Origin: Scedosporium boydii
Taxonomy: Eukaryota > Ascomycota > Sordariomycetes > Microascales > Microascaceae
Assembly: GCA_002221725.1 (NCBI GenBank)
Contig: NJFT01000004.1
Span: 1-64,000 of the forward strand
DNA: 64,000 nt
Direction of reading: 5' to 3'
Shown here: piece by piece, positions 1 through 64,000 of the stretch
Numbering within the stretch: position 1 is the stretch's first letter
Layout of the letters: every line of letters begins with the position of its first letter
Made by a program: the position numbers and the translations under genes
The notes under the pieces: model-generated
Database searches by the model: none
What the model was told of the DNA's origin: nothing
Seen by the model: only the letters and a program-made list of their open reading frames with translations

Positions 1-2822
1 TGGGGGAGGAGAAGACGGGAGGATGCGTGGATCTCGGAGAGGGTCGGGGAGTCGAAAAGGGTTTGGCGCTGGATGGCCGATGCGAGGGCCGAGAGGGCAA
101 GCCAGGCGTGCCGGGGACGTGGGGTCTGAAGAAAGTGTGCGCGGATGGCAGGGGGGAGGACGAAGTGATGAGGGGGGGATGATAGTTGGGTGAGGAGGTT
201 GAGTTGTTTGAGTGTTTCGGTGAGACGAGGTCGACGGGCTTGGGGGGCTTTGATGATGGGTGAGAGCTTGGTTTTAGTTGGACAGATCTGAGGAAGTTTT
301 GCGAGGAAAGAAGGGGGAATTCCAAAGGGGGACACACTAGACTTGCTAACCCACCAGGCACTCGTCACATCTGTAGATAATCTCGCGCCGATGGCGTTTT
401 CGATGGAGATTAAGAGATCAAGAGGAATAGGCGTGTCTGAGAGAAGAGAGGCGACTCCGAGGACATCCGCCAGCTGGTCCCGTCGAGGATGTTCCTCGAG
501 GTCAGCAAGCGCAGAAGTCGCAAGAGCATCAGTTGTGGTGTAGTAGTTGTGGAACGAGAGGCCCTTTTCCCTGATGGCTGCAGCGGTATGGCAGACAAGG
601 GAAGGTCTGTAGTTGAGGCCACGAACAATATCAAACCCAGCTTGTTCTGTTTTCCCAGAAAAGTCAGTCAAACGCAAGAACTCCAGAGAGGATTTGGAGC
701 ACTGGGATTCTCCCTGCCAGAGAATGATCAATATATTACCTTCACACGGATGATGGGTTCTTCCAGCTTCAGCCAAAAGCAGCTCATAAGCCTCTTCTTC
801 CGACCAAATCGGAACCTCCAACCGCCCCATTCCCAACACTCCAATATCAAAGTCCTTCTTCTGTGACACTAAGAGAATCCACCCGTTCAGCGTCAGCGGG
901 AGAAACTCCACCAGATCCGCCACATCGCCGACGTTGTCCAACACCAGCAGCCACTGATCATTCCCCTCCCGTAAAAGCCAGTTAATAACGGCCTTGATGG
1001 ACGAATTCACGGCCACCTGGTCCAGCTGGTTAAAGTCCCTGCCTTCGAGAAGCGAGTCGATATCGGCGAATCCAAGCGCGGCGCGTAGACGGGCGCGGGG
1101 GGTGTCGTCAGAGGGTCCGCCGTCTCCCGGTTGGAGGAGAGCATCGGAGGAGTGGTACTTGGCCCAGTAGTACTCGAAAATAGTGCGGCCCAGCTCGAGG
1201 TAGCTGACGCTTAGTGTCTCACGGCTGGAAGCGTTAAGCCAGAAGACGGGGCGATCGCTCGCCTTGCTAGTGATGCGCGCAAAGTAGCGAGCGAGAAATG
1301 TCTTCCCGACGTCACGGTAACCCGTGAGCGCCACGCAGGCTACGCTGTGGCACGCCGATAGCTTGGTAAACTGCGTCGTCAAGTCTTCGAGGAGGTGGTG
1401 TCTGACGTGATATGGCGATGGAGATGGATACTCGGGTCGGATGTCAAAGTCCGTTCTCAAGAACGAAGCTTGATCGTAGACTTGGAGAGGTTCTGTCAGC
1501 GTCAAAAGACTACTAGCAGCTGAGGCGTTAGTCTTACGGTCGGCGATGCCGGCGATACACTCTGGTGCCAGCCACGAAGGCAGGGAAACTACACCCGACA
1601 GAATGAGGTCGACCCATTCTCTGAGGGCGGTGTAGCCTTCGTCCTGTTTTCCCTTGAATCTCATCAAGTCGACGTGCGAGCGTTGCAGCAACACTCTTTC
1701 CGCGGCTGGCGTCGTGGAGCCAATGTCGACAACCTATGAAAGGAAGTCAGTCGAGCCGGACAGTTAACTACCAACCCCCATCACCCCCAAAACAAACTCA
1801 CCAATTGACCCTTCAGCCCGGCCGTCGGCAGCGCCTCGCAGAAACACACCGACACGGGATGCAGCCTGTCCACAACAGCGTCGAGTCCCCTCAACCCCTC
1901 CTCCAATAGCGCCGCATCAGACCCCCAGCTCTTCTCATCTCTTCCCCTCCCTCTCCTGCCCGCTCCACTCCTCGCTTGCAACAACCGTGAGACATCGCCC
2001 AGAACCCTTTGCAACTGGGCGGGAGCCGGCACGCCAAAGTACACCAAACCGCGCGTGGCAAGAAAGACCCGTCGAGCATCCGCATCCCGACTCTCCTCCG
2101 CGATAATGAGGGCGCGCTGGACAATAAGGCCGCCGAGACTGTGAGAGATGAAGATGATGGGCGGAGGCGTAAGGTTCCTCTGCGCACCGTCGTCGCCGTC
2201 GCTATTACCACCCGCGTACAGCTTCCTTAGCGAATCGAGGAGACGGTCGGCCCGCTCATGAAGAGAATCCCTCACTGACGAAATATTAGGCGTAAGTAAA
2301 TCCGGGCTGTGTCTAAAAGTCAAGATCCTCGCTGTGGGGATGTCACGATGCAAAAGGCTCGTCAACCAGCATGAACCGTCCTGCGCAGATTCCCAATTCT
2401 CGAACCCATCCCCTAATCCATGAACAGCAATAATGCTATACCCCGTTTCCAATCAGTGTTTCCGTTCCGTAGCATAATACAGGGGTGTATACATAGTAAG
2501 ACGGGGGAACAAGAAAAAGAAAAGAGAAAAAAGACGGAAACTGTTTGGTTTCCAGAACTTCGGGGGCTGAGCCCGGAACCAAGAAACCGCCAAAGATCGG
2601 CTCAACTTACTCCACGGTCGGAGCTGACCCGAGAACCGGGTCATGCAGCACCTTCAATTCGGACGTAACCTCAACAGGAACCTCGGCCGACGGATCTAGC
2701 CGCCCAAAAAGAGAGAGGTTCTTGGAGTCGTCATCGTCGTAGTTACGCGGCTCCGGCGAGAGGGCTCTCTTCAGGAGTCGGGTGCCATGGCTGCTGAGGC
2801 GGCGGAGAGACAGCGTTTTCAT
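1..2822 (-). CDS. NLR-type STAND protein: alpha/beta hydrolase plus NB-ARC (3' end outside window)
   Basis: My model has exons 2822-2611, 2435-1802, 1733-740 and 646-<1, with introns 2436-2610 (GTAAGT..TATAG), 1734-1801 (GTGAGT..ATAG) and probably 647-739. The start is the ATG at 2822. After splicing, the early part reads TVDIIAVHGLGDGFENWE, the opening of a SERAC1/DUF676-like lipase fold, and later SHSLGGLIVQRAL supplies the nucleophile elbow. From about residue 417 comes an NB-ARC nucleotide-binding domain: P-loop GYRDVGKT near residue 420 and Walker B WLLVLDNVGD near residue 545. The C-terminal sensor region, usually TPR, ankyrin or WD repeats in this family, lies outside the window. Fungal proteins of this build act in non-self recognition or regulated cell death, which is inferred from the family. 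The last intron is optional, because the frame stays open without it (93 bases, a multiple of three). The domains are secure; the exact exon ends less so. Confidence 0.85.
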
Positions 2823-5800
2823 GGCATTGGAAGATCTAGACCGGATCAGGTTTTTTTCGAAGATGTGGATCTTGTTTCGCCAGGTGATTATTACAGGTAA
2901 AACAGGGAACAAAAGGAAAAAAATTAGGGCCGTCGAAGGCAGGGTATCAATTCTTGTGAAAAAAAAAGGAATAAATCTTGACCAGAAGATGAGACAAGGA
3001 TCGCGATGAAGAACCGTCGTATAAGCAAGCAGCAGGACAATAGAGACAACAGAGACTCGCGTTCCCAGATCTAAAAAAGACGAAAAAGGCCAAGAGATCT
3101 CAAGCGATCGAGAGAAAGATACAGGAAACACCCCAGCGGTTTAATGGCATGCGCCTTCTGCAAGACCTCGAAGGGTGAGAGGGTGAAAGTAAGAAAGAGT
3201 CCCAATGGCTCGGGCACCTCTTTGGGGTGGTTGGACAGACAAAAAAGAATGGCACTGGCCCCAGTTGATAAAAGAGGTTTAAATCGGCGCCACCATTCCC
3301 GTCTAGTTCAGCAAAGCAAGGGGTCCGTCGAGTCGAGCTCGCTGCACAAGGTAAAGACTGGCACCGTCAAATCTAACGAGGCACAGGTTATAAGTTAGAA
3401 CGATCAGACATTTTTCTCCATACGCTAACCTCATTGACTGTCACTCTCTTGCTCGAGTGAGCCAAGTCTCCTGCAGCCACGAAAAGCCTAATCATCTTAC
3501 TTGGTTGCAACAGGTGAGAGTAAGTAGTAGCATACTTCGTAGCCTGCGAAGCATGTACGTCCTTGTAGTAAGTAAATAATGTGGTGTACACTACTGTACG
3601 TATGCGTACGAGGCAGCATGCTACCCTCATTGCAGGGGCCGGAAATGGGACAGAGATATCTCATTGTCCCCACCGAGGGGACGTCGGGGAGTGAACTATG
3701 GGATGCACATTGTGCGTGGCCATCTGTGACTGGGTTGCCGAAAATCGAGGTGGCGGTCGAGAAGAGTCCCCGCTTTGCAGCAAATGCAGCAGAGTCTCAA
3801 TTCCCATGACGAAATTTCGATAGAGATCATGTTCCTATCCTGCCTCGATCTGAACTGCCGAGTCATCTCTCGAGGCAGAGACACCGAGGCCAAGTTTTGA
3901 GTTTCCTGCCCTGACCGCCATGAATTTGTGCAAATGTCGGATCGAGCTTAGATGGTTATCGAACGGTGGGTGCGTGTAAATGATGATGGGATGACGAGCG
4001 CCAACTTGAGTGCTTCTCCCTGAAACGGTTTAGATTGGCTTCCCCTTTGGGCAAAGATTGGAGAATAGAGGAGTCTGGACAAGTCAAGCTGGCGCTTGGG
4101 ACCCGAATCTTCCAGCAGATGAATCCACAGTCAGTTCGATTCCTGTCATTTTTGGTGTGGTTAATGTCGTAGTGTTCCTGCAACCTCCCGGACCGGTAAT
4201 GCGACGCTGGAAAGGGGTCTCGTTAATGAGGGAATTTAACCCTACATAGTGCGGTTGCATTCGAGCGACGTGGGTAATTAGTGGTGATATTGCGCTGCGC
4301 CTATCAATGGACACGTCTGGTAGAGTTTTGAAGACCATCGGACGTACTTCGCACTTGTTGGCATATCGTCCCACCCTGTGTATAAGGAATAGAAGACATG
4401 TTTTCTCCCTGACTGAGAGGGGACGGCGAAAAGCGCGGAGAGAAAAATGTCCGTCTCTTCCAGAATCTCGGCACCCAATTTTCCGGCATTCGGAAACAGC
4501 ATCTTGCTCGTAGTGATGCGTACATACTTGTCAGTACGAAAGACACCAGCTCGTGGCTCAAACCAGACAAGCGTGGCGCCCCTCTCGTACCCACCGAGAA
4601 CGCACATCTAGACAGTGACCAATCGTAGTCATAGCCCCGGCCCCTCGTCAGCCCCAGCGCTTTTCTTCCTCCCCGTTATCCTTCACAACGCACTGCGCTC
4701 AGTAGAATCGTGCACGTTTTTCTGGGGCATGCCCTCTGTCTGCCGCCTCTCACCTGGTGCTTCGGCACGTTCAGCTCGAACAGACCTGGTCCTTGATCTT
4801 CGTTCGTAAGGCCAAAAAGACAGACACCCACGTTGTTCTTTCCATTCCAGGTCTCAGGAGCAGCTACCTCGCCGGGAGGGACTGCTCCCAGAACAGTCGA
4901 AGAAGCACCCAGCAAGCGCAAAGGTTCTTTTATCCAGCACAAAACAAGGGCTGCCTCTATCTTCATCCCCTCTCCGCTAACGCTGGACAAACCCATCCTT
5001 TGTGCAAGGAGAGTGGGTTCAGAGCGCCAGTCAATAGATGTTCCCCACTGTATCCCAACCCCCGCCGAAAAGTCGAAAGCTCCAACCTCTCCTCCCTTCC
5101 TAAGCCCTCGAAACCGCGGCTTGTAAAATTCAACTCATCACTCCAGCATTCAGTGAATGTGTCAGAGACGAGGGCCGTTTCGTGATAGTCGTAGATCTCT
5201 TGTTTATGAACACAATCGTTAACAGCCCCCCCTCCTATGAGAGTCGTTTGAGTCGGCATGCAGCGTGTTAGTTATCTTAGATATTCCCAACCAGCGATTC
5301 GTCGCCACGAGGAAGGAAGCCCACCATGCGTCCTGGAGACTTCGGCGATAAAGTAGTCACGTCATCGGTATATCCGTCATCTAGACAAGACAGTTGGGCG
5401 CCAAAGGCGTAGATGATGAGGCCCACAGCTGCAAGAAGCATGGCGCGAAGCATGTCGCTGAGGTGCTTCTCCGCTTCCTGTATGCCGGCGTTGCGGGGCG
5501 CAAAAGCGAGCTGAAAGGTGGTTGCAGGAGAATCCGTTCGAACAGAAGGGAGCAGAAACTTCCGGGTCCAGCAACGACCCCCACTGATCTCTAGAGCTGA
5601 GTGATGCCGTACTTTTTTCTCTCTCTCATACATAGAATGCGAAATCCACACAACTTTGTGGCTGGATTCTCTGGTCATCATAACTCAAGAAAACTCGACA
5701 GAGGTGACGAACAACGACACACACCCGAGAAAAAAAGGAAAGAAAACAAAAAACAAGCATATAAGATGCAAACTAGGATCGTATTCTTAGGTATCTAAAA

Positions 5801-6213
5801 AGTCGCTTCATACAAGGCCCTTATCCTGACTAGTCTGGAGCTATTCCCATGCCGCGCCTAAACCTCAAACGCCATGCTTCCGTCAACCTGTATCAATTCG
5901 AAGACTTGCTGATGAGAGTGAATGAAAAAGGAAATAATTCAAAAAAAAAAAAAATATGAATACAGGGAATGCTCATATGCCGGTACAGGTTGGTTTGCCC
6001 TTGCCGATCGGCCATGAGTGACCCGCGCTTGTGCTGGTGGGCAAACGGGTTTGTCCCCGGAAAACGGGCACGGCTGGTACTCAGTCTCGCAAAAGCAGTT
6101 GGTGAAAACAATTGTTGCTTTCAAGGTTCGAATGGTCGCTTCTCCGTGGAGCAGGGCCGAGTATTTAGGGCTCTTTCGTCTATTTTGCCTTTTCTCGATA
6201 TCCGGTTCGCCGT
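2823..6213. other. intergenic stretch, no supportable gene
   Basis: The right flank of the NLR gene is its leader and promoter. Several overlapping frames of 60-140 codons exist on both strands around 4.6-5.7 kb. None has a recognisable motif, a clear codon pattern or a convincing splice structure. Motif copies related to TACTTCGTA occur at 3533-3541 and 4344-4350. Confidence 0.5.
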
Positions 6214-7044
6214 CTATACCGACTCCCAATCCATGGCATCAACCATGAAGCTCCAATCCACAACTTCTACTTCCTTGTCGGTAGCGATAGCCTCATTGGC
6301 AACTCGCTGTTGGGCAAGCTCGTAAGCCTCCTGGAAAGCGTCAAGAATCGTGCCGGTGATCCTCTCGACATCATACTCGGCAAGCGACATTTCCCCAATG
6401 CCCTTCGCCGCGTTGTCGTCTAGATACTTCCACCTATTCCTCATCTCCTTAGCCTTGGCGAGGCAGCGCCTGACTTCGCCCTTGCCCAGCACAGGATGGA
6501 GCTCGTTATCCGGGGAATCGAGAGCCGCCAGCACATTATGATGATAAGCATGGGCGCCGTCCCTCAGCATCGGCCCAGAGCCGTTGCCTGAGATCGGGTC
6601 CCTCGTCACGACGATGTCAAAGATTCCCAAGAGGTGCACGAGGGCTCGCTCAAGCAGCATGTAAAACTCGTAGAAGTCGAGCTTGAACATGGTCTCGTAC
6701 TCTGCGCGCTGCGCGTGACCGAGACGCGGGTCGCTGGCCCGGAGGAACCCGTTGGAGAGGTGCAGGAGCTTCCAGCTTAGGCGCTTGGCGATCTTCTCGA
6801 AGCGCTGCATCTCGTAGCTGTGGTGGGTGGCGGATGGCGCGTCCGAGGGTGGTCGCTCGGGGGTTTGGGGGACAATGGGGTTCACTGTGGGGGTGAACCT
6901 TCCTGCTGTGAGGGTGGCATTGGTTACAGCTGTGGCACTGGTGCCTATTGTAGATGTCGTGGCAATGGAGCTAGATGAGGCCCATCTCGAGTTGTTCAGG
7001 CCTCTAGCAGGTCGGAGGGGATTAGGGATGCCATTCCGGCCCAT
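6214..7044 (-). CDS. protein of unknown function, 276 aa
   Basis: Single exon from the ATG at 7044 (MGRNGIPNPLRPARG) to the stop at 6214. The frame is open upstream to a TTG at 7062, but the ATG is the natural start. The first 80 residues are low in complexity and rich in S, T, A and P. From about residue 80 to the end the protein looks folded and helical, with segments such as ETMFKLDFYEFYMLLERALV and AKAKEMRNRWKYLDDNAAKG, and it ends DAMDWESV. There is no signal peptide or membrane segment. I do not recognise the family. The look is that of a lineage-conserved fungal hypothetical protein with a disordered head and a helical body. The neighbouring phosphatase gene is on the same strand 1.1 kb away, which says little about function. 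Confidence 0.75.
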   Translation of the reverse strand: MGRNGIPNPLRPARGLNNSRWASSSSIATTSTIGTSATAVTNATLTAGRFTPTVNPIVPQTPERPPSDAPSATHHSYEMQRFEKIAKRLSWKLLHLSNGFLRASDPRLGHAQRAEYETMFKLDFYEFYMLLERALVHLLGIFDIVVTRDPISGNGSGPMLRDGAHAYHHNVLAALDSPDNELHPVLGKGEVRRCLAKAKEMRNRWKYLDDNAAKGIGEMSLAEYDVERITGTILDAFQEAYELAQQRVANEAIATDKEVEVVDWSFMVDAMDWESV

Positions 7045-8172
7045 CTTGTCAGTCTGTGTCAAGGGATTGAACGGGGGGGTAAGGGAGAGAGGGAGCAGGA
7101 GCTAATGCTGTTTGTAAGTACAACTAGGATTAGGTAGAATGTGGGTGCTCTGGGGTATTAGTGAGATACGTAAGAGAGGCGGGGGCTTGCGGAAAGGATG
7201 AGATGGGATGAAGGAAAGGAGAGGATATGTAGAATGTTGGTTATTGAGATGATGAGTTTGAGATGTTGGGAGGGGATAAAGGACAATGGGAGGTCACAGA
7301 AACAAGATGAGCATTGAGGGAGATATGAGGTAAGATTAAGGACAAAGGAAAGAGCGGATTGAGGATGGATCGAAAGTGAGCCCACTTGGGATCTGAATTC
7401 TCATCGAGGAGAGGAAACTGCGATTTGATCTTGATGCTTCCGATTGCCGCTCATGGCCTGGCAAGCGGGCCTGGCGCAGCACATTTAACAAGCATAGAAT
7501 TTGGCGCTGCATCATTGATTTCGGTTGACGAATTAGGTAATCGTCTGGACCACAGCATCGCCGACATCAATCATCCTCAGTTGTTCTTTTCCCCTTTTGG
7601 TCAAATACACTCGTATATAGTTCTGCAAAGGCGCCTGAGGCATATTCAATAGCTCCTGCTTTCTCTACTGTTTCTCCTCCTTTGGATACAATTGTACGTT
7701 AGGCTGAGAGATGTACGAAGTGTAGCAGGAGGAACACCAGACGAATTGGGCCTCTGAATGTATTTGTCACAGGTTGACGACGAGCAAACTGCTACCGTTA
7801 CAATGTCTACTTCGTAGAGAGATGAGTATGAGCCTGAGTGTCGAATAAGCTACTAAAGTTACAGAGCGCTAAAACAAAGTATGGCCTTTTTTTCCCATTT
7901 TTCCCATCCCAAAAAACTCGAATCCGATACATTGATGATGCATGCATATCCCATAAGACCATTGAATCCTCTCCTGCTGTGTAACGCCGTGGTATATCCT
8001 ACCTCAACCATGAATGAAGAAGAAAAAAAAAAGAACGCTGCTGTTAGGGACATGTACGTCTGCGCCTTGTGCCCAGGCTGTCAGTATATATATGTATAGG
8101 GGATAGAAGACCCCCATTTCCCCGTCACGACCTCTCTCGAAAAGGCCACCCTTAATGAGCGAGTGAGAGAGG
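7045..8172. other. leader/promoter of the 276-aa gene and 3' flank of the DCR2-type gene
   Basis: Noncoding. The part next to 7045 is purine-rich on the plus strand (a pyrimidine-rich leader on the minus strand), typical of a fungal 5' leader. Copies of TACGAAG/CTTCGTA occur at 7713-7719 and 7809-7815. Nothing else recognisable. Confidence 0.5.
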
Positions 8173-10090
8173 CTATACTGGCGGTCCGTCCCTCTCCGCC
8201 TGTTCCTCCTCCATGGTTGGTCCGACGGGGCGGCCGCCGTCGACAATAATTTGCTCGTCGACGCGTTTCGCAAGCTCTTCGGGCTCTCCGTGCTCGATCC
8301 GCTTCCACGTCGTGATACGCGAAACGTTGGCGTCCACCTCGAAGACGCGGACTCTCCTGTTGTAGCCGCCGTAGCCGGCATATCCTCCAAAGCCTGAGCC
8401 ACCAGCGTAGCACATCCATAGTGCCGGCCTCTGTTCTTCTTCGCCTTCGGTTGATAGCATGCAATAGTCATTGACGTGGTCACTAGGATTGTGTGAGAAA
8501 CATCTCAACGTGTGCGGCGGCGAATGAAAAGAGGTAATGCTACTTACTGTCCACAGCTGACCATAACGACACCCTGTTCCACGAGGGCATCCCGGAACCC
8601 AGAATTATACGCTGGCGCCGTGACGTACTCCCTCCATGCGCCCTTCCAGAACCTCTGAACTCCGATGTACTCGGGAAGAGGAATGTGAATAAAGGCGAGG
8701 TCCATGTGGATATGAGTGTATTCCTTATGAGCCGGTTTGAGCCCCGATGCGGTCCTCTTGAACCATTCGATCTGGTTTGGCCTGAGCCAGTCATAGCCGG
8801 GGTATTTCTTCTCATTGGATGAGTAGGCGTGGGTATCCAGCATATACAGGGTCAGCGCAGAGTGGTCAGAACTTCCTCGGGCCAAGATCTCAATGAAGTA
8901 ATTGCCAACACCATCTACATCTTCCGGTCCGGCCGCGGAAAGTGAGTAGGGTAGGGATTCGACGATGGACATCTGCGCTTGTCGTGACAACGTCTGCTCA
9001 TCGTCGTGGTTTCCGAAGATCGTGACGTAGGGGATCTTGCGCTTGATTGCGATTTGTGCATATTTGAAGATGGCCTGTACCCAGAGTTAGTATTGGGTCC
9101 ATGCTTCTCACATACTGGCCGACCAGTTATAAAGAAAAAAAAAAGACTCACTGTCTGTGCATCCGGAGAGGTGTCGCCATTGACTTGGTCACCGCTAAAG
9201 ACGATAAGATCGGGCTTCTCTTCGTCGATAACCTTAGAGACAAAGTCCAGGGTCCTGGGGTCGGCTTCGCATTTCCCGCCCTGGTAACTGTCTGGGATAG
9301 CCTCCCGACACGCGCCCGGCCCCGTGCTTAGATGAAGATCCGAGATCTGTATAATCTTAAACTTCCCATTATCCTTGATTCGAGGAACAGGCTTAGCAAT
9401 CTTCTTCGGTCTCCCTCGCCGCACTGTGATGTATGTCCCAGGAATGCCGGAAGCCGAATCGAGGAGCAGCCGGGTGCCGACAATGCCCCATCCCTCACGC
9501 GCCTCCACTGCGTCATCTCCGAACAGAACATCCACAGCCGTGACAGCCTTGTTCGAGTCGCTGGCAAACCTGCTAGTCGATCGCTTGATCCAGAGACCGC
9601 ATGGGCGGGATTCCCACTTTTCGTTCGCCTCGAGCTGGCCTCCAGATGCGGCACTGGGGTCAAGCCGTCCGACGGAAAGATCTATGACGACCTTGTCATC
9701 GTCGGTGAGATCCTCCTCCTTCTTTCTCTTGACGTGCAAGTACGCCGTTGATACCCAGGCCTTCCCTAGGTATAGGTCCTTGTCGATGCGCTGCCATATC
9801 TTCGGATCTAGGTCGCAGGAGGAAAAGGGGTTGACGGAGGAGCATTGTGTGATTGTTATGTCGGTTACTACGTGGCCTTGATTGTGCTGTGGCATGTACG
9901 CATGGAGAGATGGTGGTAAGACGCGGTAGTTTCGGTCGAGGAAAAGGAGGGCGATGGAGAATAGGATTGTCGCGATGAGGAGCTGGACTGCCGTCCGTAC
10001 CTATTGCAGAATTCCATGCGTTAACAAGGCACTTTGCTTGTCAAGCAGAGCACAAGGGAAAGCGCGAATACTCACAATACGTCGAGCCAT
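8173..10090 (-). CDS. DCR2: membrane-anchored calcineurin-like phosphoesterase, DCR2 type
   Basis: Four exons: 10090-10076, 10000-9152, 9074-8548 and 8482-8173 (566 aa), with introns of 75, 77 and 65 bases. The first exon encodes only MARRI. The second opens with a hydrophobic segment (QLLIATILFSIALLFL), so this is probably a single-pass protein with its catalytic part beyond the membrane. The metallophosphoesterase motifs are complete: ISDLHL near residue 225, FSGDQVNG, FGNHDDE near 309, a histidine in FIHIPLPEY, and CGHDHVND near 463. The last motif is rebuilt exactly by the final splice (GGA CA|T GAC CAC). Yeast Dcr2 is a phosphatase linked to Ire1 dephosphorylation and cell-cycle start. 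The assignment rests on architecture and motif spacing. The gene is divergent from the SAP-domain gene, with 852 bases between the starts. Confidence 0.9.
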
Positions 10091-10942
10091 GGCGGAGAGG
10101 GCCTGCTACTTTCTCCGAAGAATGATCTCGTAAAGTCCAGCGTAGCCGCGTTCAAAGGGAGATGGTACGACTCCGAGGTGTTCGTGAGCAACAGGGTGTC
10201 AGATGCCGAAACACTACTCCATAACGTTGCCAGCAATGTTTCGACTCGGCTCCGAAGCCACAGAAAATAGGCTTGTTAAACCCTGATGAGAGACAACCGA
10301 ATTATTGTTGCTCCTTTGACAAACGTTTCATAGGACGTCTGTCTCCTTCCTTCGGTTTTGTCGTAGATGTTTGAAAAGGAGTAAGTGCCAAGACCAAGTT
10401 CTGGTCTACAATTGCACGAAGTAAGGACGATATAATACTGAGCAGTATTACCTTTACTTTATGTCGACTCAATAGTGTACACAGTTTTGCACCAACACCT
10501 CATGCAGTGGCTGCTGCCAACTGGCAGATCCGATTAGTCATGTCCGGGGAAGTCCTGATTGGGAAAGAAAGAAATAATGGTCCGTGCTTCGATCCTAGCC
10601 TTACTGAGAGTCGTAGCGGTACCTGGGTACCTCAGCTTGCTGGCTGAGCTGCACGCGGCAAATCGCCCAGTCGCGCCCATCTTTTTTTTCCTTCAGTTTC
10701 CCTCGTTCCCAGACATTTCCAATTCTTACCATTGTCATTTCCAATTCTCAACCACCCGTCGTGTATCTATCTGCAGCAGCTTGAAGAGGGTCGCGGCGTC
10801 AAATTTTCCTTGTTGAAGCAGTTATTTCTGCTTTCTCCCCCCTTCCCGTCCCGTTCCAGTGCAGCCTTCTGCCTGGATCCCACCCGCCACCTCCCCCCCA
10901 AGGCCTCGCCGAAGTCATCCTCTTTCTCGACAAAAGGAAAAA
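10091..10942. promoter_or_regulatory. divergent promoter region of the DCR2-type and THO1-type genes
   Basis: An 852-base noncoding interval between two divergent starts. The 250 bases before the ATG at 10943 are strongly pyrimidine-rich on the plus strand (runs of CTTTCTCCCCCC type), a usual fungal leader. No clear TATA box is visible near either start. Confidence 0.6.
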
Positions 10943-12004
10943 ATGGAGTACACGTCGATGAAAGTCCCCGAGCTCCGGAAGCTCCTGCAGGAAAGGAGCT
11001 TGCCCGTGACCGGAAACAAGGCGGATCTTGTCGCCAGGCTGCAGGAGAATGATAAGAAGACTGCTCCAGAAACCCAGTCAGGTAAGATTGTCGCTTGTGG
11101 TTATTTCCTTTGTCAAATATCAAGCGCACATTCCAGATTCCTTTAGGAGCATGTGCCGCTTCTACATGTCTAACTGCGCTTTTGCGTCCTGGTCTCATGT
11201 CCCTGTTTCTGTGGACATTTCGCGTCAGCGTCCCTTGTCGCTCTCTCGCTCCCCTATTCCCATTGCCCCTCTTCTGGTGGAAACTACGGGCTTGTGGATT
11301 CATTTGTCAAAATGTCCATGTCGAACGATGATACTGACCCATATCGTACAGCTGAAGATGAGATCGACTACTCAGACGACGATGTAGCTATCAATACCAA
11401 GAAGGATGAGGCTACCACCGAGGCCGAGAAGCCAGAGGCCGCCGAGACCAAAGCCGCCCCCGCTGAGGTTGCCAAGGAGGGCGAGGCCGCCGATGCTGTC
11501 GCTGACGCTCCTGCTGCGGCCACCGAGGACGTTGCCAACGGAGAGGCCTCCGCCGATGCCCCTGCAGCTGCCGACGATGCGGCCGCTGCCGAGAAGTTCG
11601 CCCTCAACCTCCCCCCCACGTCCGCCGAAGACGAGGCTAAGAAGCGCGAAGAGCGCGCCAAGCGCTTCGGCCTAGTCGAGGACGACGACGAGCGCAAGAA
11701 GGCGGACCGAGCCAAGAGATTCGGAATCGACTCGTCCTCCCTGGCCACCTCCCTCGACTCCGCCCTCCCCGGTCGTCCCCTGAAGCGCGGCCGCGCTCGT
11801 GAAGACGACGGTGGCGACAACAAGAAGAGACAATCCAACAATCGCCGGGACAACAGGCGCCACGGTCGCGGTCGCGGTGGCCGCTTCAACAACCGCCGGA
11901 CTGGCGGCGGGAGGTCCGAGGGCGGCGGCGGCCGCTCGATTCTTTCGGACCCCTCTGAGAAGGCGAAGGCTGAGGCTCGTGCTAAGCGGTTCGGATCGGG
12001 CTAG
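10943..12004 (+). CDS. THO1: SAP-domain mRNA-export protein, THO1/SARNP type
   Basis: Two exons, 10943-11081 and 11352-12004 (263 aa), with a 270-base intron (GTAAGA..TACAG). Residues 1-40 form a SAP domain (MKVPELRKLLQERSLPVTG, then KADLVARLQ), a DNA/RNA-binding helix pair. An acidic Ala/Glu/Pro-rich linker follows. Then come RAKRFG motifs near residues 149, 166 and 256, and an RGG-rich stretch (GRGRGGRFNNRR) between the second and third. Yeast Tho1 and human SARNP act in nuclear mRNP assembly through the helicase Sub2/DDX39B, and the repeated RFG-containing motifs are thought to be docking sites. The annotated end is the TAG at 12002-12004. The same frame then runs on for 25 codons with another KKRFG motif (see the next entry). 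The family assignment is firm; the true C-terminus is not. Confidence 0.88.
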
Positions 12005-12082
12005 GTTTCTGGTCAGGATTCCGCTGTGCTGGAGAAGCGAAAGAAGCGTTTCGGGCAGGTCGAGGCTTATCCGTCTGCGTGA
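12005..12082 (+). other. in-frame extension past the THO1-type stop codon
   Basis: Directly after TAG (12002-12004) the frame stays open for 25 codons to a TGA at 12080-12082. It includes LEKRKKRFGQVEA, a further copy of the basic-RFG motif seen three times in the protein. Readthrough, a recent nonsense mutation, a sequence error or an edited codon would each explain it. No intron of normal size can remove the stop. Confidence 0.6.
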
Positions 12083-15000
12083 ACGATACCCCCCCTTTTC
12101 ATCGCATGTTCCCACATGCGCACGGCAGACCTTTTGTCTTTCCTCCTATTCTCTTTTTTCCCCTCATTTTCTTTTTGTTTCGCTTTTCATTTCTCTTTTT
12201 TTCTTTTTCCTTTCCTGCACGTCATGATGATAGTTTGGCATTGCAATTTCCGAGGTATGAGAAAGGAGGGTTTTGACGGATGGGATTTCACAATACAAAA
12301 CAAAAAACACCAAGAAAAGCTAGAAAATATTTTCTCCATATCTGTACACTACGAAACTTTGCTGTTTAGGGAAAGGAAGGAAGAATGGCGTTTATCGGTC
12401 TTTGCAAACGAGAAGAAAGGTTCATAAGTGGAGGGGGAACGAGTCTACAAGTGAAGTTAGGAAAAGGTATATCTGACGAGTGGTTTTTCTTTTGTTTTCT
12501 TCTCGAGTCTCGAAGATTGGCCTGCGATTTTCCGATGGATTCCGGGTTTGGTTTCTAGGTAGCTTGATAGCGGTTTTGACTCGTTGATAATAGATTGTGG
12601 ATTCTCCTCCATACCCAATGTCTCGCGTGGCGACGCTTGTTCTCCTCTTCTTTCGAACTACGTATCGCATCGTGCCTGGTGCACGCTCCCGGATTACGAC
12701 TAAGAAACCTTGGGAGTATGCACCGCCCTACTTGATACGAACCGCAGTACAACACGAGATGATATAACATCGGGCGCAGAGATGGAAGGGCTGCAGCCAA
12801 GGACCCTCGCCGAAAGCTCTCGGCTTCAGACTACGGCTGCTTGCAGTGTGATCTTTCTCCCGGTCTCCCGCCTGGTTAGACCTTTTACTGATAAGCATGG
12901 AGAGGAGGCTGAAGCTGAGGAGTTCTTTCGGCCCCAAGCTCATCACGTACGTCTACCCAACAAGGTAGCCTAGCTGACGTTTCCATAAACCCTCTTCCTT
13001 GCCAGGGGCGCGAGTTTCTGCGCAGGGTTTGGGGTTACGCAAGAATCGTGCTGGGGTTTGGAAGAATCTGGACAAGGCTGGCTACCGAGCGGGCTACGGA
13101 TGTCACCAAGATCTTGGGGAAAACTCAGCTGGGATGCAAGGAGATGATTCTGTCGTGGCTCTATTTTCTTCTCTGTTTCCAAAAATCTCGGTTTACCCAC
13201 TATCACTTAAGGCTTCGAGCGTGACATCCATGCCCTTGTCAGATCCTTCCACGGCAACGAAGAACACCTAAGGATGCAAAGGTAGGTGTTCCATCTTGTT
13301 TTGATGAAGGGAGTTCACCTTATCTCCCAGGACCCCAGCCGGTGGCGTCAAGGGGAGGACACCACCGGGGATGACCAGCCCGAAAGGCGGGTGGTTGTGG
13401 GGTGTCTTCTTGCGCTCGAGGCACGTTTTGCAGCCAAGACGGGTGTCTGGTTTCCTTCTTTGGACTATCTTGTTTTGAAATATCCGAGGTTTCATAGGGG
13501 GTGTGAACTTGTAGTTACTTCGCATCCCATCTGTTTGATCATAAGCTGGGTAGTATCAATCTATCTGACGGATTTCGATAGCCCGTTCGCCGTCATTGAT
13601 AGGTGTTCTCACTGGCGCAGGTATTGTATTACTATGAAAGGGGGAAAGGGGTAAAATGACATTCAACTACTTCTATAGGAGGGCTGTATGATAACGAGTA
13701 AGATGTAAGAAATGGCCTTGATCAGCGGACTAACTCTCTCCTTCGAGATATTGGTTCATGGCTTTTGCGCCTCTGCTGATTATGATGCGCGAAGACGGGA
13801 CGTATTAGCTCTGCGCTTTTAAGACAGGCCAATTCTATGACGACATAGACTGGTCCTCTTCAGGCCAACTCGTAAGCAGCGCTCTACTCGACCGGACGCT
13901 CGTTGAGTATGCAATTGAGAGGTCCAGGATGCTTGATCTCGTCTATTGCCGGAACGGAGCCAAGCCTCCTCAAGAGAGGCGTCTTGCCAAGAAACGGGGA
14001 ATGGACGAATACAAGCCCTATAAGGAAGGGACGAAGCCATCTCAGCTCTGTCCAACGAGAAGTCCAAGAACCCCCAAATGAATCATTCCTCGTGAAATAG
14101 CGCGGACGCCTCTCAGCAACAGTGGCCCGAGTCTCAGCCCGTCTTCGAGGACGGAGGGGGATTACAGGACGTCAGAGGAAAGAAAAACGAAGCTAAACTG
14201 AGACCCTTCGCTAGACTCGGTGGCGTACTACTGAAGAAACTAAGCTGGCGCCCGTCAGCCTTCCTAGGAGAAGAATGGACGCCAACGATAGCCCTCGGCG
14301 TATGTTTACGCGGGTTGACTGGGTGTTCCCTCGTGGACCTGTTCTAGTGTGTGGCTGGCTTGAGGAACGCGCTAATCCCGCATTTTTATCCTATAGTTAT
14401 GTTCACTCGGCGAATCCACAATGGTATTCGATCATGTACGATGGGTGCACTTGAAGGATAGGACGAGAGGATGATGCCATCGGACAAGAGAGCGGCGAGG
14501 GGATTATCATCTTCCTTCTCTGGAGATTCCCACGTGAGGGTGTGGACCTTGTAACCATCGAATGAGAACTCATTCTGGGACACTGCCCAAGGACTTCTTC
14601 AGGATGGAAGGAAACGAGAGGACGTAGAATCCCTCCGTGTATGACTAGACCGAGAAAGAAGGAGGCGCGAAGGAAGGGGAGGCGAGCACGTGGCCAACAC
14701 GTCTGGTTTCTGAAGGCTTCATTGCGCGAACCTTGGCCAAGCTCAATCAAGGTCAGTACAGCTATCCATAATGGGTAAACAGTGAGTTAAGGGCTGGTCC
14801 GCCGTTCGTCCCCCTCTCCCCCCCTTCTTCTTTTTCCGTGTTACATGGTAATATCTGAAGCTTGCCTCTTCCAGTTTTAGGCGTCGAATTAGCTGCCAGA
14901 GCTTGACAGACGGCAAAGACCAATAGAAGCGCTGAAAGGCTTCCTGAGCAGGGAGAGGGCGTGTGGGTCCTCCGCCACCCCTTTTTCTATGGTCCATGGG

Positions 15001-18000
15001 TAAATAATGGGGTGCGGGAAAGGAAGAAAAAAAAAAGAGGAGGTAAGAAAGAATGAAAAGAGGCTTATTATTAACGGCGGCTGTCGAAGCGATAGTGGAT
15101 GTGTTGATGGATTGGTTGGAGCCGAGACGTGAAGGAGGTGGTGGTCTTTGCCTCTTTTTGCCCCTCCATCGCCCCCGCCTATGGACGTCGTTGGAATCAC
15201 TAACACCCTTTTCGTACTTGGACGCAATGCTAAGCACTTACGAGTTCCTGGACAGAATTACGAATACATTGAATACACTTCCTCCAGACCAGATTTTGAA
15301 AAAAATAGACCCTTTTCGGCTTTTGCGCAAGCCTAAGAGGCAACATTGAAGAGTGATGCGTTGTCAAGCTTCATCAAGTGCGATATCCCGTCTTCTTCGG
15401 GGTCGTCGGAGCCCTCTTGGGTCGCCATGTTGACTAGGAAAAGTACCGAGTACATGTGACGACAGGGCAAGTGACTTTTGGCAGATCTTGAAGGACCCTA
15501 GGGCGTGCGTCAAAGGCCAGGCCCGCTAAATTCTCAGAGAGTTGCACTGGAAGATTCGGAGACCAGAAGTACAGCACGAGGGCAGGTCAGTGACCAGGGT
15601 TCCAAGAAAAATCGAGCCTGTCAAAATACCATCAGCCACAAAAAGAAACAGGGGAAAAGATGGAAAAGACCCAAGAATTCCGCCAAAGTAAAACATCCTG
15701 GAAACCTCTGACCTCATAGATCCCGGGGTATAAACATCCCGGGGGATGCGTCCAGAATCGTTGGGCAACACACCTGCCACGTCAGCGGGAGCAATCAATT
15801 GAGATGGATCGATCCTTTCCTTCGGCGCGCCTCACATGACTCTGTTATGGAGGAGACGAGTTTAATCCAGCTTCAGGTCGCGCTTAGAGGGCGGATCCGG
15901 AGAACGCCGGGCGGCGCCTGTGGCTGAGCACCCAGCAACGAGCCAAGGAGGTAAAGAGGAAAAAAAGACATTGCATTGCATATTCCATCTCGCAGTAGGC
16001 GCAAATTCCCTTGCGTCAAAAGAAAGAAAAAGACGGAAACCCCAGGGTCGTAAAAATAGAGACTGCCAACTCAGCAACGCATCATGAGGCTTCAGCTCGT
16101 CGAGGCAAAAAAAAGATCATTGATGCAAATCTTGCAGCTGGGCTGCCTCACCGAGCTCACAGCTTTGCCAGCTCGTTCGCCTCGTTTCGTGCCAACGCAT
16201 GCGTGTCTCACTCGATCTGAGATGTCGGGGATCATGCTTGTCCGATGTTAAGTCTTGCAGGTGTGCAACGTTGTTGGTCAAGATCTTTCTGCAGGAAAGA
16301 ACCGATTTCATTTTCTTCCCATCTTGCCCCTTTTCTTGCGTGGTATTTTGGGGTTTTAACCTCATGGCTGAGTCGGCACTGTATCAGACGAGAAGGACCG
16401 TTGAGCAATTCCATCATTTGCTCTCGACTTCCAACTTGCCAGCGCATGGATTTTGCCACAGTCCCCTAGGATGCCCACGAGCCTGTAGCTGTTCCCCCTT
16501 CCTGTGCGGGGACCAAAGTCAGTCAAGGAAGAGTAAAAGGTGAAGAAGCGAATAGCAGGCTCTAAATTTCAATAGGAAGGTGAGCACCGATTGGAAGTTT
16601 GGCAACTCGAAGACTGTTGGTTAGGTGGAATCCTCATGATAGATGGGCATTATTCTCTCGCATTCGTATTATCCGTGACGACCGGGACATGCTGTGTTTT
16701 TGATAGGTAAAGGGCAAAAGGGGGGAAGGCGATAGGAGTAAGGATAGCCGAAGTATGGTCTATTCATGTAGGTGGATGAAAATAGTCAAGACGAAGTTTG
16801 GACTATCATAACTCATCTTTTCGTTTTCTCGTCAGTCCCTGGAAGTGGTGGAAATATTCCCCACCAACGACGCAGTCTTGGAATCCATCCCACCCCCTTT
16901 TCCTTTTCATGAAGCCGGGGACATTCACGATTGTTGAATACCCCCCATCTCGCCAGACACTTGGCCCGAGGTGTGCAACAACACCACAAGTTCGACAAGG
17001 GATGTGATCAATTCTTTCCCTTATTTGCATTGTTGCCCATGTAACGGCACGATATTTTCGCATCGCTCGTACAAAACAGTCGAAGGTATCATCGAACTCG
17101 TAATGAGCTTCCGTTGTGGGGATCCAAAGAGGAGGGTGAGACATGCAGCTCGCAGGAAATGGCAGAGCGAGGGATCGCATACATGGATCCTTCGAATCTC
17201 ATTCGTCCTTAATTCATGAATTCTGGCCAATCACGTATTTTATTTGCCTGATGGCTTGGCCCGCAACGGCTCGCCCTCTCTAATCAGGAAAGGGAAGAGC
17301 ATTTCTTAGTTCCCGCATCATTCAAAGTCCCTCTGGGTACCGCTTGACGGACAGTACTCCTGTGAAACAGGAGCGCAGAAGAAGAAAATAGTTCCGGTTG
17401 ACCCTACGCGTCGGTGCGATAGGACTGGGTGGTGGTTCCTAGAGGCCGGGGATGTAGGCCAAATGCAGGTGGAGCGGGAGAGGTCGACGATGATCCTTCT
17501 TTGATTTCTGTTTGGCTGACTGAAGCTGTCCGGTTGCAGCATTGGGGGGCTTGCATGGCGCGGAACGACTAACTTACATAGTAATTAATATGGCTCTGCT
17601 ATAGATAAAAGGATCAAGATAGGTAGGCATGGAGGATAAAAACAGAGAAACACATGATTCTCGGCCAATGTGGATTCCGTTTTGGCAGGATGGAGGGCGA
17701 CAAATGAATATCGCGTGGGCTATATTAGGGAAGCTTCTTTTCCTTGGTATGGTTGGTCGTACGGAGTAGAGACGGGAGTGATCGACTTCGACTGTTTCGG
17801 TTAGGAGTCCCCCCTCTCGGTGTTTCTTTGAGCACAGGGTTAGTGAGGAAAAAAGTGCCTCTTTCGTGCTAACTAGTACTTGAGTTAAGGTTCTCGGCAT
17901 CTACCAAATACCGAGCTCAAAGCCTCCACGATGGTTATGGTGAGGATGCTTGGAGACGGAAATCGCCCCCCTCCAGCGCACCCGCAAGCTCGGAGTCATT

Positions 18001-21000
18001 GGCACCGAAGAGGGGTGAACATGTCTTGATATCGAAAAGTTGCGTCATGCCCTGCATGCGAATCATGGATTCCAGCTCGGGATCAGCTGCAACCTGGCTC
18101 GTGAGACTCTTTCCAACTCGTCAATGATGAGAGAGGTTGGGGGGCTTCAGAGTGAGACATGCATCCAGAGTCTAATTCGGAGTCATGGACCCGACCTTGA
18201 CTTTGTCTCTTTGAGCCGTAGCCCAGGCTCAACCAGGAATGGTGCCCGCTGGTTGGCTTGGTGGTCCACAAGAACAAGCGCAGGGGTTATCCTGAGCCGT
18301 CGCGTTATGGGGCTCCTGACAGGCGGGCGGCCTGCATCAGCTGAGTGGTTACAGTGGACGAGGCCCTATTTGACTGGTTGTCCTCAGTGCATGAGCCCAC
18401 TATAGCATCGGACACTCGGAGACCCAGAACCAATACTATACTTGGAGAGATGATGACTCCTAACGTCAATGTAGTTTTTCCACTTAGACCAGGCTGAGTG
18501 TCGAGCAGAAACTTCTTTGTAGAGCGAATTGCATGTCAGTCTCAGACGCGAAGTCTTGGCCTTGCACGAGACGATGACACAAGTGCAGGAAGCTAGATTA
18601 TCGATAGACAGCAACGGGCGGGAATGAGAACAGGCTTGTGAACATAAGAGTTCGAGGAAGCTTGGGGCAGAAGCACATCCAGTGTTGACTCGTGACTTCG
18701 TCCTTGCCTCTTTCCTCTGGTGTCGAGAGTAAAGCCGTAAGTATCCGGCCCCAGATCAATGGAAGCTGCTATCTTGCTTATGGTTACGGTTACTGGGAAT
18801 GCCTGCCCTGGCTCAGCAGCACGCACAATTCCATCAATTCGAGTTTCTTTTCCGACTTCCCCTCTTCCCCTCCTCCCCTCAATATCTTCCCTGTCTTAAC
18901 CACTCCGATTTTTCTTCCTTTTTTTGCCACCCACGATCCACTTCGGACTAGAAAGCCGCTAGCATTTCTCCATAACGCCGTCTTCTATCGCCCACCCACA
19001 AAGCCAAGTCAGGGATGGCTTGCCTAGTGCGAGCCGCCCATCCATCTCTTAAACTAGCTTGGTCACAATCCAGTGTTGTCGAGCCCGGTGCCATCTCATC
19101 CGGCCCGGTGAGGTGCACACATTCTCGGGCGGGCCAGGCCTTTCCCCTCCATGGATCATCCACGGTTGACCGCTCGAGTGCTGCTCACCTAGCTGTGAGG
19201 CCTATAGGAGGCCACTCATTAAGGCGTCACCGCCGCTTAACACCGAAGGAGATGGGAATTCCCATCATCGGGGTGATCTCACCAGTATCATAATGCAGGA
19301 CACTGCTCCGCCGAAGTTGCGGACCCCAACCGACTGAATTTATTAATACCCTGTTTATATTTTAGAGGGGAGGTATCATCGTATCGTCTCCTCCTATGCA
19401 GGACTATGCAGTACAGGACCAAAAGAGAGGATGGGAGCAGGGCCCGACGTCCAATCGCTCTGCTCATCTGCGCGTGCTTGGTTTCCATAGGTTACCGCCT
19501 GCATCGACCACTCAGGGCAACGCCGTTTCAGCGCCTCTCATATGGGCGAAGCAAGAGTCCTGCAGACAGTGCAAAATGCAAGTGCATTGTGCAGCAGATA
19601 TTCTCCCCAGCCTGGATTGTGGATTGTGGGTTGGAGAGTGCATCCGCGACAGATGAGTCCATTTTGGCTCAAGGCTCGACTCACACTCCCTCCTTGGGGC
19701 TAGGGGCAGTTGAGTTGATTCTCCCCCACGCCATGGCACCCCCCATCATCCCTCCCACTCCCCCCCACTCCGGCTTCGGTCGTGACAGATTTCCAGCTCG
19801 GAATCGAGGCCCCCTCTCAATATCGAATCTCAAGGTTAGACATGGTTAAAACGACTTAGGGGTTGGTCTTTTCATTGTGCTGTCTCCGAGTCTCCACCTT
19901 CTCTTCGACCCTTCCAAGCAAGACAAGCTTTCCCACTCGCACCACAGGGTAAAGGACTCCATTATCGAGGGACCCAATCATGCTGTTAGGTCGGCACCTC
20001 CAGCCCCAGGCGGATAGACGGACACCTGACATGGCCTAGCTCCAGAATCCATCGTCTGTGCAGCTCGCACTCCAGCAAGGGTCTTGGACCGACGCCACAC
20101 CCCGATGCAGGGTAAAGATAGTAACCATCAAAGGTATCCCCCAAAGTCACCCTTGTATATTGGTACTTCGCCTGTACTCTCTTCAACATCAACCAGTCGC
20201 CAGCTTTCGCAGGCACCGACTCGGAACCTCTCACAATTGCGTATATACCACAATGTCGCCTCTTGACCTAGTTTTTCCAGCCCGTTTATTCTTCGTATCT
20301 CCGGGTCCTTCCCTTCACAGTCTTCCTCATTTCCCTCTCTTGAAGCTGTTCCGAAAATATACTCTATAATTTCTGTTTTACCTTTTGTGTGTTTCCTCGC
20401 CGTTCTTAGATCGCTGGTCGAGCTTCGCAAGACTCAACGCTCCACCGAGCCTCCGCTTACAGGCAATCCGATCCCATCTTCTCACGACGACCTGCCGAGA
20501 ACCACAGGAAAGCTTGGATTATGACTCTATTCTTCGCCTTCATTGCGTGAAAGAGAAACTACAGTTCGAATCTCACTATAATAATTTCGACGAGCCTGCC
20601 GTTCCTGCGCAGGCTGTGTCGACCTTCTACCCCCACACCACCCACTAACACCAGACACCATCTCCGCGATTCCCAGTGATCACATCACCACGGACGCCTC
20701 ATATCCCCCGTGCTCTTCCCTCTTCCGATCTAGTCGCCCACCACTCGCTCTATTCTCGAATCACTGCTATCCCTTACAAGTAAGGCGGGACCTGTCAAGC
20801 ACAGTTTAGGCCTCATTCCGTGGTTTCATACTTTTATTATTCTTTTTCTTTCCTGCTCTTGTGAAGGTGTCCTTTTTTCCTCTTCTATTTTTGCTTCCTA
20901 TTTTCTACTTTCATTTATACTATCAGGCCCAAGGCACATCCGGCTTCCGTGGACCCAGACCCGTGGCCGTTTAATCCCGGATCCCCTGGAAGACTTTCCT

Positions 21001-21349
21001 AATTTAACCCATCGTTGCCCGAAGGAGGTGGCCTAATATATCTTGCCCGTCCTTGGACTTCTGTTACAAACCCACGTTCCTGGATGGATGCCCGTTGGGT
21101 CAGCACCTAATTTTGCTCAGAACGGTACTCGCTAGGTTGTTCACCCTCTCTCTCGCCAGCAGATTGAAGCTTCGCTTTTCATCAATGCCGTTCCACCAAC
21201 ATAAGCGCCACTAACACACACTAGATAACCGGCCCATTGCAACTTTTGGAGGAAACGAAAACTTACATTCGGGGTGATAATGTTTTGAATTATGGTCTCG
21301 GGACTAATACCTGTCTGAATTTGAAGGAGGAACTGAATTTTGGGACAAC
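12083..21349. other. 9.3 kb stretch with no supportable protein gene
   Basis: Apart from the 3' flank of the THO1-type gene, I find no frame with recognisable domains. The longest candidates (16806-17180 minus, 124 codons; 14743-15237 minus, 164 codons; 10767-11303 type antisense frames) look like chance. The final 2.5 kb (about 18.8-21.35 kb) contains several C/T-rich blocks of the kind found in fungal leaders, so a long or multi-part 5' leader for the 1616-aa gene is possible. No tRNA gene or transposase fragment was recognised. Confidence 0.5.
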
Positions 21350-24300
21350 ATGTCTTCGCAGGGCTTGACCCCAAGTTCGGCACTTAGGCCGCGCAATGCG
21401 CCCCCGAGTATGACCCGGCGTTTAGTTGGGTATAGGAGTAATTCTGAAGAACAACGAAGTGTGCCGAGGAGCTTTGAGGCAGCCGGGGATCGGGTAGCCG
21501 CGAGAAGACCAGGCCAACACACCAAAGAGGCGAGCCGGATACCTCAGCAGGCGTCCGCTACTTTCTCCCCTTCATCCTCAACTCGGCGACCCTCCCTCCC
21601 AACACAATCGACCCGGCCGAGAGTCAATCAACAGGGACGGCCGCTTGGTTCCACTGGCTCGGCCTCCTCTACTAGGTCTGCACCCAGCCAACTCCCATCC
21701 GGATCCTCACTACCAACTAAAGACACCCGCCCGAAGACCACCACTTCGCGCCTGGGAGGGAAGAGGTCCTCACTAACACCCAATAGTGAAAGCGCACGAA
21801 ACAATTCCCGAAGCGACTCTGCCCGGACAAACTCCTCCGGTTCTTCCTTTTCTAACAGTGCCGGCCGATCCCGAAACTCGATAGACCCGGCAGCGAATGG
21901 GTTGCATTTCGATCGGACGCTCACAGAGAGTCCCACGGAGCTTCGGACCGCGAAAGCCATCGACATCACGAAACCGACTGCTCCCACCACTACTGTGTAC
22001 CCGGAACTTGATCGGTACCGGAATATGCAAAGGCAACATTCTGGTGCTTCCGAAAGTGGCCGGGGCCTCGAACCCATGTATAAGTTGACCACGCATGACC
22101 TTCCTCCGCCAACCCCTGGGTACATTTCCGGAACCGGAAGCCAGCTAAGTGCCATGAGTGGAGGAAGCCCTTCGACTCGATTCTCCGAGTCCCCAGGACC
22201 TAGTCCTTATAGCCGGGATACCACCCCTACCTCCGTCACGTCCCAATCCCCCGGTCTTGTCGCTCCTACCCGCTTTGCGCCGCCCAGGTTGAGACAGGCT
22301 GGTAGCCCTGCACAGACCCGCCCGCCGGTAACACGTCGGCGGGCCGGAAGCATGTCTGGTGGAATTGGTGCCAGCAACGCCGATCCGGATGGTCTCGCAT
22401 CGGTGAGGGAGTCGCTCACTTCGTCGTCGTCCAACTCAACTGTCCGCGGCAACGAGAAAAAGATAACCAAGAAGAAGCTTCAGGCGCCACCCCCGAGCCC
22501 CCCTCCCCGAAAATCTTCCTCGAAGCACACGGCAACAGCAACAGCAGCGAAGGTATCATCTAACACTAATAAGACTGAGGCTGGCTGGCGGTTGTCTCGC
22601 GGTTTCTCCAAGCCCGTTGCGCGATCACCTTCTCCTGCTAAGGCTAGCTCTTCCAACACACGGCCGATTCAAACCTTGTCACCTCGGCCCGGCCCTCCGG
22701 CGAGACCCAGCAGGGATGGCACCCCAGACATGCAGTCCCAGCTCTTTGAGCCGGTACCTGTCATCCACAGCAACTTGTCTTCGGCAAGCTTGGCCGCTGG
22801 GGAAAGGCGTGGTAGTGAGTCCCACACATCGTCGGCGCCCCCTCGATCCACCACCCCGTCTTCTTCCTCTCAACTTCACGTACGCCGGCCATCCGGCCAG
22901 GATCTGGCGGCCGTCACTCGGATCAACTCTGCCACAGGTGCCAAGGTTGCAACAAAGTCGGAGTCTAGCACCAGCCGGCCAACCCGGACCCCAAGCCCGA
23001 ACGTCTCTACATTCAACTCCCGTTTTAACTTCTTTGGGCGGAAGAAGACAGCACCGACGCTGCCGCCAGAAACTGCTCCAGCTACCAAGAAAGATAAGTC
23101 GGAAAAGACCGTGAGGAAGGGTCCTGCAGCTGGAACTGGCCACGAGGGCTATGGGCGTCTTGGTAGCATCCGGCGCCGAAGTAGCGGAGCCCTCAGCGGC
23201 ACCGCCACCCGTGGCAGCCCTGTGTTAACATCTTCTTCCCAAGACAACTTTTCGAACAGACCTGAATTCACGGATCCATTCCTCAGGGATCGGATGAACC
23301 CCGTCATCATTTCTGGGGGCGAGATTATCGAGAACAGAAACACCAGCAGCGAATTTAGCCGTTCCGAGAGCAATACGAGCTTCATCAGCCATTCCCGTCA
23401 GCGCAGCAATGATTCCTCCAAGTTTAGCTCGGAGGTATCGACGACGTCCAACGCCCAGGAGGGCGCACGAAACACCCTGTGGCCTTCCGCTTTCCCTAAG
23501 CGACCGCCAGTGAGCTCTCAAAGTCGAACACGTCGGCCATCCGAGAGCAGCGACGATGAAGGTATTATCATGAAGCGAACCCTTGCCTTTAGGAGATCTC
23601 AGCAGAAGCTGCGAACGTCACCTGAGCAAACTCCCATGAGGCTACCAAAGCCCATCAATACGAGGGGCATTGCACCGTCACCGCTCACAAGCGTAGACAC
23701 AACCCAAATCCTCACGGATGACTCTACCTTGGAGCTTCAAAAGGAGGCCTCTCGAGGGAGCAAATTGAATCTGCCGCAACAGTCAAAGAAGCTGACGAAG
23801 AGGGCGAAATCGCCGCGCAAATGGAACCTCTTCAGTCGGTCGCAGAACCAGGCTACTGCCGCCTCCAAGGAGTCCAAGGTCGAATCTGTTGCCGCCACGG
23901 TCAAGGTGGTGCAGACCAAGCATGTGCCGTTCTATGCCATGATGGACTCATCTGAGCAGGAGGATTCTGGCGATATGGATCTTATGGATGTGCTTCGCAG
24001 CGCAGAAGTCTACGACCAACCGTCGCCACGATCTCAGGGAGGCTTTACCGGTCATCAGAGACGGCCATCAATTACGAAGACCCCGGAGCCGCCACCATCC
24101 ATTAGCAGCTCGGCTGCTCGATCTTACCAATCGCCGCCGCCACCGCCGCAGCAGCGACCTCGACCACGTGTTATGTCCCCTCAGAAGGAGGCACCACTTC
24201 GGCAGGCCACCAAGATATCAACAGCTCCTACTCCGGCGAAGCAGAGTCGACTTCCACAGGTCGGCCGGATTCCAAAGGTTGTTAGCTCGCGGCCCGAGCA

Positions 24301-26200
24301 GCAGGTTTCGCCAAAGAGTTTCTCGCGCCCCTTCAACCGGGCTAGCTTCCAAGCGCCGCCGAAGCGGCTCTCGAACTCGGCTGACCGAGATTCGTCCGGC
24401 ACCGGAGGCTCGAGTAGCAACCCGATGAAAGTGCCGTTCCTTACTCCGGAGCTCACGCAACAGGAATCGACAGTCACTAGCGGGTCTCTAGAAATGACTC
24501 CCGATACTATCGGAATCGGAATTGGAAAGGAGTTCTTGTCTTTCTCGCCGCGCAAGGATTCTGTTGCCACTACTACGTCTTCGTCGAGCTGCTGCTCGGC
24601 AATTTACACAATGGCGGATACTACTACTGCCATTATCCCGTCTCCGAGTGCACCGCTGGCTGAGGATGAAGTTTGGGACGAGTACAATGACTTGATCGGC
24701 GATGTTTCCTTTAAAGGTCTTGCGTCTGCCATAAGCTTGCCCAAGACCACCACGACATTACCAATCAAGTATCGAGGTCGAGGGAATAGTAAAACCTCGG
24801 TGCCGGAATCCCCCACCATCATAGTCAAGGCTCCCAAGGAGTCGGACGAGCCTGAACCGGCAGGAAAAGTTGAGCAGCGACTGGAAGTCGCGTCCAGTGT
24901 CTGCAGCTGTGACGATGATGGTAACGACGACCAACAGTTCGATATCCCCATTATCGAAGCCGCAAGTCCAGCCACGCCCTTTTCCGTTTCCAAGTTTGTT
25001 GCCGGCTACGGAGACCGAAATGATGCAGCGGAAATGGACCCTGCGAATGCTACGAAGCCCCAGGAGGCCACCATGACCACAGCCACATCTGAGCGTGCCA
25101 GCGCGTCCTCCTTTCGCAAATCCGGGAGGTCGTCCAACAGCAGTAGCTGCAGCAAGGCGACTTCAGAAGAAGAGGACACACCCCTTGCTCAAGTGAACCT
25201 CCGCGTAGGATCCATGACTGTCAGCAAGTGGCTCACCTTTGGCCATGTCCTCTTCAGTCCCGCTAGAGAGGAGCTGATGCTCGAGGGGGCAGCGTCTCGT
25301 GATAACAACTCAATCCTAGTCATTGACGGACTTGGTAACGACGACTGGTCGTTTTATGCTGCCGAGACCTATCCAGGAGCGACCTTCTTCAACCTCTCTC
25401 CCCGGGCACCCATCCCTGAGGATCGGCGCACATCGACAACGTTCCCGCTTAGTCCGGCCAACCATTACCAAATCCAGTACAACTCGCATCTCGCCAAGTT
25501 TCCCTTCGCGCGGGAGACGTTCACTTCGGTCGTTTTTCGATTCCCGCAGGCGGCGCCCGAGTCGCACTACAGGAACATCATCTCAGAGGCGCACCGCGTC
25601 CTCCAGCCCGGCGGCTATATCGAACTGTCGATCCTCGACGTCGACCTCAACAACATGGGCAATCGGGGTCGACGCACGATCCGCCGGCTCAAGGAACGGA
25701 TCCACGCGAGGAACGCCGACGTGAGCCTCGCGTCGACGGCTGATTTGATGGTTCGGTTGCTCGGCAGGAAGCACTTTGCCGATATCAAGACGTGCCGTGT
25801 CGGGGTTCCTGTGGCTAGTTCTATCGCGCGAGTCGATGATGCTACCAAATTGACGGGCGAAGGCTCTTCTTCTTCTCCGTCAAAATCGAAGGACAAGGGC
25901 AAGGGTAAAGCCAAAGCGATTGGCGAGCAGCGCAGCCTTGCGGAGATGATGAACGACGACAGCGAGATGGCGGACGAGAGCATCGCCAAGATGGTCAGCA
26001 AGGTTGGTCGGTGGTGGTACTCGCGGTGCTATGAGAGCGCGGCGGCACCGGTGGTATCCGGGATGGCAGGGTCGAAAAAGAAGACCATCTGGAGCGACAA
26101 GGCTTTGATGGCCGAGTGCGAAGAGCTGGGAACGAGTTTGAAGTTGACGGTGTTGCATGCGAGGGTTCCCGAGAAGGGGATCCGGGTTGCGAGCATTTAG
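21350..26200 (+). CDS. 1616-aa protein: long low-complexity region with C-terminal methyltransferase-like domain
   Basis: Single uninterrupted exon of 4851 bases starting ACAACATGTCTTCG. Residues 1 to about 1270 are rich in Ser, Pro, Thr and Arg with many SP/TP and RRPS-like sites, probably disordered and heavily phosphorylated. From about residue 1281 a folded domain begins (VNLRVGSMTVSKWLTFGHVL). It carries class I methyltransferase-like landmarks: a motif-I position ILVIDGLGNDDWSFYAA, FPFARETFTSVVFRFP, and EAHRVLQPGGYIELSILD near residue 1414. The usual glycine-rich D-x-G-x-G loop is degenerate, so SAM binding is uncertain. A K/S-rich insert (SKSKDKGKGKAKA) splits the later part. I cannot name a substrate. 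The low-complexity head looks like a scaffold for cell polarity, wall or signalling proteins, which is a guess from composition only. Confidence 0.88.
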   Translation: MSSQGLTPSSALRPRNAPPSMTRRLVGYRSNSEEQRSVPRSFEAAGDRVAARRPGQHTKEASRIPQQASATFSPSSSTRRPSLPTQSTRPRVNQQGRPLGSTGSASSTRSAPSQLPSGSSLPTKDTRPKTTTSRLGGKRSSLTPNSESARNNSRSDSARTNSSGSSFSNSAGRSRNSIDPAANGLHFDRTLTESPTELRTAKAIDITKPTAPTTTVYPELDRYRNMQRQHSGASESGRGLEPMYKLTTHDLPPPTPGYISGTGSQLSAMSGGSPSTRFSESPGPSPYSRDTTPTSVTSQSPGLVAPTRFAPPRLRQAGSPAQTRPPVTRRRAGSMSGGIGASNADPDGLASVRESLTSSSSNSTVRGNEKKITKKKLQAPPPSPPPRKSSSKHTATATAAKVSSNTNKTEAGWRLSRGFSKPVARSPSPAKASSSNTRPIQTLSPRPGPPARPSRDGTPDMQSQLFEPVPVIHSNLSSASLAAGERRGSESHTSSAPPRSTTPSSSSQLHVRRPSGQDLAAVTRINSATGAKVATKSESSTSRPTRTPSPNVSTFNSRFNFFGRKKTAPTLPPETAPATKKDKSEKTVRKGPAAGTGHEGYGRLGSIRRRSSGALSGTATRGSPVLTSSSQDNFSNRPEFTDPFLRDRMNPVIISGGEIIENRNTSSEFSRSESNTSFISHSRQRSNDSSKFSSEVSTTSNAQEGARNTLWPSAFPKRPPVSSQSRTRRPSESSDDEGIIMKRTLAFRRSQQKLRTSPEQTPMRLPKPINTRGIAPSPLTSVDTTQILTDDSTLELQKEASRGSKLNLPQQSKKLTKRAKSPRKWNLFSRSQNQATAASKESKVESVAATVKVVQTKHVPFYAMMDSSEQEDSGDMDLMDVLRSAEVYDQPSPRSQGGFTGHQRRPSITKTPEPPPSISSSAARSYQSPPPPPQQRPRPRVMSPQKEAPLRQATKISTAPTPAKQSRLPQVGRIPKVVSSRPEQQVSPKSFSRPFNRASFQAPPKRLSNSADRDSSGTGGSSSNPMKVPFLTPELTQQESTVTSGSLEMTPDTIGIGIGKEFLSFSPRKDSVATTTSSSSCCSAIYTMADTTTAIIPSPSAPLAEDEVWDEYNDLIGDVSFKGLASAISLPKTTTTLPIKYRGRGNSKTSVPESPTIIVKAPKESDEPEPAGKVEQRLEVASSVCSCDDDGNDDQQFDIPIIEAASPATPFSVSKFVAGYGDRNDAAEMDPANATKPQEATMTTATSERASASSFRKSGRSSNSSSCSKATSEEEDTPLAQVNLRVGSMTVSKWLTFGHVLFSPAREELMLEGAASRDNNSILVIDGLGNDDWSFYAAETYPGATFFNLSPRAPIPEDRRTSTTFPLSPANHYQIQYNSHLAKFPFARETFTSVVFRFPQAAPESHYRNIISEAHRVLQPGGYIELSILDVDLNNMGNRGRRTIRRLKERIHARNADVSLASTADLMVRLLGRKHFADIKTCRVGVPVASSIARVDDATKLTGEGSSSSPSKSKDKGKGKAKAIGEQRSLAEMMNDDSEMADESIAKMVSKVGRWWYSRCYESAAAPVVSGMAGSKKKTIWSDKALMAECEELGTSLKLTVLHARVPEKGIRVASI

Positions 26201-27080
26201 CCCATGAGAGCGTTTCTCTTTTTTTCTCTTTTATTCCTTACTCTTCCTTTACGATATTACGGGGAGTCGAGGTTTTCGGTTTATTTTTGCTTTGCCATCT
26301 TTTCAGCAATTTCTGTCAAAAGATATCCATACAGCGCGAGCATTTATTACGATATTACGCATCGGTTCGTGGCGTGGCTCTCGCGGGTCATTTGCGCCCA
26401 AACCTTGTGGCATGTGCCTAGCGGCTTTTACGCGGGCACACAACATGGAGACGCGATCTTGATCGTCGGGAATGAAAACAGAACGGCGACGGCGCACTGG
26501 AGACGTTTCTCGACTAACCTTGTCTCTACTCTTACACCTGGCCTTGTTAGAGTAGGGAGAGATTTGGTTGGTCTGAGAGACGGGGATATAATCCAATGTG
26601 GTTTTCATTTACTGGGACTTGTCATTGCCATTGCGATGGAGGGAGTCTGTGCCAGGCGCACTTTGCATCAATTCATTTTGAGGGGGTGGGCAGAGGGACG
26701 AAAGGCGCAGGTATAATCGCAACTTATTAGGGTCACATTGAGATGAGGGAGGAGGCTACGGATGATTGATGACCAAAACATGATGGGAACTGGATTTCTT
26801 TATATTGGATTTTGGATTCATGCATTCTAGGGGAGATTCTATTCTAGCGGCCCCCTTTTTGGTCTTTTTTACGATACAGAGCGAGTACTCTTTTTGTTTA
26901 GGGAGGGATAACATCGGGAAGCCAGGGAATGGGGGGATATGGGAAGGAGGGTGAATGAGATATGACAAACTGAAATTTGTTTATAGATACCCAATGAATC
27001 AATCGTTTTTCGCAAGGTTGAACCGGATCAAGAAACAAATTTGTGCCAATCGACGTACTGTGTACAGACAATGCCTTGGC
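26201..27080. other. 3' flanks of two convergent genes
   Basis: Noncoding interval between the end of the 1616-aa gene (plus) and the end of the small acidic-protein gene (minus). T-rich just after 26200 and AT-richer towards 27000. No gene seen. Confidence 0.55.
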
Positions 27081-27569
27081 TTATTGTTCAGACTGAGGAC
27101 TGGCGTCGACGATATCTTGTCGTGTTGTAACGACGGGGGCATCCGCAGTTTGGTTCTTGGGAACGATAACCCAGGAATCATCGTCCTCGGTCTTGTCTTC
27201 TTGCTCGTCGGTGATCTCGGGCTTAGGAACAATAACCCAAGAATCGTCGTCCTCAGCCTCGCTTTCTCTGGGGACGAGCACCCAGTCATCCGTGATCTCG
27301 GGATCGGAGACGAAAACCCAGCTGAAATGGTCCTTGGTCTCGTCGGACTGGGCGGCCACGATAACCCACCCTTCACTGGTCTCGGTGACCTCGCTGTCCT
27401 CCTCTTTCTCCTCCTTCTTGGTGGGCTCCTCATCAGATGAGGTCTCGGACGGCTGGGGAGATCGGGAGGGAGATCGGGAGGTGGGGATGAGACTGAGAGG
27501 GTTGAGCCAGCGGAGGAGGCGGCGGGCGGGGATGTAAAATATGGGCTTGGTGTTCTGAGTGGAGGACAT
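27081..27569 (-). CDS. small acidic protein with five W-V-x-V motifs (candidate Atg8-interacting motifs)
   Basis: Single exon, 162 aa, with a good start context (TTCACAATGTCCTCC). The N-terminus is basic and hydrophobic (KPIFYIPARRLLRWLNPL, residues 8-25) and could be an amphipathic membrane-binding helix. A Ser/Pro/Arg linker and then an acidic tail follow. The tail holds five tryptophans at residues 68, 84, 96, 111 and 133, in the contexts EGWVIV, FSWVFV, DDWVLV, DSWVIV and DSWVIV. Each matches W-x-x-[LIV], mostly with acidic residues just before it, as in LC3/Atg8-interacting motifs. Two copies sit in near-identical units (EDDDSWVIVPK). I know no named family with this layout. A multivalent Atg8-binding adaptor is inferred from the motif pattern only; a different WV-repeat-binding partner is equally possible. 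Confidence 0.75.
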   Translation of the reverse strand: MSSTQNTKPIFYIPARRLLRWLNPLSLIPTSRSPSRSPQPSETSSDEEPTKKEEKEEDSEVTETSEGWVIVAAQSDETKDHFSWVFVSDPEITDDWVLVPRESEAEDDDSWVIVPKPEITDEQEDKTEDDDSWVIVPKNQTADAPVVTTRQDIVDASPQSEQ

Positions 27570-27945
27570 TGTGAATGTTGAGATGGGAAGATGGGAAGAT
27601 GGTTTGAGGTAGAGTTTGGTTAGGGCTACTTGGATGTGAGTTGGATGAGGGTAGATTCCTTGTTAGAATCATGAAATTCGTGATGAGTGGTGATAAGTAG
27701 TGATAATCGAAACAAGTGAGAAGGACGGGAGAAGGAATACATTGTTCCGAGAACTCAGTTTTTAGATATACAATGTCCATTACAGCCTCCATTGTAAAAT
27801 CAAACCGTGAAAGAATCCTCAAAGAAAACCAAAGGAACCATCCATAACGCCATTCATCATATCCCATCGCGAAACTCATATAAACCGAAACTCCAACAAA
27901 GAGCCTCCTTTCAAAGAAAACCCCCCACGTGTTGTTTTGTTCCTC
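27570..27945. other. promoter of the W-V-x-V protein gene and 3' flank of the P450 gene
   Basis: 376 noncoding bases between two minus-strand genes. No distinct element recognised. Confidence 0.5.
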
Positions 27946-29854
27946 TTACTTCCTCGACTCATACTTGACAAACACAGGCCTCGTGGGCCGATGAACCTGG
28001 TGCTGAGACCGATCGAGCAGATCCGGCGTGGCGTCGGTGGGGTTTCCGTCGGCGTCGACGAGGTGGTAGTCGAAGTGGGCGACGAACATGGAGATCATGA
28101 CGGCCATTTCGAGTTTAGCGAACTGTATTCTTGTTAGTTCCTGTAGAGCTCTCTCTTGACGTTGATGTTTGGGGGACTTCTTACTCGTATGCCCACTGAA
28201 GATACATTGTTAGCAATAGGTTCGACGAGAAGAGAAGGGAGAGTTGAAGAAAAAAACAACTTACGGCAAGGATGCCTCCCGCTTCCCCATCCGATATACC
28301 CATGTGCGGACAGCTTCTTGTCTTCTTCCCTCCCCTCCAGGAACCGATCTGGGTCCCAAGTCTCAGGATCGGTGTATATCTCTGGATTCATCTGCGTATC
28401 ATCAAACAGATAAACCTGTAATACCCTCATAGACACATCAGCAGACGGCCACTGTAAAGAGAGACACACAAAAACCCACAGCAAAAGCATCATCAGGAAC
28501 AACCTCCCCCGACTCCCCAATCCACACATCCCCCCCGCTCCTATTCTGCCGAAACCCGCACCCCACAATCGTCAACCGAATCGTCTCGCGGAGCGCCACA
28601 TCAATCACGGGGAACTCGACCTCCCACTCCTCGAAGCTCAGGGTCGCCAGGACGTCGGCGGGGGTCTGGTCGGCGCTGACGCGGTGGCGGTCGATCGCGG
28701 CGTCGACCTCGTCGCGGACTTTGCGGCGCCAGCGGGGGTTTTGGCCGAGGTAGCAGAGGAGCCAGGCGGCGTTGTAGCCGGAGTTGATTTGGCCGGCGAA
28801 GAGGGCGGCGATGACGATCTGAATGGGGATTTAGATCTCCGTGTTAGTCCTACGACTTCGTCGGACGAAGGAAGGGAAAGAGCATGAAGAAAAGGAGAGG
28901 ACTCACAGAGATGATATCGGCAACATCAAACCCCAAATCAATAAGAACCTGCAGCGCATCCTCCCTCCTAATCCCCTCCTTAGCCCTCGTATCAATAATC
29001 CTCTTGAAAAGAAAATACATTTTCATCCCCGCCCACAACCTCCTCAAATGACTCGGCGTCGTCATCCACGACGGAACCAACAACTTGCTCCCCGCGCTCG
29101 CCCCATCAATACTCTCAAAGATACCCAGCGTCTCAGCCAGCAACTTTTCGTCGCCCGCAATCTCGGCGCAGCCCACCGTTCGCATGGTGAGTTGGTACAC
29201 GAGCCTGTATAGGTCGTCGAAGGGGTCGACTATCGCCGTTCCGTCACCGTTACCAAGACATCGGGATGCTAGACGGTCTGTTAGGGCGCCGGCGTCGGCT
29301 ACGAGTTGCGGGGTAAGGGAGACGAGGTTTTCTTTGCGGACGAATTTGAGGAGGGCTTTGCGGATTTTGGCGCCGAGGTTTTCTTGTTCAGGGCTGTTTA
29401 CTTGGGGGGCGGCGTTGAAGAGCGTCGAGTATCTAGAGACTCCCGGTTTCCTTCCGTCAGTTCCCATAAAAGCCTCGTCTCCGTTGTGTTACTTGGAGAG
29501 ATGTAAGTCAGGAAGAAGAAGTACTCACCCCCCTTCCATATCCATATCCTTGCTATCGAAAAACGTCCTCCGCCCATCCTCCCCGGATAACCCCACGATC
29601 CTGAACTTTCCATAATAAAAGCTCGCCTGCCCAGACTTGCTCTTGTCCCTGACCTCCTCGAGGAAGGCTTTCCTGTCCGAGAAGAAGCGGAGAGCGCCCA
29701 CAATGGGGTAGGCATCGAAGAGGGGCGGGGACTTGAGGGGGAAAGGAGGGCGGGAGAGCCAGGTGGCGGTTGTGTAGGCTGTTGCTGTGAGGAGGAGGGC
29801 CCAGAGGGTCGGGGGCCAGGTGGAGGGGGAGGAGAGAGTTGTTACGAGGTCCAT
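27946..29854 (-). CDS. cytochrome P450 monooxygenase, six exons
   Basis: Exons 29854-29529, 29450-28907, 28818-28480, 28415-28265, 28195-28185 and 28122-27946 give 515 aa with all phases consistent. There is an N-terminal membrane anchor (TLWALLLTATAYTTATWL). The I-helix is AALFAGQINSGYNAAW near residue 291. The K-helix E-x-x-R is ALRETIRL near 366, the PERF-like segment is DPDRFLEG, and the haem loop is WGSGRHPCLGIRFAKLE with Cys near 453. The haem loop is assembled from three exons; exon 5 is only 11 bases (28195-28185) and encodes the residues after the cysteine. The AGQxNS I-helix resembles the CYP51 clan, but this is not the housekeeping sterol demethylase by its other motifs. The substrate is unknown. 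No other secondary-metabolism gene lies beside it. The first acceptor (29450) is the least certain junction. Confidence 0.88.
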
Positions 29855-30801
29855 TTTGGAGAAGAAGGGGGAGGGAAGAGAGGAGAGGATGGATGGATTT
29901 GATCTCAGATTGCTGGTAGTTTAGATGTTTAGATGCCCATTTGCTTGATTGTAAGTGAGAGATGCGAAGTCGAGGGGAAGGAACAGGCTAGAATGAAGTT
30001 ATCACCAAGTTTTAAAACGTCAACCGTCAAACGTCAAACCAGCCAGGAAAGCTTAACGCCTTTGCCGGAAAATAAAATGGAAGAAACGTCCCAACTGTAA
30101 AATATAATCGGGAAACGAAAAGAGAACCACCCAAAAAGAAGTAAGAGTAAGATCGATGAAACATATAACATATACACCCTCATCCTCATTGCCCATTATT
30201 ATCCAAGCGTGCCCCAAGCGATCAGAGCCAAGAACGGTGTGCCGCCCGTCTTTTTTGGCGAACCGGGAACAAACTTCCCGCCCCCCTTGCATCAGTGAAT
30301 CGCTAATCGTTCGCTTTCTTCCCCCCTCTCCCCTCCCTTTCGTGAGCAAACAACTGCATCACTTCTCGCCTCCGAATGGACGTGCGACGGTGACATATCG
30401 GACGCTGTAAGAGACAAGCGAGACGTGGCCTCCCTGGATCCATCCATTCCAAGATTCTCAACTTTCCCTCCTCTGCCTCATGACACCGGATTGCGCAGAA
30501 GGGAAGAGAAAAAAAAGAAGATGGTGAAGAAACCCCGAGAAAATAGAATGAAACATGCTGTGCATACCGTTGAGACGGAGGAAAAGGAGCAAGGGCCTTG
30601 AGGTGTCATCCGAAAATAGACCAAGCAGGAGGAGAGGCGAAGCAGCTCGGAGAAATCTCAAAGCTTAAACCTGACACCCGCCTCCTCCGAGGAATGCTAC
30701 CCTGTCTGACCATGACCGTCTCCGTGTCTGTGTTTCTGCCCGCGGTTCCGCATTTCCTTCAATCAAAGTAATCTCTGATGCAGACAAAGATAGAGGAAGG
30801 G

Positions 30802-30890
30802 AAAAAAATTAAAATAAAATAAAATAAAATAGTAATAATTAAAAAAAAAAAAATTAAAAAATAAATAAAAAAAAATAAAAAAGAAAGAAT
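30802..30890. repeat. A-rich tract with (AAAAT)n core
   Basis: About 90 bases almost free of G and C, including four copies of AAAAT at 30811-30830, then long A runs. On the minus strand it is a T-rich stretch directly after the inverted-repeat element. Confidence 0.8.
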
Positions 30891-30893
30891 ACC

Positions 30894-31033
30894 GGAACCT
30901 GCGTTGAGCCCAGCTGGTGAGAAAATCCGATTACATCCTGGTCCGACCTGGGGTCGAACTGGGAAGACCTCTAGCGGTTTCACCAGCTGCCTAGAGGGTG
31001 ACAGATTAACCAACTGCTCAGCTCGCAGGTTCC
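30894..31033. repeat. 140-bp nested inverted-repeat element (MITE- or SINE-like)
   Basis: The ends are a perfect 10-base inverted repeat (GGAACCTGCG at 30894-30903, CGCAGGTTCC at 31024-31033). Inside is a second perfect 10-base inverted repeat (CAGCTGGTGA at 30911-30920, TCACCAGCTG at 30980-30989). The minus strand carries sequences resembling Pol III boxes: TGAGCAGTTGGTTAATC (A-like) and AGTTCGACCCC (B-like), followed by the T-rich tract. It does not fold as a proper tRNA because no T-arm adjoins the 3' end. A degenerate tRNA-derived SINE or a short foldback element is the best description. Confidence 0.5.
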
Positions 31034-31842
31034 TTGAAGATCCTCGGAATTGTCTGGGTCTATATAGTTAACTCGAGGTTTTGATGAGGTTGGGCTGCGG
31101 TGGCTCCTTCCTTGATGGTGCTCTTTCCTTGCACGCGAGCGGATGTTGGACGTTGGGCCGCTCCTTCCGCGGATGGATCCCGAAGTTTAAGAGCGAGGCA
31201 GAGGTTTGGAGAACATTGAAGTGATCTCTGACCTCGGTATAAGCATTGGGATATTTGGTACTTCGACCTGATATCACTCAGCCTTGTACATCCTCTGGTT
31301 GGCTTCAAGAGCTGTCCTGTCCCTGATTGATACTCCCCTCTATGCCACGTTATATCCCAGATTCCTTTTCTTCCTTCTCACCAACGGCGGCGCTTCTTCG
31401 AAGAGGAGGACGGACTCTCAAGTTAATAAAGCCAGCTATGAAATATCCCCTTCAAGTCCTCTATATATAATAGACGTTAGGTTTTTTTTTTAACTAAGAG
31501 TAGAATGGGTAGGCTAGCAGCTAGCTTGCTACGATCACAAGCTACTTGGATATTGTGTAAGATCAAATGTCTTCAAATAGCACGAGACACGAGACTATCA
31601 ATATATATTATGTGTATCTAACCCTCAATACCACTCTCCTTCCTTCTAGACTCTTAGAAATATTTTCATTGGGAGTTACTACTGTTTCTACTACTACGCC
31701 GCTCGGCAGCCATAGCCACAGGAAATTATCGAACACACCTGGCATCTCACAGTTCATTTCCTCGAAGAGCTCCGGCCATCCGATCATTGGGGCTTGCAAC
31801 AGACACAAACCTCCTCGCCTCACATCCTCACCGTCACTCACC

Positions 31843-32940
31843 ATGGCACCCGTAACTTGCTCTGACAAGCCTCGCTGCACGGACGAGGACTCCAATACCC
31901 TCCCCAAGAACAAAGCACAATCCAAGCCGCTGGAGCAATTCCACTACTTTCCTCGGCTTCCCCCAGAGCTCCGCATTATCATCTGGGAGATGGCCTTACG
32001 CCCTCGCGGTATAAGTGGCGTCCATTACTTCTCCCTCTTCAGCAGCAGCAAAGAGCATCCGCTCCGGGATCTATCCATCGCCAACCGTTGGCCCAGCAAG
32101 TCCGGGAAAGTATATGGAGAACTTCTCGGCAACCTCCTTAACACCGAGCACAGAATAGCTGCTCCGAGAGTTGTCGCTCGTGGCGATTCGTCTCGGCCTC
32201 AGCCTCAGCACTCGTGGTTCAAAGGCAACCCGTCACTCTACGCATGGGACGCGGGCCTCTTCAACGCATGCCGAGAATCAAGGTGGATCATCGTCACCAA
32301 GGCTCTAACGCGGAGTCGTCTGAGTTGGGATGGGTGGGTCGTTGAAGGGCGCCACGACGAGGACGGTAAAATAATGCCACTTCGAGGCCACTCTTACCGT
32401 GACCTGCATTGTTTCCAGTTCGACCGCGGGCTTATCGAGGCGGCTAAATATCTCCGTTGGAGTGTCCTCCTTTCTCAACTACCCTTCAACTACATGAGGC
32501 TCTGTCCGTCTAACATCGCCTTTGAATTTGACCCAAGCTGGCTCGTTTCCCTCCCCGAGGACGGCAATCTGGTCAACTACCTACGCAATGAACCCAGTCC
32601 CCGCGGCGTCGTTGCTCGCCTTCTCGATGCCTGGCATCACAACGAGGTCCCTAGCTATATCCAAATATGGCTTATTGACCGAAGCATACGCGTGAGCGAG
32701 GAAATAGAGGCGCGGATGCGCTACCATCCCTGGACGACGTTTTCTGATTTCCGGGAGACGTATGTTAGTGTCAAGAGACAGGATATCTTCGGAGACCTTG
32801 GTCTGAAGATGGAAAGAGATAGTGTGTTCTACTTGTGCAGGAGGTTTGCTCAATGGGGAACATCGGTGCTGCCGTGGCGGAACTCCCTGGGTGTTTTGGC
32901 CTGCCTGCCCAGAGAGAACGCAGACAACGATGAATCATGA
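31843..32940 (+). CDS. 2EXR-domain protein, 365 aa
   Basis: Start chosen at the ATG at 31843 (CACCATGGCACC, a strong context); the frame is open back to an ATG at 31567, but that part looks noncoding. Single exon. Near residue 33 it shows FHYFPRLPPELRIIIWEMAL, the hallmark of the fungal 2EXR domain (F-x-x-LP-x-E-[IL]-R-x-x-I-W). It also has SLYAWDAGLFNACRESRWI, the matching later motif (hallmark A-C-R-E-S-R). These proteins are abundant and often expanded in Pezizomycotina. Their biochemical role is unknown, though the opening resembles an F-box. The gene sits in the repeat-bearing region next to the micro-exon gene. Confidence 0.82.
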   Translation: MAPVTCSDKPRCTDEDSNTLPKNKAQSKPLEQFHYFPRLPPELRIIIWEMALRPRGISGVHYFSLFSSSKEHPLRDLSIANRWPSKSGKVYGELLGNLLNTEHRIAAPRVVARGDSSRPQPQHSWFKGNPSLYAWDAGLFNACRESRWIIVTKALTRSRLSWDGWVVEGRHDEDGKIMPLRGHSYRDLHCFQFDRGLIEAAKYLRWSVLLSQLPFNYMRLCPSNIAFEFDPSWLVSLPEDGNLVNYLRNEPSPRGVVARLLDAWHHNEVPSYIQIWLIDRSIRVSEEIEARMRYHPWTTFSDFRETYVSVKRQDIFGDLGLKMERDSVFYLCRRFAQWGTSVLPWRNSLGVLACLPRENADNDES

Positions 32941-33505
32941 ATAGAATCGCCTTCTACTTCTGATCTTGTGATATCTTGTGATTCTAAGCATAAGGTAGGT
33001 GCGTTGAGTTGGTGTGTATTGTGTAGGCACGTGGATGCATGTGGTCCCTTGAATTTCAGGAAGCCGTGAACAAGCTCAACACATCAATTGATATGAGTGG
33101 AAGGAAGATTGCAACCTAGAACGAGGCCGGAAGGAGCTCGGAAGGAAACCGACAGGAACCTTGGATATATCGACGATGTAGACTTTTGACCGCATCATCT
33201 ATAAATAGGATAGATATCCAAATCCTCTCCTCAACTCCCCCCCCCCCCTCCTTTTTACACCACCACTTCCCCCAGCCGCCCCCAGACCCCCTCTCCGTGA
33301 TAACGTAAGTGCAACCATCCCGCCCGCCCCTGGAACCGCCCCGGGGGAGGGGCCCCGGATGGCCCCTATGTGCCCCGGCCTGATTCCAACGGGGCAGCAC
33401 CGTGAGCCAAGACTACAAAGACTACAATGTAAGTTGTCCCCTTATCTTTGCTGTCTATCGACAGTTGGCTAATATTGACTGTGGCCCTGATGCTCAGCGG
33501 CTACC
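32941..33505. other. promoter and 5' leader of the micro-exon gene
   Basis: Contains the TATA box at 33200, a run of twelve C (33237-33248) and two probable leader introns: 33305-33395 (GTAAGT..GGCAG) and 33429-33497 (GTAAGT..CTCAG). If both are removed, the ATG at 33506 is the first in the transcript. An in-frame ATG at 33359 would add 26 residues if the first intron is kept. Confidence 0.5.
33200..33207 (+). promoter_or_regulatory. TATA box (TATAAATA)
   Basis: A perfect TATAAATA followed by a pyrimidine-rich leader starting about 30 bases downstream. Well placed to drive the micro-exon gene. Such a clear TATA box is not seen before the other genes here. Confidence 0.6.
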
Positions 33506-35061
33506 ATGGAGACAGTGAGCGCTCACTCAGTGCCTCTATTGATATCTGTTATACTAAGATCCCCCAGTCGTCCCGCCAGCCCGTCCAACTCTCCGACACC
33601 ATATAGCCCGCCGGCCCCCCAGAGTCCGAAGGGCGCGAGCGCCCGAAAGTAAGCATACCTCGAGATGATAGGGATGACCTTTGCCAGTGTACTTGAACCT
33701 TGGCTCACAAGGGGCTTTGTTGATAGATCCACTTCGCGGAGGTACTTGATGCTCGTCACATCCCCTTGACTTCAGAACCTAGCACTAACAGATGCTTGTC
33801 CCTATCTAGTGGCATCAGGAAATGGCTGCAGTAAGTGGTGTATCTTTCTCCCTTTTACCCAATTGAATTATGGTCGAGGATGATACTCACCATACATTTA
33901 CACAGGAGGCCAGACGGAAAGCGCAGGTAACGACTTGGATTTTGCAACTAATGTATCGTTTACTTATAAATCGATACTAACAAGCCTGTGTGATGTTATA
34001 GGCCAAGCTCTTGGACGCTGGTGTAAGTTATAGCACGACATTGTTTCTACCGATTTTGTAATATACTAACATTGGGTTTAGAAAGTCGAGAAGAGGGTGA
34101 GGGTAGGCCTACTCCCAGTATCTTGTATTTCAATAGCTAACTTTTGGCATGAGAGCCAAGTTGAAGGTCAGTTTTCCACGATCTCATAGCCGAGCTCAAT
34201 CATTTAAAACTTGAAACCCAATTTCCCTAGTGCTTCGTCTTTTGATGCTGACCTGCTTGACTTGTATTAAAGTCGTTACAAGAAGACCGGAATGTAAGTC
34301 ACCACAACCTCATCACCTTACACAGCCATCAACCCCCAAGAAGAGACAGGATTCAACTAACACCCTCTTGCAGAGCTTGAGAAGTCAGGCAAAAGTAAGG
34401 ATCCTTATGCTATAGATTCCCTACTAAGTGCTAAGGCTGATCTTCTCTAGCTCAATCGCCGTGCGTTCGCTACCCATCTCGAAGCCGCCCATTCCCGACA
34501 GAAGGCAGACAGGATCTACTCCCCAGTACGGACAATGCGGTCACCATCAAACAACAACATACGTGACTTGGGAGATTATACACTCTTGCACATGTATCGT
34601 CCTCGACAACCGGCCCGCTTTGGCATAACGGAATATCTAAGATCCGCTCGGGTTCCTTTGAATGTGAAGGGTTCATGGAATTAGTCAAAGGAAGAGCAGG
34701 AAACAGAGGAGGGAGCTGTAAGCAACTAGTGCACCCCAAGACCAAGATGGTCCAGATGCCATGACCATTTTCAACTTACATGATGACAGCGGCTGGCCGA
34801 AGAGACGGCTGCTGAGCCACCCATTCCCACCGCCGAGCCGCCGAGCCACCGGCCGCCAGCTAACTCCCCGAAAACACTGCAGGCCTACCCCTTCCGGATG
34901 CTACTGGTAACGAGACGGATATCAGTGCCGCTCGGTCCGGCAACATCGACTAACGGCTGCAACAGCAGTGGCCAATGGTCAAATACCGGAACCCCGCTGG
35001 ACCCGCTGCGGAACTCCTTCAGAATGTTGGGAGGGAGGGGGGCAGACATAGGATCTGTTGA
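33506..35061 (+). CDS. micro-exon gene encoding a charged, probably coiled-coil protein
   Basis: Not a recognised family. Coding exons by eye: 33506-33514, 33607-33648, 33727-33741, 33810-33830, 33906-33926, 34002-34022, 34082-34096, 34273-34293, 34374-34394, 34451-34525, 34685-34717, 34790-34906 and 34966-35061. All are phase 0 and multiples of three, and together they give an open 168-codon frame ending TGT TGA. Five exons are exactly 21 bases, one heptad each: for example WHQEMAA (33810), AKLLDAG (34002) and SLRSQAK (34374). Introns are 51-180 bases, several with perfect TACTAAC or CTAAC branch points. The protein starts METPAGPPESEG. Its middle is rich in A, K, R, E, Q and L as in a coiled coil, then comes a Glu-rich exon, a Pro-rich exon and a basic end (WPMVKYRNPAGPAAELL). 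There is no signal peptide. Uncertain points: the 33515-33606 and 34526-34684 introns, exon 7 (may extend to 34102), and a possible 13-base exon at 34154-34166. Confidence 0.6.
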
Positions 35062-35873
35062 TGAATGGAAAACAATGGCGGAGGCACAAATAGAAGCTTC
35101 CCGATGAAATGGTAACTGAGGAAGCGGCCTTCCGAGAACACGCACTTCCCTGGGATCGCACATGACAAAGAGAGGGCTGTACCAAGTACGACCGAAATTG
35201 AATGATGAATTGACCATCATTGGGAAATTGAATACCATGATATTGATTCTTGATGAATTGTGTAAACGGGAAACGGAAAACAAGGAAACAAGAAACGAAG
35301 CCTTCCACGTGGAACTCATCCTCTTCCGTCCCGTAACCCCCTCACTCCTTCCATTCTGCAGGGAACAGGTGCCCGGCCCACTGCCACTTCCATCACCGCC
35401 TTGGTAACATGTGAAGCGAGCGAAGCAAGCAGACCCCATGGCGATGAATCATGAACGGACGATCCGAGCTTCCCCAACTGGGAAGGGAACTACACATCTT
35501 GAAGACACACGAAGACACACGGAGACACACTTCTTATTCGACTAATTTCATTGAACCCATCTACCTCATTATCATAAAACGAGAAACTAAAGTACAATGA
35601 GCCTTGTCCTCGAAACTTTCAAAAAAAAAAGATCATCGAGTCCAAGCAGACATGATGTTATCGATGTAACTTATCGAAACCCCTGCCTGATTCCTGACGA
35701 GCGATGGGTAAAAATCAAAAGGAAAAATAAAACATAAAGTTTCCGTCAAACTCCTGTAAAGCCACTTTTTGTAGCCCTTTGCCTCCTGAGAACAATTCCC
35801 TTTCTGTATGAAACCGCTTTTTATTCGATTGCCTTGCCTTACAACGCCTTGCTGCTGCTTGGTACTGCTGCAT
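35062..35873. other. 3' flanks of the convergent micro-exon and HSP90 genes
   Basis: Noncoding. Holds three near-perfect 10-base repeats at 35501-35530. The part next to 35873 is the HSP90 3' untranslated region. Confidence 0.55.
35501..35530. repeat. three tandem copies of a 10-base unit (GAAGACACAC)
   Basis: GAAGACACAC, GAAGACACAC, GGAGACACAC in a row. A short satellite with no evident role. Confidence 0.85.
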
Positions 35874-38045
35874 TTAGTCAACCTCCTCCATGGCGCTGTC
35901 ACCAGTCTCGGCAGCAGTGGCGCCGGCCTCGGGGGTCTCGTCGTCGGTCTTGACCTCATCCTCGATGTTGAGGCCGACCTGGACGAGCTTGTGGATGCGC
36001 TCGGCGAAGCTGGCGGGCTCCTCGATGGTGAAGCCGGAGACGAGGAGGGAGGTCTCGTAGAGGAGCTGGACGATGGACTTGACGGTGCGGTCGTTCTCGC
36101 CGTCGGCCTCGACCTTGGCCTTGAGCTCCTTGATGATGGGAGACTTGGGAGAAATCTCGAAAGTCTTCTTGGACGACATGTAGCTGGACATGGAGGTGTC
36201 ACGGAGGGCCTGAGCCTTCATGATACGCTCCATGTTAGCGGACCAACCGAACTGGCCAGTGCGGATAGCGCAGGGGGAAAGGCCGAGCTTGTGGCTGACA
36301 ACGACCTTCTCGACCTTGTCGCCGAGAATGTTCTTGAGCGACTTGGCGAGGGACTCGTACTCCTTCTCCTCCTCCTCGCGCTTCTTCTTCTCCTCGTCGG
36401 TCTCCTCGAGCTCGAAGTCCTTGGTGATGTCGACGAGCTTCTTGCCCTCGAACTCCTTGAGCTGGGTCATGGCGTACTCGTCAATGGGGTCGACGAGGAA
36501 GAGAACCTCGAAGCCCTTCTCCTTGAGGGAGTCGAGGAAAGGAGACCTGGCGACGGCCTTAAGGGACTCGCCGGTGATGTAGTAGATGTTCTTCTGGTGC
36601 TCGGGCATGCGAGTGATGTAGTCGGCGAACGAGGTCTGGTCGTCACCAGACTTGGTGGAGTTGAAGCGGAGGAGCTTGGCAAGAGTGCCACGGTTCTGCG
36701 AATCCTCGTGGATACCGAGCTTGATGTTCTTGCTGAAGGCAGAGTAGAACTTGTCGAACTGCTCCTTGTCCTCGGCAATCTCGTTGAAGAGCTCGAGAGA
36801 CTTCTTGACAATGTTCTTCTTGATGACCTTCATGATCTTGTTCTGCTGAAGAGTCTCACGAGACAGGTTGAGAGGGAGATCCTCAGAGTCGACGACACCC
36901 TTGATGAAGCTGAGCCACTCGGGGACGATGTCGGTGGCGTCATCAGTGATGAAGACACGGCGGACGTAGAGCTTGATGTTGTTCTTGGTCTTCTTGGTCT
37001 CAAAGAGATCGAAGGGAGCGCGCTTGGGCACGAAGAGGATGGCGCGGAACTCGAGCTGACCCTCGACGGAGAAGTGCTTGACGGCAAGGTGGTCCTCCCA
37101 GTCGTTGGAGAGCGACTTGTAGAAAGAAGCGTACTCCTCTTGGGAAATGTCCTGGGGGTTGCGAGTCCAGATGGGCTTCTGCTTGTTGAGCTCCTCCTCC
37201 TCGATAGTGGTCTCCTTGATCTTCTTGGTCTTCTTCTTCTTCTCCTTCTCCTCCTCCTCCTCGTCGACCTCCTCGATCTTGGGCTTCTTGTCGTCCTCCT
37301 CGGTCACCTCAGTCTCCTCGGCCTCTTCATCGGGAACCTCCTTCTCGACCTCCTTCTGGACGTGGAGGTAGATGGGGTAGGAGATGAACTCGGAGTGCTT
37401 CTTGATGACATCCTTGATGCGGCTCTCGTTGAGGTAGTCAGTCTGCTCATCCTTGAGGTGGAGGATCATCTTGGTACCACGGCCGAGCTGCTTGCCCTCA
37501 GTGTCGGGCCTGATGGTGAAGGTGCCACCGGCACTAGACTCCCAGATGTACTGCTCGTCATCGTTGCTCTTGGAGACGACGGTCACCTTGTCGGCGACGA
37601 GGTAGGCGGAGTAGAAACCAACACCGAATTGACCAATCATGGAAACATCAGCGCCGGCAGTGAGGGCCTCCATGAACTGCTTGGTGCCAGACCTGGCGAT
37701 AGTGCCGAGGTTGTTGACCAAATCCTAGAGCGACAGTTAGAAATCAAGTCTGCTTGAACGGCAATTCGTTGATGGATTAAAACTTACAGCCTTGGTCATA
37801 CCATTACCGGTATCCTGGATGGTGAGGGTCTTGTTCTCCTTGTCAGGAATGATGTCGATCCTCAGATCCTTGCCGGTGTCGAGCACGGAAGGATCCGAGA
37901 GGGACTGGTATCGGATCTTGTCGAGGGCATCGGAGGCGTTGGAAACGAGCTCTCGAAGGAAGATCTCCTTGTTGGAGTAGACGGTGTTGATGATGAGGGA
38001 GAGAAGCTGAGAGATCTCAGCCTGGAACTCGAAGGTTTCAGACAT
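35874..38045 (-). CDS. HSP90: cytosolic HSP90 chaperone
   Basis: Two exons, 38045-37788 and 37724-35874, with a 63-base intron (GTAAGT..CTAG), give 702 aa, the normal length for fungal Hsp90/Hsp82. The N-terminal ATPase domain begins [18 protein letters not shown] and carries [19 protein letters not shown] and the nucleotide-binding DTGNGM. The intron falls right after that motif. [13 protein letters not shown] follows. A charged Glu/Lys linker lies near residues 215-265, then the client-binding middle domain and the dimerisation domain. The protein ends AMEEVD, the docking tail for TPR co-chaperones. It is a dimeric ATP-dependent chaperone maturing kinases, receptors and transcription factors. 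Candidate heat-shock elements lie upstream. The long open frames on the opposite strand are by-products of its codon bias. Confidence 0.98.
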
Positions 38046-38247
38046 CTTGTCGGGTATTATGTGAAGAAGTAGAAAACTGGGGTCTGGCGGGAGTCAATTG
38101 TTAGCCGGGAGGCTCTCTTATGTCGATGCCTGTTTGTTGGCGAGAAATAGAGAACGGATGGAACGAGGAAAAATTTCCGAGAAAGAAATAGAAGAGGGGT
38201 TGAAGGGAGGGAGAGGAGAAACTCAAAATCGGCCACCAATGGTCTTG

Positions 38248-38257
38248 GGAAAGTTCA
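38248..38257. promoter_or_regulatory. heat-shock element core (nGAAnnTTCn)
   Basis: GGAAAGTTCA, an inverted GAA/TTC pair with the 2-base spacing recognised by HSF1, about 200 bases before the HSP90 start. A pair alone is a minimal site. Confidence 0.4.
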
Positions 38258-38540
38258 GTCCGCCTCGGCCGGTTGCTATTCCTGATCGACGGTGGGCAGA
38301 CCGCTCCTTCCCAACACCAATTGGGGTAACGACCTCGAACATAAGGTGATAAAGGGATGGCAGAGGGGCACCAATGGCCGCTACTTACATCAAAGAGGCT
38401 CGCGGATAGAGGGGCGAGTATGGAAATGAGAGTTCGTGTAGCTTCGGGGTTCAGAAAGGAGGAATCTTGTGGCTCCCACTTTCGAAGGCAGATGGATGAG
38501 GGGATGAGGAAAAGAAAAGCGGATGAGATTACTGCGGGGT

Positions 38541-38563
38541 CTTCTTGAAGGGAAGAAGTTTCA
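38541..38563. promoter_or_regulatory. cluster of GAA/TTC heat-shock units
   Basis: CTTCTTGAAGGGAAGAAG followed by TTTCA contains TTC at 38542, GAA at 38547 and GAA at 38552 in 5-base register, then GAA at 38555 paired with TTC at 38560. Lies about 500 bases upstream of HSP90 in the shared divergent promoter. A plausible HSF1 site. Confidence 0.5.
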
Positions 38564-39548
38564 ATTTATTTTCAGGGAAGAGTTGGATGAAGAGTGAAAA
38601 GAAAAAATTGGAGCTGAGAAGGTTTGGACGTCCTTAAAAGTTCCTGCTTACAAGGGGCTGGTTGCTCCCCTCCCCCCCATTGCTTCGTACCTTCCCTCTG
38701 CTCTGTGCCTAGCCTCAAGATTCCACGGGATTCTATCACTTGGAGAGCTTCCAGAGCCTTCTCAAAAATTTGGCCACCACAGCAACGGCGTTGGTCTGTG
38801 ATTGGCTGCGGCGGGGGTAGCTCGGTGGGGAAGTACCTCTAAAGGTACAATTCCTAGCAATGGTACAATATTTACCAGGATCTACCCGCCTACGAAACCC
38901 GTTTTTCTGCCTAGTTTTGCGGTGCGTTACATGTACCCTGCAAGACCTGACAGAGGCCCGGGGTACTTTGCAAATAGCTGCCCTAAGTAGTGAAGCAGGT
39001 ACCAACCAGCGCTAAGATGGGGAAAACCTTCCCACGGCTTCGTGTTGGAGAAGGGGGAAGAGGAGCAAACCTACGAAGTACGGGGTCGAGAATCTTCTGC
39101 CCATAGCCTGGCTATCGAGACAATTTCTAGAGCATTCCGAAGTTGGGATTTTGACAAGGCTCGGTGCATTCCTTCGAAGTGGATACAATTGTTCCAGTTC
39201 CTCATGGACAATTCCAATCGCTTCTGCCTGTTTTCGGTGTGGGGAGGATTGTCTCGCCCTGCCTTTTGGGATCAACCTTCCTGCGCCTCATTCCTGCCAG
39301 GACGAGGCTGATGCCGTTTGCAGGTCCAAGTATCTGTACTTGTCCCTCATCCCCGCTGTGGCCTGGGAGCTCTCGCAATATGAGCAAAAAGACCTGGTAT
39401 CATCCCACCAACCACTGATGGATTTCGTAAAGGTACAAGCCAAAAAGGTGCTTAGGCAAGGGTCGCATTTCACCAGCCGATAATACTCCGCTGAGGCGAG
39501 GAGCAAACGCAATTTGGCCAACAGCTGTTCTCACATGCCATTTGTGGG

Positions 39549-39562
39549 ACGAAGTACTTCGT
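39549..39562. repeat. 14-base palindrome ACGAAGTACTTCGT
   Basis: Two head-to-head copies of the ACGAAGT motif that recurs in noncoding parts of the window, here forming a perfect palindrome about 190 bases before the LOA1-type start. Confidence 0.7.
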
Positions 39563-39745
39563 ACAGCGTCTTTGCATTGTGCAGAGCCGCACACAAACCA
39601 AATCTGTCCTTGGACGACATACCTGCTCCATGCAATTCAGAGCATCACCGCTCCCTAACGTGGTCGCTGATGCCATCTCGGTCCTCCCGTAACAACTGTA
39701 TCTAGATTTCGTATTACTTCCCGGACTGCTCACTCCCCAGCAACC

Positions 39746-40841
39746 ATGGAGAGATTCAGCCAGTTCCGCGATAAGGGTAAGCTCCCCCGAGCTCTCTCCA
39801 CCAGCTCCCCCAACTCCATACAACCTCCCGATATCTCCCTTAAGACCCCTCGATATCTCTTTTTAAGATATCAAAAGTTAACAAAAATGGCCTCTCCCAG
39901 GCTCCGGCATCGCCCCCTTCATCCCGATCCAAACCCCCCACTCAACCCTCTCAACTCTCATCCACGCCTCCCTCTTCGCCTTCCGCCTCCCCTTCTTCCT
40001 CGCCTACGCGATCCTCTACTTCACCATCCTCCAACACCTGCCCCTCCCCGCCGCCCTCCGCAAGCTCCTCCTCTGGGCCTTCATGTCCATCCCGGGGCTC
40101 TGGTGGGTAGACCTCCAGATGGACGGCGTCCGCCGCGGCACGTTATCCGACCAACCGCCCGACCGGATTCCGCATCCGGCCTCCGTCATCGCTGCGAACT
40201 TTACTTCCCCGGTCGATCCGCTTTACCTCGCTGCCGTCTTCGATCCTGTCTTCACGATCTCTTATCCCCGCCTTCGAAAAGTCCGGCACGTCTCGCTCCT
40301 CCAGGCTATCCTTCACGCCCTCTCGCCCGTCAAACTTGCCCCTCCCCCCGCCGCCCGCCTCACCGATCTCGAGACCTTACTCGCAAAGTATCCCAACCGC
40401 GTCGTCGCCGTCTTCCCCGAATGCAGCACCACCAACGGCAAAGCCATCCTACCCCCGAGCCCCTCTCTCCTCTCGGCCCCGCGCGACACGCACATCTTCC
40501 CCGTCAGCATCCGGTACTCCCCCGCCGACGTGACGACCCCCATCCCCGGCCGCTGGTTCCACTTCCTTTGGACCTTGCTTTCCCAGTCGACTATTTGCAT
40601 TCGCGTTCGTATCGCAGAGAGGACTTCCAATACCGCCGCGCCTGAGTCCGCGGCCACTTCGACGGGCGTGGACGGCGTTTCCTCGGCCTCTGCGGCGTCG
40701 GGAGAAAAGATCTCGGCTGAGGAGAGGAAGGTGTTGGATAAGATTGGGGAGGCACTTGCGCGGTTGGGGAGGAGTAAGAGGGTGGGGCTTACCCTTGAGG
40801 ATAAGGCTGCTTTTGTCAAGGCCTGGAATGCGAAGAGGTGA
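39746..40841 (+). CDS. LOA1: lysophosphatidic acid acyltransferase, LOA1/VPS66 type
   Basis: Two exons, 39746-39776 and 39901-40841 (323 aa), with a 124-base intron (GTAAGC..CCCAG). The start MERFSQFRDKGSGIAPFIP matches the conserved opening of the yeast Loa1/Vps66 group. A hydrophobic stretch around residues 25-60 (HASLFAFRLPFFLAYAILYF) is one or two membrane segments. The PlsC region follows. The usual H-x4-D motif reads NFTSPVD, the divergent form with Asn seen in this group, and a later motif is VFPECSTTNGKAIL in place of FPEGTRS. The C-terminal tail is Ala/Ser-rich with a helical end. The yeast enzyme acylates lysophosphatidic acid with oleoyl-CoA at the ER/lipid droplet and affects vacuolar sorting. 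Function here is inferred from that homology. Confidence 0.85.
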
Positions 40842-41340
40842 CGGTGATGGGCTGTGCTTTTGGGGGGGTTGTCTGCTGTTTCCAGTGTTGCTGGGGTGTG
40901 TTTGGAAAAGTGTCTCCTGGATTGATGTCTATGCTCTTTCCAACCCCTTCTAAGAGCTCTCTCTTCTGTTTATTAAGAAGGGCCTCTCGCTTGATGATTG
41001 ATGGATGTATATATCGCTTCGCTTGGTCAACTTATCTTTCCTATACCTTGGATGCATCTAATAGAATGTTTGTCTTTCCACGTCATCTCCCTCTCGGTTT
41101 TGGACCTACCATGCTAGCATCACTTCTCACACCTTCCGTTAAACTTAGACAATTAAAAAGTTCTTTTTTGATTGCGCCGACCTCGACTCAAGGTACTAGC
41201 TACATACGCACCTGAACCCGTCCAAGAAGAAAATGAGAAATAATAAACACAAAATATCGTCCAAGTATTTGACACAAAATAGAATCACCAAACATCATCA
41301 AACACACAACAATTCCACCCCATTCCCATTTTTTCACACC
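40842..41340. other. 3' flanks of convergent LOA1-type and ILV3 genes
   Basis: 499 noncoding bases, AT-richer than the genes on both sides. Nothing else seen. Confidence 0.55.
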
Positions 41341-43240
41341 CTAATAGTTCCCATCCGTAATGCACCCATGCGACGCATCACTCACAAGCTGCGCATACTT
41401 CTTCAAAGTCCCCCTCGTATACCTCGCCTCCGGCGCCTTCCACTCCTTCCGCCTCCTCTCAAGCTCCTCGGCACTAACATCCAAATCCATCACATTCTTC
41501 TCAGCATCAATCGTAACCTCATCACCATCCCTCACAAGCGCAATGGGTCCGCCCTCCATAGCCTCGGGCACGACGTGACCGATCAGGAAACCGTGGCTAC
41601 CGCCAGAGAAGCGTCCGTCGGTGATGAGCGCCACGTCCTTGCCAAGACCGGCGCCCATGATGGCAGAGCTAGGCTTCAGCATCTCGGGCATGCCGGGACC
41701 GCCCTTGGGACCTTCGTAACGGATGATGACGACAGTCTTTTCGCCCTTCTTAATCTCGCCGCGCTCGAGAGCCGTGATGAAGTCGTCCTCGGCGTCGTAG
41801 CACTTGGCCTTGCCGACGAAGCGGAGGCCTTCCTTGCCGGTGATCTTGCCGACCGAGCCGCCGGGCGCTAGCGTGCCGCGGAGGATCTGGAGATGGCCCG
41901 TGGCCTTGATGGGGTTCTTAAAGGTCTGCACGATAGTCTGACCCTCCGTGAAGTCGGGGTAGCTCTCGACGTTCTCCTTCATCGTCTTGCCGGTGACGGT
42001 CATGCCGGAGCCGTCGATGAGACCCTCGCGCAAGAGGAACTTGAGGAGGGCGGGTGTGCCGCCGATCTTGTGCAGGTCCTCCATGACCCACTTACCCGAG
42101 GGCTTAAGGTCGGAGAGCACGGGCGTCCTGTCCGAAACGGCCTGGAAGTCGTCGATGGTCAGCTTGATGCCCGCGGCGTCGGCGATGGCAATCAGGTGGA
42201 GAACGGCGTTGGTGCTGCCACCCGTGATGGTGACGACGACCATGGCGTTCTCGAAGGCCTGCCTCGTGAGGATATCCTTGGGTCGGATATCCTCCTTGAG
42301 GAGGTTCCTCATGACGTTGCCGATGTTGGCGCACTCGGCCAGTTTGCCGGCATCCTCGGCGGGCGTGCTACTGCTGCCAGGAACGGTAAGACCGAGGGTC
42401 TCGATGGCGGTGGCCATCGTGTTCGCCGTGTACATGCCACCGCACGCACCACCGCCGGGACACGCGTGCCTGATAATATCGTACCGCTCCTCCTCGGTAA
42501 TCTGGCCGGAAATATACTGTCCATACGCCTGGAAGGCCGAAACGATATCAATCGGCTCTCCCTTGACAGTGCAGCCCGGCTTAATGGTACCACCGTACAC
42601 CATGATCGACGGGCGGTTAACCCTCGCCATGGCAATAGCCACACCAGGCATGTTCTTGTCACATCCAGGAAGCGAAATATTTCCATCATACCACTGCCCA
42701 TTCATGACCGTCTCGATACTATCGGCGATAATCTCTCGGCTCTGCAGCGAGTACCTCATGCCCACGGTACCCATGCTAATGCCGTCCGACACACCGATCG
42801 TGTTGAACCGATAGGGGACCAGCCCGGCGTCGGCCACCGACCGCTTGACGATGTCGGAGAGACCCAGCAGGTGCATGTTGCAGGGGTTTCCCTCGTACCA
42901 GACCGACGAGATGCCGATCTGCGCCTTCTTGAGATCCGCGTCCGTCAGACCCGTGGCGTAGAGCATGGCTTGCGAGGCGCCCTGGGACTTGGGCTGGGTG
43001 ATGGTCGCGGAGACTTTGTTGAGCTGTTCATCGGCGGCGAGGCGTGGTGTTGTCGACAGGAGGCGGCTGCGGAATGTACAAGTTAGCTTCTAATCGATTT
43101 ATTCATTTTCAATTCTCCGAGAAAATAGCAACTACAAAATATTTGAAATCGATAGGAATATTCCCTTACGCATTCTGGCTTATCCGGAGGGGAGCTGTCG
43201 CCGCCCTCAGGCGAAGACAGCTACTTGCTTGCCGAAACAT
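41341..43240 (-). CDS. ILV3: dihydroxy-acid dehydratase, mitochondrial
   Basis: Two exons, 43240-43170 and 43066-41341, with a 103-base intron (GTAAGG..CGCAG), give 598 aa. The N-terminus [20 protein letters not shown] is rich in Arg and Ser without acids, a mitochondrial targeting peptide, and RLLSTTPRL probably precedes the cleavage site. The enzyme dehydrates 2,3-dihydroxy-isovalerate and -methylvalerate in Ile/Val synthesis. Fe-S cluster cysteines are in [17 protein letters not shown] and [18 protein letters not shown]. The conserved [15 protein letters not shown] and an ending YARLVSDAS-like [13 protein letters not shown] fit the ILVD/EDD family end to end. The standing-alone context and full motif set point to the housekeeping enzyme rather than a cluster-linked resistant copy. 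Confidence 0.97.
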
Positions 43241-44901
43241 GATGACTGTGTAGGCACTAAGCAGCACTGTTAAATAGGAGCGATGGGATAGGTTGTTGAA
43301 AGGCTGTTTCAATTGCACATCGCAGGTCCGGATGGAGGAGGAGGGGGGAGAAGAGAGAGAGGGGAAATATGAAATTTCGTTGGGGAGCAATGACTCGAAC
43401 TTTCTTGGATCACAGGGAAGGTCACAGGGACAGAGCCAAGTTCTGGTCTGGGTGCGGATATCATGAAAATAAAGAAAAGAAATGGCAAAAAAAAAAATAA
43501 AGAGTACTTGCAGCGATGTCGGGGGGTCCGCCCAAGTTCTCGGGCCACTGAACATCGATTGATTGACCTGAACCTTTCGAGCTTCCCCCGCAGGTTCTCC
43601 ACTGTGGTCACAACTACCCTCGCCGCTATTGGCCAATGGCACTTTAGCTTGCCAAGCCCCGAACAGCGGCTGAGTGCCAGCTGTCACCACTTAAATTCGA
43701 CCCACCTCTGCTACCTCCCAACTCCCGAAGCTCCTTACTTTCTCCGAGGTCAAATATCAATACCGAAGGAACCACATCGTTGATCAGAGCCAGAGTGTTA
43801 TAGAATGCTTTACACACCGGAGACATAACTAGATTTCAAGGATTTGATGAATAAAATCTGGTATTCTATTTGTAAAGATTGAGGGGGCCGGGTGAGACTA
43901 TCCCTTCACTCCAAACCTCCTCAAGAACGAACCGGTAGCAAGCAAAACTCCCGACGGGTTCACCCCTTTCCATACTCACACGAGGATGGGTGGGAAAGGG
44001 GACAGACAATTCAAGATAAAAGACAGCAACTCCCCCAAAACTCCTCTCGCTTGCTGCACAGGTTTCAGCAAATCCTACCCAGGCCTAACAGATATCTTGT
44101 ATGTTTTATGTACATATGAGTTTGCTGGAAAGGGAGGGAATAAAAACCAATCAAAAACCACAAAGGAAAGCAGAAAAGCAGCAGAGACTCGATTCCCTTT
44201 TCCCTTGAGGGGAAGGGAGAAAAGCAAAAGAAGAAGAAAAAAAAAAGAGAGAGAGAGAGAGAAGAAAAAGGAATGTTTAGCGAGATTCATCCACGTACGG
44301 TGCCCCAAGGCAAGAACAAGAAACGGGCCCGAAAAAAAAGCCATGGTATAATGACAAGACAGAACAAAACTAATGAACAGGGAAGGGAGCGGAACGCGAG
44401 GGTCTCGCAGAAGGGCTTGCCTGGTACTTTGGAGACTTTTTGAAGTCAAACCGTAGACGCAAAAGAAGGTGGGGGAAAAGAGCACCGCAAGAAACGAAAA
44501 GAACAAATTCAACGCCACCAGGGACGAACTAATCGAGAACGGCAAGTCAGCGCTCGATGCCTCGGCGAGGGGGGAGATCCCTTTGGAGGAGGGCGACTCG
44601 ACAGGACAAAGCGGATATGGAGACAGGCTTGAGAAGAGAATCGAGAAAAACCAAACAAGGTCATGACATCATTAATGAGACTATGCTCCGTGTTGAAAAA
44701 AATGCGTTCCGAGAATGAGAGGCGGACAAAAGCGGAACATTGAAGGACCGCAAGGGGTATGTATGTAAGTGTGTAAATCGACAACCAGGCCATTAATCGA
44801 ACAGAAAATAGACGGAACGCATATGTAAGTGGTAGAAGCCTCCCCAGGACCGAAAACAGACCAAATATTGAAACACCGCTCGACCGAAAAGAGTGATCCA
44901 G
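43241..44901. other. ILV3 promoter and 3' flank of the CaaX-protein gene
   Basis: 1.66 kb noncoding, with an A/G-rich block and a (GA)n run near 44.25 kb that would be in or near the 3' untranslated region of the downstream minus-strand gene. No gene seen. Confidence 0.5.
44246..44263. repeat. (GA)n microsatellite
   Basis: Nine GA units inside an A/G-rich block. Confidence 0.8.
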
Positions 44902-46885
44902 CTACATGACGATGCAGCATCCGCAGCCCTCCTTGCTCTCCATTTCCTTCTCCTGGTGTTGTTTCTGCTGTTCGGGAGCCTGGGTGATGTCCTTAGGGGA
45001 GAGAGGCTGGTGCTGCGGTGGCATCGCAGGAGTCCTGGGGCTCGGAAGGGGGCTGAGCTGAGGAGGCACGTCGATAATTTTGGGCATTGTGGAATAGGAG
45101 CTGATAAGCTTTGGTGTCTGGCTGCGACCAGCTTCGCCCCTCAAAGGCCATTCGTTGGAACGTTGGGATTCGGGTTCGGGTTCCGGCGCTTCGGGCTTAG
45201 GCTCCGGTTCTCGCTTCTCCGGTGGTTGTAAGAACCCATCCTCGGTGAGAGGCCTAAACTCCTTGTCATAGACATTGCCGAACTTGCCCTCCTTTTCCCA
45301 CTTCTCTTGTTGCAGTCGTCGGGCTACAGTAGGGAGCAGCTGCTGGTCCGGTGGCAGCCGAGGGTCGGGCTGATAAGCGGATACCAACCATGGCGGGTCC
45401 CCTTCAGGCTGCTTCGATGAGGCCGCACTAAGGTCTCCCGATCTCGTAGACGGTCGCGTGCCGGCACTGCTGGTGGAATCTTTGTTGGAGCTGGATCGGG
45501 TTTTCGGCCTCCCGCTAGCAGACGGTCCTCGCGCAGACGGCCTGCGAGTGGCTCCACCAGGATTGGCAGCCTTCTTTGGTGAACCGTCCGTTGCTGATCG
45601 CTTTCCTTGTGCCGTCGATGGTGGGGTCGTGTCGGCGGCGAGCTTCACACTAGCACTAGCACTGACACTCCTTGACCGCGGCTTGGGGTAGGATATGCTA
45701 TCACCACCATCTTTCACGGGCCCATCCGTAGTAGGCTTTCGAGAGCTCGGCGATTCACGTTCGAGGTAGTCGAGGGGGATTGGGGCTGGGCTCACTTTCG
45801 CTACCGGAATGCGTGTGCCTCCCTTGGACAGACCGGTCGGAGTTGCGAACCCCTTGTTCGCTTCGGCAACAATCTCCTCGGGCAATCTCAAGTCCCAGCT
45901 GGGGATTTCGATGTCTGCCGGCTTTGGATGATGATCTGCCGAAGAGTTCGCCCTAGACCTAGTTACAACAGGCCGGTCTGTCAGGGATGCGTCCGAGGCG
46001 CGGCCGGGACTCAAGGCTGGCTCGTGAGGTCGATGGTCTCGTCTCACTCTGCTAGGCATTCGCTGTCTTGGGAGAATGATACCCGCAGCTTGGAGTTCCT
46101 GGCTCTCTATCAGGGCCAGCTTGTCCCGATGAATCCATTTCGAGTCTTCGTCGCTCCCATCCCCCTCCGCCGGAATCCGTTTGTCGACGGCTGAAGAGCT
46201 CACATTGCGGCGAGAATTGGTGTGTTCGGTATGGTGATCGTGGTGGGCTGTACCGTTCATTTTCACGGGCTCGGAGCCAGAGCCATACGGAGGAGAGGTG
46301 CGATTGGTGAGGTCCTGCGGTCGATGGTTGGTCTTTGCGGCGTGCACGCTACCGTTCGCCGTGGGTTTTCGAGGATGGGAATCGCCGTTGGTCATATGGG
46401 TAGTGTGGTCGTCGGATGGTGCATGATGAGATGGGAGGGCATGGCCGCCGTTTGCGGTGTTATTAACCACCAACGGCTGTTTCTTGTCTTGCACAAGCAC
46501 CTGCAGGGACAAACAAAAGCGTCAGTTTATTCAGCCATCGTGCTTTCGGCAGCTTCGTGCGTAGAAACCCCTGGAATCCCGTTTCCTGCCGCTGCTCAGG
46601 CCTGTTGGGGGCAGGAGCGGGGGGGAAATAGAGAAACAAAGGGGTAGAGGCAGAAACAACAGGATAAAATGAATGGGACTGCAGGTAGTGCTGCGGCCAC
46701 GGTTTCCGCGAAGCAACTTGTGAGGCATGTAATATTAGGCGACTTCTTACCTCTGTATGCTGAGGGTTCGGGTATTCTCCCCAAGGACGGTCCTCTTGAC
46801 TGCTGCTTGGAGGCGTTAGTGTGCTTGTCGTAGTGCTCGTCGTTGTCGCTGTCGGGTGGGTGCGAGTCGCTGAAATGGCCGCCAT
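44902..46885 (-). CDS. disordered protein with C-terminal CaaX prenylation box
   Basis: Two exons, 46885-46751 and 46500-44902, with a 250-base intron (GTAAGA..CTGCAG), give 577 aa. The whole chain is low in complexity: Thr/Ser-rich start, His/Asn-rich stretch, then Ser/Pro/Arg/Lys blocks. More conserved-looking islands are DSKWIHRDKLALIESQELQA, EIPSWDLRLPEEIVAEANKG and PPWLVSAYQPDPRLPPDQQL. The end is ESKEGCGCCIVM. The last four residues CIVM form a CaaX box with Met, favouring farnesylation, and the cysteines just before it are possible palmitoylation sites. This predicts a peripheral membrane protein with a flexible body, perhaps a cortical adaptor. I do not recognise a named family. The 250-base intron is long for this window, so the first exon is less certain than the second. 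Confidence 0.78.
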
Positions 46886-47965
46886 TTTAATTTCGTAGCT
46901 GTCCGTTCGTGTGTGTTCGCAGCTGGTCAGGAGGTGTCGTCCCCCCTGAGAGCGCGGGATAGATGATCGCCTTCTCCCGCCTGAATGGTTGCTCCCCGAG
47001 TCGCTTCGCTACCGTCACACAAAAATCGAGGATAAAATAATCGGAAACCGACAGTGGACCGGAATTGAAGGCGGGGAATAGCTACACGTCGGAGGAGGTT
47101 ACTTCGAGCATTCGCAGTCGGGGCAACCACCGCTTCCTTGGTGGTTGAATGATGAGGAGTTGAATTATCGGAGTGGATTCGGGGTATGAGGTGGTTCGTA
47201 CCGTCTCGAAGTGAATCCGCGGGGGGGGGCTTGGATTGTGGATTGGAGAGCAGGCGGAAGAAAAAGAAGAGAAGAAGAAGATCGTCCCCGGAGAAGGGAG
47301 AAACCCTAAGCCAGGCTCTGCTTTCCTTGGTTTAAAGAGACTCCATTCACCGCGAAGAGATCGATGAGGCCAATAACGAGTGGAACAAGTGGAACAAATG
47401 AGCGGAGAGCTGGATTTGGGGCTAAGGGGAAGTGAGTCCAGCAGCAGTGGAAAGGCAAAATGCAAGATGGCGGAGATCGAACGGGATGACGAGAATAAAA
47501 TGGGCGTGTAACGATCGTGGAAGATTGCGGCGGTGCTCGTTTCAAGAAAGCTTATTTCTTCGGAATACAATCTTGTTGGGGTTCGTGCTGCGATTCGGAT
47601 GTTTTCACCCCAACTTCTCGAATGAGTCGCGATGGGAAAGAAATCTAAATTGCCAGGTCGGCGGAGGGCGGATTGGAAGGGAAACAGCACATAAAGTGGC
47701 CGGGCAGTGAGTGGAAGGCGCGAAGCAAGGAAAACACAGCAGGAGACGGAAGTACTAAGGCACGATCAGATTGATCGGGATTGAGCAGATGTTTTTGAGG
47801 GGGTTGGTTGGACAGTGCTCAAGTCTCCCCAGGCCCCAAGTCTTCCCAGGCGTCGAATCCCCTGACGGAACAGGACAGACCAACAAATGGGACTGGACTT
47901 TGACAGTGGGGTGTTGTTGTAAGGACAATGGACTCGCATCAATCGTTGCAATAATACTTTGTACG

Positions 47966-48014
47966 TACGAAGTACGAAGTAGTGCAGTCAGTGTACGAAG
48001 TACGTACTTCGTAC
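47966..48014. repeat. tandem and inverted GTACGAAGTAC motif cluster
   Basis: TACGAAGTACGAAGTA lies at 47966-47981. GTACGAAGTAC (47993-48003) abuts GTACTTCGTAC (48004-48014), forming a perfect 22-base inverted repeat. Further copies follow within 400 bases. Confidence 0.85.
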
Positions 48015-48939
48015 ATTGATCCATTTGATCTTTCCATTCTGATAAGACAGAGTTGTACGAAATTGATTGTAATATTCTCTGGAATGAGTATACCCCAATT
48101 TAGCATTTTAATGCTTGTACTCATGAATGCTGTACCTTATGTTCACATTGCCTCAATTTTGTATTATTAGATGTGAACATTGAAGCCTCAAGCATTGGAC
48201 TCCCTGTAATAACCAATCGTACATTGACATCGAGGGAACAGCTTGTTCAACACAACAGGATTGTATGTACTTGTAGTGTACGAAGTATACGAAGTGTATT
48301 CGCCAATACCCTTCCAGTGTTTCAGAGTTACATCCCCAGATCGCTGTGCAGCATTGATGTGCGGAATAACACTACTGTACGAAGTACTCCGCTGCGCTTT
48401 CCGGCTGCCGAACAACACCAAATCGTTGCGTCTGTCCCGGGACGGGCTCTCAAGGATCAACGCTGGCCTAAATGATCTAACATCAATCGATGGAGAAGCG
48501 GTATAAAGTGTCATACATAAGCGCAGCTACGAACTTCTCCATCGTCATCTTGATCCATGATCTCCGTCTCTAATGACGAATCTCACAGGCAAATCAGAGA
48601 CATCAGTTGACACCAGCCGGACTAGGCTGGGACCCCAAATGAGCTCGTTTAATGTTCTTCTACCTGTGTATTGATACCACCAAGTAACCAACCAGGGTAG
48701 AAACACCCTTTTCTCAAATAACATTGGTTTTTTTCGTCTGCTCACCCGACTGGAGATTTTCAACTCGGTTCCACTTAGGATAGCCCCATGTGAAGGTGAA
48801 GTCCAGATTCTTCAACATCTCTCTGATTCTATGCAAGTTCCTGCCTACCACAACATATTTGCTTCTTCGCAATCGTTGTGTCTTTCTTTTTTTTCTCCGT
48901 TACCGTGGGGCCAGGCCCATACAGCTCGAAGGCTGCGCC

Positions 48940-49131
48940 ATGTTTGATTCACTCAATCTCAATGCGGACCATACATCTCTCGCCAACGGTCCCTCCGGTG
49001 ACGGCTCCTTGGAGCGGCGAGAAGCCTTCAAAGACTCCAAATACTTCATCAACATTGATACAGAAGGTAGTCCTGCTATGAACACCGCAATTCCCATTCA
49101 AGTGGTTTTCCCGACGATCCCAAGTACGTAG
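48940..49131 (+). other. doubtful open frame, possible orphan exon or gene relic
   Basis: From ATG 48940 the frame reads MFDSLNLNADHTSLANGPSG and, later, AFKDSKYFINIDTEGSPA, with C-ending codons like the real genes. A usable donor (GTACGT at 49124) follows, but no continuation stays open. Frames on the other strand are also open here. It may be a gene remnant or chance. Confidence 0.25.
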
Positions 49132-51487
49132 TGACGTACCTGTGGTCCAGGAGGAAAAAGGGGGAAGGCAACACCCGTCCAATCTTTGGTACCATTACAG
49201 TGCGAAGTACACCCTCCAAAGACTAGGTGTCAAAATGGAGCGTCGGCAGCCCCTTCCATGCGATGCAGAGAAACCCGTTTATCCTATGGAAGGAACGTCC
49301 CGAGTCTCCTGAAATTGGAAAATTCTGACTGCTTCATGCCTTCTGTTGGGATCTTCGAAACATACTTTGTGGACTGGTCATTTTGCTGTAATTGCTTGAT
49401 GTTTCCCATGGCCGGGAAGGGATAAGCCTGATGCGCCGATGCCAGGGTTCAAGGTCACAATGGCAGTTGCGTCGGGGAATTGTGCTAGGGTCTGCACCCC
49501 TCAAGTGACAGGCGGTGGTCGCAACTTGTCATCTCGCCCACTTAACCCACTGCGACGCCATTATGCGAATGCTTCGTACGTGTCGACTCTTGTTATCAGC
49601 GAGTAATTACTCCGTCATAGTATTTTCGTCTAATTACCCCACCACTCTCAAAAAAAAAAAAAAATAGCTCTCTTTTGTGATGTTGCCGGATCTAGCGCAA
49701 TGGGAAACGACAGGTGGGAGGGTCATCGTTTGGAAGGGGCCCCTGGTCGAGTGGCGCGGATTTCTCCATCACACTGTGGAGGAACATCGACAGCTTCGGT
49801 CTTACTAGGTACTCCTCTAGACTTCGTCTGCAAAGTTTCCCGGTTCGAGTGACCCAAGGAATCATTCTCCCATCGACAATGCCATTCCGCCCTATCATCG
49901 CAAAGAGACAGCTCCGGCTCGTATTCCCGGACCCTTTCTCACGGATTGCCCTCACTCCTTTGCAGGCCAATCTATTTTACCCCGCCTCACCTCTCTTTCT
50001 CCTGGATAAGGGCCAAAGGGTTGGTCAGTCAAGAGCCGCCTGCTATAAGAGGCGCTATTATAAGAGCCGCCGTTAAGCCAATGCCAATACCGGCATGACT
50101 CCACTCCCGACTACATGGATCATGGATGACATCGAATCCCATCCCGTCTCCTCGCCTGTCCAAATCTTGAAGCTCGACGCCGTTGGCGAGCAAGTGCTGT
50201 CAAATGGACGACGCAAGAGTGTCATGTTCGAATTGGTTGCGCGTCGTCCCGGCCTGGACATTGAATCGAATCCTCCGTGAGGTGCTGCCGGCCCTCAATA
50301 TTGAATGGCACAACTGACTAGGAGCAAAGAGATGGGATACCACCCAGAGCTGAGACGGGTGAAGAGAGCCGGTGCTGTGCCGGCTTTCCTGACATCCCAC
50401 CTCCACCTCCAACCTCAGGGTGATTTATTTCATCTCAACTGCACAACGTAGCAGCTGGTTGAGGCACTCTTACCCGAGAGTCAACCCGCTAACATCCATC
50501 AAGCAGACGTGGCCGTGAAATACCGAAACGTTTAAAGAAGCTAGAGCCGATGTGGGGGTGGGAGCGGCATCAAAACGCCTCCAAAGTCTAATTTTGCCGC
50601 GCGCTTCTCAACATCAAGGATCAACCATCAGAGAACAAAAAGTTATACGCACTGGCCCGTCTTAGCTCCCAGTCCAACGACAAAGAAGCACACAGATTGA
50701 AGATGACTACAACGTGGCCAAGTGTCGAACTTGGAGAGATACAGCACGCATGAAACAGCGTAATAAGATGTCACATCTCGTGGAATCCATCCCACACCAA
50801 TGTGAACGCCGTACTCAAGGTTTCCATAACATCCCGTGGCTTGACAGATGGCCCCTACCGCTCACCACGCCCGAAAGCAAGCTTAAGGACCAAACTTTGA
50901 GAGTCCCATTCTGTTTAAGACGTGGTGTCTAGGCGGGATATTCCGTTTCGAGTGACGATGTCAGTCCTGGCTCTCGTTCCCAAGAGCGTCGTCGGGAATC
51001 CAGACTCTCGATAACACACGTCGTCAAACAAATGAACAAAGGGAACTGTGAACAATGGGCCTATTTTCTTGTGGCTTGTTTTACTCCGCACTGGCTTCTC
51101 TTTGTAACCCTCTGCTGCTCAGAGCATCTTCACTCATAACAGCTTCAACAACCCATCACACTAGATATAGCACTTAGATGAGGTCCAGGCCTTGCATTCA
51201 ACATCCTTCTTTGACTCTGTTCACATTAGGATAATGTGTCCACTTTTCATGGCTTGTTCAATAATGATCTGTCTGATGAGCATCTTGGAGAACCCTTCCA
51301 GAACTTATAAGCATGTGCTTCTTGCTAACTTAGTCTCGGCATCACCCCAACTTACAGACTAGCCTCTCCCCCTGAACTAGACATAATAACTCATCGAGAG
51401 CTCACCTGGCTTCAACGGTGCCATCCTGTTCTTACCTGCCATTCCCCTCTGCTCCCTGGACCTTCCTTTCTTTGCCCAGCTGTCAAC

Positions 51488-51514
51488 TTCTCCTTTCTCC
51501 TTTCTCCTTTCTCC
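51488..51514. repeat. 7-base tandem repeat (TTCTCCT)n
   Basis: Almost four copies, in the pyrimidine-rich leader 17 bases before the kinase-like gene's ATG. Confidence 0.8.
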
Positions 51515-51530
51515 AAACTCAACCAGGACT

Positions 51531-52615
51531 ATGAAACTGACACATGGACCATCCAAACTGTCCCCGACTTCGAAAAGTCCTGCTCAGTGTTTCATCCCCG
51601 AGCCTCGACATCGACGACCGTTTAGAAAATTACCTCCTGAAGCGATGCGCCGTCTTCTCTGGTTGAAACAGTAACTCTAGCCACCATCTCCCTTTCTTTT
51701 GAGTGCCGCTAACTAACGTGCCATCCTAGCCTCAGCACGTACTACCCAATGCTGGGCCCAATCGAAGGGGAATCCCACATGCCTAATGCAACGGACTCTG
51801 CGGGCCGCACATTAGGTCGCCATAAACGCCCAGACGATACAGAGATCCCGGCCGTGTTCGAGTGGATTCCTTGCGTCCCCGAGGGACTCATCATCTCCCT
51901 CACGCAGTTGCGCACCGAACTCGCGACCAACCGAATCTGCCAGCGCCCGGACGAGGTGCGCACTCTTCGCCTTTTGGGCTATTTCCTCACCGATGGCCCA
52001 CGCGCCGCGCTCATATACGATTTGAACTACGTCCCGACCAACCTTCGCGATGTAATCCAGCAAATCACCAAGCCTTGCGCCAACGACCGCCGCAAACTGG
52101 CCAAGCTTGTCGTCAATCAAGTTCGGTCTCTCCACGTCCACTTCCGCAACAAGCATCTCGCGCTGCGCACTAGCAGCTTCGTGTTCCTTCGTTCGCGGAT
52201 CACCAATCCGGCCGAGAGGCCTAGTCACGGCCTGGATCTTGACAAGCCGATCCTCCTTGACTGGGGTCGCGCCGACCTTCCCGGCATCTACCAGCACCCC
52301 AAGTTCAGCGCCGCCGCCAAGCTCTGGTACTTTGACATTTGGTCCATGCTCATCATCATGTCTGAAATCATTAACTGGGAGGTAAATGAATACCCCGGTG
52401 AGCTCAGCAAGGACCAGTGGATGGAGCTCAAGATGGCCAAAAGGGCGGAGCTTGGTGATCCTATCATTAACGGAATGGCGCTCTCTGAACTCTATAGATG
52501 GGCTTTTGAGTTCCTGGATCAGAAGACGCGCATTCTCGATGACATTCCGTTCTGTGGCATTAAGCGATTCTTCGATGTGCTCTGCCACCGCCTCGACGAT
52601 CCTAACCTTGTCTAA
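51531..52615 (+). CDS. divergent protein-kinase-like protein, 341 aa
   Basis: Two exons, 51531-51670 and 51730-52615, joined by a 59-base intron (GTAACT, branch GCTAACTAAC, CCTAG). The start MKLTHGPSKLSPTSK lies just after a pyrimidine tract; the frame crosses the splice as LLWLKHLSTYYPMLGP. The middle resembles a kinase C-lobe. RLLGYFLTDGPRAALIYDL looks like the hinge, VRSLHVHFRNKHLALRTSSF (near residue 180) sits where the catalytic loop belongs, and PILLDWGRADLPG (near 224) where DFG belongs. The HRD aspartate is absent, DFG is DWG, and no glycine-rich loop or VAIK lysine is visible. A pseudokinase related to the kinase-like proteins common in fungal incompatibility systems is the best guess. 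The resemblance is by motif only. Confidence 0.68.
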
Positions 52616-53465
52616 GGATATTCCGGAGGACGATGATATACTCCACGATCTTTCGTGATTGAAAAGAGAGCAACGAGGCTTTCTAGACATACACCCACTA
52701 ATTTGTTTCTCGGTTCGACGATGCCGAAGGGTGTGGATCGATTGATTTCGAAGGCGATGATCATTATTATTTTTTTCTTCTTTTTTTTTCTTTCGCAAAA
52801 GTTGATTTCGAGGTTGATTTTCTTCTCTCTTTTTATGCGACAGATACCCCTTCGCAGAGGCATCAATCATTACGCACATTTTCCGTCGTTTACAACCAAA
52901 AATCAAAGATGGTTTCATAAAATCCGTAGTGTTCCTCTTCCTTTGCTGCATTATGATGTTCGTGTATGCCTCCTAGCGCTGAATATTTGTAGGATTTTAA
53001 ACTTCGAATCCTTCCATCCCACCCCACGTCTTCAGCTTCTGCGCTTTCGTGCCCCTTGAATAATTGCGAAACCCTACATAAATAGACATTCGCTCGAGGC
53101 AAGCGAGGCTAATTGAGCTTAATTCGCCTGCTGCCTGGAGTCGCTGTGGTCTTCTTCAAGTTAGGACGATTCTATCAAATGGTAAATATGAGTCAAGGCA
53201 CGGAAGCCATTACGCCGATTCTCGCCTACATCGCAAGTCAAATATCATCGCCGTCTTTTTCTTCTCCTCCTTCTCTATTTCTTTCAATTCATCTAGATAT
53301 ATGTGGGGATTTGTTCTGCGATCACATCTGATAGGCTCTCACATCCTCGTCTACCGGTGGCAACACTCATGACGGTGTTCAGCCAAAAGAATCTTTATAT
53401 GACAATCTAGAAGCGACTAGAAGCGAGAAAGCAAGACGGATACAGCAAGTTCAGATCGTGAGAGG
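52616..53465. other. intergenic stretch between two plus-strand genes
   Basis: T-rich 3' flank of the kinase-like gene to about 52.85 kb, then AT-rich sequence. No gene or clear promoter box seen. Confidence 0.5.
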
Positions 53466-54583
53466 ATGGAACAGACAAGTCCTGCTACGCGCCGGACTCG
53501 CTTCGTGTGCATTTCAGACACTCACAATGCCAACGTTGCGCTTCCGAAGGGCGATGTTCTCATTCATGCTGGAGATCTGACGAATAGGGGAAGCTACGCC
53601 GAGGTAAGCTTGAGTATCAACGGCATACCTAGCTATAGTGCGAGCTGCTTCTCTAGGGCCTTTGGCCTCGAGAGAAGGTCCTCCTTGTTGGGGAGAATGA
53701 GGACTGACCCTTCTTCCGTAAGCTCTCCAAAGCAGTAGCATGGCTAGAGAAAGCAGACTTTGAATGCAAAATAGTCATAGCAGGTACCGCTATCTATCTT
53801 ATCCCCCATCATCCTCATCATCCTAGCTCCCTAACGCCATCCCTAACCTCTTTATCAGGAAACCACGAAATCACCCTCGATGAACCCTACTACAACACCA
53901 TCAAGGCATCATACCCACCAAGCTTGATCGAATCTAGCGCCAAATGCCTCTCCCTCTTAACCTCCTCCCCGTCTATAACCTATCTCAGCCACACATCCGC
54001 CACGATCAAGCTCACTTCACCCACCGGCCCTCTCACAACCTTCAACGTCTTCGGGTCCCCCTCCAGCCCGAAACGTGGTCCCAACATCATCGACTTCTCC
54101 GCCTTCACGTATCCTCCCTCCGAAGATCCCGCCACACCTACGTTATGGGATGCCATACCCGCCAACACAGACATCGTAGTAACTCACACGCCACCCCGCC
54201 ACCATTTAGACACGGTCCCCGACAACGGAAACACAGTCCCCTTCGGCTGCGAATCCCTCCGCCGAGCCCTCTGGCGTGTTAGGCCCCGACTGGCCGTCTG
54301 CGGCCACGTCCACTTCGGACGAGGGGCCGAATACGTATCCTGGGGCCACGAGGAGGGCGAGGAGCTATCTACGGAGAAGTGGACCGATCCCGCGCCCGAG
54401 GGCAAGAAGAACAGTCTCGTGGACTTAGTGAAAGAGTTAGGGGCGGAGCAACGTGGTCGTGGTTGGGAGGGGACATGTGTTGTTAACGCGGCGATTATGA
54501 CGGAGAGTTATTTTCAGCGCAAGGGGCATAGGAAGATGAGTAAACCTATTGTGGTAGATTTGGAGCTCCCTGTGTGGACGTGA
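53466..54583 (+). CDS. calcineurin-like metallophosphoesterase, MPPED1/2 type
   Basis: Three exons, 53466-53603, 53723-53783 and 53859-54583 (307 aa), with introns of 119 and 75 bases. The intron ends rebuild the motifs exactly: GCA G|GA AAC CAC GAA gives AGNHE. The dinuclear metal-site motifs are all present: SDTHN (residues 17-21), HAGDLTNRG (34-42), GNHE (67-70), VVTHTPPRHH and CGHVHFGRGAEY. No signal peptide or membrane segment. This is the short MPPED (UPF0046) group, cytosolic phosphodiesterases of uncertain natural substrate. The second exon is only 61 bases, so unspliced translation stops quickly. Confidence 0.9.
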
Positions 54584-57500
54584 TGGAGGACCCGACTCCT
54601 TGGGCATGGGGGCATGGACTCCGCTTGGCGGTTACGGATAAGAAAAGAGTATGCGAACCCGAAATCTGTAAATGTGTTCTCACCAGGGAGCTTCCCGAGC
54701 AAAAAGCGCCACCTCTAGATGTTTAGACACATGCCCACATTGCCATCAAGCTGGACCCCGAGCAACGGGACCACAACGGGACCACGGGTTCGACGGAGAG
54801 AGAAACAGCTAAGCTCTGTGCTCCCAGCTGGAGGTTTACTAGAACCCAACGTTCTACACGTTTCAATTTTACAAGTGGCGTCTTCCAAGTCGATACTCAT
54901 CCAGCGCAGGACTAAGTCTCGTGAGCTCCAGCTCCAACCAGTCCCGTACCCGAATGCGTGCCATCAAGCCTTACATAGCACCCGGAGCTCCAGCTACAGC
55001 CCGAGAAGCGAGACCGAATTAGAGCATTGGAACTCAGCACGAAAGCTATCCCTTGGCGCAACTTGAAGAGAAGGAAAATTCCAAATTTCTATACGACCAG
55101 CACATTCAATCTATCGATAAGCACACCTCGGAGGTTTCTTGGGACGCAGTCATGAGGCACCCGAGACGCTGACGACGCATTTCCCCAGAAAATCGTTTGC
55201 TGCTGTTCCCTTGCCCCAGAAATGCATTGACGAACGCGAGGAATTACCTGCGAATCAGAGGCCTACACACCATTCGAGGAAAATGGGGGTAAGGTGTCTC
55301 TGCTCCAATACCTGTTCGAGAAAAACGCCTTGGGACCCGGCATTTGCTATTCGACAGCTTCCCCCATTCTGCCCAACCACCAATGTACGGTGATAAACTA
55401 AATCCGTGAACTCTCTCTCGTCCGTTTCCATTTTTTTGCTTACTCTGGGCTGGGCGCACTTCTCTTGAGGTGCATCCCACCCTTTCCAGTCACCCCATTG
55501 CCAAGTTTCGATGCATGGGATGATCAGCGGACAATCCCGAAAGCGGCTCACACCTCCATTCGAAGTGTAGATTTACTGGGGAGAGGTTCGCTTGACGGCG
55601 GTCAGGTGGTGCTTCCATCCATTTTCGACGACTGGTGGCACCAGCTGACGGCCTGGGTGACGATTGATCAGTCTTTCTGGGTGTTGCGACTTGTCTTGAC
55701 ATCCAATCAAGATGCTGGCTGGGGAGAGTGGAGGCAAAAAGAGGGCAGGAAACGGCATTAGGAGTTCTTCCGCTGTTGCTTGGGTGAGTGGGAGCAAAGG
55801 TTTCCTGCAAATGCTCTTTTCACGAATGTTACCATTCAGGACACCCAGGCCAAGCGCCAGATCCTCCCCATCCGAAATAGTTTATCACACTCTTATCACG
55901 CGAGGTGCAGGCGATGCCTCTGAAAGAGGGGAAAGGGGAGGCTCTGGCTCTTCCTCCCCCTTCGTGCTGGAATCTGCTGCGTGGAGAAGAGCGAAATAGC
56001 CGAGACCTCAAATTCAAGTGGCGCCTCCAAGCCCGCTCCATCACATAAACTAAAACGAGCGCTACGACGGTGCTAGCCAAGGCAGTATCTTGCGCTGCCA
56101 CCAACTCCTGAAATCCTCAGGATCCCCCCCGTAAACGGTCCCATAATACTTCATACTTCGTACTGCCCACTGCGTTGCGGGTAAAAAAGCGGATTGAGGA
56201 TCAGCCGGACAGGAACCCTGGGCCGAGTCCAAGTCCCAAGTCCCACCGCTGCCGCAGTTCCCGCGGCCTATCCGCTCTGTTAAAATTCACGACGTGTGTA
56301 GATCCCCTGGGGTCCGTGAGGGCTGGGAAAAAAGGTACAATGTACCGGATGGGCTGGGCTTGGGTGGCCCATCTTGCAGAAACATCGCCACGAGTCAACC
56401 GAGACAAACCAGGGTCCCTGACTAGTGCCCGGCTTTTCCTTCATGTTTGAGGGGGGCATTGAAGCTGGAATAAGCAGTCATGCAATTCAGAGCTCGCACA
56501 TACGAGGCCCCGCGTACCGCCGGCTGGGGGCCAGGAAATATCGTCATCGGAGAGACAGCGGCTGATACATGGAGGCTGGGGTACTTCAACTTCGTCATAG
56601 TGATCAGCTCGAGAAGGAACTCGCCGACGCCTCACCTGAGGGTCCTTGTTCCCACTTGGGCATGTCATATCCCCTGTAAGAAGTAATCTATACCTGGGCA
56701 GATGGGCTTCCCCAAAAAATCGCCTTATACACTACCCGTCCATGATTCGAGTTAACAGTGTTTACTTGGTGGTTTAGGTCGTAGCATAAACATCAAATGA
56801 CTTTGCCCCCCATGCTTTAACAGAGTAGCCGAGGCACAGGGCATCCCCCACGCTTGCTGGATCGCTAGATGCCCACTCAGAAGTCATCTATGCACACTAA
56901 CTAATTTTCAATGTTCCCTTTCGTTTGTCCCGAGTCCCTTTCGTAATGGCTTCGAAGGGTGGAGACTGATGCCCAAAGTCGCTCTGTACCCCGCGTGCGC
57001 GTACAGTGGCACCTGAATAGCCAGCAAGTATACTTCGTAATGTACCGACTTCGTAACAACACCTAAAGGCATGGGATTAGAGATCGTGTCTATCTATTTC
57101 CATGGTTGGAAAAGCCGAATGGGATATCAGAATGTCGTAGTCGCATACCCCGTGCCAATCAGCTTTGCGAAACCACACACCAAGCGCGACGTGAAAGCAA
57201 AGAAAGACGAGCTGCAAGGCCGGTTTGTGCGTGATAGCGTCGAGTGATTTGAGTAACGGCGGCACCTATTCAGAAAGGGGGGGTGAGTGAATCTCAGGGT
57301 CCTGCGGGACGTCCGAGCAATCAAGCTGTGACAGAAGCCTCCGTCCGCGGGGTAGGGAGGAATCCATTGATGGACCCTGGGTTCGGAGAGGGATTAGCGC
57401 CGGTGTCTATGGTTATTTTGGGAAACTCAATTCGAGGGGTTTTGGAATTCCATTATTTTCTCCCTCCGAGCTTCGTGATCAAAACTTCCAAAACAGTATG

Positions 57501-60500
57501 ACCGAGCTAAACTCTTAGTTTAGTACCTTTCGATCTGACGTCTTCCGCAGGGAGCCACACTTTTGTCGTCCAGATGTAGAACTGTCCAGTGGCAACTAGA
57601 ATAGAGTGGCTTGATCTGGCTGAATCGACGTAACGTATCTTCGTAATTGGACTTGTAAGACCTGACGAATGCTGAGTCCACCGCCACGCTCAGCCCGGCG
57701 TTCGCCTGATAGACCATCAACTCATCCCGGGCAATTCGCCGTGAGTACAAGCAGAAGGAATTAATTCAAATGAAGCTGGATTATTGCTTCGTAAAAAACG
57801 AAACCCCAGCCGTGTCGAGGCGGAAGGATGGTGAGGCGTACCGCCCAGGCTTACCGCGTGGGAAAAGGTTCCTGCTGTATAACACCAACAGGGTGCCAGT
57901 CAGATCTCACCCCTTCTCTGAATGGTGAGCACAAATGTGCGTTGGTTGCAAGGCACATGGCTTGCCCTGGATCTCGAAGCGCCCTGCTTACCTTCTCTGT
58001 CGTGTTCTTGTGCAGGAATTCCATGCTGCCCACCATCAAGCTTGTAGGAAGTACACTCTAGATGAGCACTTTCGACTTGGCGATAGAGCGGATGGATAAG
58101 AGGTGGGGGTATGTACGAAAGCTGATTGGCGTACCACTCACTTGTTCGAACTGGAACCCATCTGTTTCCCACGATCTTTGATCCATGTCTTACTTCCTTC
58201 TCGATGAATCTTCAGTCCCAAGCCTAAGAGCCTCCAAAACGGTGCAGATATTCATTACACACAGTAAACGTTATGGGATTGACTTCGTACTTCGTGTTGT
58301 GGTATTATTATTACTTCGTAGTGTTATTGCAGGTACTTTGAAGGGGGAGGTCAGTCTCAAGATTCCACAAGTACAGTACTTCGTACCATATCCTGAGCGA
58401 CAGCTTCCAAGACCGTCTGAAGATGTGCAAGTGTGTGGAGGGAACCAGTCTCATCCCGCATGGCGTGGCTGAGCTTTCCGCGGGATCCTAGTGGTTCCTT
58501 GGCCATATCCAATCTGTGATTCGTCTACTTTGCGTCCCCAACTGTATCGCACAGCGAATCGATTTAAGTCGTATTGCCCCTCCCTTCGTCTCTGCTCCGC
58601 TCTTTCCCTGAGAGGGGACGAGTAAGAGGTACGTACTTCGTGCACTGCAATTGTTCTTCGACCCAGAGTGGGCTCCGCTCCACATGTCAGTGACGTACTG
58701 CGTTAAGCGAATCACCGTCGACCATCACCACGAAGGGCGCTTTCCATAGAAGGAAAAAGAAGAACTTTGAAGGGTGATAGTGACGGGCGCTAGTGGCCTT
58801 TTTTCGAGCGCTATTTAGCGTCGATTGCTACTCTTGTGGTCAAGCGATGTCACTAGTAAGTTTCAATGGTGAGGCCATTGAGTCCAAATTGTGAAGAATA
58901 TCGATAGATCAGGCTTCGCATTCCTGAATGGCTATTTGTACATTGTATCACTTCCCAAGCCTTCTCGTCGAGTCGTACCCGCTCCGGACTACAGAAGGCC
59001 CCAAAAATGAATGGGGCTTGCTGGGTCTGTTAGTTTAGCATTCCTAGTCGGGTGCTGTTTGAGCATTGCCGGGTAGGTAAACTTCAGGTCCTTCATGCTA
59101 CGGAGCGGTCATTGATACGCTGGATTAAGGTAGTGCCCAGGAAGACCTAGCGTGGGGGGGAGAGGCGAACTTGGGGTCATTGGACAACGTCTTTCCCGCT
59201 CAGGTGATACAGATGATTGTGAAGTCGGTAAATGGACTCGGGGCCTCAGGCACAGGTTATTATTCACCCAGCCGGCGGTTGGCTCGCAACCGATCCCTCT
59301 TGAAAGGGGAAAGAGAAGAGCACAACGCTGTCGATCTGACTAGCTCGTTCATGTCACAATACTGGTCCACGATTTCGGAGAAGCAGACAATCAATCTGAG
59401 GTGGTGGAGGGTCTTGACTGGCCCTGAGGAAGCGGGGCGGGCGAGTTCGGCGGAGGGGGCGCCATGCACGTCTCGCAAAAAGGGAACAACTATCACGAGT
59501 GGCATCCGATAATGATACACGTCCCCTTTCCAGGGCGAATTGGCAGTCCATTGGCCTTGGCCTAGAGGGTTGAGCTGCATTCGGAGGCACGGAGGAGAGC
59601 TTTCTTTGGAGGTGCGTGTTGACACCCAAAAACCCACTGCAGCCCTGCGTTGTCGGTCACCAGCAGCCCCTGTCGCGGTGCGCTGATGGTCAGTCGTTGG
59701 ACAGGACATGCAACCTTTCTCCTGGGGGAGCCCCAATCCTCGCATCCTCGCAATTGAAATACAGCGAAGAATAGGTGGGCAGGAGTCAAGACTTGCATGG
59801 AGGACGCTGCGACCTTCCGCAGGGCCGACATGTATTGGACCAGGAACAGGGCTTTGATTGTTTCTGCTGTCTATTTACTTTATGGGGTAGTACTCTGGGG
59901 GAGAGGAGTTAGGATACATTGATGAGTCGTCTCCGCGTGGGTTGTTGAAGAAATATTGACGCTGGATAATATGTGTACTAGTCAGGAGCATGGAGATGGA
60001 GCAAGTTACACAGGTAACAATTGAATTGCAGTACAACTGCATCGGGGGATAGAAGCAAGCAAGATGTACCATTTACTAGGGGTCTACTGGTATACGTATA
60101 CTAGTACAGCGGTACACTTCAGCCTACTAATGCGAGAATGCTACTTCACTATCCCATGAATAATTGTACCTTACTACTTCCGAGGCAGTTTTCGAAGTAC
60201 CTATGCCAGACACCCATCTTGGTCTGATCGACCTCGAGCAATCGGACGCGGGGGAGACAACTTGGGTTCTGTTTGAGAGAATAATATCATATTCGTCCCC
60301 GCGGATTACGAAAAGCTATTCATCATCTTCTGGAAAGAAGTACGGACAAATCCCTCAATACTTCTCTCCCACATGCTTCATAGACTGTGTCGAGCGGCTG
60401 CGACTTCCCCAACCAGACCCTGACCTTGGAAGCTCATCGCTGTCTTGTTTGACCTTGGGGAAAGTGCAGGGGCTGCTTTCAAAATGTGGGGTTCAAAACG

Positions 60501-63500
60501 GTGTGAATCGAGACAACAGGACTGGGACGTGCTCGGCATTGGTCAGGTGGCACCGTGAGGACGAGTTGGAGATGCAATGGTCGAATGGAAACAGGGGCTC
60601 GTGAGATGCTCCCCCTGGCTTCCAAGCCCGTGACTAGATTGTGGAATATCTGTTGAAACGTTGGATCTATTGAATGCTTGATCAATATCCGTCCTTCAGT
60701 TGATATTCTGGTCTTGATCGGAATCGGATCGTTGGGTTGGGGTGAGAGGAGGGATCTGTCTTGGGTACCTGATGTACACTATCACCTGCGAGACTGCGTG
60801 GGATACATCCTAACCCCGATTTCATGTGTACCTTCGTACTCTCCATTACATGGTAGGGTAGTTCCTTCCAGACACAAGGGTCCATGATGGGCTCTTTTCC
60901 TTGCCGAATTGAGATCACGAAGCGCGTCTTCTTAGACGTCTGTAACCAACGAGCGAAATATCTCCAGCGTGCATTTGTTTATGCCGAATTTCCAAGATTT
61001 ACGACGCTGGCTTTTCGTGGGCCCTCGAGTCTCCATGGAGACCATATCTACAAGTCTGAAGTACAGCAACGTAAGAGAGTCTATGAAATCGTTTCGGCGC
61101 TCACCGCCATTACCTCGCCAGATCTAGTAACCGTTCCAGTTGTCCTCGACAAACAAGCCAATCATTCGCTCTCTCCCACAGAAGGGTATCCGTGTCTTCT
61201 GACCTAAAAGGGTATTTCTTCGTGAGATCGATCTGGGGTCATGACACGATCCAGGCAAAAAAAAAGAAAAAAGAAGGGAAGAGACCATAGTGGTTTCGCC
61301 TAACGAAACGAATGCTTGGTGAGAATCCCGTATCCGCATTGCACAGCTTGGCCTGGCCTGGCCTGGCTGGTCTCTTTCCAATTGTATTCACTACGTCAGC
61401 ATCCCAGCACAGTTTGTCCTAGCTTTTTCATCGTAACGAAGAACTGACTGTTAACTGTAGGGCGAGCGAGAAACCAACATGGTCGACCTCTCAAAGCTGT
61501 TTGCTCTCGTCAAGATCTAATTAATGACCTCGGATGGCTCATAATTACTTGATTCTCATCTATCCTGTACGGGGTATTACCAATTTGTGTTTGGGCTGCC
61601 CAGCCAGGCCATGCTCCCTCCAATATCCGTCCCTCCGCCCCTCTCGCCCCCCGTCCAGAGGTATCGCCGAGCCCCGTAAATACCTAGACCACACTTGCAC
61701 CGCCCATTCAGGGAGTGCCGACCTATGAGTGAGCCTCTGCTATCGTACGCTGCAGGTTCGTCATCCCCATTCGGACAAGGTGCTGTCAGCCATCACATCT
61801 TGCAGTGCGTCGACTGACTTTCAGCGGACCAGCCCCATTGGAGGGCCCGTTGTCTGGTCTCCTCGAACGAGATAAACCACGCACATCTCCCCTTCAGGTT
61901 TCTTCGGTCTTCCCTTTTGGTCTTTCTTCTCTACGCTCTGGCCCTCTGTGCCACGAGAAATACTATCATCGCGATACTCTTACAACAATATCCAAAGGGA
62001 CCAAACAGCACAAGTTTGTCGATCAGACTAACGTGTGCTGCCTTCCCTCATTTTCACCCATTGCTTTCGACAACCGATTATTCTTGATCGAAGCGTTTCG
62101 CCTCGCTTCGTCCCGAGTTTTACAGCAAATCAGCACCTCCCTCGCCAACGGGATTCTCGCTCCTTTAAACGATCGATCCCTCCTCTTGACGGTCTTTATA
62201 TTCCTTGGGGTGTTTCGTGAACCCGGAAACCTGAAGTCGACTTGAAGGAAAACGAGCCTTGAGATCAATTTGGACCGTATATTTACAGTTCTCCTTGAGC
62301 AAATTGACCGTTCTGTTGCTCGATACATCTGCATCGAACACTTCTGCAACAATTCGCCCCATAGACAGGATACGCAAATTCGGCTTTCCTCTCTGCCAAA
62401 ATCCCATTCATTGGTTCATTGCTAGAAGTGAGCCTGAGCGAAAACCACCCGTGACGCCCAATAGCCATACCGAGACACAGAAGCCTCTCTCGCCTCGATT
62501 TGGAAGCATAACCTCAGACTCGACGAATCGATATCCTACACATTTAACCTCAACTTATTACTTTTGCCTCGACTTTTTTTTAATACCATTGCTCAGGTAT
62601 GCATATCCACGTTTACACATCTCTACACGGGAGCTGGGAGGTGACCCTTGCCCCTCCCCTCCCTTTCACGAAGAATCGGAACCACCTTGCATGCAAGCCC
62701 AGATTTCCATCTTCCATCACTACCCGCCCCGCTTAATGTCTTGCCCCCTCTTTCTGTCTCTCTCCTCTCTTACCCCCCCCCCCCCCTTCCCTTCTTTCCC
62801 CTCTCCCGCCCTCCACAGGACACTGGCCATGCTCGTCTGGCCAAGCACACCACCTTGATGTATCATCGACCCCTCCTTCGTCTACTCGCAGTCCCCTGTC
62901 ATTCCCTGACTGGCCCGGACCCACTCACTCACTAGCACAAGCACCCACCAAGAGCCAGAATCCAGTCCTCACAGAGCTAGCGACCCCCATTCGTCAACCC
63001 CCAAACAACACAGAAGCCTCGACTCCGCACACAAGTCTGAGAGACCAGGTGTCCCAGTTGCCCACTGTTGTCCAGTCCCGAGCACCAAACCACCCTCCTT
63101 ACTCCTCGAGCAACTACTACTTCTACTTGACCCTCCCTCCCGCTCTCTCAACTGCTATTCTTCTGTGACCTCATGTCCATCCCACTGGATCTATATCTTT
63201 CCCAAGGAAACATAAAAACACTCAATCCATTTCTCCTCTCAAGCCAAGTCCTTCCCCTTCAATGGGTGCAAGAATCTGGAAACACATCACTTGTTCCAAC
63301 CTCTTCTTTGGTCGTCCTCTGTCAAGCTTAGTCTTGTTGTACTAATAGTTGCCCAGCCTGGAGCCTCAGCGACACACTCTGCTTATTTTGCCTTATTCAG
63401 TTTCTCCGTTTTCGCTCCTGATCGTTCATAATCCGCAGTTCCTCGCTGCAACCGGATCCAGCCGTGTATTTTTTCGGGGTTTCTCTTCCCTTCTCTTCTC

Positions 63501-63932
63501 TTTTCGTGTTTCATTTTCACGATTGTTTCGGCTCTTGCTCCGGCATAGCCTCAAACTTCGATTCTTCTCGTTGCATCCCAATTTCCATCACCTTCGCAGC
63601 CATTCGATCCCTCGCCAAAGAGTGAAAGGCTGCGTATAGCAACGGCGAAGAACGACACACTTGCACCAGTAACATTCTCACTTTCGCCTCCCGACAATTT
63701 TTTGCCTCCCCCCTTGGCGCCGGTAACCGACCAACCAACCATCTTTATCACGCCCCTTGGTTTCCCCTGATCGTGTACTATTTATTTAGTATCACTCTTG
63801 TGAAATCATTATTTCAACCACCCCGTCTTCTCCATTGCCGAACCCTCACCCCTAGCTGGCCTTCCCAACGTCAATCCCTTCAAGCCGGCTTTCCACCCCG
63901 CAAGACTTCGACCTCCATACGACATCACCATC
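54584..63932. other. 9.3 kb stretch with no supportable gene; right end is the leader of the J-domain gene
   Basis: Open frames here (for example 59260-59745 minus, 60164-60604 plus) show no domain or splice structure I can support. GTACTTCGTAC-type motifs occur at 56153-56163, 57029-57037, 58283-58294, 58310-58319, 58376-58385 and 58631-58640. From about 62.5 kb to the ATG the plus strand is very C/T-rich, including a run of 14 C (62773-62786), as in a long fungal leader. No tRNA or transposon remains were recognised. Confidence 0.5.
61349..61367. repeat. pentanucleotide repeat (TGGCC)n
   Basis: Just over three copies with a partial fourth. A minor simple repeat. Confidence 0.7.
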
Positions 63933-64000
63933 ATGCCCCCCCCGTTACCTCCTGATCCATACAAGACGTTGGGTGTGTCGAAAACGGCACAGATTCCGGA
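63933..64000 (+). CDS. J-domain (DnaJ-like) protein, 5' end only
   Basis: The ATG at 63933 is followed by 22 whole codons before the window ends. The reading MPPPLPPDPYKTLGVSKTAQ is the start of a J domain (D-P-Y-x-x-L-G-V is helix I). J proteins stimulate Hsp70 ATPase. The HPD motif and the rest lie outside, so the subfamily cannot be told. A C/T-rich leader of more than 1 kb precedes it. Confidence 0.85.
   Translation, partial: MPPPLPPDPYKTLGVSKTAQIP

Follow-up and report, generated by a model that had tools for sequence, protein, structure and literature searches.

The stretch of DNA analysed, called the window below, covers positions 1 to 64 kb of contig C4 in an assembly of 42.9 Mb and 442 contigs. 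It was assigned to Scedosporium (Microascales) because the neighbouring Hsp90 reading frame (35874–37724, minus strand) is 100% identical to Hsp90 of Scedosporium apiospermum; identity to the Lomentospora prolificans protein is 96%. Within the genus, RNA-seq has been reported for S. aurantiacum MUT6114 and S. minutisporum MUT6113 (PMC10694956). The locus under study lies on the plus strand, where a TATA-like box can be read at 33200–33208, followed by a pyrimidine-rich stretch, and transcription probably starts near 33235. An earlier note on this DNA had pointed to a TATA box and had modelled a gene of 13 coding exons beginning at 33506. The box was found at 33200; the extent of the gene needs correction, as two well-signalled leader introns of the form GTAAGT...CAG, at 33305–33397 and 33429–33497 (+1.7 and +2.9 bits in the splice-signal parse), had been left out.

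Upstream of the locus lies an open frame (31561–32940) that, judged by its motif, presumably resembles fungal 2EXR-type proteins; contigs C46, C408 and C394 carry DNA that is related to it but diverged. No micro-exon chain was found beside the C46 paralogue of this gene, where 8 kb were parsed and the maximum was 5.4 bits. At 30794–31199, a degenerate dispersed repeat with an A/T-rich left end has 23 diverged matches at other genomic sites (70–85% identity), a few of which may cover no more than the A/T-rich end; the repeat looks like an old, mutated mobile element. The locus had been placed in a repeat-bearing part of the window, which is loosely true of the surroundings, given this repeat at about 30.8–31.2 kb, but not of the locus itself: a search of its own genome with the locus DNA returned the locus as the sole match, so that it is single copy. 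Introner-like repeated introns were rejected, as the locus matches nothing but itself in the genome. Fungal contigs were also sought among viral and prokaryote collections by means of the neighbouring Hsp90, and none was found; the five loci matching Hsp90 in prokaryote genome contigs are bacterial or archaeal and at most 41% identical.

Splice signals mark out a chain of short exons independently of reading frame

As a splice reference, 23 introns were taken from this genome's TCP1 and P450 genes, a few of them doubtful assignments with low scores. Most (19 of 23) are 55–111 nt long, and GTAAGT-like donors and CTAAC-like branch sites predominate. The splice matrices were set by hand from these introns and general knowledge, and the strong introns of the locus look like those of the TCP1 and P450 genes. 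When 33201–35250 was parsed by splice signals with no reading-frame condition, the best parse scored 20.6 bits with 8 introns, compared with a best of 7.3 and a mean of 1.2 bits in 200 first-order Markov control sequences. The locus ranked first among 124 stretches of 2 kb covering both strands of the window, the next non-overlapping stretch reaching 13.1 bits. Among 524 overlapping stretches (≤2.05 kb) from other loci of the same genome, the top splice score was 14.1, and none of them contained more than one parsed micro-exon of ≤30 nt.

Three exons of exactly 21 nt were obtained from this frame-free parse (33810–33830, 34002–34022 and 34374–34394), the remaining internal exons being 31, 151, 212 and 267 nt long. 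Splice signals support at least three, and probably five, internal exons of up to about 36 nt within one predicted transcript. Both the splice score and the repeated length lend good support to the proposed chain of symmetric exons of 21 nt. The micro-exon core of the locus is not due to chance, and what lies here is very probably a genuine spliced gene that belongs to no recognised family.

The 21-nt length recurs along the locus

With looser thresholds, 17 acceptor-donor pairs 6–60 nt apart were found at the locus, several of them alternatives for one exon, and five pairs are exactly 21 nt (starts at 33810, 34002, 34082, 34273 and 34374). Comparison DNA from the same genome (530,480 bases outside the locus, counting both strands and including some overlapping loci) yielded 343 pairs, 7 of them 21 nt long, which corresponds to 0.027 per 2.05 kb. 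The resulting excess of about 185-fold is not a clean probability, because the thresholds and the length of 21 were picked after the locus had been seen. At strict thresholds four pairs are left at the locus; three measure 21 nt, and the fourth, of 12 nt, comes from a second acceptor within one of those exons. On the minus strand of the locus, 6 pairs pass the loose thresholds, where 1.3 are expected, and none passes the strict ones.

The whole genome was also scanned for the pattern of a CTAAC branch site, a YAG acceptor, a short exon and a GTAAGT donor. There were 138 matches compared with 219 in the reversed control, indicating that matches to this pattern are mostly chance. Among the matches listed, the locus has two, 192 bp apart; C103 has a pair 459 bp apart, and C85 is one site matched twice. 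The pattern is rarer than in the reversed control, as would be seen if short exons flanked by perfect sites were disfavoured.

The proposed micro-exons at 33810, 33906 and 34002 begin exactly 96 bp apart, provided that the doubtful middle one is accepted. Tandem duplication of an exon-intron unit was considered and rejected: the best local z-scores were 2.6 for unit pairs and 2.2 for intron pairs, and the highest global z among the listed pairs was 3.1, for one intron pair. These values were taken as no similarity because many pairs had been compared.

The rebuilt 13-exon model is best supported at its core

Rebuilding reproduced exactly the 13-exon chain of the earlier note, open for 168 codons including the stop from the ATG at 33506 to the TGA at 35061, with exon lengths of 9, 42, 15, 21, 21, 21, 15, 21, 21, 75, 33, 117 and 93 nt. 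Five exons measure exactly 21 bases, as had been stated; those of 21 bases or fewer number eight, not seven, when the 9-nt first exon is counted. All rebuilt exons are multiples of three by construction of the model, while three of the 21-nt exons were also found without a frame condition. Individual exons were then judged by their share of parses sampled at intron priors of 7 and 5; paired fractions below follow this order.

The likely CDS start is the 9-nt exon ATGGAGACA (33506–33514), which has the context ACCATGG and opens the best coding parse; the start at 33506 was used in 0.50 and 0.84 of sampled parses. It is followed by a 42-nt exon (PAGPPESEGRERPK, 33607–33648; 0.54 and 0.87) with a weak acceptor, the intron scoring −2.1 bits, and by a proposed but doubtful 15-nt exon, IHFAE (33727–33741; 0.29 and 0.71). 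The 21-nt micro-exon WHQEMAA (33810–33830; 0.58 and 0.72) has both a strong acceptor and a strong donor. The next 21-nt micro-exon proposed, EARRKAQ (33906–33926, donor GTAACG), is doubtful: at prior 5 its sampled fraction is 0.17, and at prior 7 it falls outside the 22 commonest sampled exons. Best supported of all is the 21-nt micro-exon AKLLDAG (34002–34022; 0.90 and 0.97). At 34082 a strong acceptor is combined with two possible donors, which leaves the 3' end ambiguous between a 21-nt micro-exon, KVEKRVR, ending at 34102 (0.41 and 0.49), and a 15-nt exon ending at 34096 (0.36 and 0.42), the form in the rebuilt model. Two further 21-nt micro-exons follow: SLQEDRN (34273–34293), with a strong donor and a weaker AAG acceptor, was sampled in 0.15 of parses at prior 5 and lies outside the 22 commonest exons at prior 7, and SLRSQAK (34374–34394; 0.38 and 0.39) has a strong acceptor and a fair donor.

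Farther downstream, a 75-nt exon (LNRRAFATHLEAAHSRQKADRIYSP, 34451–34525) has a supported acceptor (0.42 at prior 5) and may extend through 34717; the 33-nt exon SKEEQETEEGA (34685–34717; 0.37 at prior 5) ends at a good donor, GTAAGC. The 3' coding part of the earlier model (34790–35061) is uncertain; it consists of 34790–34906, an intron at 34907–34968 and 34969–35061, and is open to the TGA at 35061. The two unusual GTAACG donors of that model lie in a shared 15-nt stretch of 80% identity (33926–33940 and 34906–34920).

The best symmetric splits of random introns gave a measure of what chance can produce. As many as 65 of 500 random introns could be split as well as around 33727–33741, and 154 of 500 as well as around 33906–33926, so that neither exon has splice-signal support of its own. 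A candidate 6-nt exon at 34161–34166 fared somewhat better than these two doubtful exons (13 of 500). The intron at 34526–34684 scores poorly, at −8.5 bits. The exon layout of the earlier note is confirmed in part, and not as stated for these weaker parts.

Whole parses were compared in the same framework. At prior 7, a 14-exon version of the model scored 16.0 bits, against 20.6 for the non-coding parse and 27.9 for the best coding parse; at prior 5, the corresponding values were 46.0, 38.4 and 50.1 bits. With prior 7, the best coding parse has 48 codons and stops at 34189; with prior 5, it runs for 158 codons to 35061, omits exon 33906–33926 and replaces 34273–34293 and 34374–34394 by exons of 11 and 10 nt. 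The stop at 34189 was the commonest frame end among sampled parses (0.52 and 0.30), and that at 35061 was reached in 0.03 and 0.22. In its exact form, the 13-exon model probably errs at several weakly signalled exons.

Chance alone would mean that free choice among weak splice sites threads an open frame through any sequence. The exons 33727–33741 and 33906–33926 are indeed no better than chance splits, and most matches in the genome to the pattern of branch site, acceptor, short exon and donor can be put down to chance, but the splice score obtained without a frame condition and the set of five 21-nt pairs far exceed their controls. Chance is a highly improbable account of the locus, being very unlikely for the core though not for the weak exons.

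The coding reading is favoured over a non-coding transcript

With both leader introns removed and a start assumed at about 33235, the spliced leader is 109 nt long and contains no ATG before ACCATGG at 33506. When the 13 exons are joined, frame 0 alone is open, the other frames having 1 and 5 stops. The codon score of the 14-exon model (171 codons) is +13.9 bits in frame 0 and −29.3 and −27.0 bits in the others. A parse combining splice and codon signals preferred coding by 7.3 bits at prior 7 and by 11.8 bits at prior 5. Controls in which the exons were shuffled and the introns kept matched or exceeded this gain in 28 of 400 and 42 of 400 cases at prior 7, and in 8 of 400 and 10 of 400 at prior 5. 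Synonymous codon choice by itself did not point to coding, at −0.9 bits for the model as a whole and −7.3 bits for exons 4–10. The model scores 0.08 per codon, compared with a median of 0.22 for 49-codon pieces of real genes in this genome, whose 5% point is −0.07. An alternative frame from the same AUG, with the intron 33515–33606 retained, was rejected at −12.5 bits over 47 codons, and a chimera carrying it found no relative in a protein search.

A spliced long non-coding RNA, in which the introns are real and the open frame coincidental, would account for micro-exons lacking a synonymous codon signal, for the 2–11% of exon-shuffled controls that reach the coding gain and for the failure of protein searches to find a relative. 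On the other hand, it offers no evident reason why five exons should be exactly 21 nt, a multiple of three, and it sits poorly with an assumed leader that is AUG-free up to ACCATGG and with a single open frame. We regard it as somewhat unlikely.

Fungal host genes of intronic small nucleolar RNAs are described, in the cited passages, as having little coding potential (PMC2780460, PMC3596301), and the many introns and weak coding signal of the locus recall them; dropping the weak exons would also leave introns of 161–171 nt. Unlike such hosts, however, the locus has introns in which no box C/D snoRNA was found. In a scan allowing one mismatch in the C-box and requiring an exact D-box, the only pairs in 33200–35200 were 33297/33380 (stem 0) and 35058/35116 (stem 3), neither of which falls wholly within a model intron. 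No Rfam match was obtained at E up to 5 in 32950–35600 or at gathering score in the window, and the folding z-scores of 15 intron stretches, from −1.9 to +1.0, were not unusual. For box H/ACA snoRNAs, the general Rfam scan of 32950–35600 gave no match, and the intron folds were not unusual. Given the box C/D, Rfam and folding results, a snoRNA host gene is a very improbable explanation.

The low codon score, together with the single copy, the missing relatives and a chain in which some splice sites are excellent and others very poor, would also suit the remnant of a decaying micro-exon gene, whose core exons retain their signals while others have lost theirs. Against this stand the intact splice signals of the core and the intact AUG context, and we consider decay quite unlikely. 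Overall, the coding reading of the locus is favoured, not proven, and a coding origin, a decayed gene included, appears likely.

The predicted product is charged and helix-prone

The part of the product encoded by the micro-exons (exons 4–11) contains 37% D/E/K/R and has a mean helix propensity of 1.13, which makes it charged and helix-prone. The earlier note had read the chain as one heptad of a coiled coil per exon. The exon length fits this proposal, and a heptad stripe runs through positions 2 and 6 in every 21-nt exon; the heptad pattern itself is weak, with p = 0.005 for one picked version (six heptads without the 6-nt exon) and p = 0.13–0.71 for four other versions. By eye, no hydrophobic stretch is present at the start of the product, METPAGPPESEGRERPK.

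No Pfam family matched the 171-aa model in a profile check at E up to 10, and two protein searches (188 and 15 candidates) yielded no relative at E up to 10. The database searched includes at least the Hsp90 proteins of S. apiospermum and L. prolificans, and it reaches just relatives of similar length with common five-residue words. For this reason, and as automatic gene sets may miss such exons, the absence of relatives is weak evidence.

Comparison with known micro-exon systems

Schistosomes have micro-exon genes (MEGs), and the locus as modelled shares with them a chain of short symmetric exons in one gene. Schistosome MEG products typically carry a signal peptide, whereas the locus shows by eye no hydrophobic start of that kind and is single copy. 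The bicycle genes of aphids, in the passages cited, have about 17 exons on average, many of them unusually small internal exons and nearly all of these in phase 2, and they form a family whose relatives are hard to find by sequence (PMC9168663). The locus as modelled has in common with them numerous tiny internal exons of a single phase and elusive sequence relatives, but it is in phase 0 throughout and the bicycle genes are a family.

Among fungi, NACHT-ankyrin genes of Tuber melanosporum use codon-sized (3 bp) micro-exons, according to the passages in which PMC3689799, PMC10197012 and PMC4986451 cite them. They resemble the locus in being fungal genes with many frame-keeping micro-exons and differ in that their exons are 3 bp within an NLR family, while the exons here are 21 nt, with no Pfam domain and no second copy. 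In Trichoderma virens, Xlr2 is presented in the cited part of the source as a micro-exon switch in a large transcription factor (PMC11121469); it is likewise a micro-exon of a filamentous ascomycete, though a switch and not a chain. The earlier statement that no fungal family of this layout has been described must consequently be narrowed, since the truffle genes provide a fungal precedent for micro-exons as such. No fungal gene with a run of 21-nt exons was found in the micro-exon literature searched, a body that covers few subscription papers.

A probable orphan micro-exon gene

The best reading of the locus is an orphan micro-exon gene that had been partly mis-modelled. That it is a real, single-copy, spliced RNA polymerase II gene with at least three exons of 21 nt, most likely encoding a small helix-prone protein, we hold to be moderately probable. 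RNA polymerase II would transcribe the locus, and splicing would divide the pre-mRNA into many short segments, of which at least three, and probably five, would be exons measuring exactly 21 nt. Translation would begin at 33506 in frame 0, and the product would most likely be a small, charged, helix-prone protein of no recognised family. Because the introns fall between codons, skipping any 21-nt exon would drop seven residues and keep the frame, and exon skipping might tune the length of the product in this way. The more specific proposal, an orphan heptad-exon gene of an ascomycete whose 21-nt exons are included or skipped by the spliceosome to fix how long a helical rod becomes, and hence a modular, splice-tuned coiled coil, is unlikely.

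The splice-signal chain and the recurrent 21-nt length are observed here directly. If the locus is transcribed as read, it would represent a previously undescribed 21-nt form among micro-exon genes. Filamentous ascomycete genes are usually poor in introns, and exons this small tend to be missed by automatic annotation, so that such genes could be systematically overlooked. Should transcripts confirm the chain, the locus would offer a small system in which to examine how the spliceosome of a fungus recognises successive 21-nt exons and whether exon inclusion can tune the length of a helix.
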